Source: Verrucomicrobiia bacterium | GTDB taxonomy: Bacteria > Zixibacteria > MSB-5A5 > DSPP01 | DNA: 34,026 nt | NCBI GenBank assembly: GCA_035574275.1 | Contig: DATLYY010000004.1 | Span: forward strand, 1-34,026 | Reading direction: 5' to 3' | Shown here: piece by piece, positions 1 through 34,026 of the stretch | Position numbering within the stretch: the stretch's first letter is position 1 | Layout of the letters: every line of letters begins with the position of its first letter | Notes under the pieces: model-generated | Database searches by the model: none | The model's input: the letters and a program-made list of their open reading frames with translations, nothing else | What the model was told of the DNA's origin: nothing | Made by a program: the position numbers and the translations under genes

Positions 1-1
1 C

Positions 2-202
2 GGGCTCAAGGATTTGGGGCTTTATTTCGGCAACTTCGTGGTCATCCGCCCGCCGCAGTATCCCGCCATTTTATGCGAAATCGCCTTTATGATGATTCCC
101 CGGCAGGAGGAGATGCTCCGCTCCAAGGCGTTTCACAAAAAGGCGGCCTCTGCGATTGCCGAGGGGATTGCCGATTATCTGCGGTTAAGCACCAAGAAGT
201 AA
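2..202 (+). CDS. N-acetylmuramoyl-L-alanine amidase, C-terminal fragment (5' end outside the window)
   Basis: The visible 66 residues match the end of the zinc amidases of the Amidase_3 (AmiC/CwlM) family, which cut the bond between N-acetylmuramic acid and L-alanine in peptidoglycan and act in the periplasm or cell wall. The key stretch is RPPQYPAILCEIAFMMIPRQ. It corresponds to the family pattern in which a Pro-Ala-(hydrophobic)-x-Glu strand carries the catalytic/zinc-polarising Glu, followed by hydrophobic Phe and a loop that usually reads SNP. The last helix (KAASAIAEGIADYL) is the usual terminal helix, so the enzyme ends without a trailing SPOR or LysM domain. The zinc histidines lie upstream of the window. 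The gene converges on the ABC permease gene with an 18-base gap, which holds only a weak inverted repeat. Confidence 0.82.
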   Translation, partial: GLKDLGLYFGNFVVIRPPQYPAILCEIAFMMIPRQEEMLRSKAFHKKAASAIAEGIADYLRLSTKK

Positions 203-220
203 ACCCTCGCGGGAGAAACT

Positions 221-994
221 TTACTGTTTCAACGCTCCAGCCGTCAACCCGGCGATAATCTGTTTCTGCAAAACCAAAAAAACGGCCAAAACCGGAATGG
301 TAGCAACAGCCGAAGCGGCGAAAAGATGCGGCCAGTCGATGGCCTGATAGCTCTGGTACATCGCCAAGGCCACCGGCAAGACCCGCAGGTTTTCCGAAGA
401 GGTGAATAGGAATGGAAAGAGAAAATTGTTCCAGTTCACCCAAAAGGATTGAATGGCCAGGGCCGCCAAAGCCGGTTTGGCGAGCGGCGCGACAATCGAG
501 AAAATGATGCGCAATTCCCCCGCGCCGTCCAAGCGGGCGGCCTCCTCCAGTTCCACCGGCAAAGAAAGAATGTATTGGCGCAACAACAGAATTCCGAGCG
601 GAGAAACCAGAAACGGGACAATCAAGGCCCAATAGGTGTCGTACCAACCCAGCTTCCGGACGAGCAAGAAAAGCGGGATTATGACCACGTGGGTCGGCAC
701 AGCCAATACAGCCAGAATCGATATGAAAAGAAAACGATTGGAAACCGTCGGGTAGCGGGCCAGTCCGTACCCGGCCAGAAGAGCGAAGAATAGGTTGCCG
801 AGCGTTATCACGGCGGTGACGAAAACGGAGTTGAAGAAGGCCCGTGAAAACATCTTTTGCTCCAGCACGTCTTTGAAATTGTTCAACGTCCAGCCGGGGG
901 AAAGGGAGACGTAGAACATCCAGAAAAAAGGGAAAAGAAAAAGGATTGCCAGCGCGGCCAAAAGCAGGAAGGTCGGGAGGAGGGGAGTCCGCAT
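221..994 (-). CDS. Carbohydrate ABC transporter permease, MalG/UgpE type
   Basis: This 257-residue integral membrane protein has about six hydrophobic segments and matches the second permease of CUT1-type sugar importers (binding-protein-dependent transport inner membrane component). The EAA loop that docks with the ATPase is at about residues 150-172 (ELEEAARLDGAG...APLAKPAL), with the conserved EAA and downstream Gly. The family is usually about 270-290 residues, so the N-terminus is slightly short. The start ATG shares one base with the stop codon of the upstream permease gene (TAATG), which implies translational coupling. It is the last gene of a binding protein-permease-permease operon. 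No ATP-binding subunit follows, so the complex must borrow an ATPase (MsmK/UgpC-like) encoded elsewhere. The substrate is inferred to be a sugar or glycerol-phosphate type solute and cannot be specified. Confidence 0.9.
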   Translation of the reverse strand: MRTPLLPTFLLLAALAILFLFPFFWMFYVSLSPGWTLNNFKDVLEQKMFSRAFFNSVFVTAVITLGNLFFALLAGYGLARYPTVSNRFLFISILAVLAVPTHVVIIPLFLLVRKLGWYDTYWALIVPFLVSPLGILLLRQYILSLPVELEEAARLDGAGELRIIFSIVAPLAKPALAALAIQSFWVNWNNFLFPFLFTSSENLRVLPVALAMYQSYQAIDWPHLFAASAVATIPVLAVFLVLQKQIIAGLTAGALKQ

Positions 995-1881
995 TACGCT
1001 TTTGTCTGCGCCGGAGCCAAAACCTCCGATTCCGATTTAAAGCTCTTGAACAGGAAATAAGAGAACAGCGCGATAATGGCGAACAAAAGATAGGCCGCCG
1101 CCGAGGCGTACCCCATCTTGAAACGGTGCAACCCCTCCTCGTAAATGAAATAGACTGCCGTTGTCGTCGAGCCCAGCGGGCCGCCTTTGGTCATCACGAA
1201 AACCTCCGTGAAGACCTGAAACGACTTGATGGTATTCAGGGTAACGATAAAGAAAAGCATCGGCTTGATGGAAGGGAAGGTTACCGCCCAAAAGGTCTGC
1301 CAGCTGTTGGCCCCTTCGACTTTGGCCGCTTCGTAGAGCTCCTGCGGCACGTTTTGCAACGCGACAAGAAACAGCAATATGTAGTAGCCGATGGCCGCCC
1401 AGATATCCATTATCATAATCGAGGGGAGGGCCGTTTTGTCAGAAAGCAAAAATCCGCCGGAGGGGAGGTTGAAAAACTGTCCGAGAAAGCGGTAGAGCCA
1501 GCTCCCCTCGGAATACAATTTGGTGAAAATCAGGGCGACGACGACGAGGGACGTGATGGTTGGGATGAAAAAGGAGGCCTTGAAGAAATTTTTTCCCCAG
1601 ACCGGGCGGTTCAAGGCCAAGGCCAGAAGCAGGGCGAAAAGGGTGGTAAAGGGGAGCGTACCAATTACGAAAAGGAATGTATTCCAGAGAGCTCTTTGAA
1701 AGCTCGGGTCGCTTAACAGCCTTCTAAAGTTCTCCAGCCCAATCCAATTCAGTTCGCCGGAAAGAAGATTGTAGTCGGCAAAGGCCAGGACAAGCGACCA
1801 GACAAGAGGGAATATCCAGATTAGAAGTAGGGTTAAAGTCCAGGGAAGGGGGAGCAGATAACCGGTATTTTTTCCGGCCAT
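994..1881 (-). CDS. Carbohydrate ABC transporter permease, MalF/UgpA type
   Basis: This 295-residue inner-membrane permease is the MalF/UgpA-like partner of the gene that follows. Hydrophobic segments lie near residues 10-35, 68-92, 105-120, 155-178 and in the C-terminal third. The EAA cytoplasmic loop is at about 181-207 (ELYEAAKVEGANSW then FPSIKP) and is a good match to the consensus. Its start ATG overlaps the stop of the binding-protein gene by one base (TGATG), and its stop overlaps the next permease start by one base. The three genes are therefore one tightly coupled operon. It would form the transmembrane heterodimer that receives solute from the lipoprotein. Length is typical for CUT1 permeases without the extra N-terminal helices of E. 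coli MalF. Confidence 0.92.
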   Translation of the reverse strand: MAGKNTGYLLPLPWTLTLLLIWIFPLVWSLVLAFADYNLLSGELNWIGLENFRRLLSDPSFQRALWNTFLFVIGTLPFTTLFALLLALALNRPVWGKNFFKASFFIPTITSLVVVALIFTKLYSEGSWLYRFLGQFFNLPSGGFLLSDKTALPSIMIMDIWAAIGYYILLFLVALQNVPQELYEAAKVEGANSWQTFWAVTFPSIKPMLFFIVTLNTIKSFQVFTEVFVMTKGGPLGSTTTAVYFIYEEGLHRFKMGYASAAAYLLFAIIALFSYFLFKSFKSESEVLAPAQTKA

Positions 1882-3089
1882 CAGCTTTTCAAAAGAGCGT
1901 TAATTTTGGCCGCCGCGTCATCCAGCGCCTCCTTGGCCGACTTCTTTTTGTACATCGCCTGCTCGACGGCCTCCTCAATCGCCTGTTCGATTTCCACCCA
2001 GTGAGGATGGGGAGGGGAGCTCTGCGCCAACTGTAACTGCTCGATAAAAGTTTTGTAGTTGGCATCGGAAAGAAAGAAAGTGTCCGCCTGGGCGGCAACC
2101 GACGAAGGGGTCGGTATCAAGGCGTTTTTGCAGAAGTACACCTGATTATCCGGACGAACCAAAAACTGCACGAAGCGCCAGGCAAGATCTTTTTTCTTCG
2201 ATTTGGCAGGGATGGCCAAAAATTCCCCGCCGGCAAAGGAGGTGCGGCGGTACAACTGGCCGTCGGGAGAAGGCATCAACGCTGTTGTGTAGCCGAATTT
2301 GGGTGGGGCGTTCTTCAGCTTTTTCAACAACCAATCGCCGGAGATGACGGAGGCCAGCTTTCCCTGCAAAAAAGCGTCGTCCAGATTGGCCTGCGTAGCT
2401 AAAAGAGAGCGCTCACAGAGCTCGACGTAAAACTTCAAGGCCTGCACCCCCTCCGGCGAATTCAAAAGGCAGGTTTTGCCATCCTCAGACAGGATTTCCC
2501 CACCCGCGCTCCACAAAAAGGGGAGGAATTTCTTGTAGAGCCGGTGACGTTCGGAGGCGTTGGCGCCGAAACCGTAGATTTCCGGTCTGAATTTGGCCAG
2601 CTTTTTATTCAGCTTATCCAATTCGTCCCATTTCACCGGCACATCGGCAAATCCGGCTTTGTTGAGCAAATCGAAATTATAAAACATCAAACGTGCGCCC
2701 AAAATCCAGGGAACGGCGTAAACTTTTTCATCGAGCGTGGCCGGCTGCCAGAAAAGCAGATCCTTTTTCAAGCTTTCGGCCTTCGGGGTCAAATCTAAAA
2801 GCAGCTTGTTCGAAGCGTACTCGTATATCCAGTCCGAGCCGAGCTCCAGAACGTCGGGCGGCTGGCCGGCGGAAAACGCGACGGTGATTTTCTCGTGGCC
2901 GTCAGCCCAGGTCAAATCAGTCACTTCCACTTTGATGCCGGGGTTTTCATTCTCAAATTTGGCGACCAGCTCGGTTATCAGCGGCTTGGTCTGCGGGTCG
3001 GTCCAGAACTGCCACCAGGTCAGTTTTCCGGTTTCCTTTTTGGAACAAGCGGAGAACAGCAGCAAGGCGAGAAGGACGGCTTTTCGCAT
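1881..3089 (-). CDS. Extracellular solute-binding lipoprotein of the ABC importer (SBP family 1)
   Basis: This 402-residue binding protein captures the substrate outside the inner membrane and hands it to the two permeases. From the chosen ATG the protein starts MRKAVLLALLLFSACSKK, a lipoprotein signal peptide with lipobox FSAC and lipid-anchored Cys15. The mature part has the family-1 pattern: LTWWQFWTDP strand, FENENPGIKVEV, FSAGQPPDVLELGSDW, and the central YAVPWILGARLMFYN segment typical of sugar-binding proteins. An in-frame start 29 codons upstream (3176) is possible, but it would put a charged extension before the signal peptide and overlap the divergent gene. The lipobox and the promoter at 3097-3125 favour 3089. 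No Shine-Dalgarno sequence is apparent, and the -10 box ends seven bases before the ATG, consistent with a leaderless mRNA. Confidence 0.88.
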   Translation of the reverse strand: MRKAVLLALLLFSACSKKETGKLTWWQFWTDPQTKPLITELVAKFENENPGIKVEVTDLTWADGHEKITVAFSAGQPPDVLELGSDWIYEYASNKLLLDLTPKAESLKKDLLFWQPATLDEKVYAVPWILGARLMFYNFDLLNKAGFADVPVKWDELDKLNKKLAKFRPEIYGFGANASERHRLYKKFLPFLWSAGGEILSEDGKTCLLNSPEGVQALKFYVELCERSLLATQANLDDAFLQGKLASVISGDWLLKKLKNAPPKFGYTTALMPSPDGQLYRRTSFAGGEFLAIPAKSKKKDLAWRFVQFLVRPDNQVYFCKNALIPTPSSVAAQADTFFLSDANYKTFIEQLQLAQSSPPHPHWVEIEQAIEEAVEQAMYKKKSAKEALDDAAAKINALLKS

Positions 3090-3096
3090 CGACCAG

Positions 3097-3125
3097 AATA
3101 AAATCTTGCTCTTTACCAATGTCAA
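3097..3125 (-). promoter_or_regulatory. Putative promoter of the ABC importer operon
   Basis: Read on the minus strand there is a perfect -35 box TTGACA (3120-3125), a 17-base spacer, and a -10-like TTTATT (3097-3102). The expected transcription start falls at or within a few bases of the ATG at 3089, implying little or no 5' leader. It is back-to-back with the promoter-like boxes of the divergent operon. Confidence 0.5.
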
Positions 3126-3169
3126 CTTGTATGTGAAAGCCGCCCGCATCGTTTGTGCACTCTTTTTTC

Positions 3170-3197
3170 TTGACAAAAATTTTGGCCGCCATAGCTT
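3170..3197 (+). promoter_or_regulatory. Putative promoter of the DUF6754-like operon
   Basis: A perfect TTGACA (3170-3175) is followed after 16 bases by TAGCTT (3192-3197), a 3/6 match to the -10 consensus. The predicted start of transcription lies about five bases before the ATG at 3209, so the first gene would have a very short leader. The boxes lie inside the codons that would be read if the upstream GTG at 3155 were used, which argues against that start. Confidence 0.4.
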
Positions 3198-3208
3198 ACG
3201 GCCAACCG

Positions 3209-3985
3209 ATGAACACCTTCATCTGGTTGCCCGCCGAAAAAGTTCCGGTTTTTATCGCTTTTCTCTGCGTGGCGGCCGCGCTGTTGGGAGTCTTTTTTTT
3301 GAAACGGCGGGGAAAGAGCTTCAAAATCCGCACCCTGCCCGGGGCTTTGGCCATCGAGGAGGCGATCGGCCGGGCAACCGAGATGGGGAAACCGGTTTTT
3401 TTCACTTCCGGTACGGGGGAAATCGACCGGATGGCGACTCTGGCGGCCCTCTCCGTCCTCGGAGAGGTGGCGTACAAAACGGCGCAGTACGGCACGCCCC
3501 TTTTTTATCCCAACAACGACCCGGTGGTGGCTTCCGTGGCGCAGGAAGTCGCGGCGGAGGCGGCCAGCAAAGCCGGGCACCCCGAGGCGTACAAGCCGGA
3601 AAACGTTTTTTTCGTTACCAAAAGCCAGTTCGGCTACACGGCCCACGCCTCCGGCTTGATGGAGCGGATCAAACCGGCGGCGACCTTGTATTTCGGCACT
3701 TTTGAAGGGGAATCGCTCATATTGGCGGAAACCGGTTTCGCCCAGGGGGCGATTCAAATCGCCGCCACCGATTCCACCATTCAGCTCGCCTTTTTTCTCG
3801 TGGCCTGCGACTACACTTTGATTGGAGAGGAGCTTTTTGCCGCCGGCGGTTCCCTTTCCGGCGACCAGGAGGTGTTAAGCTCCATCGTGGCGCAGGACTG
3901 GCTGAAAGCGGCAGTCATTCTTTTGCTTCTGATTGGGGCGTTTCTGGTCACGTTCACCGGTTTTAATCTGGCCTCCCATCTATGA
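3209..3985 (+). CDS. DUF6754-like membrane protein of unknown function, first gene of a six-gene operon
   Basis: This 258-residue protein has a membrane segment at about residues 12-31 and another at 232-252, with a conserved-looking domain between them. Signature stretches are ALAIEEAIGRATEMGKPVFF (46-65), the GTFEGESLILAETG run (163-176), AIQIAATDSTIQLAFF (181-196) and ACDYTLIGEELFAAGG (199-214). From memory these resemble the uncharacterised DUF6754 family; I cannot run a profile search, so the name is tentative. The alternation of hydrophobic strands and helices suggests an alpha/beta domain facing one side of the membrane. ATG 3209 is preferred over GTG 3155 because promoter boxes lie between them and the longer start would overlap the divergent binding-protein region. 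The stop overlaps the next start (ATGA). No enzymatic motif was recognised. Confidence 0.75.
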   Translation: MNTFIWLPAEKVPVFIAFLCVAAALLGVFFLKRRGKSFKIRTLPGALAIEEAIGRATEMGKPVFFTSGTGEIDRMATLAALSVLGEVAYKTAQYGTPLFYPNNDPVVASVAQEVAAEAASKAGHPEAYKPENVFFVTKSQFGYTAHASGLMERIKPAATLYFGTFEGESLILAETGFAQGAIQIAATDSTIQLAFFLVACDYTLIGEELFAAGGSLSGDQEVLSSIVAQDWLKAAVILLLLIGAFLVTFTGFNLASHL

Positions 3986-4596
3986 CCCGGCGGTTGGTTT
4001 TCTGGATAACCCTAAGTTTCGGCTTATTTATGATTTTCCAGTTTTTCATTCCGGTTTTCAACGGGGCCTATCGAAAAGTGCTGGACTGGATGCAGGTGAT
4101 TTATCTGTCATCCCTTTTAGTTGGGGTCATAGCACTGGGGCTTCAGCATTTGAAAAAAGTGAGCGGGCAGAGTCCGGGCTGGGCTTACAGTTTGGTCACT
4201 ATCATCGGACTATTGGCCATGCCGGTAGCCTCGATTTGGGGAACGGGGGAAAATTCGGCCTTCTTCTGGCTTTTCAACAACCTGCAGGTGCCGATGCAGT
4301 CCACCGTTTTTTCGCTTCTCGCCTTTTTCGTCGCCTCGGCCGCCTTTCGCGGTTTCCGGGCCCGTTCGCTGCCGGCTTTTCTGCTGCTTATTTCGGCGGC
4401 CATCGTGATGTTGGGGCGGGTGCCCATCGGCACAAAACTCTACTTTGATTTCCCCACTTGGGCGCAGACGCTTCTGGATGTTCCGGGCGTGGCGGCCCGG
4501 CGGGGAATTCTCATCGGCATCGGGCTGGGCTCCGTGGCGACTTCGCTGCGGGTGATTTTAGGCATTGAACGGGGCTTTTTCGGGAGGAAAACATGA
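3982..4596 (+). CDS. Polytopic membrane protein of unknown function (operon gene 2)
   Basis: This 204-residue protein is almost entirely hydrophobic, with about six to seven predicted membrane segments (roughly residues 7-26, 37-57, 70-86, 94-118, 128-146, 175-194). A conserved-looking feature is the loop FWLFNNLQVPMQSTVFSLLA followed by a helix, SAAFRGFRARS. Another is the loop GTKLYFDFPTWAQTLLDVPG, which precedes a final helix that includes RGILIGIGLG. I do not recognise a family. It begins and ends with ATGA overlaps to its neighbours, so it is made in step with the DUF6754-like protein and the NTF2-like protein and is probably part of the same membrane assembly. It could be a scaffold or channel-like subunit; nothing in the sequence shows transport activity. 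Confidence 0.72.
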   Translation: MTRRLVFWITLSFGLFMIFQFFIPVFNGAYRKVLDWMQVIYLSSLLVGVIALGLQHLKKVSGQSPGWAYSLVTIIGLLAMPVASIWGTGENSAFFWLFNNLQVPMQSTVFSLLAFFVASAAFRGFRARSLPAFLLLISAAIVMLGRVPIGTKLYFDFPTWAQTLLDVPGVAARRGILIGIGLGSVATSLRVILGIERGFFGRKT

Positions 4597-5090
4597 GCTG
4601 GATACTTGTCATCGTTTTTGCCGGTTTTTCCGGCTATCTGGCCTATCTGCTATTGAAACAGAAGGGGCCGAAACACCAAAAGGAGACGGAAGACGTCAAA
4701 AAGCTGGTTTTCTCCCTTTCCGGCGCCTACCGGGCCAAGGAGTTGAAGGTCATCTCGGCGGCGTTGGCGGATGATTTCTCCGCCTTTCTGGATTCCCCCT
4801 ACCGGATTGACAACAAACGGAACTACATCGCGCTCTTAGAAAACTTTTTTGACGAGGCAACCTTGGACGAGCGCTCCGTATTGCAGGAAAAATTCACCGC
4901 CTGGGAGGGGGGCTGGGTCTTGGCGACCTACCATTTCATCGAAAAAGGTAAGATGGGAGACAAGCCGTTCGAGCGCTCCGGCAAGGCCTCCGAACTGTAC
5001 CGCTCAACCCCCATGGGCTGGAGGGCGGTGCATTTTCATTACACCTATCTGCCGTCCAAGGAAGGAGGGATGGCTTCCGGCCGGATATGA
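4593..5090 (+). CDS. Membrane-anchored NTF2/SnoaL-like protein (operon gene 3)
   Basis: This 165-residue protein has a single N-terminal membrane helix (residues 2-22, WILVIVFAGFSGYLAYLLL) followed by a Lys-rich linker and a soluble domain at about 35-150. The soluble part has the layout of a SnoaL_3/DUF4440-type NTF2 fold. It starts with a helix containing ISAALADDFSAFLDSPYRID, then a second helix ALLENFFDEA. The following strands include VLATYHFIEKGKM and SELYRSTPMGWRAVHFHYTY, matching the usual ending in which a Trp on the last strands precedes a histidine-containing strand. NTF2-like domains are ligand-binding or protein-interaction pockets, and no catalytic set is obvious. The domain assignment is by pattern and not by search. 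The gene overlaps its neighbours by ATGA at both ends. Confidence 0.68.
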   Translation: MSWILVIVFAGFSGYLAYLLLKQKGPKHQKETEDVKKLVFSLSGAYRAKELKVISAALADDFSAFLDSPYRIDNKRNYIALLENFFDEATLDERSVLQEKFTAWEGGWVLATYHFIEKGKMGDKPFERSGKASELYRSTPMGWRAVHFHYTYLPSKEGGMASGRI

Positions 5091-5884
5091 CGCTCAAGCC
5101 GCGGACGTTCGCCTTTCTGGCTGTTTTCATTGCAGTCACTTTTCCCCTGCTTTACCCCTTGAACATTTCCGATCGGGTTTCACCCGAAGCGGTGAAATTC
5201 AAGGCACTTGTGGATTCCATCTCTCCCGGCTCCGTCGTCATGGTCTCCTTCGACCACGAGGCCTCGACGGTGGCGGAAGTGCGCCCTTTGGCCACGGTTT
5301 TGGCTCGGCATTTATTCTCGCGCGACATCAAAATCATCGGGCTTTCACTTTTTGCCGAGGGGACGGCGATAGGCAACCAGGTGCTTTCGCTTGTGGCGGA
5401 GGAGTTCGGCAAAAAGTACGGCGAAGATTGGGTTTTCCTTGGCTTTCGCCCCCAATTTCAGGCAGCGATTTTAGGAATGGGGGAAAGCATTCCCAATGTC
5501 TTTCCGCGGGATTATTATGGCAACGTTACCGACACGCTTTCATTGATTAAAGCGGTCCCCAATTATTCCAAGGTAGCGATGGTGGTTTCGGTGGCGGACG
5601 GGGATTTGGGATATGCCTGGGTGGATTACGCCTACACCCGTTACCATGCCCGTGTGGCGGCGATGCTTACTGCCGTAATGGTCGCCAGCTATATGCCGCT
5701 GTACGCCTCCGGTCAGCTTTCCGGTCTGGTCAACGGCCTGAAAGGGGCTGCCGACTACGAACGGCTTTTGGACAAACCGGGCGCGGCCATCCGCAGCATG
5801 GACGCCCAATCGATGGCCCACGCCGTGATTTTGCTTTTGATTTTGGGGGGAAACGCGGCTTATTGGTGGGGGAGGAAGAAATGA
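5087..5884 (+). CDS. Double-anchored protein of unknown function (operon gene 4)
   Basis: This 265-residue protein has an N-terminal hydrophobic segment (residues 7-25) and a C-terminal one (243-260) that ends WWGRKK. The roughly 215 residues between them look like an alpha/beta domain: strand GSVVMVSFDHEAS (48-60), helix with PLATVLARHL, strand IKIIGLSLF (81-89), helix VLSLVAEEFGKKYG, strand DWVFLGFRPQ (114-123), then VAMVVSVADGD (163-173). A further hydrophobic stretch at 187-205 precedes YASGQLSGLVNGLKGAADYE and the SMDAQSMAH motif just before the last helix. I recognise no family or catalytic motif. The topology suggests a globular domain on one face of the membrane tethered at both ends. 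ATGA overlaps link it to genes 3 and 5. Confidence 0.7.
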   Translation: MTLKPRTFAFLAVFIAVTFPLLYPLNISDRVSPEAVKFKALVDSISPGSVVMVSFDHEASTVAEVRPLATVLARHLFSRDIKIIGLSLFAEGTAIGNQVLSLVAEEFGKKYGEDWVFLGFRPQFQAAILGMGESIPNVFPRDYYGNVTDTLSLIKAVPNYSKVAMVVSVADGDLGYAWVDYAYTRYHARVAAMLTAVMVASYMPLYASGQLSGLVNGLKGAADYERLLDKPGAAIRSMDAQSMAHAVILLLILGGNAAYWWGRKK

Positions 5885-6474
5885 CGGCTGGGACCGTGGT
5901 TGCCGCCATTCTGACTTTGGCCATTTTCAGTTTTCTCTACCGCGAGAACCCCTTCTTCCGCTTCGCCGAGCACCTTCTGGTCGGGCTCTCCGCGGGGTAT
6001 TTCACGGTTATCGCCGTGCAGGGTACGCTCGTACCGAAAGTCATAGAGCCGTTGAAAGCCGGCGATTTCTGGGTGGTGATTTCTTTTGTTTTGATAATTC
6101 TCATCTTGGGGCGTCTGACTGAAAAGACCCGTCCGGCTTCCCGTATTCCGCTCGCGTTGGTCATCGGGGCGGGGGCGGGGGTGGCGGTTCCGGCTCTTTT
6201 GCAGGCCCGTATTCTGGTGCAACTGGGGGCAACGATGAAACCCCTGGGTTCTTTAACCAACGTTTTGATTCTCGTCGGCGTTATTACCACACTTGTGTAT
6301 TTCTACTTTTCCCGCGAGCATAAAGGGTGGTGGGGTCGGCTGGCAAGCGTCGGCACCTGGTATTTGATGATCTTCTTCGGCGCGACCTTCGGCAACACGG
6401 TGATGTCGCGCATTTCGCTTTTAATCGGGCGCTTGGAATTTCTTTTCGGGGATTTTCTGGGCTTGATTAAATGA
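5881..6474 (+). CDS. Polytopic membrane protein of unknown function (operon gene 5)
   Basis: This 197-residue protein has about six predicted membrane helices (roughly 3-20, 33-50, 63-78, 89-108, 124-143, 157-180). A striking motif follows the first helix: LYRENPFFRFAEHLLVGLSAGY (residues 19-40), mixing charged residues with a His in a membrane context. ATG at 5881 was chosen because it overlaps the preceding stop as ATGA, like every other junction in this operon; an in-frame GTG six codons earlier is possible but unneeded. The stop overlaps the start of a 41-residue zinc ribbon gene in the same way. No known transporter or enzyme family was recognised. Confidence 0.7.
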   Translation: MTAGTVVAAILTLAIFSFLYRENPFFRFAEHLLVGLSAGYFTVIAVQGTLVPKVIEPLKAGDFWVVISFVLIILILGRLTEKTRPASRIPLALVIGAGAGVAVPALLQARILVQLGATMKPLGSLTNVLILVGVITTLVYFYFSREHKGWWGRLASVGTWYLMIFFGATFGNTVMSRISLLIGRLEFLFGDFLGLIK

Positions 6475-6596
6475 CCTGCCCGCGCTGCGGGAAACCGATG
6501 CGCGAGGAGAAGCGCTCTTTCCACAAAAACCGTAAATGGAAGTGCCCGCACTGCGGAAAAGTACGATTTCAGAAAATTAAAAAAGAACGGAAATAA
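6471..6596 (+). CDS. 41-residue zinc-ribbon protein (operon gene 6)
   Basis: A short open frame begins at the ATGA overlap with the preceding membrane-protein stop and ends 126 bases later, just before a terminator. The product contains two Cys-x-x-Cys knuckles, CPRC at residues 3-6 and CPHC at 25-28, each followed by Gly-Lys, plus many Lys/Arg residues and no membrane segment. Four cysteines in this spacing are typical of a zinc ribbon that binds one Zn2+ and contacts nucleic acid or protein. The overlap pattern shared with the four upstream junctions is the main reason to believe it is translated. The basic C-terminus (KIKKERK) is consistent with RNA or DNA binding, or with contact to membrane lipid headgroups. 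Its role in the operon is unknown. Confidence 0.65.
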   Translation: MTCPRCGKPMREEKRSFHKNRKWKCPHCGKVRFQKIKKERK

Positions 6597-6626
6597 AAAA
6601 GCGGGCTTTTACAACCCGCTTTTTTG
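6595..6626. terminator. Strong intrinsic terminator, probably bidirectional
   Basis: The hairpin has a GCGGG/CCCGC core (6601-6605 with 6615-6619), a nine-base loop, an A tract before it and a T tract after it, so the A and T runs extend the stem. It directly follows the zinc-ribbon stop and lies about 40 bases beyond the htpX stop on the other strand, so it can end transcription from both sides. Confidence 0.88.
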
Positions 6627-6663
6627 TCTCTCTGGGCGAGTTTAACTTCGCCCGCTCGTAGTA

Positions 6664-7518
6664 TTACATATGCTTGGCCAAATCGTACAGCCGGGTGATC
6701 CGCTCCTCAACCGGTGGATGGGTTGAAAAAAGCTTCATCACCTCTTTGCCGGAAAAGGGGGCCACGATAAACATATGCGCCGTGGCCGGGTTGGCGTTTT
6801 GCATTGGCAGGCGCTGAACCCCATTATGCAACTTCTTCAGAGCTTCGGCCAAAGCCAAGGGTTTGTGGGAGATTCTCGCACCACCCTCATCCGCGCCGAA
6901 CTCCCGCTGGCGGGAGATGGCCATTTGCACCAGCATGGCGGCGAGCGGGGCTAAAATCAAAAGTAGAATCATCACAATCGGATTTCCCCCGCCCCGGTTC
7001 TCGCGGTTGCCTCCGAAAAACATGGCGCTGCGCGATAGAATCATAATTGCGCCGGCAATGGTCGCGGCAATCGAGGCAATCAGAATATCCCGATTCTTGA
7101 CATGCGCCAGCTCGTGAGCCATCACCCCGGACAACTCGTCATCCGAAAGCAGTCGCAAAATCCCCTCCGTGGCGGCCACCGAAGCATGTTCCGGATTCCG
7201 TCCCGTTGCGAAGGCGTTCGGCTGCGGGGAAGGAATCACGTACACTTTGGGCATCGGGAGCCGGGCCGATTGGGCCAGTTCGCGGGTGATGCGCAATAGC
7301 CGGTCCTTGTCGGCCTGCGGAATGCTGGCTTCTTCCACCTTCTTGGCCCCATACATCGCCAAGGCGACTTTGTCGGAAAACCAGTAGGCGAAGAAGTTCA
7401 TCAAGGCCGCAAAACCAAAGGCAAAAAACATACCTTGCTGGCCGCCAAAGTAGCCGCCGATGGCCACCAGAAGCACGGTCATCAGGGTGAAAAGGAAGAA
7501 TGTTTTGAACGTGTTCAT
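6664..7518 (-). CDS. htpX: HtpX family membrane zinc metalloprotease
   Basis: This 284-residue peptidase of family M48B degrades damaged or misassembled inner-membrane proteins and works beside FtsH in envelope stress. Two N-terminal membrane helices (about 5-22 and 28-47) are followed by the catalytic domain. The zinc motif HExxH is at 135-139 within VMAHELAHVKNRD, and the third ligand is Glu206 in RQREFGAD. Further membrane segments flank the motif (about 148-165 and 180-200). The start is supported by AGGAGG at 7532-7537 (minus strand), one of the few strong ribosome binding sites in the window, although its 13-base spacing is long. It is a single-gene unit with its own promoter and a shared terminator. 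Confidence 0.95.
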   Translation of the reverse strand: MNTFKTFFLFTLMTVLLVAIGGYFGGQQGMFFAFGFAALMNFFAYWFSDKVALAMYGAKKVEEASIPQADKDRLLRITRELAQSARLPMPKVYVIPSPQPNAFATGRNPEHASVAATEGILRLLSDDELSGVMAHELAHVKNRDILIASIAATIAGAIMILSRSAMFFGGNRENRGGGNPIVMILLLILAPLAAMLVQMAISRQREFGADEGGARISHKPLALAEALKKLHNGVQRLPMQNANPATAHMFIVAPFSGKEVMKLFSTHPPVEERITRLYDLAKHM

Positions 7519-7550
7519 TTTAGTTTATCTACCTCCTATAGGTCTGTTCC

Positions 7551-7579
7551 AATATACTCATTTTCGCACTGCTCTTCAA
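7551..7579 (-). promoter_or_regulatory. Putative htpX promoter
   Basis: On the minus strand TTGAAG (7574-7579) and TATATT (7551-7556) are separated by exactly 17 bases, a good sigma-70 layout. The predicted start gives a leader of about 25 bases containing AGGAGG. A second TTGACC/TATAGT pair slightly upstream has a poorer 15-base spacing. Confidence 0.6.
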
Positions 7580-7678
7580 CTATACTTAAACGTAATATTG
7601 GTCAAAAAAGTTTAATAAATCGAATAGAGTCACAAGCTCTTGATTGTCAGCGGCTTACACCCGGATGAGCGGATGAGG

Positions 7679-8785
7679 TCAGGTTTTTTTTTCGATATGT
7701 TTCCGCCAGAGGTCGAAAAAGACGGGGAAGGCGGCCAGTCGGCGGCGGCCTCGAAAGATCTGAATTATTTCAACAAACATCCAAAGAAGGTAGACCAAAA
7801 TCACTTCCCGATGGGTATTGGGGAAGAGAAACTGGAAAAACCAAAGGGAAAAAAGCCCGACAGCTTCGTAGAAGCTGAAACGCATATTGACCAGAAAGAG
7901 AAAGCCAAGCAGGGACTGTACCACGGTCAAATAAATTTCGAGCCGGTGTTCGTAATCGAACGGAATGGAAGAGACCTCGCCCCGCGAAAAGGAGTACACG
8001 ATGGGGATCAAAGCCACCAAGAGCGTCAGTTCGGCAATCACGGAGGAGACCGTGTTCATCAAGGACATCGCCGCTTTTTTCACCGTACGGGCCCAGTAAA
8101 AGGCGGAAACAAACTCCGGAAATTCGGAGAGAAACGGCGCCACCCACTGCACGAAAAAGTAGGTCTGAATGCCCAGAACCAGGGCCAAGGCCTTCAAGCT
8201 CTCGACAAACGGCTCGGCCAAAAGGAATACCAGAGTCCCACCGGTTACGAAGCAGGAAAGAATGAGGATATTGCGCACCGGTTTTTTGTGGGACAGAATC
8301 CAGCGGGGCACGCGCTCCATTTCATTGGCGTGATCCTCGTGTTTGGCGGGAAAGCGGTTCAAAACGAACAGGTAAGCGAAGTAGAGAACCAGCAGCACCG
8401 CCGCATCAATCAGATTAAGGGAGGCCTTGGTGGCAATGAACAGCACGTACAGGGCGGGAAGCAGAATGCCGACCACCGGGGCAGAATCCTCGCCGTCCAG
8501 CTTGATTTCGTAGTTCAGTTTCTTTTTATGGCCGCTGAAAAATGCAGTGAAGTAAACCATAGGCCAGGCAAAACCGACCAAAAGCCGCAGGGCGCCGGTG
8601 AAGTTGGCGGTCATCAGATTGATATCCTGTTGCCAGGCAATCACTCCCTCAACCATGAACTCCGGTGAGGTCTGCAACCAAGCCAGAACGGCCAGGGCGA
8701 GCCCCTGTGAAACAATCACTTGCGCAGATTCGGCCCCCCAGGCAATCAAAATGGCGGCAAAGACAATGGAAGGGAAGGTGTACAA
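7679..8785 (-). CDS. CaCA-superfamily Na+/Ca2+ exchanger-like membrane protein
   Basis: This 368-residue polytopic protein has two internally related halves, as expected of Ca2+:cation antiporters. The alpha-1 repeat LAWLQTSPEFMVEGVIAW (residues 34-51) carries the S-P-E ion-binding core (P41, E42). The alpha-2 repeat has PFLSEFPEFVSAFYWAR with P223 and E224. Such antiporters expel Ca2+ using the Na+ or H+ gradient. The two halves are joined by a charged loop near 145-170. The start is uncertain: TTG at 8785 is the only conventional start codon before the first helix, and no ribosome binding site precedes it. The frame runs open back to the stop of the upstream EIIA-CBS gene, with only ATT/ATA/ATC codons as other candidates. 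The gene is the last of a DUF502-EIIA/CBS-exchanger operon. Confidence 0.78.
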   Translation of the reverse strand: MYTFPSIVFAAILIAWGAESAQVIVSQGLALAVLAWLQTSPEFMVEGVIAWQQDINLMTANFTGALRLLVGFAWPMVYFTAFFSGHKKKLNYEIKLDGEDSAPVVGILLPALYVLFIATKASLNLIDAAVLLVLYFAYLFVLNRFPAKHEDHANEMERVPRWILSHKKPVRNILILSCFVTGGTLVFLLAEPFVESLKALALVLGIQTYFFVQWVAPFLSEFPEFVSAFYWARTVKKAAMSLMNTVSSVIAELTLLVALIPIVYSFSRGEVSSIPFDYEHRLEIYLTVVQSLLGFLFLVNMRFSFYEAVGLFSLWFFQFLFPNTHREVILVYLLWMFVEIIQIFRGRRRLAAFPVFFDLWRKHIEKKT

Positions 8786-8866
8786 AGCCGACCAAGCCTG
8801 GGCCTGTGACTCCGTGGCCGTGTAGATGGCTATGGACTGAAATTTGCAAAAAAGAATTTTTATAAT

Positions 8867-9769
8867 TCAGCCCCGGATGATTTTCCCTACGATGTCAGAG
8901 CGCAGAACGATGCCGACTAATTTGCCATTTTTGACTATTTCCACACGACGGACGTTGTTATCCAGCATCAAATAGGCCAACTCGGTCACCGGCGTATTCT
9001 CCGAGGCGATGACGAATTTTTTGGACATCAAATCGCGCGCTTTGATCTCGTCCTCCTTGGAAACGAGCGTTTCAAACGGATCGGGAAGAATTTTTTTGGT
9101 TTTCTTGGCTTTCCGGTATTCCGGCGGCACGGCGGCCTTGATCAGCTCCTTTTCGGTAACCTCCCCCAAGACCTTTCCCGATTTGTCCAAGACAGGCATC
9201 CCGGGAATTTTATGCTTGAAAAGCAGATTGGCAACCTCTTTCAAGGTCGTCTCCGGCGTGACCGTTATCAAGTTCCGATGCATAATATCCTTGGCCACCA
9301 GTTCCCGCCGCACCAAAATGCCGCTTTTGGAAAAAACCTTTATCAGCTCGGCGATGGTGGCGGCGGCCAAGATCATCTCCAGCGTTCCCGGTTTGCGGGC
9401 GAAGGTGGCCAAAGCCGAAAAGGCCTGCAAGTACAGCCGGGTCATGCTTCTGGGGGTCAGGAAAAGGCAAATCACGTGCACCGGCTTTTGGTCCGGCGTT
9501 TTGTCGGCAATTCCGCGCCGGGAAATGCCGAGGGAGAAAATCATTTCTTTTACGGCGTCCGTCCGGGAATGGGGGAAGGCGAAGCCCCGCCCCAGGTTGG
9601 TCGGTTCCACCTCTTCCCGTTCCATCACCGATTCCAAGATCAAATCGGTATCCAGATGATCGTACTTTTCCCCCACTTTTGCGAGCATCTCGGCGATGGC
9701 GTCCTTTTTGGTGGCGGCGGCCAGGTTGCCGAGCACCAGTTCCGGGCTTAGCAAGTCCCCTAATTTCAT
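8867..9769 (-). CDS. PTS EIIA (fructose/Ntr type) domain fused to a CBS pair
   Basis: This 300-residue cytoplasmic protein has an EIIA type-2 domain at about 1-150, whose phosphorylatable histidine is His67 in RGFAFPHSRTD, preceded by the usual LESVMEREEVEPTNLGRG. Two CBS domains follow, at about 157-213 (AKDIMHRNLITVTPETTL) and 243-300 (ARDLMSKKFVIASENTPV), and could bind adenine nucleotides. No sugar-specific EIIB or EIIC is nearby. The protein is therefore probably regulatory, like PtsN of the nitrogen PTS, which controls cation transport. Its position between DUF502 and a Ca2+ exchanger gene, with ATGA overlap to the former, suggests it senses energy or phosphorylation state and controls ion transport. 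That role is inference. Confidence 0.88.
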   Translation of the reverse strand: MKLGDLLSPELVLGNLAAATKKDAIAEMLAKVGEKYDHLDTDLILESVMEREEVEPTNLGRGFAFPHSRTDAVKEMIFSLGISRRGIADKTPDQKPVHVICLFLTPRSMTRLYLQAFSALATFARKPGTLEMILAAATIAELIKVFSKSGILVRRELVAKDIMHRNLITVTPETTLKEVANLLFKHKIPGMPVLDKSGKVLGEVTEKELIKAAVPPEYRKAKKTKKILPDPFETLVSKEDEIKARDLMSKKFVIASENTPVTELAYLMLDNNVRRVEIVKNGKLVGIVLRSDIVGKIIRG

Positions 9770-10407
9770 ACTACTCCTCCGGCCGGTTTTTCCAAGCGGG
9801 GGGGGCGCAGGCGCTCCGGCGCCACGATGCCGCCGGAAACAATGAATTTAACCCCTTCCTCCACAGAAATCGGTAGGTTTACGACCTCCTCCTGCGGGTA
9901 ATTGACTACAAAACCGGTGAAGGGGGTGGGGGTGGAGGGGACGAAGACGGAAATCAGCCGTTTGCCTTCCATGATCAATTCCCCTCCCACAAAACCAATG
10001 GCCCAGGCCCCCTTGCGCGGATATTCCACCAACACCACCTGTTTGAAGGCCTTGCCGGAAGGCAAAAACATCGACTCCATCAACTGCTTGGCGCCGCCGT
10101 AAACCGTTCGCACCAAGGGAGTTTTGATAAATAAAAGTTCCCCGATGGAGTAAAGTCGCGACCCGAAAACCGAGGAAATGAAAAAGCCGGCCAGAAAAAC
10201 AATTACGATTGTGGCCAAAAGTCCCACACCGGGGAGCTCGCGACCTATCAGTTCTGCCACCAAGGGGGCCAAAAGGCCGTCCACCGTTCGGAAAAGAAGG
10301 CGCAAAATCAGAAATGTGAGAATGATGGGAACAACCACCAGAAGGCCCGCCAAAAAGAACCGGCGCATTTTTTCAAAAATCCGTCGGCTCAAACCGGGCC
10401 TTTCCAC
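9766..10407 (-). CDS. DUF502 family inner-membrane protein
   Basis: This 213-residue protein has two membrane helices near the N-terminus (about 17-38 and 58-82), then the conserved DUF502 segment IKTPLVRTVYGGAKQL (94-109). A soluble beta-rich part follows, with VVLVEYPRKGAWAIGFVGGE (124-143) and VFVPSTPTPFTGFVV (153-167). These motifs are diagnostic of DUF502, a family without an established function. The start used is GTG 10407; ATG at residue 14 (MRRFFLAGLL, 10368) would also give a typical N-terminus. A promoter-like pair ends nine bases before the GTG, which mildly favours it. Its stop overlaps the EIIA-CBS start (ATGA), making it the first gene of the minus-strand ion operon. Confidence 0.87.
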   Translation of the reverse strand: MERPGLSRRIFEKMRRFFLAGLLVVVPIILTFLILRLLFRTVDGLLAPLVAELIGRELPGVGLLATIVIVFLAGFFISSVFGSRLYSIGELLFIKTPLVRTVYGGAKQLMESMFLPSGKAFKQVVLVEYPRKGAWAIGFVGGELIMEGKRLISVFVPSTPTPFTGFVVNYPQEEVVNLPISVEEGVKFIVSGGIVAPERLRPPRLEKPAGGVV

Positions 10408-10416
10408 CCAGGCGAA

Positions 10417-10443
10417 AATCTAAAAATCGATTGCAAAAGTCAA
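10417..10443 (-). promoter_or_regulatory. Putative promoter of the DUF502-EIIA/CBS-exchanger operon
   Basis: On the minus strand TTGACT (10438-10443) precedes TAGATT (10417-10422) by 15 bases, which is short. The -10 box ends nine bases before the GTG at 10407, so the message would start almost at the start codon. Confidence 0.35.
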
Positions 10444-10449
10444 CTTTCG

Positions 10450-10478
10450 TTGGCAAAACCGCACGCCTTTCCATTATT
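10450..10478 (+). promoter_or_regulatory. Putative promoter of the P-type ATPase operon
   Basis: TTGGCA (10450-10455) and ATTATT (10473-10478) are separated by 17 bases in the 117-base gap between the two divergent ion-transport operons. It lies next to the opposite promoter, so one regulator could act on both. The -10 match is weak. Confidence 0.35.
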
Positions 10479-10524
10479 TTGTCGTCGGTACGGATTGTGG
10501 TAACCGGATCAAAAAGAACGCCGA

Positions 10525-13305
10525 ATGGTTGATTGGCACACGTTAAAAACGGAAGAGGTTCTCCGGCGGCTTGGAACGGACGTCGAAGTCGGGCTTTCCG
10601 ATACGGAAGCGGCCCGGCGGCTGGCGAAAGGGGGTCCCAATGAACTATTGGAACGTGGAACCAAAAGCCCTTGGCTGATTTTTTGGGAGCAACTGGCCGC
10701 CACAATGGTGGCGATTTTGCTGGTGGCCGCCGGGCTTTCGCTTTTTCTGGGGGACTACAAGGATGCCATCGCCATTCTGGCCATCGTGGTGCTCAACGCC
10801 GCGCTCGGTTTTTTTCAAGAATACCGGGCCGAGCGTGCGATGGCGGCCTTGCGTCGGATGGTCGTGCCGACGGTCAAGGTCATGCGAAGCGGGCGCATCA
10901 CGGAACTGTCCGCGCGGTTTTTGGTCCCGGGGGATATCATTTTTTTAGAAACCGGAAACCTTGTCCCAGCCGACGCTCGGATTTTGGAATCAGCCAACCT
11001 ACGGGTGCAAGAAGCGGCTTTGACCGGGGAATCGGAGCCGGTTGAAAAAAACGGCGAGCCGTTGCCGGAGGCGGATTTGCCGGTCGGCGACCGGCGGAAT
11101 ATGGCCTACCTCGGAACCGTTGTATCCTACGGCCGGGGGCGGGCGGTCATCACGGCGACCGGAATGGAAACCGAGCTGGGGATAATTGCCGGTCTGATTC
11201 AGGCCGTTCGTCGGGAGCCGACCCCTCTGCAAAAACGGCTGCACCAATTGGGCAAGGGACTGGGACTGGCCGCCCTGATTCTGGTGGGGATTGTCTTCGG
11301 TCTCGGGTTTTTGCGGGGGGAAGAGTTAAAGCTTCTGTTTATGACCGCACTAAGTTTGGGGGTTGCCGCAGTCCCGGAAGGGCTGCCGGCCATCGTTACG
11401 ATCGCCCTCGCCTTGGGTGCCCAGCGCATGCTAAAACGGAATGCCTTGATTCGCAAACTGCCGGCGGTGGAAACGCTCGGCTCGGTGACGGTCATCTGCT
11501 CCGACAAGACCGGAACGTTGACCGAAAACAAGATGACGGTAACCATACTGGATGCCGCCGGCGAGCGGCTTGATTTGACCGAGCATTTGCGCCGGTCCGG
11601 TTTGGTCGGCGCAGGATTGGGGGAACGTTTTCCGGAAATTGTCGGACCGGCCGGCGAGGTCCCGCCTCGTCCGACGCTTTCTCCCCCGCTGCGGCTGCTT
11701 TTGGCCGGCGGGGCTTTGTGCAATGACAGCACCTACCTTTCCAAGCGGGAAAAAGACGGCCATCCGCACGTCTATGGCGACCCCACCGAGGCGGCTTTGG
11801 TTCTGGCCGCTGCGTGGCTCGGGATGGAAAAGCCGGAGTTGGAACGGATGTTTGTCCGGGCGGGGGAAGTTCCGTTTGAATCGGAACGGAAACGAATGAC
11901 TACCGTGCATCGCGTTCTTTTCGGTCAGGACGCGATGGATCATCCGCTTGCGGATTTGGTGCGGGCCGCCCAAGAAGCGTCCTTTGTCGCCTTTACCAAA
12001 GGTGCCGTCGATGGGCTGTTGGATGTGTCGACTGGCGTGTGGGTCGATGGTGAAGCGCAGCCCTTAACCGAGCAATGGAAAAACCGGATACTTTCCGCCA
12101 ACAACGAGCTGGCGCAAAAAGGCATGCGCGTTCTGGGTCTGGCGTTTCGCCGTTTGAAGGATTTCAACGCCGGAAAAGACCAGAGCAAGCTGGAGCAGAA
12201 TTTGGTCTTCATCGGCTTGGTGGGAATGATTGATCCGCCCCGGCCGGAAGCGAAAGATGCGGTGGCGACCTGCCAACGGGCCGGCATCCGGCCAGTGATG
12301 ATTACCGGCGACCATCCTTTGACTGCCATCAGCATCGCCCGTGAACTGGGTATCGCCCGTGACGGAAAGGTTCTTTCCGGGCGGGAACTGGGCCAGCTTT
12401 CGGTTCGGGAGCTGGAGCGGGTGGTGGAGGACATCCCGGTTTACGCCAGGGTGGGACCGGAGCACAAGCTCAAAATCGTGGAAGCCCTGCAGAAACGAGG
12501 CGAGGTGGTGGCCATGACCGGCGACGGAGTAAACGACGCCCCAGCTTTGCGGAAAGCGGACATCGGCGTGGCAATGGGGAGGGCGGGGACCGACGTTGCG
12601 CGCGAAACCGCCGACATGGTGCTTCTGGATGATAATTTTGCCACGATTGTGGCGGCGGTCAAAGAGGGAAGGGCGATTTACGACAACGTCCGCAAGTTCA
12701 TCAAATACCTTTTGACCAGCAATTCCGGCGAGCTTTGGGTGATGCTGGCGGCCCCCTTTTTGGGAATGCCCCTCCCGCTTTTACCATTGCAGATTCTTTG
12801 GATTAATCTGGTCACAGACGGGCTGCCGGCACTGGCATTGGGCGTGGAACCGGCGGAGCGGAACCTTATGCGTCGCCCCCCGTATTCTCCCCAGGAAAAC
12901 ATCTTCGGACGGGGAATGGGCCGGCACATTATTCTGGTCGGATTCCTGATGGGGGTATTGACGTTGGGCGGCGGGTTTTGGTACTGGAGGGAAGGGTACA
13001 ACGAGTGGCAGACCGTCGTTTTCACCACGCTCGCTTTGGCGCAGATGAGCCATGTTCTGGCCATCCGCTCCGAACGGGAATCACTTTTTACGCTCGGGTT
13101 ATTTTCGAACAGGCCGCTTTTGGGCGCCGTGGCGCTGACTTGCGGGCTGCAGCTTCTGGCCGTCTATCATCCGCTATTCCAGGAAACCTTGAAAACCGTT
13201 TCCCTCTCGGCCGCCGAGCTTCTACTGTGCGTCGTATTTAGCAGCGGCATTCTTTGGGTGGTTGAACTGGAGAAATGGTTTCTTAGGCGCTCGTCTCAAA
13301 ATTGA
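10525..13305 (+). CDS. Ca2+-transporting P-type ATPase (type IIA, SERCA-like)
   Basis: This 926-residue ATP-driven pump exports Ca2+ from the cytoplasm. Domains in order: N-terminal cation-ATPase domain (1-70), M1-M2, actuator with LTGES, M3-M4 with PEGLPA, and the phosphorylation motif CSDKTGTLTEN with Asp327. The nucleotide domain contains FTKGAVD, followed by MITGDHPLTA and the hinge MTGDGVNDAPALRKADIGVAMG; six C-terminal helices close the protein. Ca2+ ligands seen in SERCA have counterparts: Glu of PEGLP (M4), Asn and Glu in TSNSGELW (M5), and Asn, Thr and Asp in INLVTDGLPA (M6). The M8 Glu of SERCA is not evident (LALAQMSHVL instead), as in bacterial one-Ca2+ pumps such as LMCA1. Length is normal. 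It is first in a four-gene cluster with a second ATPase. Confidence 0.93.
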   Translation: MVDWHTLKTEEVLRRLGTDVEVGLSDTEAARRLAKGGPNELLERGTKSPWLIFWEQLAATMVAILLVAAGLSLFLGDYKDAIAILAIVVLNAALGFFQEYRAERAMAALRRMVVPTVKVMRSGRITELSARFLVPGDIIFLETGNLVPADARILESANLRVQEAALTGESEPVEKNGEPLPEADLPVGDRRNMAYLGTVVSYGRGRAVITATGMETELGIIAGLIQAVRREPTPLQKRLHQLGKGLGLAALILVGIVFGLGFLRGEELKLLFMTALSLGVAAVPEGLPAIVTIALALGAQRMLKRNALIRKLPAVETLGSVTVICSDKTGTLTENKMTVTILDAAGERLDLTEHLRRSGLVGAGLGERFPEIVGPAGEVPPRPTLSPPLRLLLAGGALCNDSTYLSKREKDGHPHVYGDPTEAALVLAAAWLGMEKPELERMFVRAGEVPFESERKRMTTVHRVLFGQDAMDHPLADLVRAAQEASFVAFTKGAVDGLLDVSTGVWVDGEAQPLTEQWKNRILSANNELAQKGMRVLGLAFRRLKDFNAGKDQSKLEQNLVFIGLVGMIDPPRPEAKDAVATCQRAGIRPVMITGDHPLTAISIARELGIARDGKVLSGRELGQLSVRELERVVEDIPVYARVGPEHKLKIVEALQKRGEVVAMTGDGVNDAPALRKADIGVAMGRAGTDVARETADMVLLDDNFATIVAAVKEGRAIYDNVRKFIKYLLTSNSGELWVMLAAPFLGMPLPLLPLQILWINLVTDGLPALALGVEPAERNLMRRPPYSPQENIFGRGMGRHIILVGFLMGVLTLGGGFWYWREGYNEWQTVVFTTLALAQMSHVLAIRSERESLFTLGLFSNRPLLGAVALTCGLQLLAVYHPLFQETLKTVSLSAAELLLCVVFSSGILWVVELEKWFLRRSSQN

Positions 13306-13325
13306 GAGTTTCTTGACAAGCTCTT

Positions 13326-15821
13326 TTGACCACCCTTATTAGCCCCTCTGTGGCCAGCCCGTCTCCATTAGCGACCAACCCTGAATTGGGGCTTACTTCC
13401 GTCGAAGCCAAGAAACGGCTTTTGGAGTTCGGGCCTAATATCTTGGTGCCAAAGTCCCGCTTTGCCGCCCTGGGGCGCTGGGTAAAAACACTGTCCGATC
13501 CGATGATTCTGCTTCTGCTTTTGGCCGCGCTGGTTTATTTCCTCCTTGGGGAGGAGCGTGACGGATGGGTTTTGGTCGGTTCCATTATTCCGATTCTTTT
13601 GGTTGATTTGGCCTTGGAGGCCCGCTCCAGCCGGGCGTTAAAAAAAATTCGCGAACTGACCGCGCCGACCGCCCATGTGATTCGGGACGGCGTTGAAACA
13701 GTTGTGCCGTCCGAAACGCTGGTACTCGGGGATGTTTTGGTTCTTAAAGAAGGGGACATTTTACCGGGGGACGGAACTCTCGTTGAAGCCAACAACATTG
13801 AGATGGACGAAGCGCCTTTGACGGGGGAGTCGGTTCCCGTGCCAAAAGACACGTCCGGAGGGGAGTCCTCGGGCGTCTGGGCTGGAACGGCCGTCTTGAC
13901 CGGGCAGGGGAAGGTCATTGTTACGGCTACGGGGAAAAGAACGCGCTACGGGCAAATCGGCCATCTGTTGGTCGAAATCAAGGAGGAGCGCACCCCCCTG
14001 CAGAAAAAAATCGACCGGCTGGTAATGCGGCTTTTGGTTTGGGCGATTTTCGTCTGCTTTTTGGTCTTCATTATTGAATTTTACCGGGGTTCCGGATGGG
14101 GAAAGTCGTTTCTTTCCGCCGTCAGTTTGGCCATCGCCGCCGTGCCGGAGGAATTTCCGGTCGTATTCACCCTTTATTTGACGATGGGGGTTTTCCGTCT
14201 GTCGCGCAAAAAGGCCTTGATCCGCCGGATGGTTGGCGTTGAGACCTTGGGGGCGACGACGGTCATCTGCGCCGACAAGACCGGAACCTTGACCGAGGGG
14301 AAGCTGACGGTGGCGGAACATCCGGAAGGGGAAAATGATCTTCTCTTCTGGCAAACCATTGTAATGGCCTGCGAACCGAACCCGACCGATCAACTGGAAA
14401 AAGAGCTGGTGAGCCATGCACGGGAGCACGGTGTCGAACCGGGGAAAATCTTTGCTGAGTGGAAACTGGTGCAGGACTATCCGTTTGATTTGAAAGGGAA
14501 ATACATGTCCCATGTCTGGAAAAATTCTTCGGGCGAGCTAGTGATTGCCGCCAAAGGCGCGGTGGAGGGAATTCTTTCCCGCTGCAAGGAAGGGGGCGCG
14601 GCGAGAAAAAGGCTGGAGGAAGAAAATGCAAAACTGGCCCAAGCGGGTATGCGGGTTATTGCCGTCGCTTTTGGCAAACTTCCATGCTTTGCGGAAAGCC
14701 GCGAGGACAATGAAAAAAATCTGGCTTGCCTCGGGGTGGTCGGTTTTTCCGACCCGCCCCGGCTCGAGGTGGCCCGCTCCATTGCGGAATGCCGCAACGC
14801 GGGGGTTCGGGTGGTGATGGTGACCGGCGACCATCCTTTGACCGCCCACCATATTGCCGAGGAAATCGGGCTGGAGCACGAGGACGACCAAATCGTCGCC
14901 GGCCCGGAGTTGGAAGCGGCCGGCGACGAGGAATTCGCCCGACGGGCCGCCCGCGCCAACATTTTTGCCCGCGTTTTTCCCCAGCACAAGCACCGCTTGG
15001 TGGAGGTGTTGAAAAAAAAGGGGGAAATCGTGGCGATGACCGGGGACGGGATCAACGATGCGTTGGCCTTGAAAGAGGCGCATATCGGAATTGCAATGGG
15101 AGTGCGCGGCACGGAGGTGGCCCGCGAGGCGGCGACGATGGTGCTTTTGGACGACAATTTCCAAACCATCGTCGAAGCGGTAAAAGAGGGACGGCAGATT
15201 TTTTCCAAAATCGAAAAGGCGTTCCGCTACCTCATCACTTTTCATACCCCCATCATTTTTCTGGCTGTGGCCGTTCCGTTACTCGGATTTCCGCTGTTGC
15301 TGCTCCCAGTGATTATCATCTGGCTGGAGCTGATTATGCACCCGACGGTGGCTTTGGTCTTTGAGGCCGACCGTGGGGACCCCGAAGCGATGAAAAAGCC
15401 GCCGCGCGATCCAGCCCGGCCGATTTTGCCGGCCGGGGAGCTAGCGGTCTCGGTTCTCACCGGCTTGTCCATCGGGCTGGCGATTTTGGGTCTCTTTTGG
15501 TACGAACTATCCTCCGGCACAATGGTTTCCGAAGCCCGGGCGATGGCGGTCGCCAGCTTGATCGTGGCGGAGATTTTCCTTGTGACCATCGAACTTTCGC
15601 GCAGGAATCTGGCGGACGCCTTGAAAAACCGTTTCTTCTGGGTTACGAGACTGTTGACCATCGGCGTGCTGTTATTCTTTCTTTACCTCCCCCCTATGGC
15701 CAAATCGATGCAGCTTGCTCCCATCGATTTTGCCGGATGGCTGAAAGTTTTGGCTGTCGCCCTATTCTCCACTTTTTTGATGGAAGGGGTTCTGTATTTT
15801 AGGCGCCTCAATAAGCGATAA
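13326..15821 (+). CDS. Second cation-transporting P-type ATPase with non-SERCA ion-site motifs
   Basis: This 831-residue P-type ATPase has the full catalytic set: actuator LTGES, CADKTGTLTEG with Asp317, VTGDHPLTAHHIAEE, and MTGDGINDALALKEAHIGIAMG. The membrane ion site differs from that of its neighbour. M4 reads PEEFPVV instead of PEGLPA, M5 has FRYLITFHTPIIFL without the Asn/Glu pair, and M6 reads WLELIMHPTVALVFE in place of the Asn...Thr-Asp motif. The substrate is therefore unlikely to be Ca2+ handled in the SERCA manner; a different divalent or monovalent cation is possible. The nucleotide-binding region is about 95 residues shorter than in the first pump. It begins at TTG 13326, 20 bases after the preceding stop; GTG at 13350 is an alternative. 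No clear ribosome binding site is visible. Confidence 0.88.
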   Translation: MTTLISPSVASPSPLATNPELGLTSVEAKKRLLEFGPNILVPKSRFAALGRWVKTLSDPMILLLLLAALVYFLLGEERDGWVLVGSIIPILLVDLALEARSSRALKKIRELTAPTAHVIRDGVETVVPSETLVLGDVLVLKEGDILPGDGTLVEANNIEMDEAPLTGESVPVPKDTSGGESSGVWAGTAVLTGQGKVIVTATGKRTRYGQIGHLLVEIKEERTPLQKKIDRLVMRLLVWAIFVCFLVFIIEFYRGSGWGKSFLSAVSLAIAAVPEEFPVVFTLYLTMGVFRLSRKKALIRRMVGVETLGATTVICADKTGTLTEGKLTVAEHPEGENDLLFWQTIVMACEPNPTDQLEKELVSHAREHGVEPGKIFAEWKLVQDYPFDLKGKYMSHVWKNSSGELVIAAKGAVEGILSRCKEGGAARKRLEEENAKLAQAGMRVIAVAFGKLPCFAESREDNEKNLACLGVVGFSDPPRLEVARSIAECRNAGVRVVMVTGDHPLTAHHIAEEIGLEHEDDQIVAGPELEAAGDEEFARRAARANIFARVFPQHKHRLVEVLKKKGEIVAMTGDGINDALALKEAHIGIAMGVRGTEVAREAATMVLLDDNFQTIVEAVKEGRQIFSKIEKAFRYLITFHTPIIFLAVAVPLLGFPLLLLPVIIIWLELIMHPTVALVFEADRGDPEAMKKPPRDPARPILPAGELAVSVLTGLSIGLAILGLFWYELSSGTMVSEARAMAVASLIVAEIFLVTIELSRRNLADALKNRFFWVTRLLTIGVLLFFLYLPPMAKSMQLAPIDFAGWLKVLAVALFSTFLMEGVLYFRRLNKR

Positions 15822-15906
15822 CAGAAAGGTTTGCATCAAACAAAGTTTAAGACGGGCCAAAAAAGGCGGTGCGGTTATGGATGGATTATTTTATTATCCG
15901 GTTTGA

Positions 15907-17190
15907 ATGGAATCGGCCTTCCTGGAAATCATCATCATCGTTGTTTTGGTATTGGTGAACGGTTTTTTTGCCGCAGCGGAAATTTCCCTGGTCTCCGCCC
16001 GGCGTACGCGCCTGCGGTCCCTCGCCAACAAGGGGGAACCCAACGCCAAGCGGGTTTTGCAACTGCAAGAGGACCCGGGGAAGTTTTTAGCCACCGTCCA
16101 GGTGGCCATCACGCTGGTTGGAACGCTGGCGGGCGTTTTGGGGGGGGCCACCGTCGTCGAAGAGCTGGAAGCCCGGCTGGCCGCCCCCATTTCCGGGGTC
16201 ACCAAAACGGTCGCCATCGGGCTGGTGGCCATGGCCATCTCCTTTCTTTCCCTTCTATTTGGGGAACTTTTGCCCAAAATGCTGGCGCTTCAGCACCCGG
16301 AGCGGCTGGCCTTGCAGGTGGCCCGGCCCGTGCAGTGGTTTTATCTCGCCGCTCTCCCGGCGGTCAAGCTCCTGACCGGCTCCTCCCGGTTTCTTTTGAA
16401 TCTTTTGGGGTTTAAAGAGGAGGCCAAAGCGCCCCTCGTCACGGAGGAGGAGATCAAGCTTTTGGTTTCGGAAGGAAGCCGGTTGGGAATCTTTGAGAAA
16501 GTGGAAGAGATGCTCATCCATTCCGTTTTTCAATTTGCCGACACGCCGGTCAAAAAGGCGATGACCCCGCGTACGGACATCGTGGCCATCGAAATGGGGA
16601 CGCCGCGGGAAAAACTTCTGCAGTTCGTGGCCGAGGAAGGGTATTCCCGCATCCCCGTTTACAAGGGGGATTTGGACCATATCGCGGGGATCATCCATAC
16701 CAAGGATATCATTAATTTACTTTTAAACGCAGAACTTGTAATTTTGGAGGACATTCTGCGCCCCCCGTACTTCGTGCCGGAAACCAAGAAGGTGCGGGAG
16801 CTTTTGTCCGATTTCCAGCGGAAACAGGTACATATGGCTATCGTTTTGGACGAGTACGGCGGCACGGCCGGGCTCATCACGATGGAAGACATTATAGAAG
16901 AGATCGTGGGGGAGATTCAGGACGAATACGACGCCGAACGGGAGGAAGTAACGCAAATGGAGGAGGGACGTGCCGTTGTTTCGGCCCGCATTCGGCCGGA
17001 AAAGTTCAACGCCCTCTTCGGCGCTTCGTTGCCGACGGCGGAGTATGAAACGCTTGGGGGGTTTTTAATCGACCACCTGGGACGGATTCCCTCCGTGGAG
17101 GAAAAAATCTTTTTTGGCGGGTTCGATTTCATTGTCAAGGAAAAAAGGGGGCATCGGTTGCTGACGCTAAAGATAGAAAGGAAAGAATGA
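15907..17190 (+). CDS. CorC/HlyC (CNNM) family divalent-cation transporter-like protein
   Basis: This 427-residue protein has the canonical three-part layout. The DUF21 membrane domain is at 1-180, with VLVNGFFAAAEISLVSARRTRL (16-37) carrying the conserved Asn-Gly and Ser-Ala-Arg elements and LLFGELLPKMLAL near 115-127. A CBS pair follows at about 200-335 (MTPRTDIVAI, then GYSRIPVYKGDLDHIAGIIHTKD and VLDEYGGTAGLITMED). The CorC_HlyC domain is at 345-427 (SARIRPEKFN). Homologues CorC/MpfA and CNNM export Mg2+, probably in exchange for Na+, with CBS domains binding ATP-Mg. It lies 85 bases beyond the second ATPase gene. TATTAT at 15892-15897 sits nine bases before the ATG, but no -35 box is visible. 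It overlaps the DedA gene by ATGA. Confidence 0.93.
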   Translation: MESAFLEIIIIVVLVLVNGFFAAAEISLVSARRTRLRSLANKGEPNAKRVLQLQEDPGKFLATVQVAITLVGTLAGVLGGATVVEELEARLAAPISGVTKTVAIGLVAMAISFLSLLFGELLPKMLALQHPERLALQVARPVQWFYLAALPAVKLLTGSSRFLLNLLGFKEEAKAPLVTEEEIKLLVSEGSRLGIFEKVEEMLIHSVFQFADTPVKKAMTPRTDIVAIEMGTPREKLLQFVAEEGYSRIPVYKGDLDHIAGIIHTKDIINLLLNAELVILEDILRPPYFVPETKKVRELLSDFQRKQVHMAIVLDEYGGTAGLITMEDIIEEIVGEIQDEYDAEREEVTQMEEGRAVVSARIRPEKFNALFGASLPTAEYETLGGFLIDHLGRIPSVEEKIFFGGFDFIVKEKRGHRLLTLKIERKE

Positions 17191-17813
17191 TAACCAGGAT
17201 ATTGGAAGTGGTGGCCGGATGGGTCACCTCCGCCATTTCGGCCGGCGGGTATCCCATTGTCTGTTTGTTTATGGCCATTGAATCCGCCTGCATACCCCTC
17301 CCTTCTGAAATAATCATGCCCTTCGCCGGATTTTTGGTGCACGAGGGAAGATTTAATATTTGGGGCGCCACCATGGCGGGGGCAATCGGCAATCTCATCG
17401 GTTCGGTCATCACGTACTGGATTGGCTACTACGGCGGACGAACGGCGGTCATCAAATGGGGGAAGTACATCCTGTTCTCCGAGCGGGATTTAAACAATGC
17501 CGACCGGTTTTTTCAGCGCTACGGCTCGGCGGCGGCCTTTATTTCCCGGATGCTCCCCATCATCCGCACCTTCATTTCCCTTCCGGCCGGCATTTCCCGG
17601 ATGAAATTCTGGCCCTTTGCCATCTTTTCCTTTCTCGGCGCCATCCCTTGGTGCTATGCTTTGACCTACATCGGCGTCAAGTTGGGGCAAAACTGGAGCA
17701 CCATCGGCCAATATCTCCACAAATTTGATTACGTTGTGGCGGCCTTGATACTTTTGGGCATCGCTTGGTACTTACACCATCACTTGAAGCCGGTTTTGGC
17801 CAAGAAAAAGTAA
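17187..17813 (+). CDS. DedA/VTT family membrane protein
   Basis: This 208-residue protein has the DedA signatures: MAIESACIPLPSEIIMPFAG near 29-48, the GYYGGR loop near 80-85, and the amphipathic segment FFQRYGSAAAFISRMLPIIR then TFISLPAGISRM, which holds the essential Arg residues and the Pro-Ala-Gly turn. DedA proteins act in the inner membrane, require the proton gradient, and include flippases of undecaprenyl phosphate (UptA) and phosphatidylethanolamine. A basic C-terminus (KPVLAKKK) faces the cytoplasm. ATGA overlap with the CorC-like gene makes the two co-translated, a linkage that fits envelope and ion homeostasis. It converges with the TerC gene, the two stop codons being one base apart. 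Confidence 0.93.
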   Translation: MITRILEVVAGWVTSAISAGGYPIVCLFMAIESACIPLPSEIIMPFAGFLVHEGRFNIWGATMAGAIGNLIGSVITYWIGYYGGRTAVIKWGKYILFSERDLNNADRFFQRYGSAAAFISRMLPIIRTFISLPAGISRMKFWPFAIFSFLGAIPWCYALTYIGVKLGQNWSTIGQYLHKFDYVVAALILLGIAWYLHHHLKPVLAKKK

Positions 17814-17814
17814 G

Positions 17815-18513
17815 TTAACCGGCCGGGTTTGCGGGCGGGCCTTTTTTTCGATAGGCCCAAAGGGTGCCGAGGCCAATGATTAACAGAAGCACCGTCCAGA
17901 AAAGCCAGCCGGGCAGAAGGTCTTCCGGCACAGTTTTGCCCAGCACGGTCTGGGCGAAGCTGGCGTAGGTTTTCAAGAACAGCTTGACCGAAGTCCAGCC
18001 GACCACCACGTAGGCCACGTCTTCAAGCCGGGGATGTTTCTCCAAAACGGCGATGAAGAATCCGGCTGCCAGCCGGACGGCCAGAATCCCCAGAACCGCA
18101 CCGGTGTAAATCACCCAAAGCTGGTTGGAGAGCGCCACCGCCACCAAAACGCCGTCAATGGCAAAAGCGATGTCGGTCAACTCCACCGCGACAACCGTTC
18201 GCCAGAAGCCGGGTTTTTTGGAGGGTTCGGCGGTGTGATGAAAGCCCCGTTTGCGGGCGAAGTGGTCGACGGCCAGATAGGCCAGATAAAAGGCACCAAT
18301 GGCCTTCAAGTACCACAAGGTCATTATCTGCCGGACGATTAGCAGGCTTAAAAAGCGAAAGACGAAAGCCCCGGCAATGCCGTAGAGCAGCGCTTTTTTC
18401 TGCAGAGGTTTGTCCAAGTGTCTGACCAGAATCGCCAGAATCAGGGCATTGTCGGCGGAGAGCAACCCCTCGAGCCCGACCAGCGTGAATATGGTGAGGA
18501 TGTTCTCAAGCAT
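17815..18513 (-). CDS. TerC family integral membrane protein (YkoY/YceF-like)
   Basis: This 232-residue protein has seven predicted membrane segments and the TerC hallmark acidic motifs inside helices: EGLLSADNALILAILVRHL (residues 15-33, with Asp21) and AVELTDIAFAIDGVLVAVAL near 110-129 (with Glu112, Asp115 and Asp122). TerC proteins such as MeeF/MeeY and Alx are linked to Mn2+ efflux and to metal loading of exported proteins. The short form without a C-terminal CBS pair is usual for this branch. A well-formed promoter lies just upstream inside the gap to the rRNA methyltransferase gene. With only 53 bases available there is no room for a yybP-ykoY Mn2+ riboswitch. The ATG lies ten bases after the -10 box and has no ribosome binding site. 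Confidence 0.9.
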   Translation of the reverse strand: MLENILTIFTLVGLEGLLSADNALILAILVRHLDKPLQKKALLYGIAGAFVFRFLSLLIVRQIMTLWYLKAIGAFYLAYLAVDHFARKRGFHHTAEPSKKPGFWRTVVAVELTDIAFAIDGVLVAVALSNQLWVIYTGAVLGILAVRLAAGFFIAVLEKHPRLEDVAYVVVGWTSVKLFLKTYASFAQTVLGKTVPEDLLPGWLFWTVLLLIIGLGTLWAYRKKGPPANPAG

Positions 18514-18523
18514 CGCGGGGTTT

Positions 18524-18552
18524 TTTATATCACTTTGGTTTCAACTTGTCAA
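18524..18552 (-). promoter_or_regulatory. Strong putative terC promoter with almost no leader
   Basis: The minus strand shows a perfect TTGACA (18547-18552), a 17-base spacer and TATAAA (18524-18529). This is the best sigma-70-type match in the window. The start of transcription should be at about 18516-18518, only a few bases before the ATG at 18513. Confidence 0.7.
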
Positions 18553-18566
18553 ATGGTGAACCGGTC

Positions 18567-19355
18567 TTAAATAGAGGAAAATGCCTCACTACGGAGCAGA
18601 TACATCAAAATTCCGCCGGAGACGGCGGCGTTTAAGCTTTCCGCTTCCCCGGAAAGGGAAATCTTTACAACACCGTCCGCATTGAACAGCAAGGTCCGGG
18701 AAACGCCGGAAGCTTCGCTGCCGATGACCAGGGCATTTTTTGCGGAAGCTGGATTGATCAACCTCCGACATTCTTCCGGTGAAATGCCGGAGTGTGAATC
18801 GGCCGCCCAGATTTTGAAAGCATGCTTTTTAAGCATGCCGACCGCTTCTTCGGGGATGACTTGCTCGGCAATTTTTAGATGAAAGAGGGCACCGGCGGTG
18901 GAGCGCACCACTTTGGGAGAAAAAAGCTCGGCTGTTCCCTTCAAGAGTATCACGCCATTCCAACCGAACGCATATGCCGTGCGCAGAAGAGTCCCGACGT
19001 TGCCCGGATCGCGGAGGTTATCCAAAACCAGAACCCGCTTTTCGGCCGCCACTTGTTCGATGGTATAGATTTTCTTTTCGACCAGGGCCAGCATGCCGGA
19101 GGGAGTTTCTGTGTCGGTCAATTCAGCCAGTTTTTTTGGAGACAGTTCTTCCACTTCAAGTATGCTCTCGAAAGGAATAAGGGAGCGGACCTTATGAACG
19201 TATGGCGGCGTGGCAAAAATGCTTAGGACGTTCCAGTCGCTCTTCAAAAGCTCCGTCAGAGCCCGTTCCCCTTCCACGGCGAAAAAATCTTGTTTTTGCC
19301 GGGTTTTTTTGAAAAAAGACCGTCGGAGCGTTTTTTCCTGTCTGCGTGTTGGCAC
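18567..19355 (-). CDS. SpoU/TrmH family RNA 2'-O-ribose methyltransferase
   Basis: This 262-residue SPOUT methyltransferase transfers a methyl group from S-adenosylmethionine to ribose 2'-OH in rRNA or tRNA. The substrate-binding N-terminal domain is at 1-98 (QDFFAVEGERALTELL). The knotted catalytic domain is at 105-262 with the three SpoU motifs: motif 1 LDNLRDPGNVGTLLRTA (111-127, catalytic Arg126), motif 2 ALVIGSEASGVS (208-219) and motif 3 KISLSGEAESLNAAVSGGI (231-249). It is RlmB/TsnR-like, but the target nucleotide cannot be named. The start is GTG at 19355. A TATATT box at 19362-19367 lies six bases upstream without a matching -35. The 148 bases up to the divergent patatin gene hold no other clear gene. 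Confidence 0.92.
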   Translation of the reverse strand: MPTRRQEKTLRRSFFKKTRQKQDFFAVEGERALTELLKSDWNVLSIFATPPYVHKVRSLIPFESILEVEELSPKKLAELTDTETPSGMLALVEKKIYTIEQVAAEKRVLVLDNLRDPGNVGTLLRTAYAFGWNGVILLKGTAELFSPKVVRSTAGALFHLKIAEQVIPEEAVGMLKKHAFKIWAADSHSGISPEECRRLINPASAKNALVIGSEASGVSRTLLFNADGVVKISLSGEAESLNAAVSGGILMYLLRSEAFSSI

Positions 19356-19503
19356 GGCGGGAATATATACGCTTTTTGGTGAAGGGCGGGCTTTCCCGTG
19401 CTCCGGTTTTGCTCAAGATCGCCGGCTGGCAGCCGTTGGGGGTTCAGAATCAACGCCTGACAAGCTTTTCTTTAAATGAAAAACCGATTAATTTAGTACC
19501 GGT

Positions 19504-22083
19504 ATGGTTTGGAGTATCCATCGGTCCGCTCTGCTTGCTTTTCTGCTCTGTTCCCCGGCATTTGCGGCATCATTCAGTTATGACCGGCGGGTGGGGACGG
19601 ACAACTTTCGCGAGGTTCTGAAAAACCAGACCAAGCGGCCCAAAATCGGGTTGGCTCTTTCGGGAGGCGGAGCGCGCGGTTTCGCTCAAATCGGAGTTTT
19701 ACAGGCACTGGAAGAAATGGGTATTCAAGTGGATGCCATTGCCGGAACTTCCATTGGCGGAGTTATCGGAGGGCTTTACGCCTGCGGCTACGGCCCCGAA
19801 GAATTGAAACGAATTGTAATGGGAATCGATTGGGGTGAGCTTTTCCGCGACCGACCCCGGCGCAGCACCCTTTTTTCCACCCAGAAGGAGGGGAATGAAA
19901 GTCATTTTCTATCCATCCGGTTTGAGGGATTGAAGCCGGATATTCCGCTGGCAATTACCTCCGGGCAGAAAGTATCCAACCTTTTCACCAACCTCACAGC
20001 CTCCGCCAATCTGCAGGCCGAATTTGACTTCGACCGGCTGTTGGTTCGTTTCCGTACGGTGGCGGTGGATTTGGTATCCGGAGAGCCGGTGATTTTTTAC
20101 TCCGGCGATTTGGCCGAAGCCCTGCGGGCCACCTTGGGGGCGCCGTTGGCCTTCTCGCCGCTGGAGAAGGGAGACAAGCTTTTGGTGGACGGAGGGCTTT
20201 TGATGCCGGTTCCCGTGGAGCCGGTGCGTCAGATGGGGGTCGATGCGGTCATTGCGGTGAACACGACGGCGTCCTTGGACCCGGCCGAGGAGTTGACCAC
20301 CGCGCTGGATGTCGCCAGCCAGGCGACCACCATCATGACCTTGGATAAAAAACAGGCCGCTTTGGATGCTGCCGATCTGGTTATCTCTCCCCAGTTGAAC
20401 GACTACCGGTGGATGGACTTCCCCAAGGCCGCCCAGCTTTTCGAAATCGGATACCGCGCCGCGATGGAAAGGAAAGAAGAGATTTTGAAACTGGCGGCAG
20501 CTTCCAGCCCGGCGGGAACTCCCCCCCTCCATGTGGACAGCGTCGAAACGCCCGAAGAATTAAAGGAGGCTTTCCCCGTCGCAGCGGAGAAAACCGTCTT
20601 CATTCATCCCCTGACTGGATGGCTGGATTCTCTTCTGGCAACCGGTCATTATGAACGTCTTACGGCGACGTATGATTCCTCCAGAAGTTTGTTGAGCGTG
20701 CAGACCTACGAACCTGCGGTCATAAACGAAATCATATTCAGCGGGAATACGGTTTTCCCCGACTCCGCGCTCCGCAGAGCGGCCGGTCTGTCTTTGGGCA
20801 GCCGGCTGGATTACCGCCAGTTGGCGGAGGCGTGCCGAAAACTGGATGAGCAATACCGGTTGCGTGGCTACAACCTTTTGGAGCCCCCCCAGCCCACGTG
20901 GGACGGTTCGAGCGGGCGGCTGGTTTTCAAAATCCGGGAAGCAAAAATTGAGCGGGTCACACTTGAGGGAAACCGGCGGACGAAAAGTTGGGTGGTGATG
21001 CAGAATTTTCCCCTGCGGGGCGGGATGCTCTTCAGCCCGGAGAAGGTGTCGCGAGGGGTGACGGATGTTTATGCCACGGGGCTTTTCGAGCGGGTCTCGG
21101 CTCTCTTAGAGCCGGGGAAAGAGGGCCCCTCTTTGAAACTTTTGTTGAAGGAAAAAAATTACGAGCAGCTTCGGCTGGGGGCGCATTACCAGTCCGACTG
21201 GGAGTCGGAGGGATTCGTCGATTTTCTGGACGGCAATTTATTCGGCACCGGCACGGAGTTCAAAACCCGCCTGCAGTACGGCGTGCGGCGCCAACTGTAT
21301 GAAGCGGCCTTCAAAACCGACCGGATTTTCAAAACCTACCTGACCTCCCGGCTCGGAATTTTTCTCTACCGGGAACGCTGGCGCAGTTATTCCGATTTCG
21401 AGAATTTTCAGCCGTACCGGGAGCGGCGCTGGGGCGGTTTTTGGTCGTTGGGGCAGCAGATTTATCGGCTGGGAGTCGTTTCCGCCGAACTGCGGGCGGA
21501 AAACTTTGTTTACGGGAACGAAACGTATAACGGCCAGCTCTACAAACACCGCTCCCTGTCGCTCCGATCGGTCGTGGATACGCGGGATAAAAACCCCTTC
21601 CCAAACCGGGGGGCCTACAACGTGGTTTCGCTATCCGTCGCTTCCAAGGCATTGGGGGGGAACTTGAACTACCGGAAGGCCGGCGCCTTTATTTCCCATT
21701 TTCTTCCGGTCGGCCGGAGTCTGGTTTTTGAACCGCAGATAAACGCCGGGCTTACTTCCGGAGATCTGCCGGAACCGGAGCTTTTCCGGCAGGGAGGAAA
21801 GGATTTTTTTGCCGGCAGCCCGAAAAAAGGGTTTTTCGGCCGGCAGTTTTTGGTCGTGGGTGCCGGGTTCCGGGCCAAGCTGTGGGGACGGCTTCATCCC
21901 TCCATCCGTTGGGATCTGGAAAAGCGCTGGATTCAGGCGGAGGAGTTCAACCTTCAGGATTTCTTTTACGGGATTTTGGGAGAATTGGAAGTGGACACTC
22001 CCATCGGGCCCGCCGGGGTGGGTTGGGCGCACTCCAATTTGGACGGCAAGCGGTTTTATTTTTCGGTCGGCTACGATTTTTGA
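19504..22083 (+). CDS. Patatin-like phospholipase fused to an Omp85 (BamA/TamA-type) barrel
   Basis: This 859-residue outer-membrane protein is comparable to PlpD and FplA, the type Vd autotransporters. A signal peptide covers residues 1-22 (ending PAFAAS). The patatin domain (about 45-330) has the oxyanion loop ALSGGGARG (51-59), the nucleophile Ser83 in GTSIGG and the catalytic Asp229 in VDGG, so the Ser-Asp dyad is intact and lipase or phospholipase A activity is expected. At least two POTRA-like units follow (about 404-478 with [11 protein letters not shown], and 480-550 with ERVTLEGN). A C-terminal beta-barrel (551-859) ends VGYDF, with the terminal Phe expected for BAM insertion. It is longer than PlpD (about 730 residues), mainly because of extra POTRA-type sequence. 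Its end overlaps the EamA gene by 13 bases tail to tail. Confidence 0.92.
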
Positions 22084-22964
22084 GCACCCGCCTGATTTTT
22101 GCCGGGGTAAGAGAAGTAATTGACGACAAGGATACCGACCAGAACAAGAATCGAACCGGCCGCCAGCCGTCCCGTTATCGGCTCGTTTAAGATCAAGTTT
22201 CCCCCCACTAGTGCGACGAGTGGGGTTACAAAGGCGATTAACGAAAGCTTGGTCGCCTCGGTTTTCTTCAGCGCCCAGAAATAAAGACTGAAGGCGAGCG
22301 CCGATCCAAAAACGGACAGGTACAGAAGCGTACCGACCGCCTTGCGCGTCAAGTGAAAATCCTGCCAGCTTTCGGTAGCCGTTCCCAACCCGAGAAGCAA
22401 AACGGCCCCCAAGCTCATTTGCACAGCGGTCGCCAGCATCGGGTCGATATCATGCAGGTCCCGTTTGACCAGAATATTGGCATAAGCGGCCGAGAGGCTG
22501 GAGCCCAACAGGGCCAGCATCCCCAAGTAACTGTCCGGCCCGAAGGACAACCCTCCGTGGAAAACCAAAACGATGCCGAGAAAACCGCAGGAGAGGCCGG
22601 TTAGTTTAACGAGAGTCATCTTTTCGCCGGGAAGCAGGTAGTGGGCAAAAAGGGCAACCAGAAAAGGGAGGGAGGCGAAGAGAATGGCGGCCAGTCCGGC
22701 GCCGATGTATTGTTCACCCCAATATACAAGCGCGTAGTTAACGCCGTAAATAAAAAAGCCGGGTACCAAAATTGTGCGAATTTCCGGCCATTTTCGAGGA
22801 AGGGACAGACGGCGCCAGAAAACCACCGGCCAGAGAAGGGCGCAAGCCAGGACAAAGCGGACGCCGGCGGAGAGAAGAGGAGGGAGATCTTCCAAACCGA
22901 TTTTAATGGCAACCCAAGTCAGTCCCCAAATAATACACATCAAAACGATCGCCAGGAAGGTCAT
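22071..22964 (-). CDS. EamA/DMT family transporter (RhaT/YdcZ-like exporter)
   Basis: This 297-residue inner-membrane protein has ten predicted helices in two EamA repeats. The first opens with [20 protein letters not shown] (residues 11-30) and the second contains [16 protein letters not shown], ending [15 protein letters not shown]. Members export amino acids, nucleotides or other metabolites by drug/metabolite-type antiport; the substrate cannot be inferred here. Length and helix count are standard. It runs opposite to the patatin-Omp85 gene and overlaps it by 13 bases at the 3' ends, leaving no terminator between them. Confidence 0.92.
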
Positions 22965-22987
22965 TGACTTTTGGTTTGCACTTCGTT

Positions 22988-23016
22988 CATCTATTTAGCA
23001 AAGGTAAATGGGTCAA
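22988..23016 (-). promoter_or_regulatory. Possible promoter of the EamA transporter gene
   Basis: On the minus strand TTGACC (23011-23016) and TAGATG (22988-22993) are 17 bases apart. The -10 match is weak. The leader would be about 17-20 bases without a clear ribosome binding site. Confidence 0.35.
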
Positions 23017-23051
23017 AGCATAAAAAGCCGCCCGTTCCTTGCGGTTAAGGA

Positions 23052-25631
23052 CTACCTGGATGGGAGGTCCTGCGGAAGTTGCGGCGTGGTGCCGAACTGG
23101 GAAAGAATCTGCCGGGCGAACGGATCATCGGCATGGTTTTCAAGCCATTCCCGGGCCAGTTTAAGCAATAAATCGGTGCGGCCGTCCGCCAGGCAGTACT
23201 GAACGTAGGTGCGGAAAACGAAATCCTCGGCCCGGTGGATCTCCCAAGCGGCCTGGATGGCCCGGTAGGCCTGTTCCTTGTTTCCCTCCAAGTGATACAG
23301 GTTGGACAAAAACATCCACCAGACCGGGTTTTCGGCCGAGCGCCGCACGGCTTTTTCCAAGTGCCGCCGCGAACGTTCCACCACCTCTTTGGCCTTGTCC
23401 GCCTCCCCTCTGGATTTGTAGTAATCGTGCAGCAAAGCCACGGTGCGGGGGTAGAACGGAAATTCCGCGACCGCGCGCTCCAGGTGGGCAAGGGCCTTTG
23501 CCGTATCGTTTTTCTTCAGATACCATTCGTACAGTTCGAGGGCGATCTCCGGATAGACAATCATCATCCCCGCCTCGTTGTCATCCAAGGTTACATCCGG
23601 ATTGTTAAAGTTTCGGAACCGAAAGCGTTCCCACAAGAGATACTCGGTTTGCGCCACGTCAAAACGCTCCTCTTTTCGCTCCGGGAGAAGGCGCAGGACC
23701 ATGGCCTCGGTTTCCAGGTTGGCATCCAACCCCACACGGGCGGATGCGGGCACCGTGCGGGAAAAAAAGAGGGGAAATTTGAAGTTGTTGGAGATGGCAA
23801 TGTCCTCCACCATGAAGTCCTGCACCCGCAAGAGCTGGTTCTCCAGCTGCACCGGCATCAAATAGTGGGAAACCCCGCGGCGCCGGTCGTAATAGGGATA
23901 CTCGGGCCGGGGAAAGGTTTGGGCCATGCCGGGGAGGGGGAGATCTTTCATCGCTATCTGGCTGTCTGCCAGCGAAAGCGGCACCCCCATATGATTTTTC
24001 AACTGCAGTATGTACCAGTCCGTGTTCAACAGGCTCAAGTTGATATTTCGGATGTCCTTGCGAAAGCCGAAGGCTTCCTGCAAAGCCCACAGCGGAAAGG
24101 TGTCGTTGTCCCCGTTAGTGAACAGAAGTGCGTCCTTGTCGCAGGAATCCAGGAGGTTGTAAGCATAGTCGTAGGGGAGGAAATTGCCTTCGCGGGAATT
24201 GCGGACGTAGTTGGCCTTCACGGCCAGGGCGGGAATAGCGACCGCAGCCAGGATCACCAGAACGGCGAGGGCTTGTTGAAGCGGCGGTCTCACTTTCCGA
24301 CGGACTTCCTCCGAAGAAAGGAGCATCCCTAAGCAGCCCAGCCCGATGCCTACGGCCAGCGAGAAGACGACGAAACCGGGGGTCCAGAAGTAATCCCGGT
24401 CGCGCACCTCCAGCCCGGCTTCGCCGTAGGCGTCCATTTTGGTGCCATCGGCAAAATTCATGTAAAACACCAGGCCGACCGTGCCCGCCAGCGCAATGGC
24501 CAAAAGCAAAAGAGCGGTTTTTTTGTCCCGCCGGAGAGGGAAGAAAAGCCCTGCCAGGCCGATTAAAAACACCGGTACAAAGGCCCATCCCCCTTTGCCG
24601 TACTGCGTTTCAAAGAATCCCCAAAATCCCATTCTTGGGTAGGTGCCGAACTGGTTTTCCAGCTTTCCCCGGCGGCTTAAGGCCCGGGTCAGCATGTTCT
24701 CCTGTCCATACTGCTTGCGCTCCAGAAATCCCTTGAAGCGCTCCCAGGTTTCCGGATTGTTTTCGTCAATCGGCGGGTTTTGCAGGGAGCGGATCGGTAT
24801 ATAGAGCTGGGACGAAAAACCGAGGAGTCCGAACGTGCAAAGCAGAAAGGCGAGGCGCCAGGGAGCGGTTTTGCGTCCGTATAGGAAGTAGCCCCCTCCG
24901 CTGATTACCAGCGTCAAACCTACGGCAACCAGAAACGGTTCAACAACGGCCAGAATAATCAAAAGGGAACCGCCCGCGGCCCAGAACCGTAAATCGGCTC
25001 GCTTTTCGGGGTCAGCCCAGAGGACAAAAAGGAATATAAGAGGCATCACCAAAAAGGTGGTCATGTGCACGGCCACGGATAGAAGCCCGAGGTAGTAAAT
25101 CAAAATCAAATAGCGGTCGGGATGAAAGCTTTTTTCCGGTGCATCCAGACGCGTTTCATACCAACGGAGAGTCAGGTAAATCAAAAGCAACATCAAAAGC
25201 ATCGAAAACCCGTACACCTCCGCTTCCACGGCGGAGGACCAAAAGGTGTTGGAGAAAAGCATGGTCAGGGCGCCGGAGACAGCGGCCAGATACTTCCAAA
25301 GCCGGTTTTGAACAGCCGGCCACCAAATCGTAAACAGCTTCAGAATGATGAAGTAGCCAACCACTCCGGTGAAGGCGGAGGTGAGGACTGAAATCAAATT
25401 GACCCGGTAACCAATATCGGCCCCCAGCGGTAACAGGGTGAAAATCCGACCAATCAACACATAGAGCGGGGCACCGGGTGGGTGCGGGATTCCCAGACAG
25501 GCGGAGGCGGCAATGAACTCCCCACAATCCCAGAAGGAGACCGTGGGGGCCACGGTCCGCCCGAAAAAGGCCAAACCGGAGGCCAAAACCAAAGCGGCAA
25601 GGCCCCGGCGAAGGTGTTTGTCGCTAAGCAT
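23052..25631 (-). CDS. DUF2723 membrane protein (GT-C-like) with C-terminal TPR domain
   Basis: This 859-residue protein has an N-terminal multi-helix membrane region (about 10-480) whose first loop reads SFWDCGEFIAASACLGIPHP (residues 32-51), the DUF2723 signature. Like other GT-C folds it places an acidic residue (Asp35/Glu38) in the first extracytoplasmic loop. A second family hallmark is FTNGDNDTFPLWALQEAFGF near 505. DUF2723 proteins are proposed to be dolichyl/undecaprenyl-phosphate-sugar-dependent glycosyltransferases modifying envelope proteins; I infer this from family knowledge. The C-terminal 180 residues contain TPR-like helices (ALAHLERAVAEFPFYPRTVA, KEVVERSRRHLEKAV), suggesting docking to partners. 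It is transcribed divergently from a 90-residue membrane protein gene. Confidence 0.9.
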   Translation of the reverse strand: MLSDKHLRRGLAALVLASGLAFFGRTVAPTVSFWDCGEFIAASACLGIPHPPGAPLYVLIGRIFTLLPLGADIGYRVNLISVLTSAFTGVVGYFIILKLFTIWWPAVQNRLWKYLAAVSGALTMLFSNTFWSSAVEAEVYGFSMLLMLLLIYLTLRWYETRLDAPEKSFHPDRYLILIYYLGLLSVAVHMTTFLVMPLIFLFVLWADPEKRADLRFWAAGGSLLIILAVVEPFLVAVGLTLVISGGGYFLYGRKTAPWRLAFLLCTFGLLGFSSQLYIPIRSLQNPPIDENNPETWERFKGFLERKQYGQENMLTRALSRRGKLENQFGTYPRMGFWGFFETQYGKGGWAFVPVFLIGLAGLFFPLRRDKKTALLLLAIALAGTVGLVFYMNFADGTKMDAYGEAGLEVRDRDYFWTPGFVVFSLAVGIGLGCLGMLLSSEEVRRKVRPPLQQALAVLVILAAVAIPALAVKANYVRNSREGNFLPYDYAYNLLDSCDKDALLFTNGDNDTFPLWALQEAFGFRKDIRNINLSLLNTDWYILQLKNHMGVPLSLADSQIAMKDLPLPGMAQTFPRPEYPYYDRRRGVSHYLMPVQLENQLLRVQDFMVEDIAISNNFKFPLFFSRTVPASARVGLDANLETEAMVLRLLPERKEERFDVAQTEYLLWERFRFRNFNNPDVTLDDNEAGMMIVYPEIALELYEWYLKKNDTAKALAHLERAVAEFPFYPRTVALLHDYYKSRGEADKAKEVVERSRRHLEKAVRRSAENPVWWMFLSNLYHLEGNKEQAYRAIQAAWEIHRAEDFVFRTYVQYCLADGRTDLLLKLAREWLENHADDPFARQILSQFGTTPQLPQDLPSR

Positions 25632-25675
25632 GTTGCCTAATCTTTCCCGGATTTCAACCGATACATAGAAGGCAA

Positions 25676-25704
25676 AGGTTAGGGATGCCGAAATTGTTTG
25701 TCAA
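25676..25704 (-). promoter_or_regulatory. Putative promoter of the DUF2723 gene
   Basis: On the minus strand a perfect TTGACA (25699-25704) is followed after 17 bases by TAACCT (25676-25681), a weak -10. It would give a leader of about 40 bases. The region is shared with the divergent small gene. Confidence 0.4.
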
Positions 25705-25724
25705 GGAATAATAAGGAGGGGGTT

Positions 25725-25997
25725 ATGCTGGTCTGGTGCGCGGTTTTGTTCGTTCTGGGGGTTCTGGCTTTCATGGATTCGCTGTTCAACTACGGCGAGA
25801 TTTTCCGGCAGGTCAACTCGGTGTTATTTATGCTTGTTTCACTCGGACTCTTAATCCGCACGACCACCAAAATCAAACTGCGGACGGTGGAAGGGTATAT
25901 GGAGCGGATCAAGCAGCTGGAAGATGAACTGATGTCGCTGCGGCACAGCAGCCACAGCCACGGCAAGACCGGCCGGCGGGAAACGGTTTCGTCCTAA
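25725..25997 (+). CDS. 90-residue membrane protein of unknown function
   Basis: This small protein has two membrane segments, about 1-18 (MLVWCAVLFVLGVLAFMDSL) and 30-45 (VNSVLFMLVSLGLLI), followed by a cytoplasmic tail with a short coiled-coil-like helix (VEGYMERIKQLEDELMSLRH, 55-74) and a His/Ser/Lys-rich end. The start is fixed by a strong AAGGAGG-type ribosome binding site at about 25713-25719, six bases before the ATG; an upstream in-frame TTG lacks such a site. It resembles small membrane scaffold or regulatory proteins, but no family was recognised. The 3' end overlaps the TPR gene on the other strand by four bases. Confidence 0.78.
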   Translation: MLVWCAVLFVLGVLAFMDSLFNYGEIFRQVNSVLFMLVSLGLLIRTTTKIKLRTVEGYMERIKQLEDELMSLRHSSHSHGKTGRRETVSS

Positions 25998-27790
25998 CTT
26001 TTGGATTCCGGTCCTTTTGGGTTCTTTTCGGGAAACCGTTCCAAAAGCCGCCGCAGTTTACCCCGCACCATCTCGGCGTTTACGGCATCCGGATACTGCT
26101 CCAAGACCGCCTCGTAGCGGGACTTCGCCGCCTCCGGCCTTCGGGCCGCCTCCGCCAGTTCCCCTAATTTCTCCAGCGCCAAAGGAGCCTGCGGAGTTTT
26201 TGCGTAAGCGGTTTTAATCTTGACGAAAACGGATTCGGCTTCCGACGGCCGTTTCCGGTCAAGAAGATAGCTTCCCCAATTGTAGAAAGCTTCGGCTGCC
26301 AGCTCCGGGGCTGTTTGCTCGAGACCGGAGAGCTTGGTTGCGGCTTCGACTTCCTTAAACTGTGCCAGATCTTTCAGGAAGACGGCAAAAAGAGATAAGG
26401 GGGACTCCTTCGATTTCCCCCGGCTTTTCAACAGGGCCAGCCGGCGCAAAGCATCGTTGACCCGTTCGCCGCGAGGAAAGCCGTCCAAAAGCGCCGTGTA
26501 TTTTTTTTCCGCTTCATCAAACTTTAGAAAATAGAAATCCCATTCGGCCTCCAGGAAGTGTATCTCCTCCCCCCAACGGGCGGTGCGGCCCGAGATTTGC
26601 ATGAAAGCCTCCCGCGCTTCGTCAAACCGGTCCAAGGCGGCCAGCGCCCGGGCTTTCAAGACCACCGTCGGCTGGCGTAGCGCCGGGTGGGTCTCTGCCC
26701 CCCCCTTGGTCAAAAAGATTAAGGCGGACTCCGGCCTTGAAACGTAGTCCAGCATCAGTTGGGCCAGCTCAAAGTGGGCTTGAATTTTGTCCTCCGCTAA
26801 AGGGCTTGAGACGAGAATTTTCTGGTAGGTGGCGCGTGCGGCCGGGAATTGTCCGAGGGTAATTTGAGCGCGGGCCAATAGAAAATGCAACTGGGGCAGA
26901 TCGGGGCTCTGCGGGTGGCTTTTTTCAAAAGCTGCGGCCAAAGCAGGCATTTTTTCGGGCAGCACGGCGCTTGTTTTACGGGCCAGCTCCAGAAGCAACG
27001 AACCGTCCCGGCTTCCCCGGCGGTCCGCTTCCGCAAAGGCGGCCAGTGCGGCATCGTAATTTCCGCGGCGCAGTTCCCATTCCCCCTTCAGCCGGTACTG
27101 CAGCGGGGAGGGTTTTTGGGCCAGTTGCCGGTCCAAAAAAGGACCCACATCGGGATCATCCGTGGGAAGATCGTTCATCAACGAGGTCAAACGGGGAAGA
27201 ATGGAGGCGTTGGCCGGTTCGGCGTACTGCCAGTTCAAATACTCCTCAAGGGCTTCCCTCCAACGGCGAAGCGAACGGTACGTCTCGGCTAAGTGAGAGG
27301 AAAAAAGGGCCGGTCTCATAAGCGTTTTGCGGGCTGTTTGATAAATTTTGATGGCCTCCTCGGCATAACCGGCGGCAAGATACCGGTTGGCCACATCGGC
27401 GTAGGAAAGGGTATCCTTGGCCGTCAGTTCCAGGTAGGCCGTGGCTGCTTCAGCGGCCCGATCGCGGACCCCTTGGCGCAGAAACAACTCCAATTGGTCC
27501 AAACGGAGAGTTCTGTTCCTCGGCGACAGCACCAGCTGTTCGGCAATAAGTTTCTCCAGTTTGCCATACTCTTTCAGGCCGAGGTAGACGGAACGCAGAA
27601 GGCTGTACAAACGCGGGTTGGTTTTGTTATCCGGATAGAGCCGTTCGGCCAAAAGGGCGGCCCGCTCGAAATCACCGTTGAAAACAAACGTCTCCACGCG
27701 GGAGATTTGATCCTCCACGGCAGGCTGGGCCGAAACGAAAAGGGGGAAGAGCAAAAGAAAAACGACTAACCCCGTCTTATTTTTTCTCAA
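25994..27790 (-). CDS. Exported tetratricopeptide (TPR)-repeat protein
   Basis: This 598-residue protein starts with a Sec signal peptide (MRKNKTGLVVFLLLFPLFVSAQ, cleavage near residue 21), so it is probably periplasmic. The rest is a long array of helix pairs with TPR character, for example FNGDFERAALLAERLYPD, LAAGYAEEAIKIYQTARKTL, LGQFPAARATYQKILVSSPL and AARRPEAAKSRYEAVLEQYP. The array spans most of the chain and resembles YfgC/BamD-like or Tol-Pal-associated YbgF scaffolds in composition only. It is the last gene of a DUF4159-DUF4175-TPR operon; nine bases separate it from the DUF4175 gene. It probably acts as a protein-interaction platform for that system. Confidence 0.85.
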   Translation of the reverse strand: MRKNKTGLVVFLLLFPLFVSAQPAVEDQISRVETFVFNGDFERAALLAERLYPDNKTNPRLYSLLRSVYLGLKEYGKLEKLIAEQLVLSPRNRTLRLDQLELFLRQGVRDRAAEAATAYLELTAKDTLSYADVANRYLAAGYAEEAIKIYQTARKTLMRPALFSSHLAETYRSLRRWREALEEYLNWQYAEPANASILPRLTSLMNDLPTDDPDVGPFLDRQLAQKPSPLQYRLKGEWELRRGNYDAALAAFAEADRRGSRDGSLLLELARKTSAVLPEKMPALAAAFEKSHPQSPDLPQLHFLLARAQITLGQFPAARATYQKILVSSPLAEDKIQAHFELAQLMLDYVSRPESALIFLTKGGAETHPALRQPTVVLKARALAALDRFDEAREAFMQISGRTARWGEEIHFLEAEWDFYFLKFDEAEKKYTALLDGFPRGERVNDALRRLALLKSRGKSKESPLSLFAVFLKDLAQFKEVEAATKLSGLEQTAPELAAEAFYNWGSYLLDRKRPSEAESVFVKIKTAYAKTPQAPLALEKLGELAEAARRPEAAKSRYEAVLEQYPDAVNAEMVRGKLRRLLERFPEKNPKGPESKS

Positions 27791-27799
27791 AACGGTTCC

Positions 27800-30700
27800 C
27801 TATTTTTCCGGGACTGGAAAATTGTTGGTCTTCAGCGCTTCAAAGTAGTTCCGCACGGCTTCCTGATACTCGGGAGGATGGGGCTCGTCCAAAAACTTTT
27901 TCAGAAGCGCTTCCATATCAGCTGCGCGGCTTCCCGTCTCCTTCGGCAAATTCTCGGGGGAGAGGTGGAAGATGTCAACCGCTTTCTGGGCTTCACGCCG
28001 GTCATCCTCCCGTTGCGTCTGCAGAGAACGCTGGAAATCGAGCATCCGGTTCAAGACCTGGGCCTGGCGGCGGAGCACCCCCTCCGACGGCCCGCGCTCC
28101 ATCTCCTGCACCAACTTGTCAAACTCGGTGGACAGCTCATCCAGCCGGCCCAACACGTTTTTTCGGTCCTGAAACTGCCGTTTCAACTCGTCAAAATCCC
28201 GTTGGATTTCATGTTCCTGGGCCCGTAGCCGGCCGTAGGCCCCCAGTTCCTCCGGCGAAAGGGTGGGGCGTTCTCCCCTTCCCTCCATCAACTTCTGCGA
28301 TTCGGAATTGATCCCCCCTTGTTTATCGCACATCCCCTGCATTTTCTGCATCATTTCCTTCATCCCCGAGCCGCTCTGCCCTCCTTGGCATTGTTTCATC
28401 GATTCCACCATTTCCCGGGCTGCCTTGTTCAACTGGTAGTACGCTTCCTTCTGGTTCTGGATGGCCCCTAAGGGGTTGCGACTGTTCAGATTGCGCACGG
28501 CCTGGTTCATGCTGTTGGTGCACTGCCCGGTCGGGCTGTTTCGTTCCGGGGCGACAAACGTTGTTTTCTGGGCCAGCTTCTCAATTTCGGCGGAGAGTTT
28601 TTCGGTCTGCTCGGCCAGTTCCTTTTGCTCCTGGGCCGCCTGGGCGTAGTCGGCTCCGTCCTGCCGTGAAAGCTCGTCCATCTTTTTGGCCAGGTCTTCC
28701 TGTTTTTCGGAGAGGGTCAACAAATCGTTCAAGCGCCGGTTCATTTCCGCCAGCATTTGTTCTTTTTCGGACTGGTCCATCTGTTCCTTGGCGGATTGCA
28801 TATCGGCCAGCATTTTCTCCAGCCGCTCTTGGGCCTCCTGGCCGGACTCCTGTCCCGATTTTCTCTGATTCGACTCGAAATTCCTTTGGGTTTCCGCCAT
28901 TTTCTCCCGGGCGCCTGACCGGGAGGGGGAGCCGGTCAACTTATCGGAAGCGGCCGGGTCGAACATCGGTTTCTGGGCCAGTTCTCTTTTCAACTCGTCG
29001 GCTTGTTTTTCAAGCTTTTCTAACTCTTGCCTCGCCCTTTTTTCCTTCTCCGCCAGCTCGGAAAGGGATTTTTTGGAATCGCCGGAGGCCTCCTTGTTGA
29101 TACCCTTCTGTTCCTCCAGAATTCTTTCCGCCTGCTTCAACAAAGCATCCATCTTTTGTTCCAAAGCCATCCGTTTAAGCAGTTCGATGGAGCGTTCCAG
29201 ATTTTTCAAAATCTGCTCTTGGGTTAAATTCAATTCGTCCAGGGCTCGCTGCAAAAGTTCCGGATCCAGCTTGCTCAAGGCCTCGTTCAACTTTTTCATC
29301 TGCTCTTTCATTTCCGGCGTGGCGACTTTTTCCCAAAGCTCCGCCAGTTCCTGCATCTTTTGGGCCAGCTCCCGGTTCACGAGCCGGTTCTCCTCCATTT
29401 TTTGCAGGTTTTCCTCAAAGGATTTCTGCATCTCCGCCAGCCGGGCCTCCACGGCCGATTGGCTTTTCGCCAGCTCCTCCAGTTGTTTTTTGGTTTCCCA
29501 GTCCAGCTTCCCGGACTGCAAAAGCTCCTTCGACTTTTGTTTAAACTTTTCCAAAATTTCCTTCTGCTGGGCGGCGGCCTGTTCCAGCCTGCTTAGATTC
29601 TCCTCCGTTCCTTGGGCCGCTTCGGCGATCATTTCATCCAGGCTCGGCAGCCGGAAGTGGTAGGTCCGGCTTTGGGTTTTCTTTGGACCGGCGACGGCGT
29701 CGTTATCGGCGACCTCGGCGTAATAGCGAACGACATCCCCGGGGTTTAACCGCAACCCGGAGAGGTCCCAGCCGTAAGCCAAAACCAGGCTGTTTTCTTT
29801 TGGTTGATTCAACGGCAAGTTCAAGATCTTTTTCCGCTCCGGGGTCCGCTCGGATGCGATGGTGAAATGAAGGTGGAGCGAAGAAAATCCGAAATCGTCT
29901 TTGGCATCAATTTCCAGCGTTTCGAACAACTGTTCGGTCAAGTCCCGGTCTGCTCCCGGGCGGGTGATTTCCACTTGGGGGGACTCATCGGCAATGAGGC
30001 GGATTTCGTACTCAATCGGGTCGATGTTGACATTCCCATTCTGGTCGGTCACCAACACTTTGTAGTGCCCGGAGCGGGCAAGTGAAAATTCAACAACTCC
30101 CCTTCTCCCGTCCACTTGGGCGGGAACGATTTTGCTGTCGTCGAAAATCAGCTTGGCCTCGGAAAGCGGCTTTTGGGCTTCGAAATTTAAAGTCACCCGA
30201 CTGCCGCCGAGGGCGGCAATGTTGCCGTCGTTGTCGGCCCCTTCCCGCACGGGCAGGCCGGTGTAAGCAGGGGATACAACACGGGCGCGCAGGTGGGTCA
30301 GGTAGGGAACATCCACTACTTCGACTCCGTAAGTTTGGGTCTTCGTGCGGCTGGAGGCAAAATAAAACTCGATGTCCCGGCGCAATTCCTTGAAAACATA
30401 ACCTGCACTGGCCGACTCGGGCACTGCAGGATTCAAACTCCCTTTGACCCTTTCCAGTTTCAATGTCACCGGGTGCCAAGCCCCCCCCTCGTAGCGGTAG
30501 TGAAGCGTGCCTTTCTTGGGCAGATTTTTGCCAACGGCCGTCAGCTTGACTTCAAGGTCTTTCATTTTGGCTACCTTGCCCCCTTCCGGGAAGGCGAAGA
30601 GCCGGTAAGGGAGAACTTCCTCCACGGAAGAGAACGGGTTGGCCAAGGCCATCATGGTCAATTTGAAAACCGGCCAGGAAATCAGCGAAAGCAAGGCGGT

Positions 30701-31186
30701 AATGCCGATGGAAAGTAACGCCACGCGGACGGCCTTCCTTAAGGGACGGCGGTCGGCGAGGCAGGTGAAATCCTTGTTTTTTGCTTTTTGATACGCCTCT
30801 CCGATGACCGCTTCCACCAGTTGGGGTGAAAATCCCTTCGGGTCGCCCACGTACGGCGCCAATTCAAACGCGGAAATCAACCGGTCTTCCAGCTCTGGAA
30901 AGCCGTTTTCAGCCTTTTTGGCAAGCGAAGTTGAAGTGGGCTTTCGTACGGCCGGAAAAACCATGAATCTTGCCGCCAGTAAAATGGTTCCGAAGGTGCC
31001 CACTGAGAAAAGCAGCTTGGCCCAGCCGGTGGTGGTGAAGACCAAAGAGAGAAGGAAGCCAAGAGTCAGAAGAGAAGTCCAAAGTACGGCCAACAGCAGG
31101 ACACCCCGAAAAATGGAGATGTTTCGCTCCTTCTTATACAAGGCCCAAAGCCTTGCAGCCAGTTCGGATAGATAGCGTTCGCTCAT
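27800..31186 (-). CDS. DUF4175 family large membrane and coiled-coil protein
   Basis: This 1128-residue protein has two N-terminal membrane helices (about 24-50 and 55-78) and a third near 152-178. A beta-rich extracytoplasmic region follows (about 200-520, including VVDVPYLTHLRARVVSPAYT). A very long charged helical part then runs to about 1000, with repeated Glu/Lys/Gln heptads such as AAAQQKEILEKFKQKSKELL and LEKLEKQADELKRELAQ. This order is characteristic of DUF4175 proteins. In the helical part, NSMNQAVRNLNSRNPLGAIQ begins a Gly/Gln-rich section with Met-rich repeats (MKEMMQKMQGM). Its function is not established. It overlaps the DUF4159 gene by ATGA and lies nine bases from the TPR gene. 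Confidence 0.88.
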   Translation of the reverse strand: MSERYLSELAARLWALYKKERNISIFRGVLLLAVLWTSLLTLGFLLSLVFTTTGWAKLLFSVGTFGTILLAARFMVFPAVRKPTSTSLAKKAENGFPELEDRLISAFELAPYVGDPKGFSPQLVEAVIGEAYQKAKNKDFTCLADRRPLRKAVRVALLSIGITALLSLISWPVFKLTMMALANPFSSVEEVLPYRLFAFPEGGKVAKMKDLEVKLTAVGKNLPKKGTLHYRYEGGAWHPVTLKLERVKGSLNPAVPESASAGYVFKELRRDIEFYFASSRTKTQTYGVEVVDVPYLTHLRARVVSPAYTGLPVREGADNDGNIAALGGSRVTLNFEAQKPLSEAKLIFDDSKIVPAQVDGRRGVVEFSLARSGHYKVLVTDQNGNVNIDPIEYEIRLIADESPQVEITRPGADRDLTEQLFETLEIDAKDDFGFSSLHLHFTIASERTPERKKILNLPLNQPKENSLVLAYGWDLSGLRLNPGDVVRYYAEVADNDAVAGPKKTQSRTYHFRLPSLDEMIAEAAQGTEENLSRLEQAAAQQKEILEKFKQKSKELLQSGKLDWETKKQLEELAKSQSAVEARLAEMQKSFEENLQKMEENRLVNRELAQKMQELAELWEKVATPEMKEQMKKLNEALSKLDPELLQRALDELNLTQEQILKNLERSIELLKRMALEQKMDALLKQAERILEEQKGINKEASGDSKKSLSELAEKEKRARQELEKLEKQADELKRELAQKPMFDPAASDKLTGSPSRSGAREKMAETQRNFESNQRKSGQESGQEAQERLEKMLADMQSAKEQMDQSEKEQMLAEMNRRLNDLLTLSEKQEDLAKKMDELSRQDGADYAQAAQEQKELAEQTEKLSAEIEKLAQKTTFVAPERNSPTGQCTNSMNQAVRNLNSRNPLGAIQNQKEAYYQLNKAAREMVESMKQCQGGQSGSGMKEMMQKMQGMCDKQGGINSESQKLMEGRGERPTLSPEELGAYGRLRAQEHEIQRDFDELKRQFQDRKNVLGRLDELSTEFDKLVQEMERGPSEGVLRRQAQVLNRMLDFQRSLQTQREDDRREAQKAVDIFHLSPENLPKETGSRAADMEALLKKFLDEPHPPEYQEAVRNYFEALKTNNFPVPEK

Positions 31187-31893
31187 TTAGCTATCCCTCC
31201 GGTTTTCCCTCCCCCTGTCATCGCATAAATTACGATGTTTGTGCCCATTTTCAAGGCCGCCTCCCGCTTATCGGGAGAATCGTTGTACACTGCCGCATCT
31301 TCCCATCCATCTCCAATATCGGCCTCGTGGGCGTAAAAAACGACCAGCCGCTTTTTGTAGAAAAGGCCATATCCTTTGGGCGGTTTGCCATCGTGCTGAT
31401 GGACTTTGGGTGGCCCGTCTGGAAGTTGGTAGAAGCAATGATAAACAGGGTGGGAGAATGGTATTTCCACCAGTTCTTCTTCCGGAAAAACCTTTTTCAT
31501 CTCCCGCCGGAAGGATTTATCCAGTCCGTAGGAATCGTTGGCCAGCAAGAACCCGCCCCTGGTCAAAAAAGTGCGTAACCGCCGCACCTCCTCATCCGTG
31601 AACCGGATGTTGCCGTGGCCGGTCATGTACAGAAAGGGATAGGAAAAGAAATTGTCATCGGAAATCGAAACGCGGGCCTCGTCCACCGTAGCCGGGATGC
31701 CTGTATTCTGCCGAATATGATTTAACAGATTGGGCAGGGCGGAAGGCCCCCAATACCAGTCGCCGCCTCCGCCGTACTTCAATCGTGCTATGGTAAACTG
31801 ATTTTGAGTTTGCTGGGAAAAGACAAGCAGGGGAATAAGCAAAACGGCTGAAATAATTGCCAAACCAAGCCACCTTTTCCCTTTTGCCATCAT
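31183..31893 (-). CDS. DUF4159 domain exported protein
   Basis: This 236-residue protein has a Sec-type signal peptide at about 1-26 (KRWLGLAIISAVLLIPLLVF, then SQQ). The DUF4159 domain begins FTIARLKYGGGGDWYWG and contains FLYMTGHGNIRFTDEEVRRL, GGFLLANDS and HPVYHCFYQLPDGPPKVH. The domain has a class I glutamine-amidotransferase-like flavodoxin fold but lacks a recognisable catalytic Cys triad, so a binding role is likely. Two ATG codons in a row open the gene and no ribosome binding site is seen. A 15-base palindrome lies 34 bases upstream. It is first in an operon with the DUF4175 and TPR genes. In Bacteroidetes-type genomes DUF4159 and DUF4175 genes commonly sit near MoxR/BatA modules, which are absent here. 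Confidence 0.86.
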   Translation of the reverse strand: MMAKGKRWLGLAIISAVLLIPLLVFSQQTQNQFTIARLKYGGGGDWYWGPSALPNLLNHIRQNTGIPATVDEARVSISDDNFFSYPFLYMTGHGNIRFTDEEVRRLRTFLTRGGFLLANDSYGLDKSFRREMKKVFPEEELVEIPFSHPVYHCFYQLPDGPPKVHQHDGKPPKGYGLFYKKRLVVFYAHEADIGDGWEDAAVYNDSPDKREAALKMGTNIVIYAMTGGGKTGGIAK

Positions 31894-31927
31894 ACAGTTA
31901 TACCAAATATAGCTGAATTTGTTTGGA

Positions 31928-31942
31928 AATTACGCCGTAATT
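31928..31942. repeat. 15-base palindrome upstream of the DUF4159 operon
   Basis: AATTACG, one central C, then CGTAATT form a perfect inverted repeat with 7-base arms. It sits in the 149-base gap between secF and the DUF4159 gene and has the size of a dimeric-repressor operator. No regulator gene is adjacent, so the role is unproven. Confidence 0.4.
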
Positions 31943-32042
31943 AATTAAGAGGTGCCTTGGCAAACTCAACCGCCGGATGGAAAATCGGCTTTGGAGAAAA
32001 ACAGTTCAGCCGTTATACGAGGTTAATAATCCGCTGTTGGAG

Positions 32043-32966
32043 CTACTTAAACCGCTTGGGAGAGCGGTTTTCCCATTCCAACATTATTCCGCTGGAAAGG
32101 AAAATGGAGGAATAGGTGCCAACCAGCACGCCCAAAAACATCGCCAGCGCAAAGTCGCGAATCACGCTGCTGCCGAAGATGTAGAGAACGACCAGCGTGA
32201 TTAAAACCCCCGTCGAGGTAATGAAGGTGCGGGAGAGAACTTCGTTAATGGAGGTGTTCAGAAGCGTCTCAAATTCCCCCTTTTTGCGGTATAGTTTCAG
32301 GTTTTCCCGGACCCGATCAAAAACCACCACCTTGTCGCTCAAGGAATAGCCGGCCACCGTTAAAAGGGCGGTGACGATTAAAAGGGTGATTTCTTTGTTG
32401 AGCAGAAAAACTATGCCCAAAACGGCCAGAACGTCGTGAAAAGTGCCTATGGTGGCCGTCACTCCGACGCGGAAATCAAACCGCACCCAAATGTAAATCA
32501 GAATCCCGATCATGGAATACAGCACCGCCATCGAGGCCTGTTTGCGCAAAAGTTTTCCGATGGCCGGGCCAACCTCGTGGCTGGAGTCCAGGTGAAAGGC
32601 ATTGTCCGGGAATGCACTCGCAAGGGCACTCAAAAGCAGTGAATCGACTTCCCCCAATTCGGTGACGGTTCCCTTGACGCGGATGCTGTAGGAGTTCGGC
32701 TTTATGTGGCCCACCAATTCCTGTATTTCCGCATCGCCGTGCCCGGTTGCCGTAAGCGCTTCCCGTACGGCGGCCACGGTAACGGGCTTTTCAAAGTTTC
32801 CCTGAATCATTGTGCCGCCCGAAAAATCGAGCCCCATGTTGGCACGGCCGATCATAATGGCAACAAAAGCCGCCAGTCCCAGGAGAATGAAAAGACCGGA
32901 GAGGCCGAATGCCAGCTTGCGGCGGCCGGTGAAATTGATGTTTGTTTTGGGTATTATTTCGAACAT
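32043..32966 (-). CDS. secF: Protein translocase subunit SecF
   Basis: This 307-residue inner-membrane protein is the partner of SecD in the Sec holotranslocon and uses the proton gradient to pull exported proteins across. Conserved features are MGLDFSGGTMIQGNF near 44-58, the periplasmic P4-type domain (about 60-145), the helix VRFDFRVGVTATIGTFHDVL and the motif GYSLSDKVVVFDRVREN near 206-222. The last helices carry the FITSTGVLITLVVLYIFG segment. About six membrane helices are present and the length is normal. The usual GYSINDTVVVFDRIRE reads Leu-Ser-Asp-Lys here, a modest variant. The gene lies seven bases downstream of the secD stop. Confidence 0.96.
   Translation of the reverse strand: MFEIIPKTNINFTGRRKLAFGLSGLFILLGLAAFVAIMIGRANMGLDFSGGTMIQGNFEKPVTVAAVREALTATGHGDAEIQELVGHIKPNSYSIRVKGTVTELGEVDSLLLSALASAFPDNAFHLDSSHEVGPAIGKLLRKQASMAVLYSMIGILIYIWVRFDFRVGVTATIGTFHDVLAVLGIVFLLNKEITLLIVTALLTVAGYSLSDKVVVFDRVRENLKLYRKKGEFETLLNTSINEVLSRTFITSTGVLITLVVLYIFGSSVIRDFALAMFLGVLVGTYSSIFLSSGIMLEWENRSPKRFK
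32049..32070. repeat. Inverted repeat at the 3' end of secF
   Basis: Eight-base arms, AAACCGCT and AGCGGTTT, flank a six-base loop and cover the last secF codons. On the secF strand no T tract follows, so it is a poor intrinsic terminator; it may stabilise the 3' end of the message or be chance. Confidence 0.3.
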
Positions 32967-32973
32967 GATCTTT

Positions 32974-34026
32974 TCAAATGCTCAGGGTCTGGTATTCTTT
33001 CCGGATTTCAAAAATGGCCCGGGTTACCAGAACCGCGGTGTACAGGCTGATAACGATCCCCCAAGATAGGGAAACGGCGAACCCCTTCACCGGCCCGGTG
33101 CCGAAGATGAACAGAATGAGCGCGGTTATCAGCGTGGTGACGTGCGAGTCGATGATGGTCAGCATCGCCCGTTTGTAGCCGGCATCGATGGCGGCCCGGA
33201 CGGTTTTGCCGGCGCGCATCTCTTCCCGAATACGTTCAAAGATCAAAACGTTGGAATCGACCGACATCCCCATGGTCAGAATGATTCCGGCAATGCCGGG
33301 CAGAGTCAAGGTCAACCCCAGGGAGGCGAGGATGGCAACCAGAAAAACGAAATTCAAAAGCATCCCGACGCTGGCAATAAAACCGGAGGCCCGGTAATAA
33401 ACGGACATGAACAAAAAGACCAGACTGATACCGATGATGGCCGAAAGTTTTCCCTTCTCGATAGAGTCGGCCCCGAGGGAGGGCCCGATCACGCTGGATT
33501 CAATGATTTTCACCGGCGCCGGCAGCGCGCCCGCGCGCAGAATGATAGCCAGATCATGGGCCTCTTCCATTGTGCCGCTCCCCATGGTGATTTGCCCGCG
33601 GTTGGTAATCTGCCCCTGGATGACGGGGGCGGAAACCACCTTGCCGTCCAGAATGATCGCCAGCGGCTTGCCAATATTGGCGCCGGTGAGCCGCCGGAAA
33701 ATCCGGGCACCGTCCCGGTTCAACTCAAATTCCACAATCGGCCCGCCGGTTTGCGGATCCCGGTTTTCCCGGGCGAAGGTCAAATACTTGCCGGAGAGTT
33801 CAACCTGCTTTTTCACAAAGTACAGCCCGGCCAGCGGCCGTCCCCCGGTATTCTCGTTTTTCGAGGTCCAGAGCACTTCCACATCGGGGGGGATTTGGGC
33901 CTGGGTTTCCGGTTTGGCCAAAAGTTCACGCACCAAGGGGACTTCCTCCGGCTGGACCTGGAAGTAACCGCCGGCGGTTACGAGGTAGGTGGAAAACGGT
34001 TTTTCCGCCGGTTCCTCGGCGGCCGC
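32974..34026 (-). CDS. secD: Protein translocase subunit SecD, C-terminal part (5' end outside the window)
   Basis: The visible 350 residues cover the end of the periplasmic P1 region and the whole membrane half. Diagnostic parts are VEFELNRDGARIFRRLTGAN, then the IILDGKVVSAPVIQGQI strand, LRAGALPAPVKIIESSVIGP, the helix GIAGIILTMGMSVDSNVLIF with the functionally important acidic residue, ERIREEMRAGKTVRAAIDAGY, and SWGIVISLYTAV near the end. The frame continues uninterrupted to the window edge, so the visible GTG at 33936 is internal rather than the start. secD and secF are separate genes here, not fused as in some bacteria. The protein assists release and forward movement of exported polypeptides. 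Confidence 0.95.
   Translation of the reverse strand, partial: AAAEEPAEKPFSTYLVTAGGYFQVQPEEVPLVRELLAKPETQAQIPPDVEVLWTSKNENTGGRPLAGLYFVKKQVELSGKYLTFARENRDPQTGGPIVEFELNRDGARIFRRLTGANIGKPLAIILDGKVVSAPVIQGQITNRGQITMGSGTMEEAHDLAIILRAGALPAPVKIIESSVIGPSLGADSIEKGKLSAIIGISLVFLFMSVYYRASGFIASVGMLLNFVFLVAILASLGLTLTLPGIAGIILTMGMSVDSNVLIFERIREEMRAGKTVRAAIDAGYKRAMLTIIDSHVTTLITALILFIFGTGPVKGFAVSLSWGIVISLYTAVLVTRAIFEIRKEYQTLSI

Follow-up and report, generated by a model that had tools for sequence, protein, structure and literature searches.

The six-gene operon at positions 3209-6596 of the analysed window, a stretch of 34,026 nt from contig DATLYY010000004.1, is one paralogue of a larger system that is encoded elsewhere in the genome and comprises multi-cassette arrays, an ATPase of the MutL family and a barrel-sandwich (BSH) protein. 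Comparison across genomes indicates that the conserved unit consists of four of the six genes, p1-p2-p4-p5. An obligate membrane complex of these four products is well supported, judging from their co-divergence and co-occurrence. To the more specific reading, that the operon would encode a specialised paralogue of a so far undescribed machine in the inner membrane, served by MutL and BSH and possibly acting as an ATP-controlled transporter or gate, we give a little less than even weight. Three of the four core proteins belong to no Pfam family and the fourth carries a domain of unknown function; the gene set is defined and can be taken up in complex prediction, expression work and structural studies.

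The window operon and its products

The source genome is a metagenome-assembled genome (MAG) of Candidatus Zixiibacteriota, as are its nearest named relatives. Direct reading of the sequence places six open reading frames on the forward strand across 3209-6596, and codon use and homology identify all of them as real genes. The gene p1 (3209..3985) encodes a DUF6754 protein with a Rossmann-like alpha/beta domain between two transmembrane (TM) segments, as judged from the PF20539 profile, the AlphaFold model and positive-inside topology. It is followed by p2 (3982..4596), a 6-TM protein of predicted N-in/C-in orientation that has orthologues in every cassette type, and by p3 (4593..5090), an N-terminally anchored NTF2/SnoaL-like protein. 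The product of p4 (5087..5884) is the second TM-alpha/beta-TM protein of the operon, its Rossmann-like domain being predicted as periplasmic from AlphaFold and topology, p5 (5881..6474) encodes a predicted N-out protein with six TM segments and a C-terminal hydrophobic helix, and p6 (6471..6596) a basic zinc ribbon of 41 aa with a CxxC..CxxC pattern. A strong stem resembling an intrinsic terminator (6595..6625, no strand assigned; 13 pairs, loop of 5, flanking A/T runs) separates the operon from a convergent htpX-like gene. A preliminary description of the same DNA had proposed an ATGA-chained operon of six reading frames closed by such a terminator, and our direct reading agrees. The individual product descriptions given there hold as well, with p1 being an actual DUF6754 protein.

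All five junctions from p1 to p6 are ATGA overlaps. This is unusual, yet it is the common overlap type in this window, where by our reading of the gene calls four-base overlaps occur at 3 of 14 other same-strand junctions. Relatives do not keep the overlaps, with the exception of the p4-p5 junction in the window-type clade (10/10), and ATGA was rejected as a conserved signature; what is conserved is gene order and tight packing. The earlier argument was that order and coupling imply a stoichiometric assembly; the overlaps are not conserved and alone imply no stoichiometry.

Upstream of the cassette lies a divergent sugar ABC-transporter operon with a binding protein and two permeases (221-3176, reverse strand), and the same divergent operon stands upstream of the window-type cassettes at loci L021-L024.

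Along nearly its entire length (residues 6-252 of 258), p1 matches PF20539 with 4.4e-87 and 292 bits at a cut-off of 27, and is a full-length DUF6754 member beyond mere resemblance. Its start at ATG 3209 is uncertain, GTG 3155 or TTG 3170 also being possible. In the sister genome JAKEHY010000022, which has the identical six-gene order and a p1 with 93% identity, conservation with the window at 3164-3211 reaches back from the p1 ATG to a perfect TTGACA (3170-3175), and the sequence further upstream is not conserved. In p1 orthologues, the region upstream of ATG 3209 holds a signal peptide. Two readings of the conserved stretch are possible: it is a promoter whose transcript would have almost no leader, or it encodes a brief signal peptide ahead of the ATG that is read from TTG or GTG. 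The p1 proteins of arrays possess an extra signal peptide and an external Fn3-like domain, the latter being missing from the window p1. The invariant polar residues of p1 lie in three loops, those that follow strands 1, 4 and 6. Rossmann-like folds bind ligands in such post-strand loops, and by this analogy p1 may bind a ligand.

The two remaining genes appear as accessories when their homologues are mapped. Outside the window, the p3 gene, a genus-specific insertion between p2 and p4 that scores below threshold against SnoaL_3 (19.2 of 22 bits), was found in the sister genome alone. The p6 protein, with its two CxxC pairs, likewise stays below threshold against Zn_ribbon_3 (25.5 of 27 bits). 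It follows p5 in most window-type loci, homologues being located 3' of p5 in L022-L024, L026, L027, L030, L117 and L121, which marks it as an accessory of this clade. Of the fixed six-gene set previously proposed, the order p1-p2-p4-p5 stands, whereas p3 is restricted to one genus and p6 to one clade.

The AlphaFold models of p1 (pLDDT 84.8, pTM 0.77) and p4 (pLDDT 88.6, pTM 0.84) are built alike: both start with a TM segment and a helix, continue with six strands that alternate with helices and end in a second TM segment. Solved-structure matches of both models were generic Rossmann-like folds only, the best for p1 being 6y01, 2iz5 and 1rcu (TM about 0.5 on target). For p1, Foldseek pointed to the SLOG fold; profile comparison ruled out this membership (hhalign probability 0.2%). 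Positive-inside counts predict a cytosolic p1 domain and a periplasmic p4 domain, and opposite orientations for p2 and p5, each a 6-TM protein of about 200 aa. Topology and predicted fold together suggest that the cassette consists of two pairs, each of one alpha/beta and one 6-TM protein, with inverted topology. Such an arrangement hints at an ancient duplication with inversion. This scenario stays a hypothesis, because hhalign detected no sequence homology between p1 and p4 or between p2 and p5, and distant homology of either pair was rejected on this basis.

Neither the window copies of p2, p4 and p5 nor the 20-32 relatives of each that were scanned belong to a Pfam family, and profile searches against the PDB matched solved structures at chance level at most. 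At Pfam and NCBIfam cut-offs and with solved-structure profiles, none of the three matched a known transporter, channel or secretion family. Neither a conserved transporter or channel motif nor a conserved cysteine was found in p2 or p5. The proposal of an undescribed membrane assembly is consistent with these results, as the profiles matched no known transporter.

Conservation, paralogy and co-divergence of the four-gene unit

A script-based survey of 24 loci recovered the order p1-p2-p4-p5 in 37 of 39 cassettes from two or more phyla, with gene starts in the relatives picked by script and many of the genomes being MAGs. Locus L092 is a 38th ordered cassette, its p4 lying at 11095-11892 of the locus between p2 and p5. 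In the remaining exception, L091, p1 adjoins BSH and p4 is located about 3 Mb away. Recurrence of the gene order in other genomes had been suggested as a check, and the core order does recur widely (about 38/39 cassettes); homologues routinely standing singly or in unrelated neighbourhoods, or belonging to known transporters, were looked for and neither was the case. At locus L026 (9382-10200, forward strand), p4 is broken into two reading frames by a frameshift or an assembly error.

Within Zixibacteria the module is near-universal. We found p4 in 132/133 genomes and in 79/79 of those of good quality, and DUF6754 in 58/58 relatives with copy numbers similar to those of p4. Most Zixibacteria genomes contain two to six cassette copies, arranged as tandem arrays of two to four plus single loci; the window genome has three, one in the window (contig C4) and a tandem pair on contig C74. 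With two to six diverged copies in essentially every sampled member, the module is probably central to the physiology of the phylum. In genome G004, four tandem p1-p2-p4-p5 cassettes form a run of 16 consecutive genes (L118, 3904-19116, reverse strand). Beyond Zixibacteria, the distribution was sampled in two phyla, Planctomycetota (50 of 199) and the phylum of L028 (1 of 58); the module would be patchy in Planctomycetota.

In a tree of concatenated sequences, cassettes cluster by array position across families. The window-type clade is separate and fully supported, and another clade represents a second single locus that often lies near genes for PGI, an NTP-transferase, metK and ahcY. Each of the four gene trees (p1, p2, p4 and p5) separately recovers the five cassette types as monophyletic. 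When cassette identity was shuffled within genomes, 0/300 permutations reached the observed distance correlation for any of the six gene pairs. Since separate trees and permutation agree, the four genes diverged as a set, with no exchange between paralogous cassettes. Such co-divergence would be expected of an obligate complex with cassette-specific contacts, and it is the strongest evidence obtained.

Co-occurrence points in the same direction. Among 75 genomes, of which 55 had been chosen for having DUF6754 and 20 for lacking it, p4 was present in 55/55 and 0/20, respectively. Both p1 and p4 are kept in genomes G165, G228, G246, G278 and G335, where long distances separate them or they sit on different contigs, and in Planctomycetota the parts of the module are gained and lost jointly even when scattered. 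An ordinary operon, in which unrelated membrane proteins are merely co-transcribed and form no complex, would be in line with the coming and going of p3 and p6. It is hardly credible in view of the invariant order and phylum-wide retention, the way in which the four genes co-diverge along the cassette types, and their co-occurrence even when unlinked.

Two further origins or roles were rejected. Viral contigs contained no relatives of the module and plasmids none of one p1 paralogue and BSH, which speaks against a mobile or viral origin. As regards a defence system, PADLOC models gave only a chance-level match to the zinc ribbon.

An associated MutL-type ATPase and BSH protein

The arrays usually adjoin genes for a single-copy MutL-type ATPase of the ASKHA superfamily and the BSH protein; this neighbourhood was seen in Zixibacteria, in sampled Planctomycetota and in one MAG labelled Oligoflexia. 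The array MutL has 600-620 aa and matches PF13941 above the cut-off (423 bits). Its partner, of 375 aa, combines a KOW-like C-terminus with a barrel-sandwich domain that weakly resembles those of RnfC and NqrA. MutL is single-copy in nearly every relative, and in the 75-genome sample BSH was present in 50/55 genomes with DUF6754 vs 0/20 without; its lack in the other five is perhaps due to incomplete assembly. In the window genome, MutL (C41:17660-19081, 438 bits) and BSH (contig C2) are each encoded once. The window cassette is unlinked to both, and its dependence on them is therefore putative.

Glutamate mutase E (PF06368) was absent from the window genome and from 27 of 29 relatives. Because of this absence, the array MutL is not explained by glutamate mutase, and a role as chaperone of that enzyme was rejected.

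Fusions of MutL and BSH into a single reading frame, in operon order and with 839-949 aa, occur in two phyla: in Planctomycetota at L140 (7298-9814, forward) and L141 (7278-9794, reverse), and in Zixibacteria at L142 (5968-8814, reverse) and L143 (5438-8041, reverse). They are separate, extra copies and were not seen beside DUF6754 cassettes. Giant BSH or p1 fusions in Planctomycetota turned out to be spurious long frames overlying true genes in another frame, leaving the MutL-BSH fusions as the only real ones.

Other genes were also noted near MutL. Proteins of about 130 and 165 aa, possible further subunits, are encoded there in two phyla (L096, 17722-18592, reverse; L095, 9594-10371, reverse; L035, 18425-18814, reverse; L089, 3948-4349, forward); they have no confident Pfam match, the best sub-threshold one being PF13796. 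TolQ/ExbB- and TolR/ExbD-like genes lie near MutL-BSH arrays at four loci (L084, 2294-3405, reverse; L085, 18404-19501, forward; L089, 1109-2882, forward; L090, 14421-16189, reverse).

Possible function and comparison with known systems

The core of the machine would most likely be a complex of two oppositely oriented pairs, one formed by the cytosolic Rossmann-like p1 and the 6-TM p2, the other by the periplasmic Rossmann-like p4 and the 6-TM p5. In its main version, two to four cassettes would be combined with one cytosolic ATPase pair, the MutL-type ASKHA protein and BSH. This pair would dock on the cytosolic faces, probably on p1, and its binding and hydrolysis of ATP would drive or reset the membrane part. 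The two 6-TM proteins might form a path or gate, with p4 perhaps handling an external and p1 an internal ligand, and each paralogous cassette might serve a different ligand or position. The whole could then work as a transporter controlled by ATP or as a gated channel. The proteins p3 and p6 would be cytosolic add-ons of the copy in the window. ATP-coupled transport or gating is our best guess for the module, and a weak one, which the data distinguish poorly from the scaffold and sensor readings discussed below.

A scaffold or assembly platform is a rather unlikely but serious alternative, in which the ASKHA protein and its bitopic and polytopic partners would organise an envelope structure and move no solute. 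Such organisers are PilM with PilN/PilO in type IV pili and GspL in type II secretion. The combination of an ASKHA ATPase with membrane partners, the several specialised paralogous cassettes kept adjacent, the periplasmic Fn3-like domains of array p1, typical of surface or scaffold proteins, and the TolQ/TolR-type genes near some arrays all fit a platform. However, pilus or secretion genes were not present in the neighbourhoods seen, two 6-TM subunits per cassette exceed what a platform needs, and general rather than dedicated family searches of Pfam and the PDB gave no PilM/N/O- or GspL-type match for the proteins tested.

In a signalling complex, p1 and p4 would sense ligands on the two sides of the membrane, p2 and p5 would relay the signal and MutL-BSH would be the cytosolic output. 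Two features of p1 are in favour of sensing: its fold weakly resembles Rossmann-like domains that bind nucleotides or cofactors (MoCo carrier, LOG, RCK), and the loops that follow strands 1, 4 and 6 are polar and conserved. Against it, the neighbourhood contains no conserved kinase, cyclase or DNA-binding partner, and profile comparison did not place p1 in SLOG; this alternative is improbable. Still less probable is an ion- or electron-translocating machine of the Rnf/Nqr style, with BSH in the place of RnfC/NqrA and the inverted 6-TM pair resembling NqrD/NqrE. BSH does weakly match RnfC_N (best 6e-4, sub-threshold), the BSH part of the fusions matches NQRA_N (0.0077), and p2 and p5 have a suitable size, TM number and opposite predicted orientation. 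Nevertheless, they match neither Rnf/Nqr chains in the PDB nor the Pfam Rnf families, they lack a conserved cysteine, and no flavin or Fe-S subunit is encoded adjacent. Membership in Rnf/Nqr was rejected, as 6-TM subunits of the RnfA/E-NqrD/E type with their conserved cysteines could not be recognised.

The preferred ATP-controlled machine could belong to a new class of ATP-coupled inner-membrane machines, powered by a MutL-type ASKHA protein with a BSH adaptor and assembled from modular cassettes, each of two oppositely oriented pairs, in arrays of up to 16 genes, a proposal that we make with appreciable doubt. It would be a good case of membrane complexes built by inverted-topology subunit pairs and cassette duplication. 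The module appears to be undescribed so far: no paper naming DUF6754 or PF20539 was found in the freely accessible literature searched, and further literature searches yielded nothing pertinent.

Among known families, PF20539 covers p1 in full length (292 bits), one subunit to which Pfam assigns no function, and leaves the partners p2, p4 and p5 without a family. Among solved structures, the p1 model is matched best by SLOG/MoCo-carrier proteins, but p1 gives no profile-profile signal with PF18306 members and lacks the GGxG motif. The N-terminal domain of the 375-aa BSH partner resembles RnfC_N/NQRA_N below threshold; unlike RnfC and NqrA, the protein has no Fe-S or NADH domains, and other Rnf/Nqr subunits are unrecognisable. 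GlmL/MutL (PF13941) is a reactivase-like ASKHA partner of glutamate mutase with about 460 aa. The array ATPase shares with it the profile match of 423 bits and the DxGSTTTK motif, but falls below the NCBIfam cut-offs (GlmL, 231 of 475; glmL_fam, 167 of 204), is longer (615 aa) and is tied to BSH and membrane cassettes. Under the association proposed here, the MutL/GlmL ATPases that are orphans in these genomes would have a partner that is not a B12-dependent mutase.
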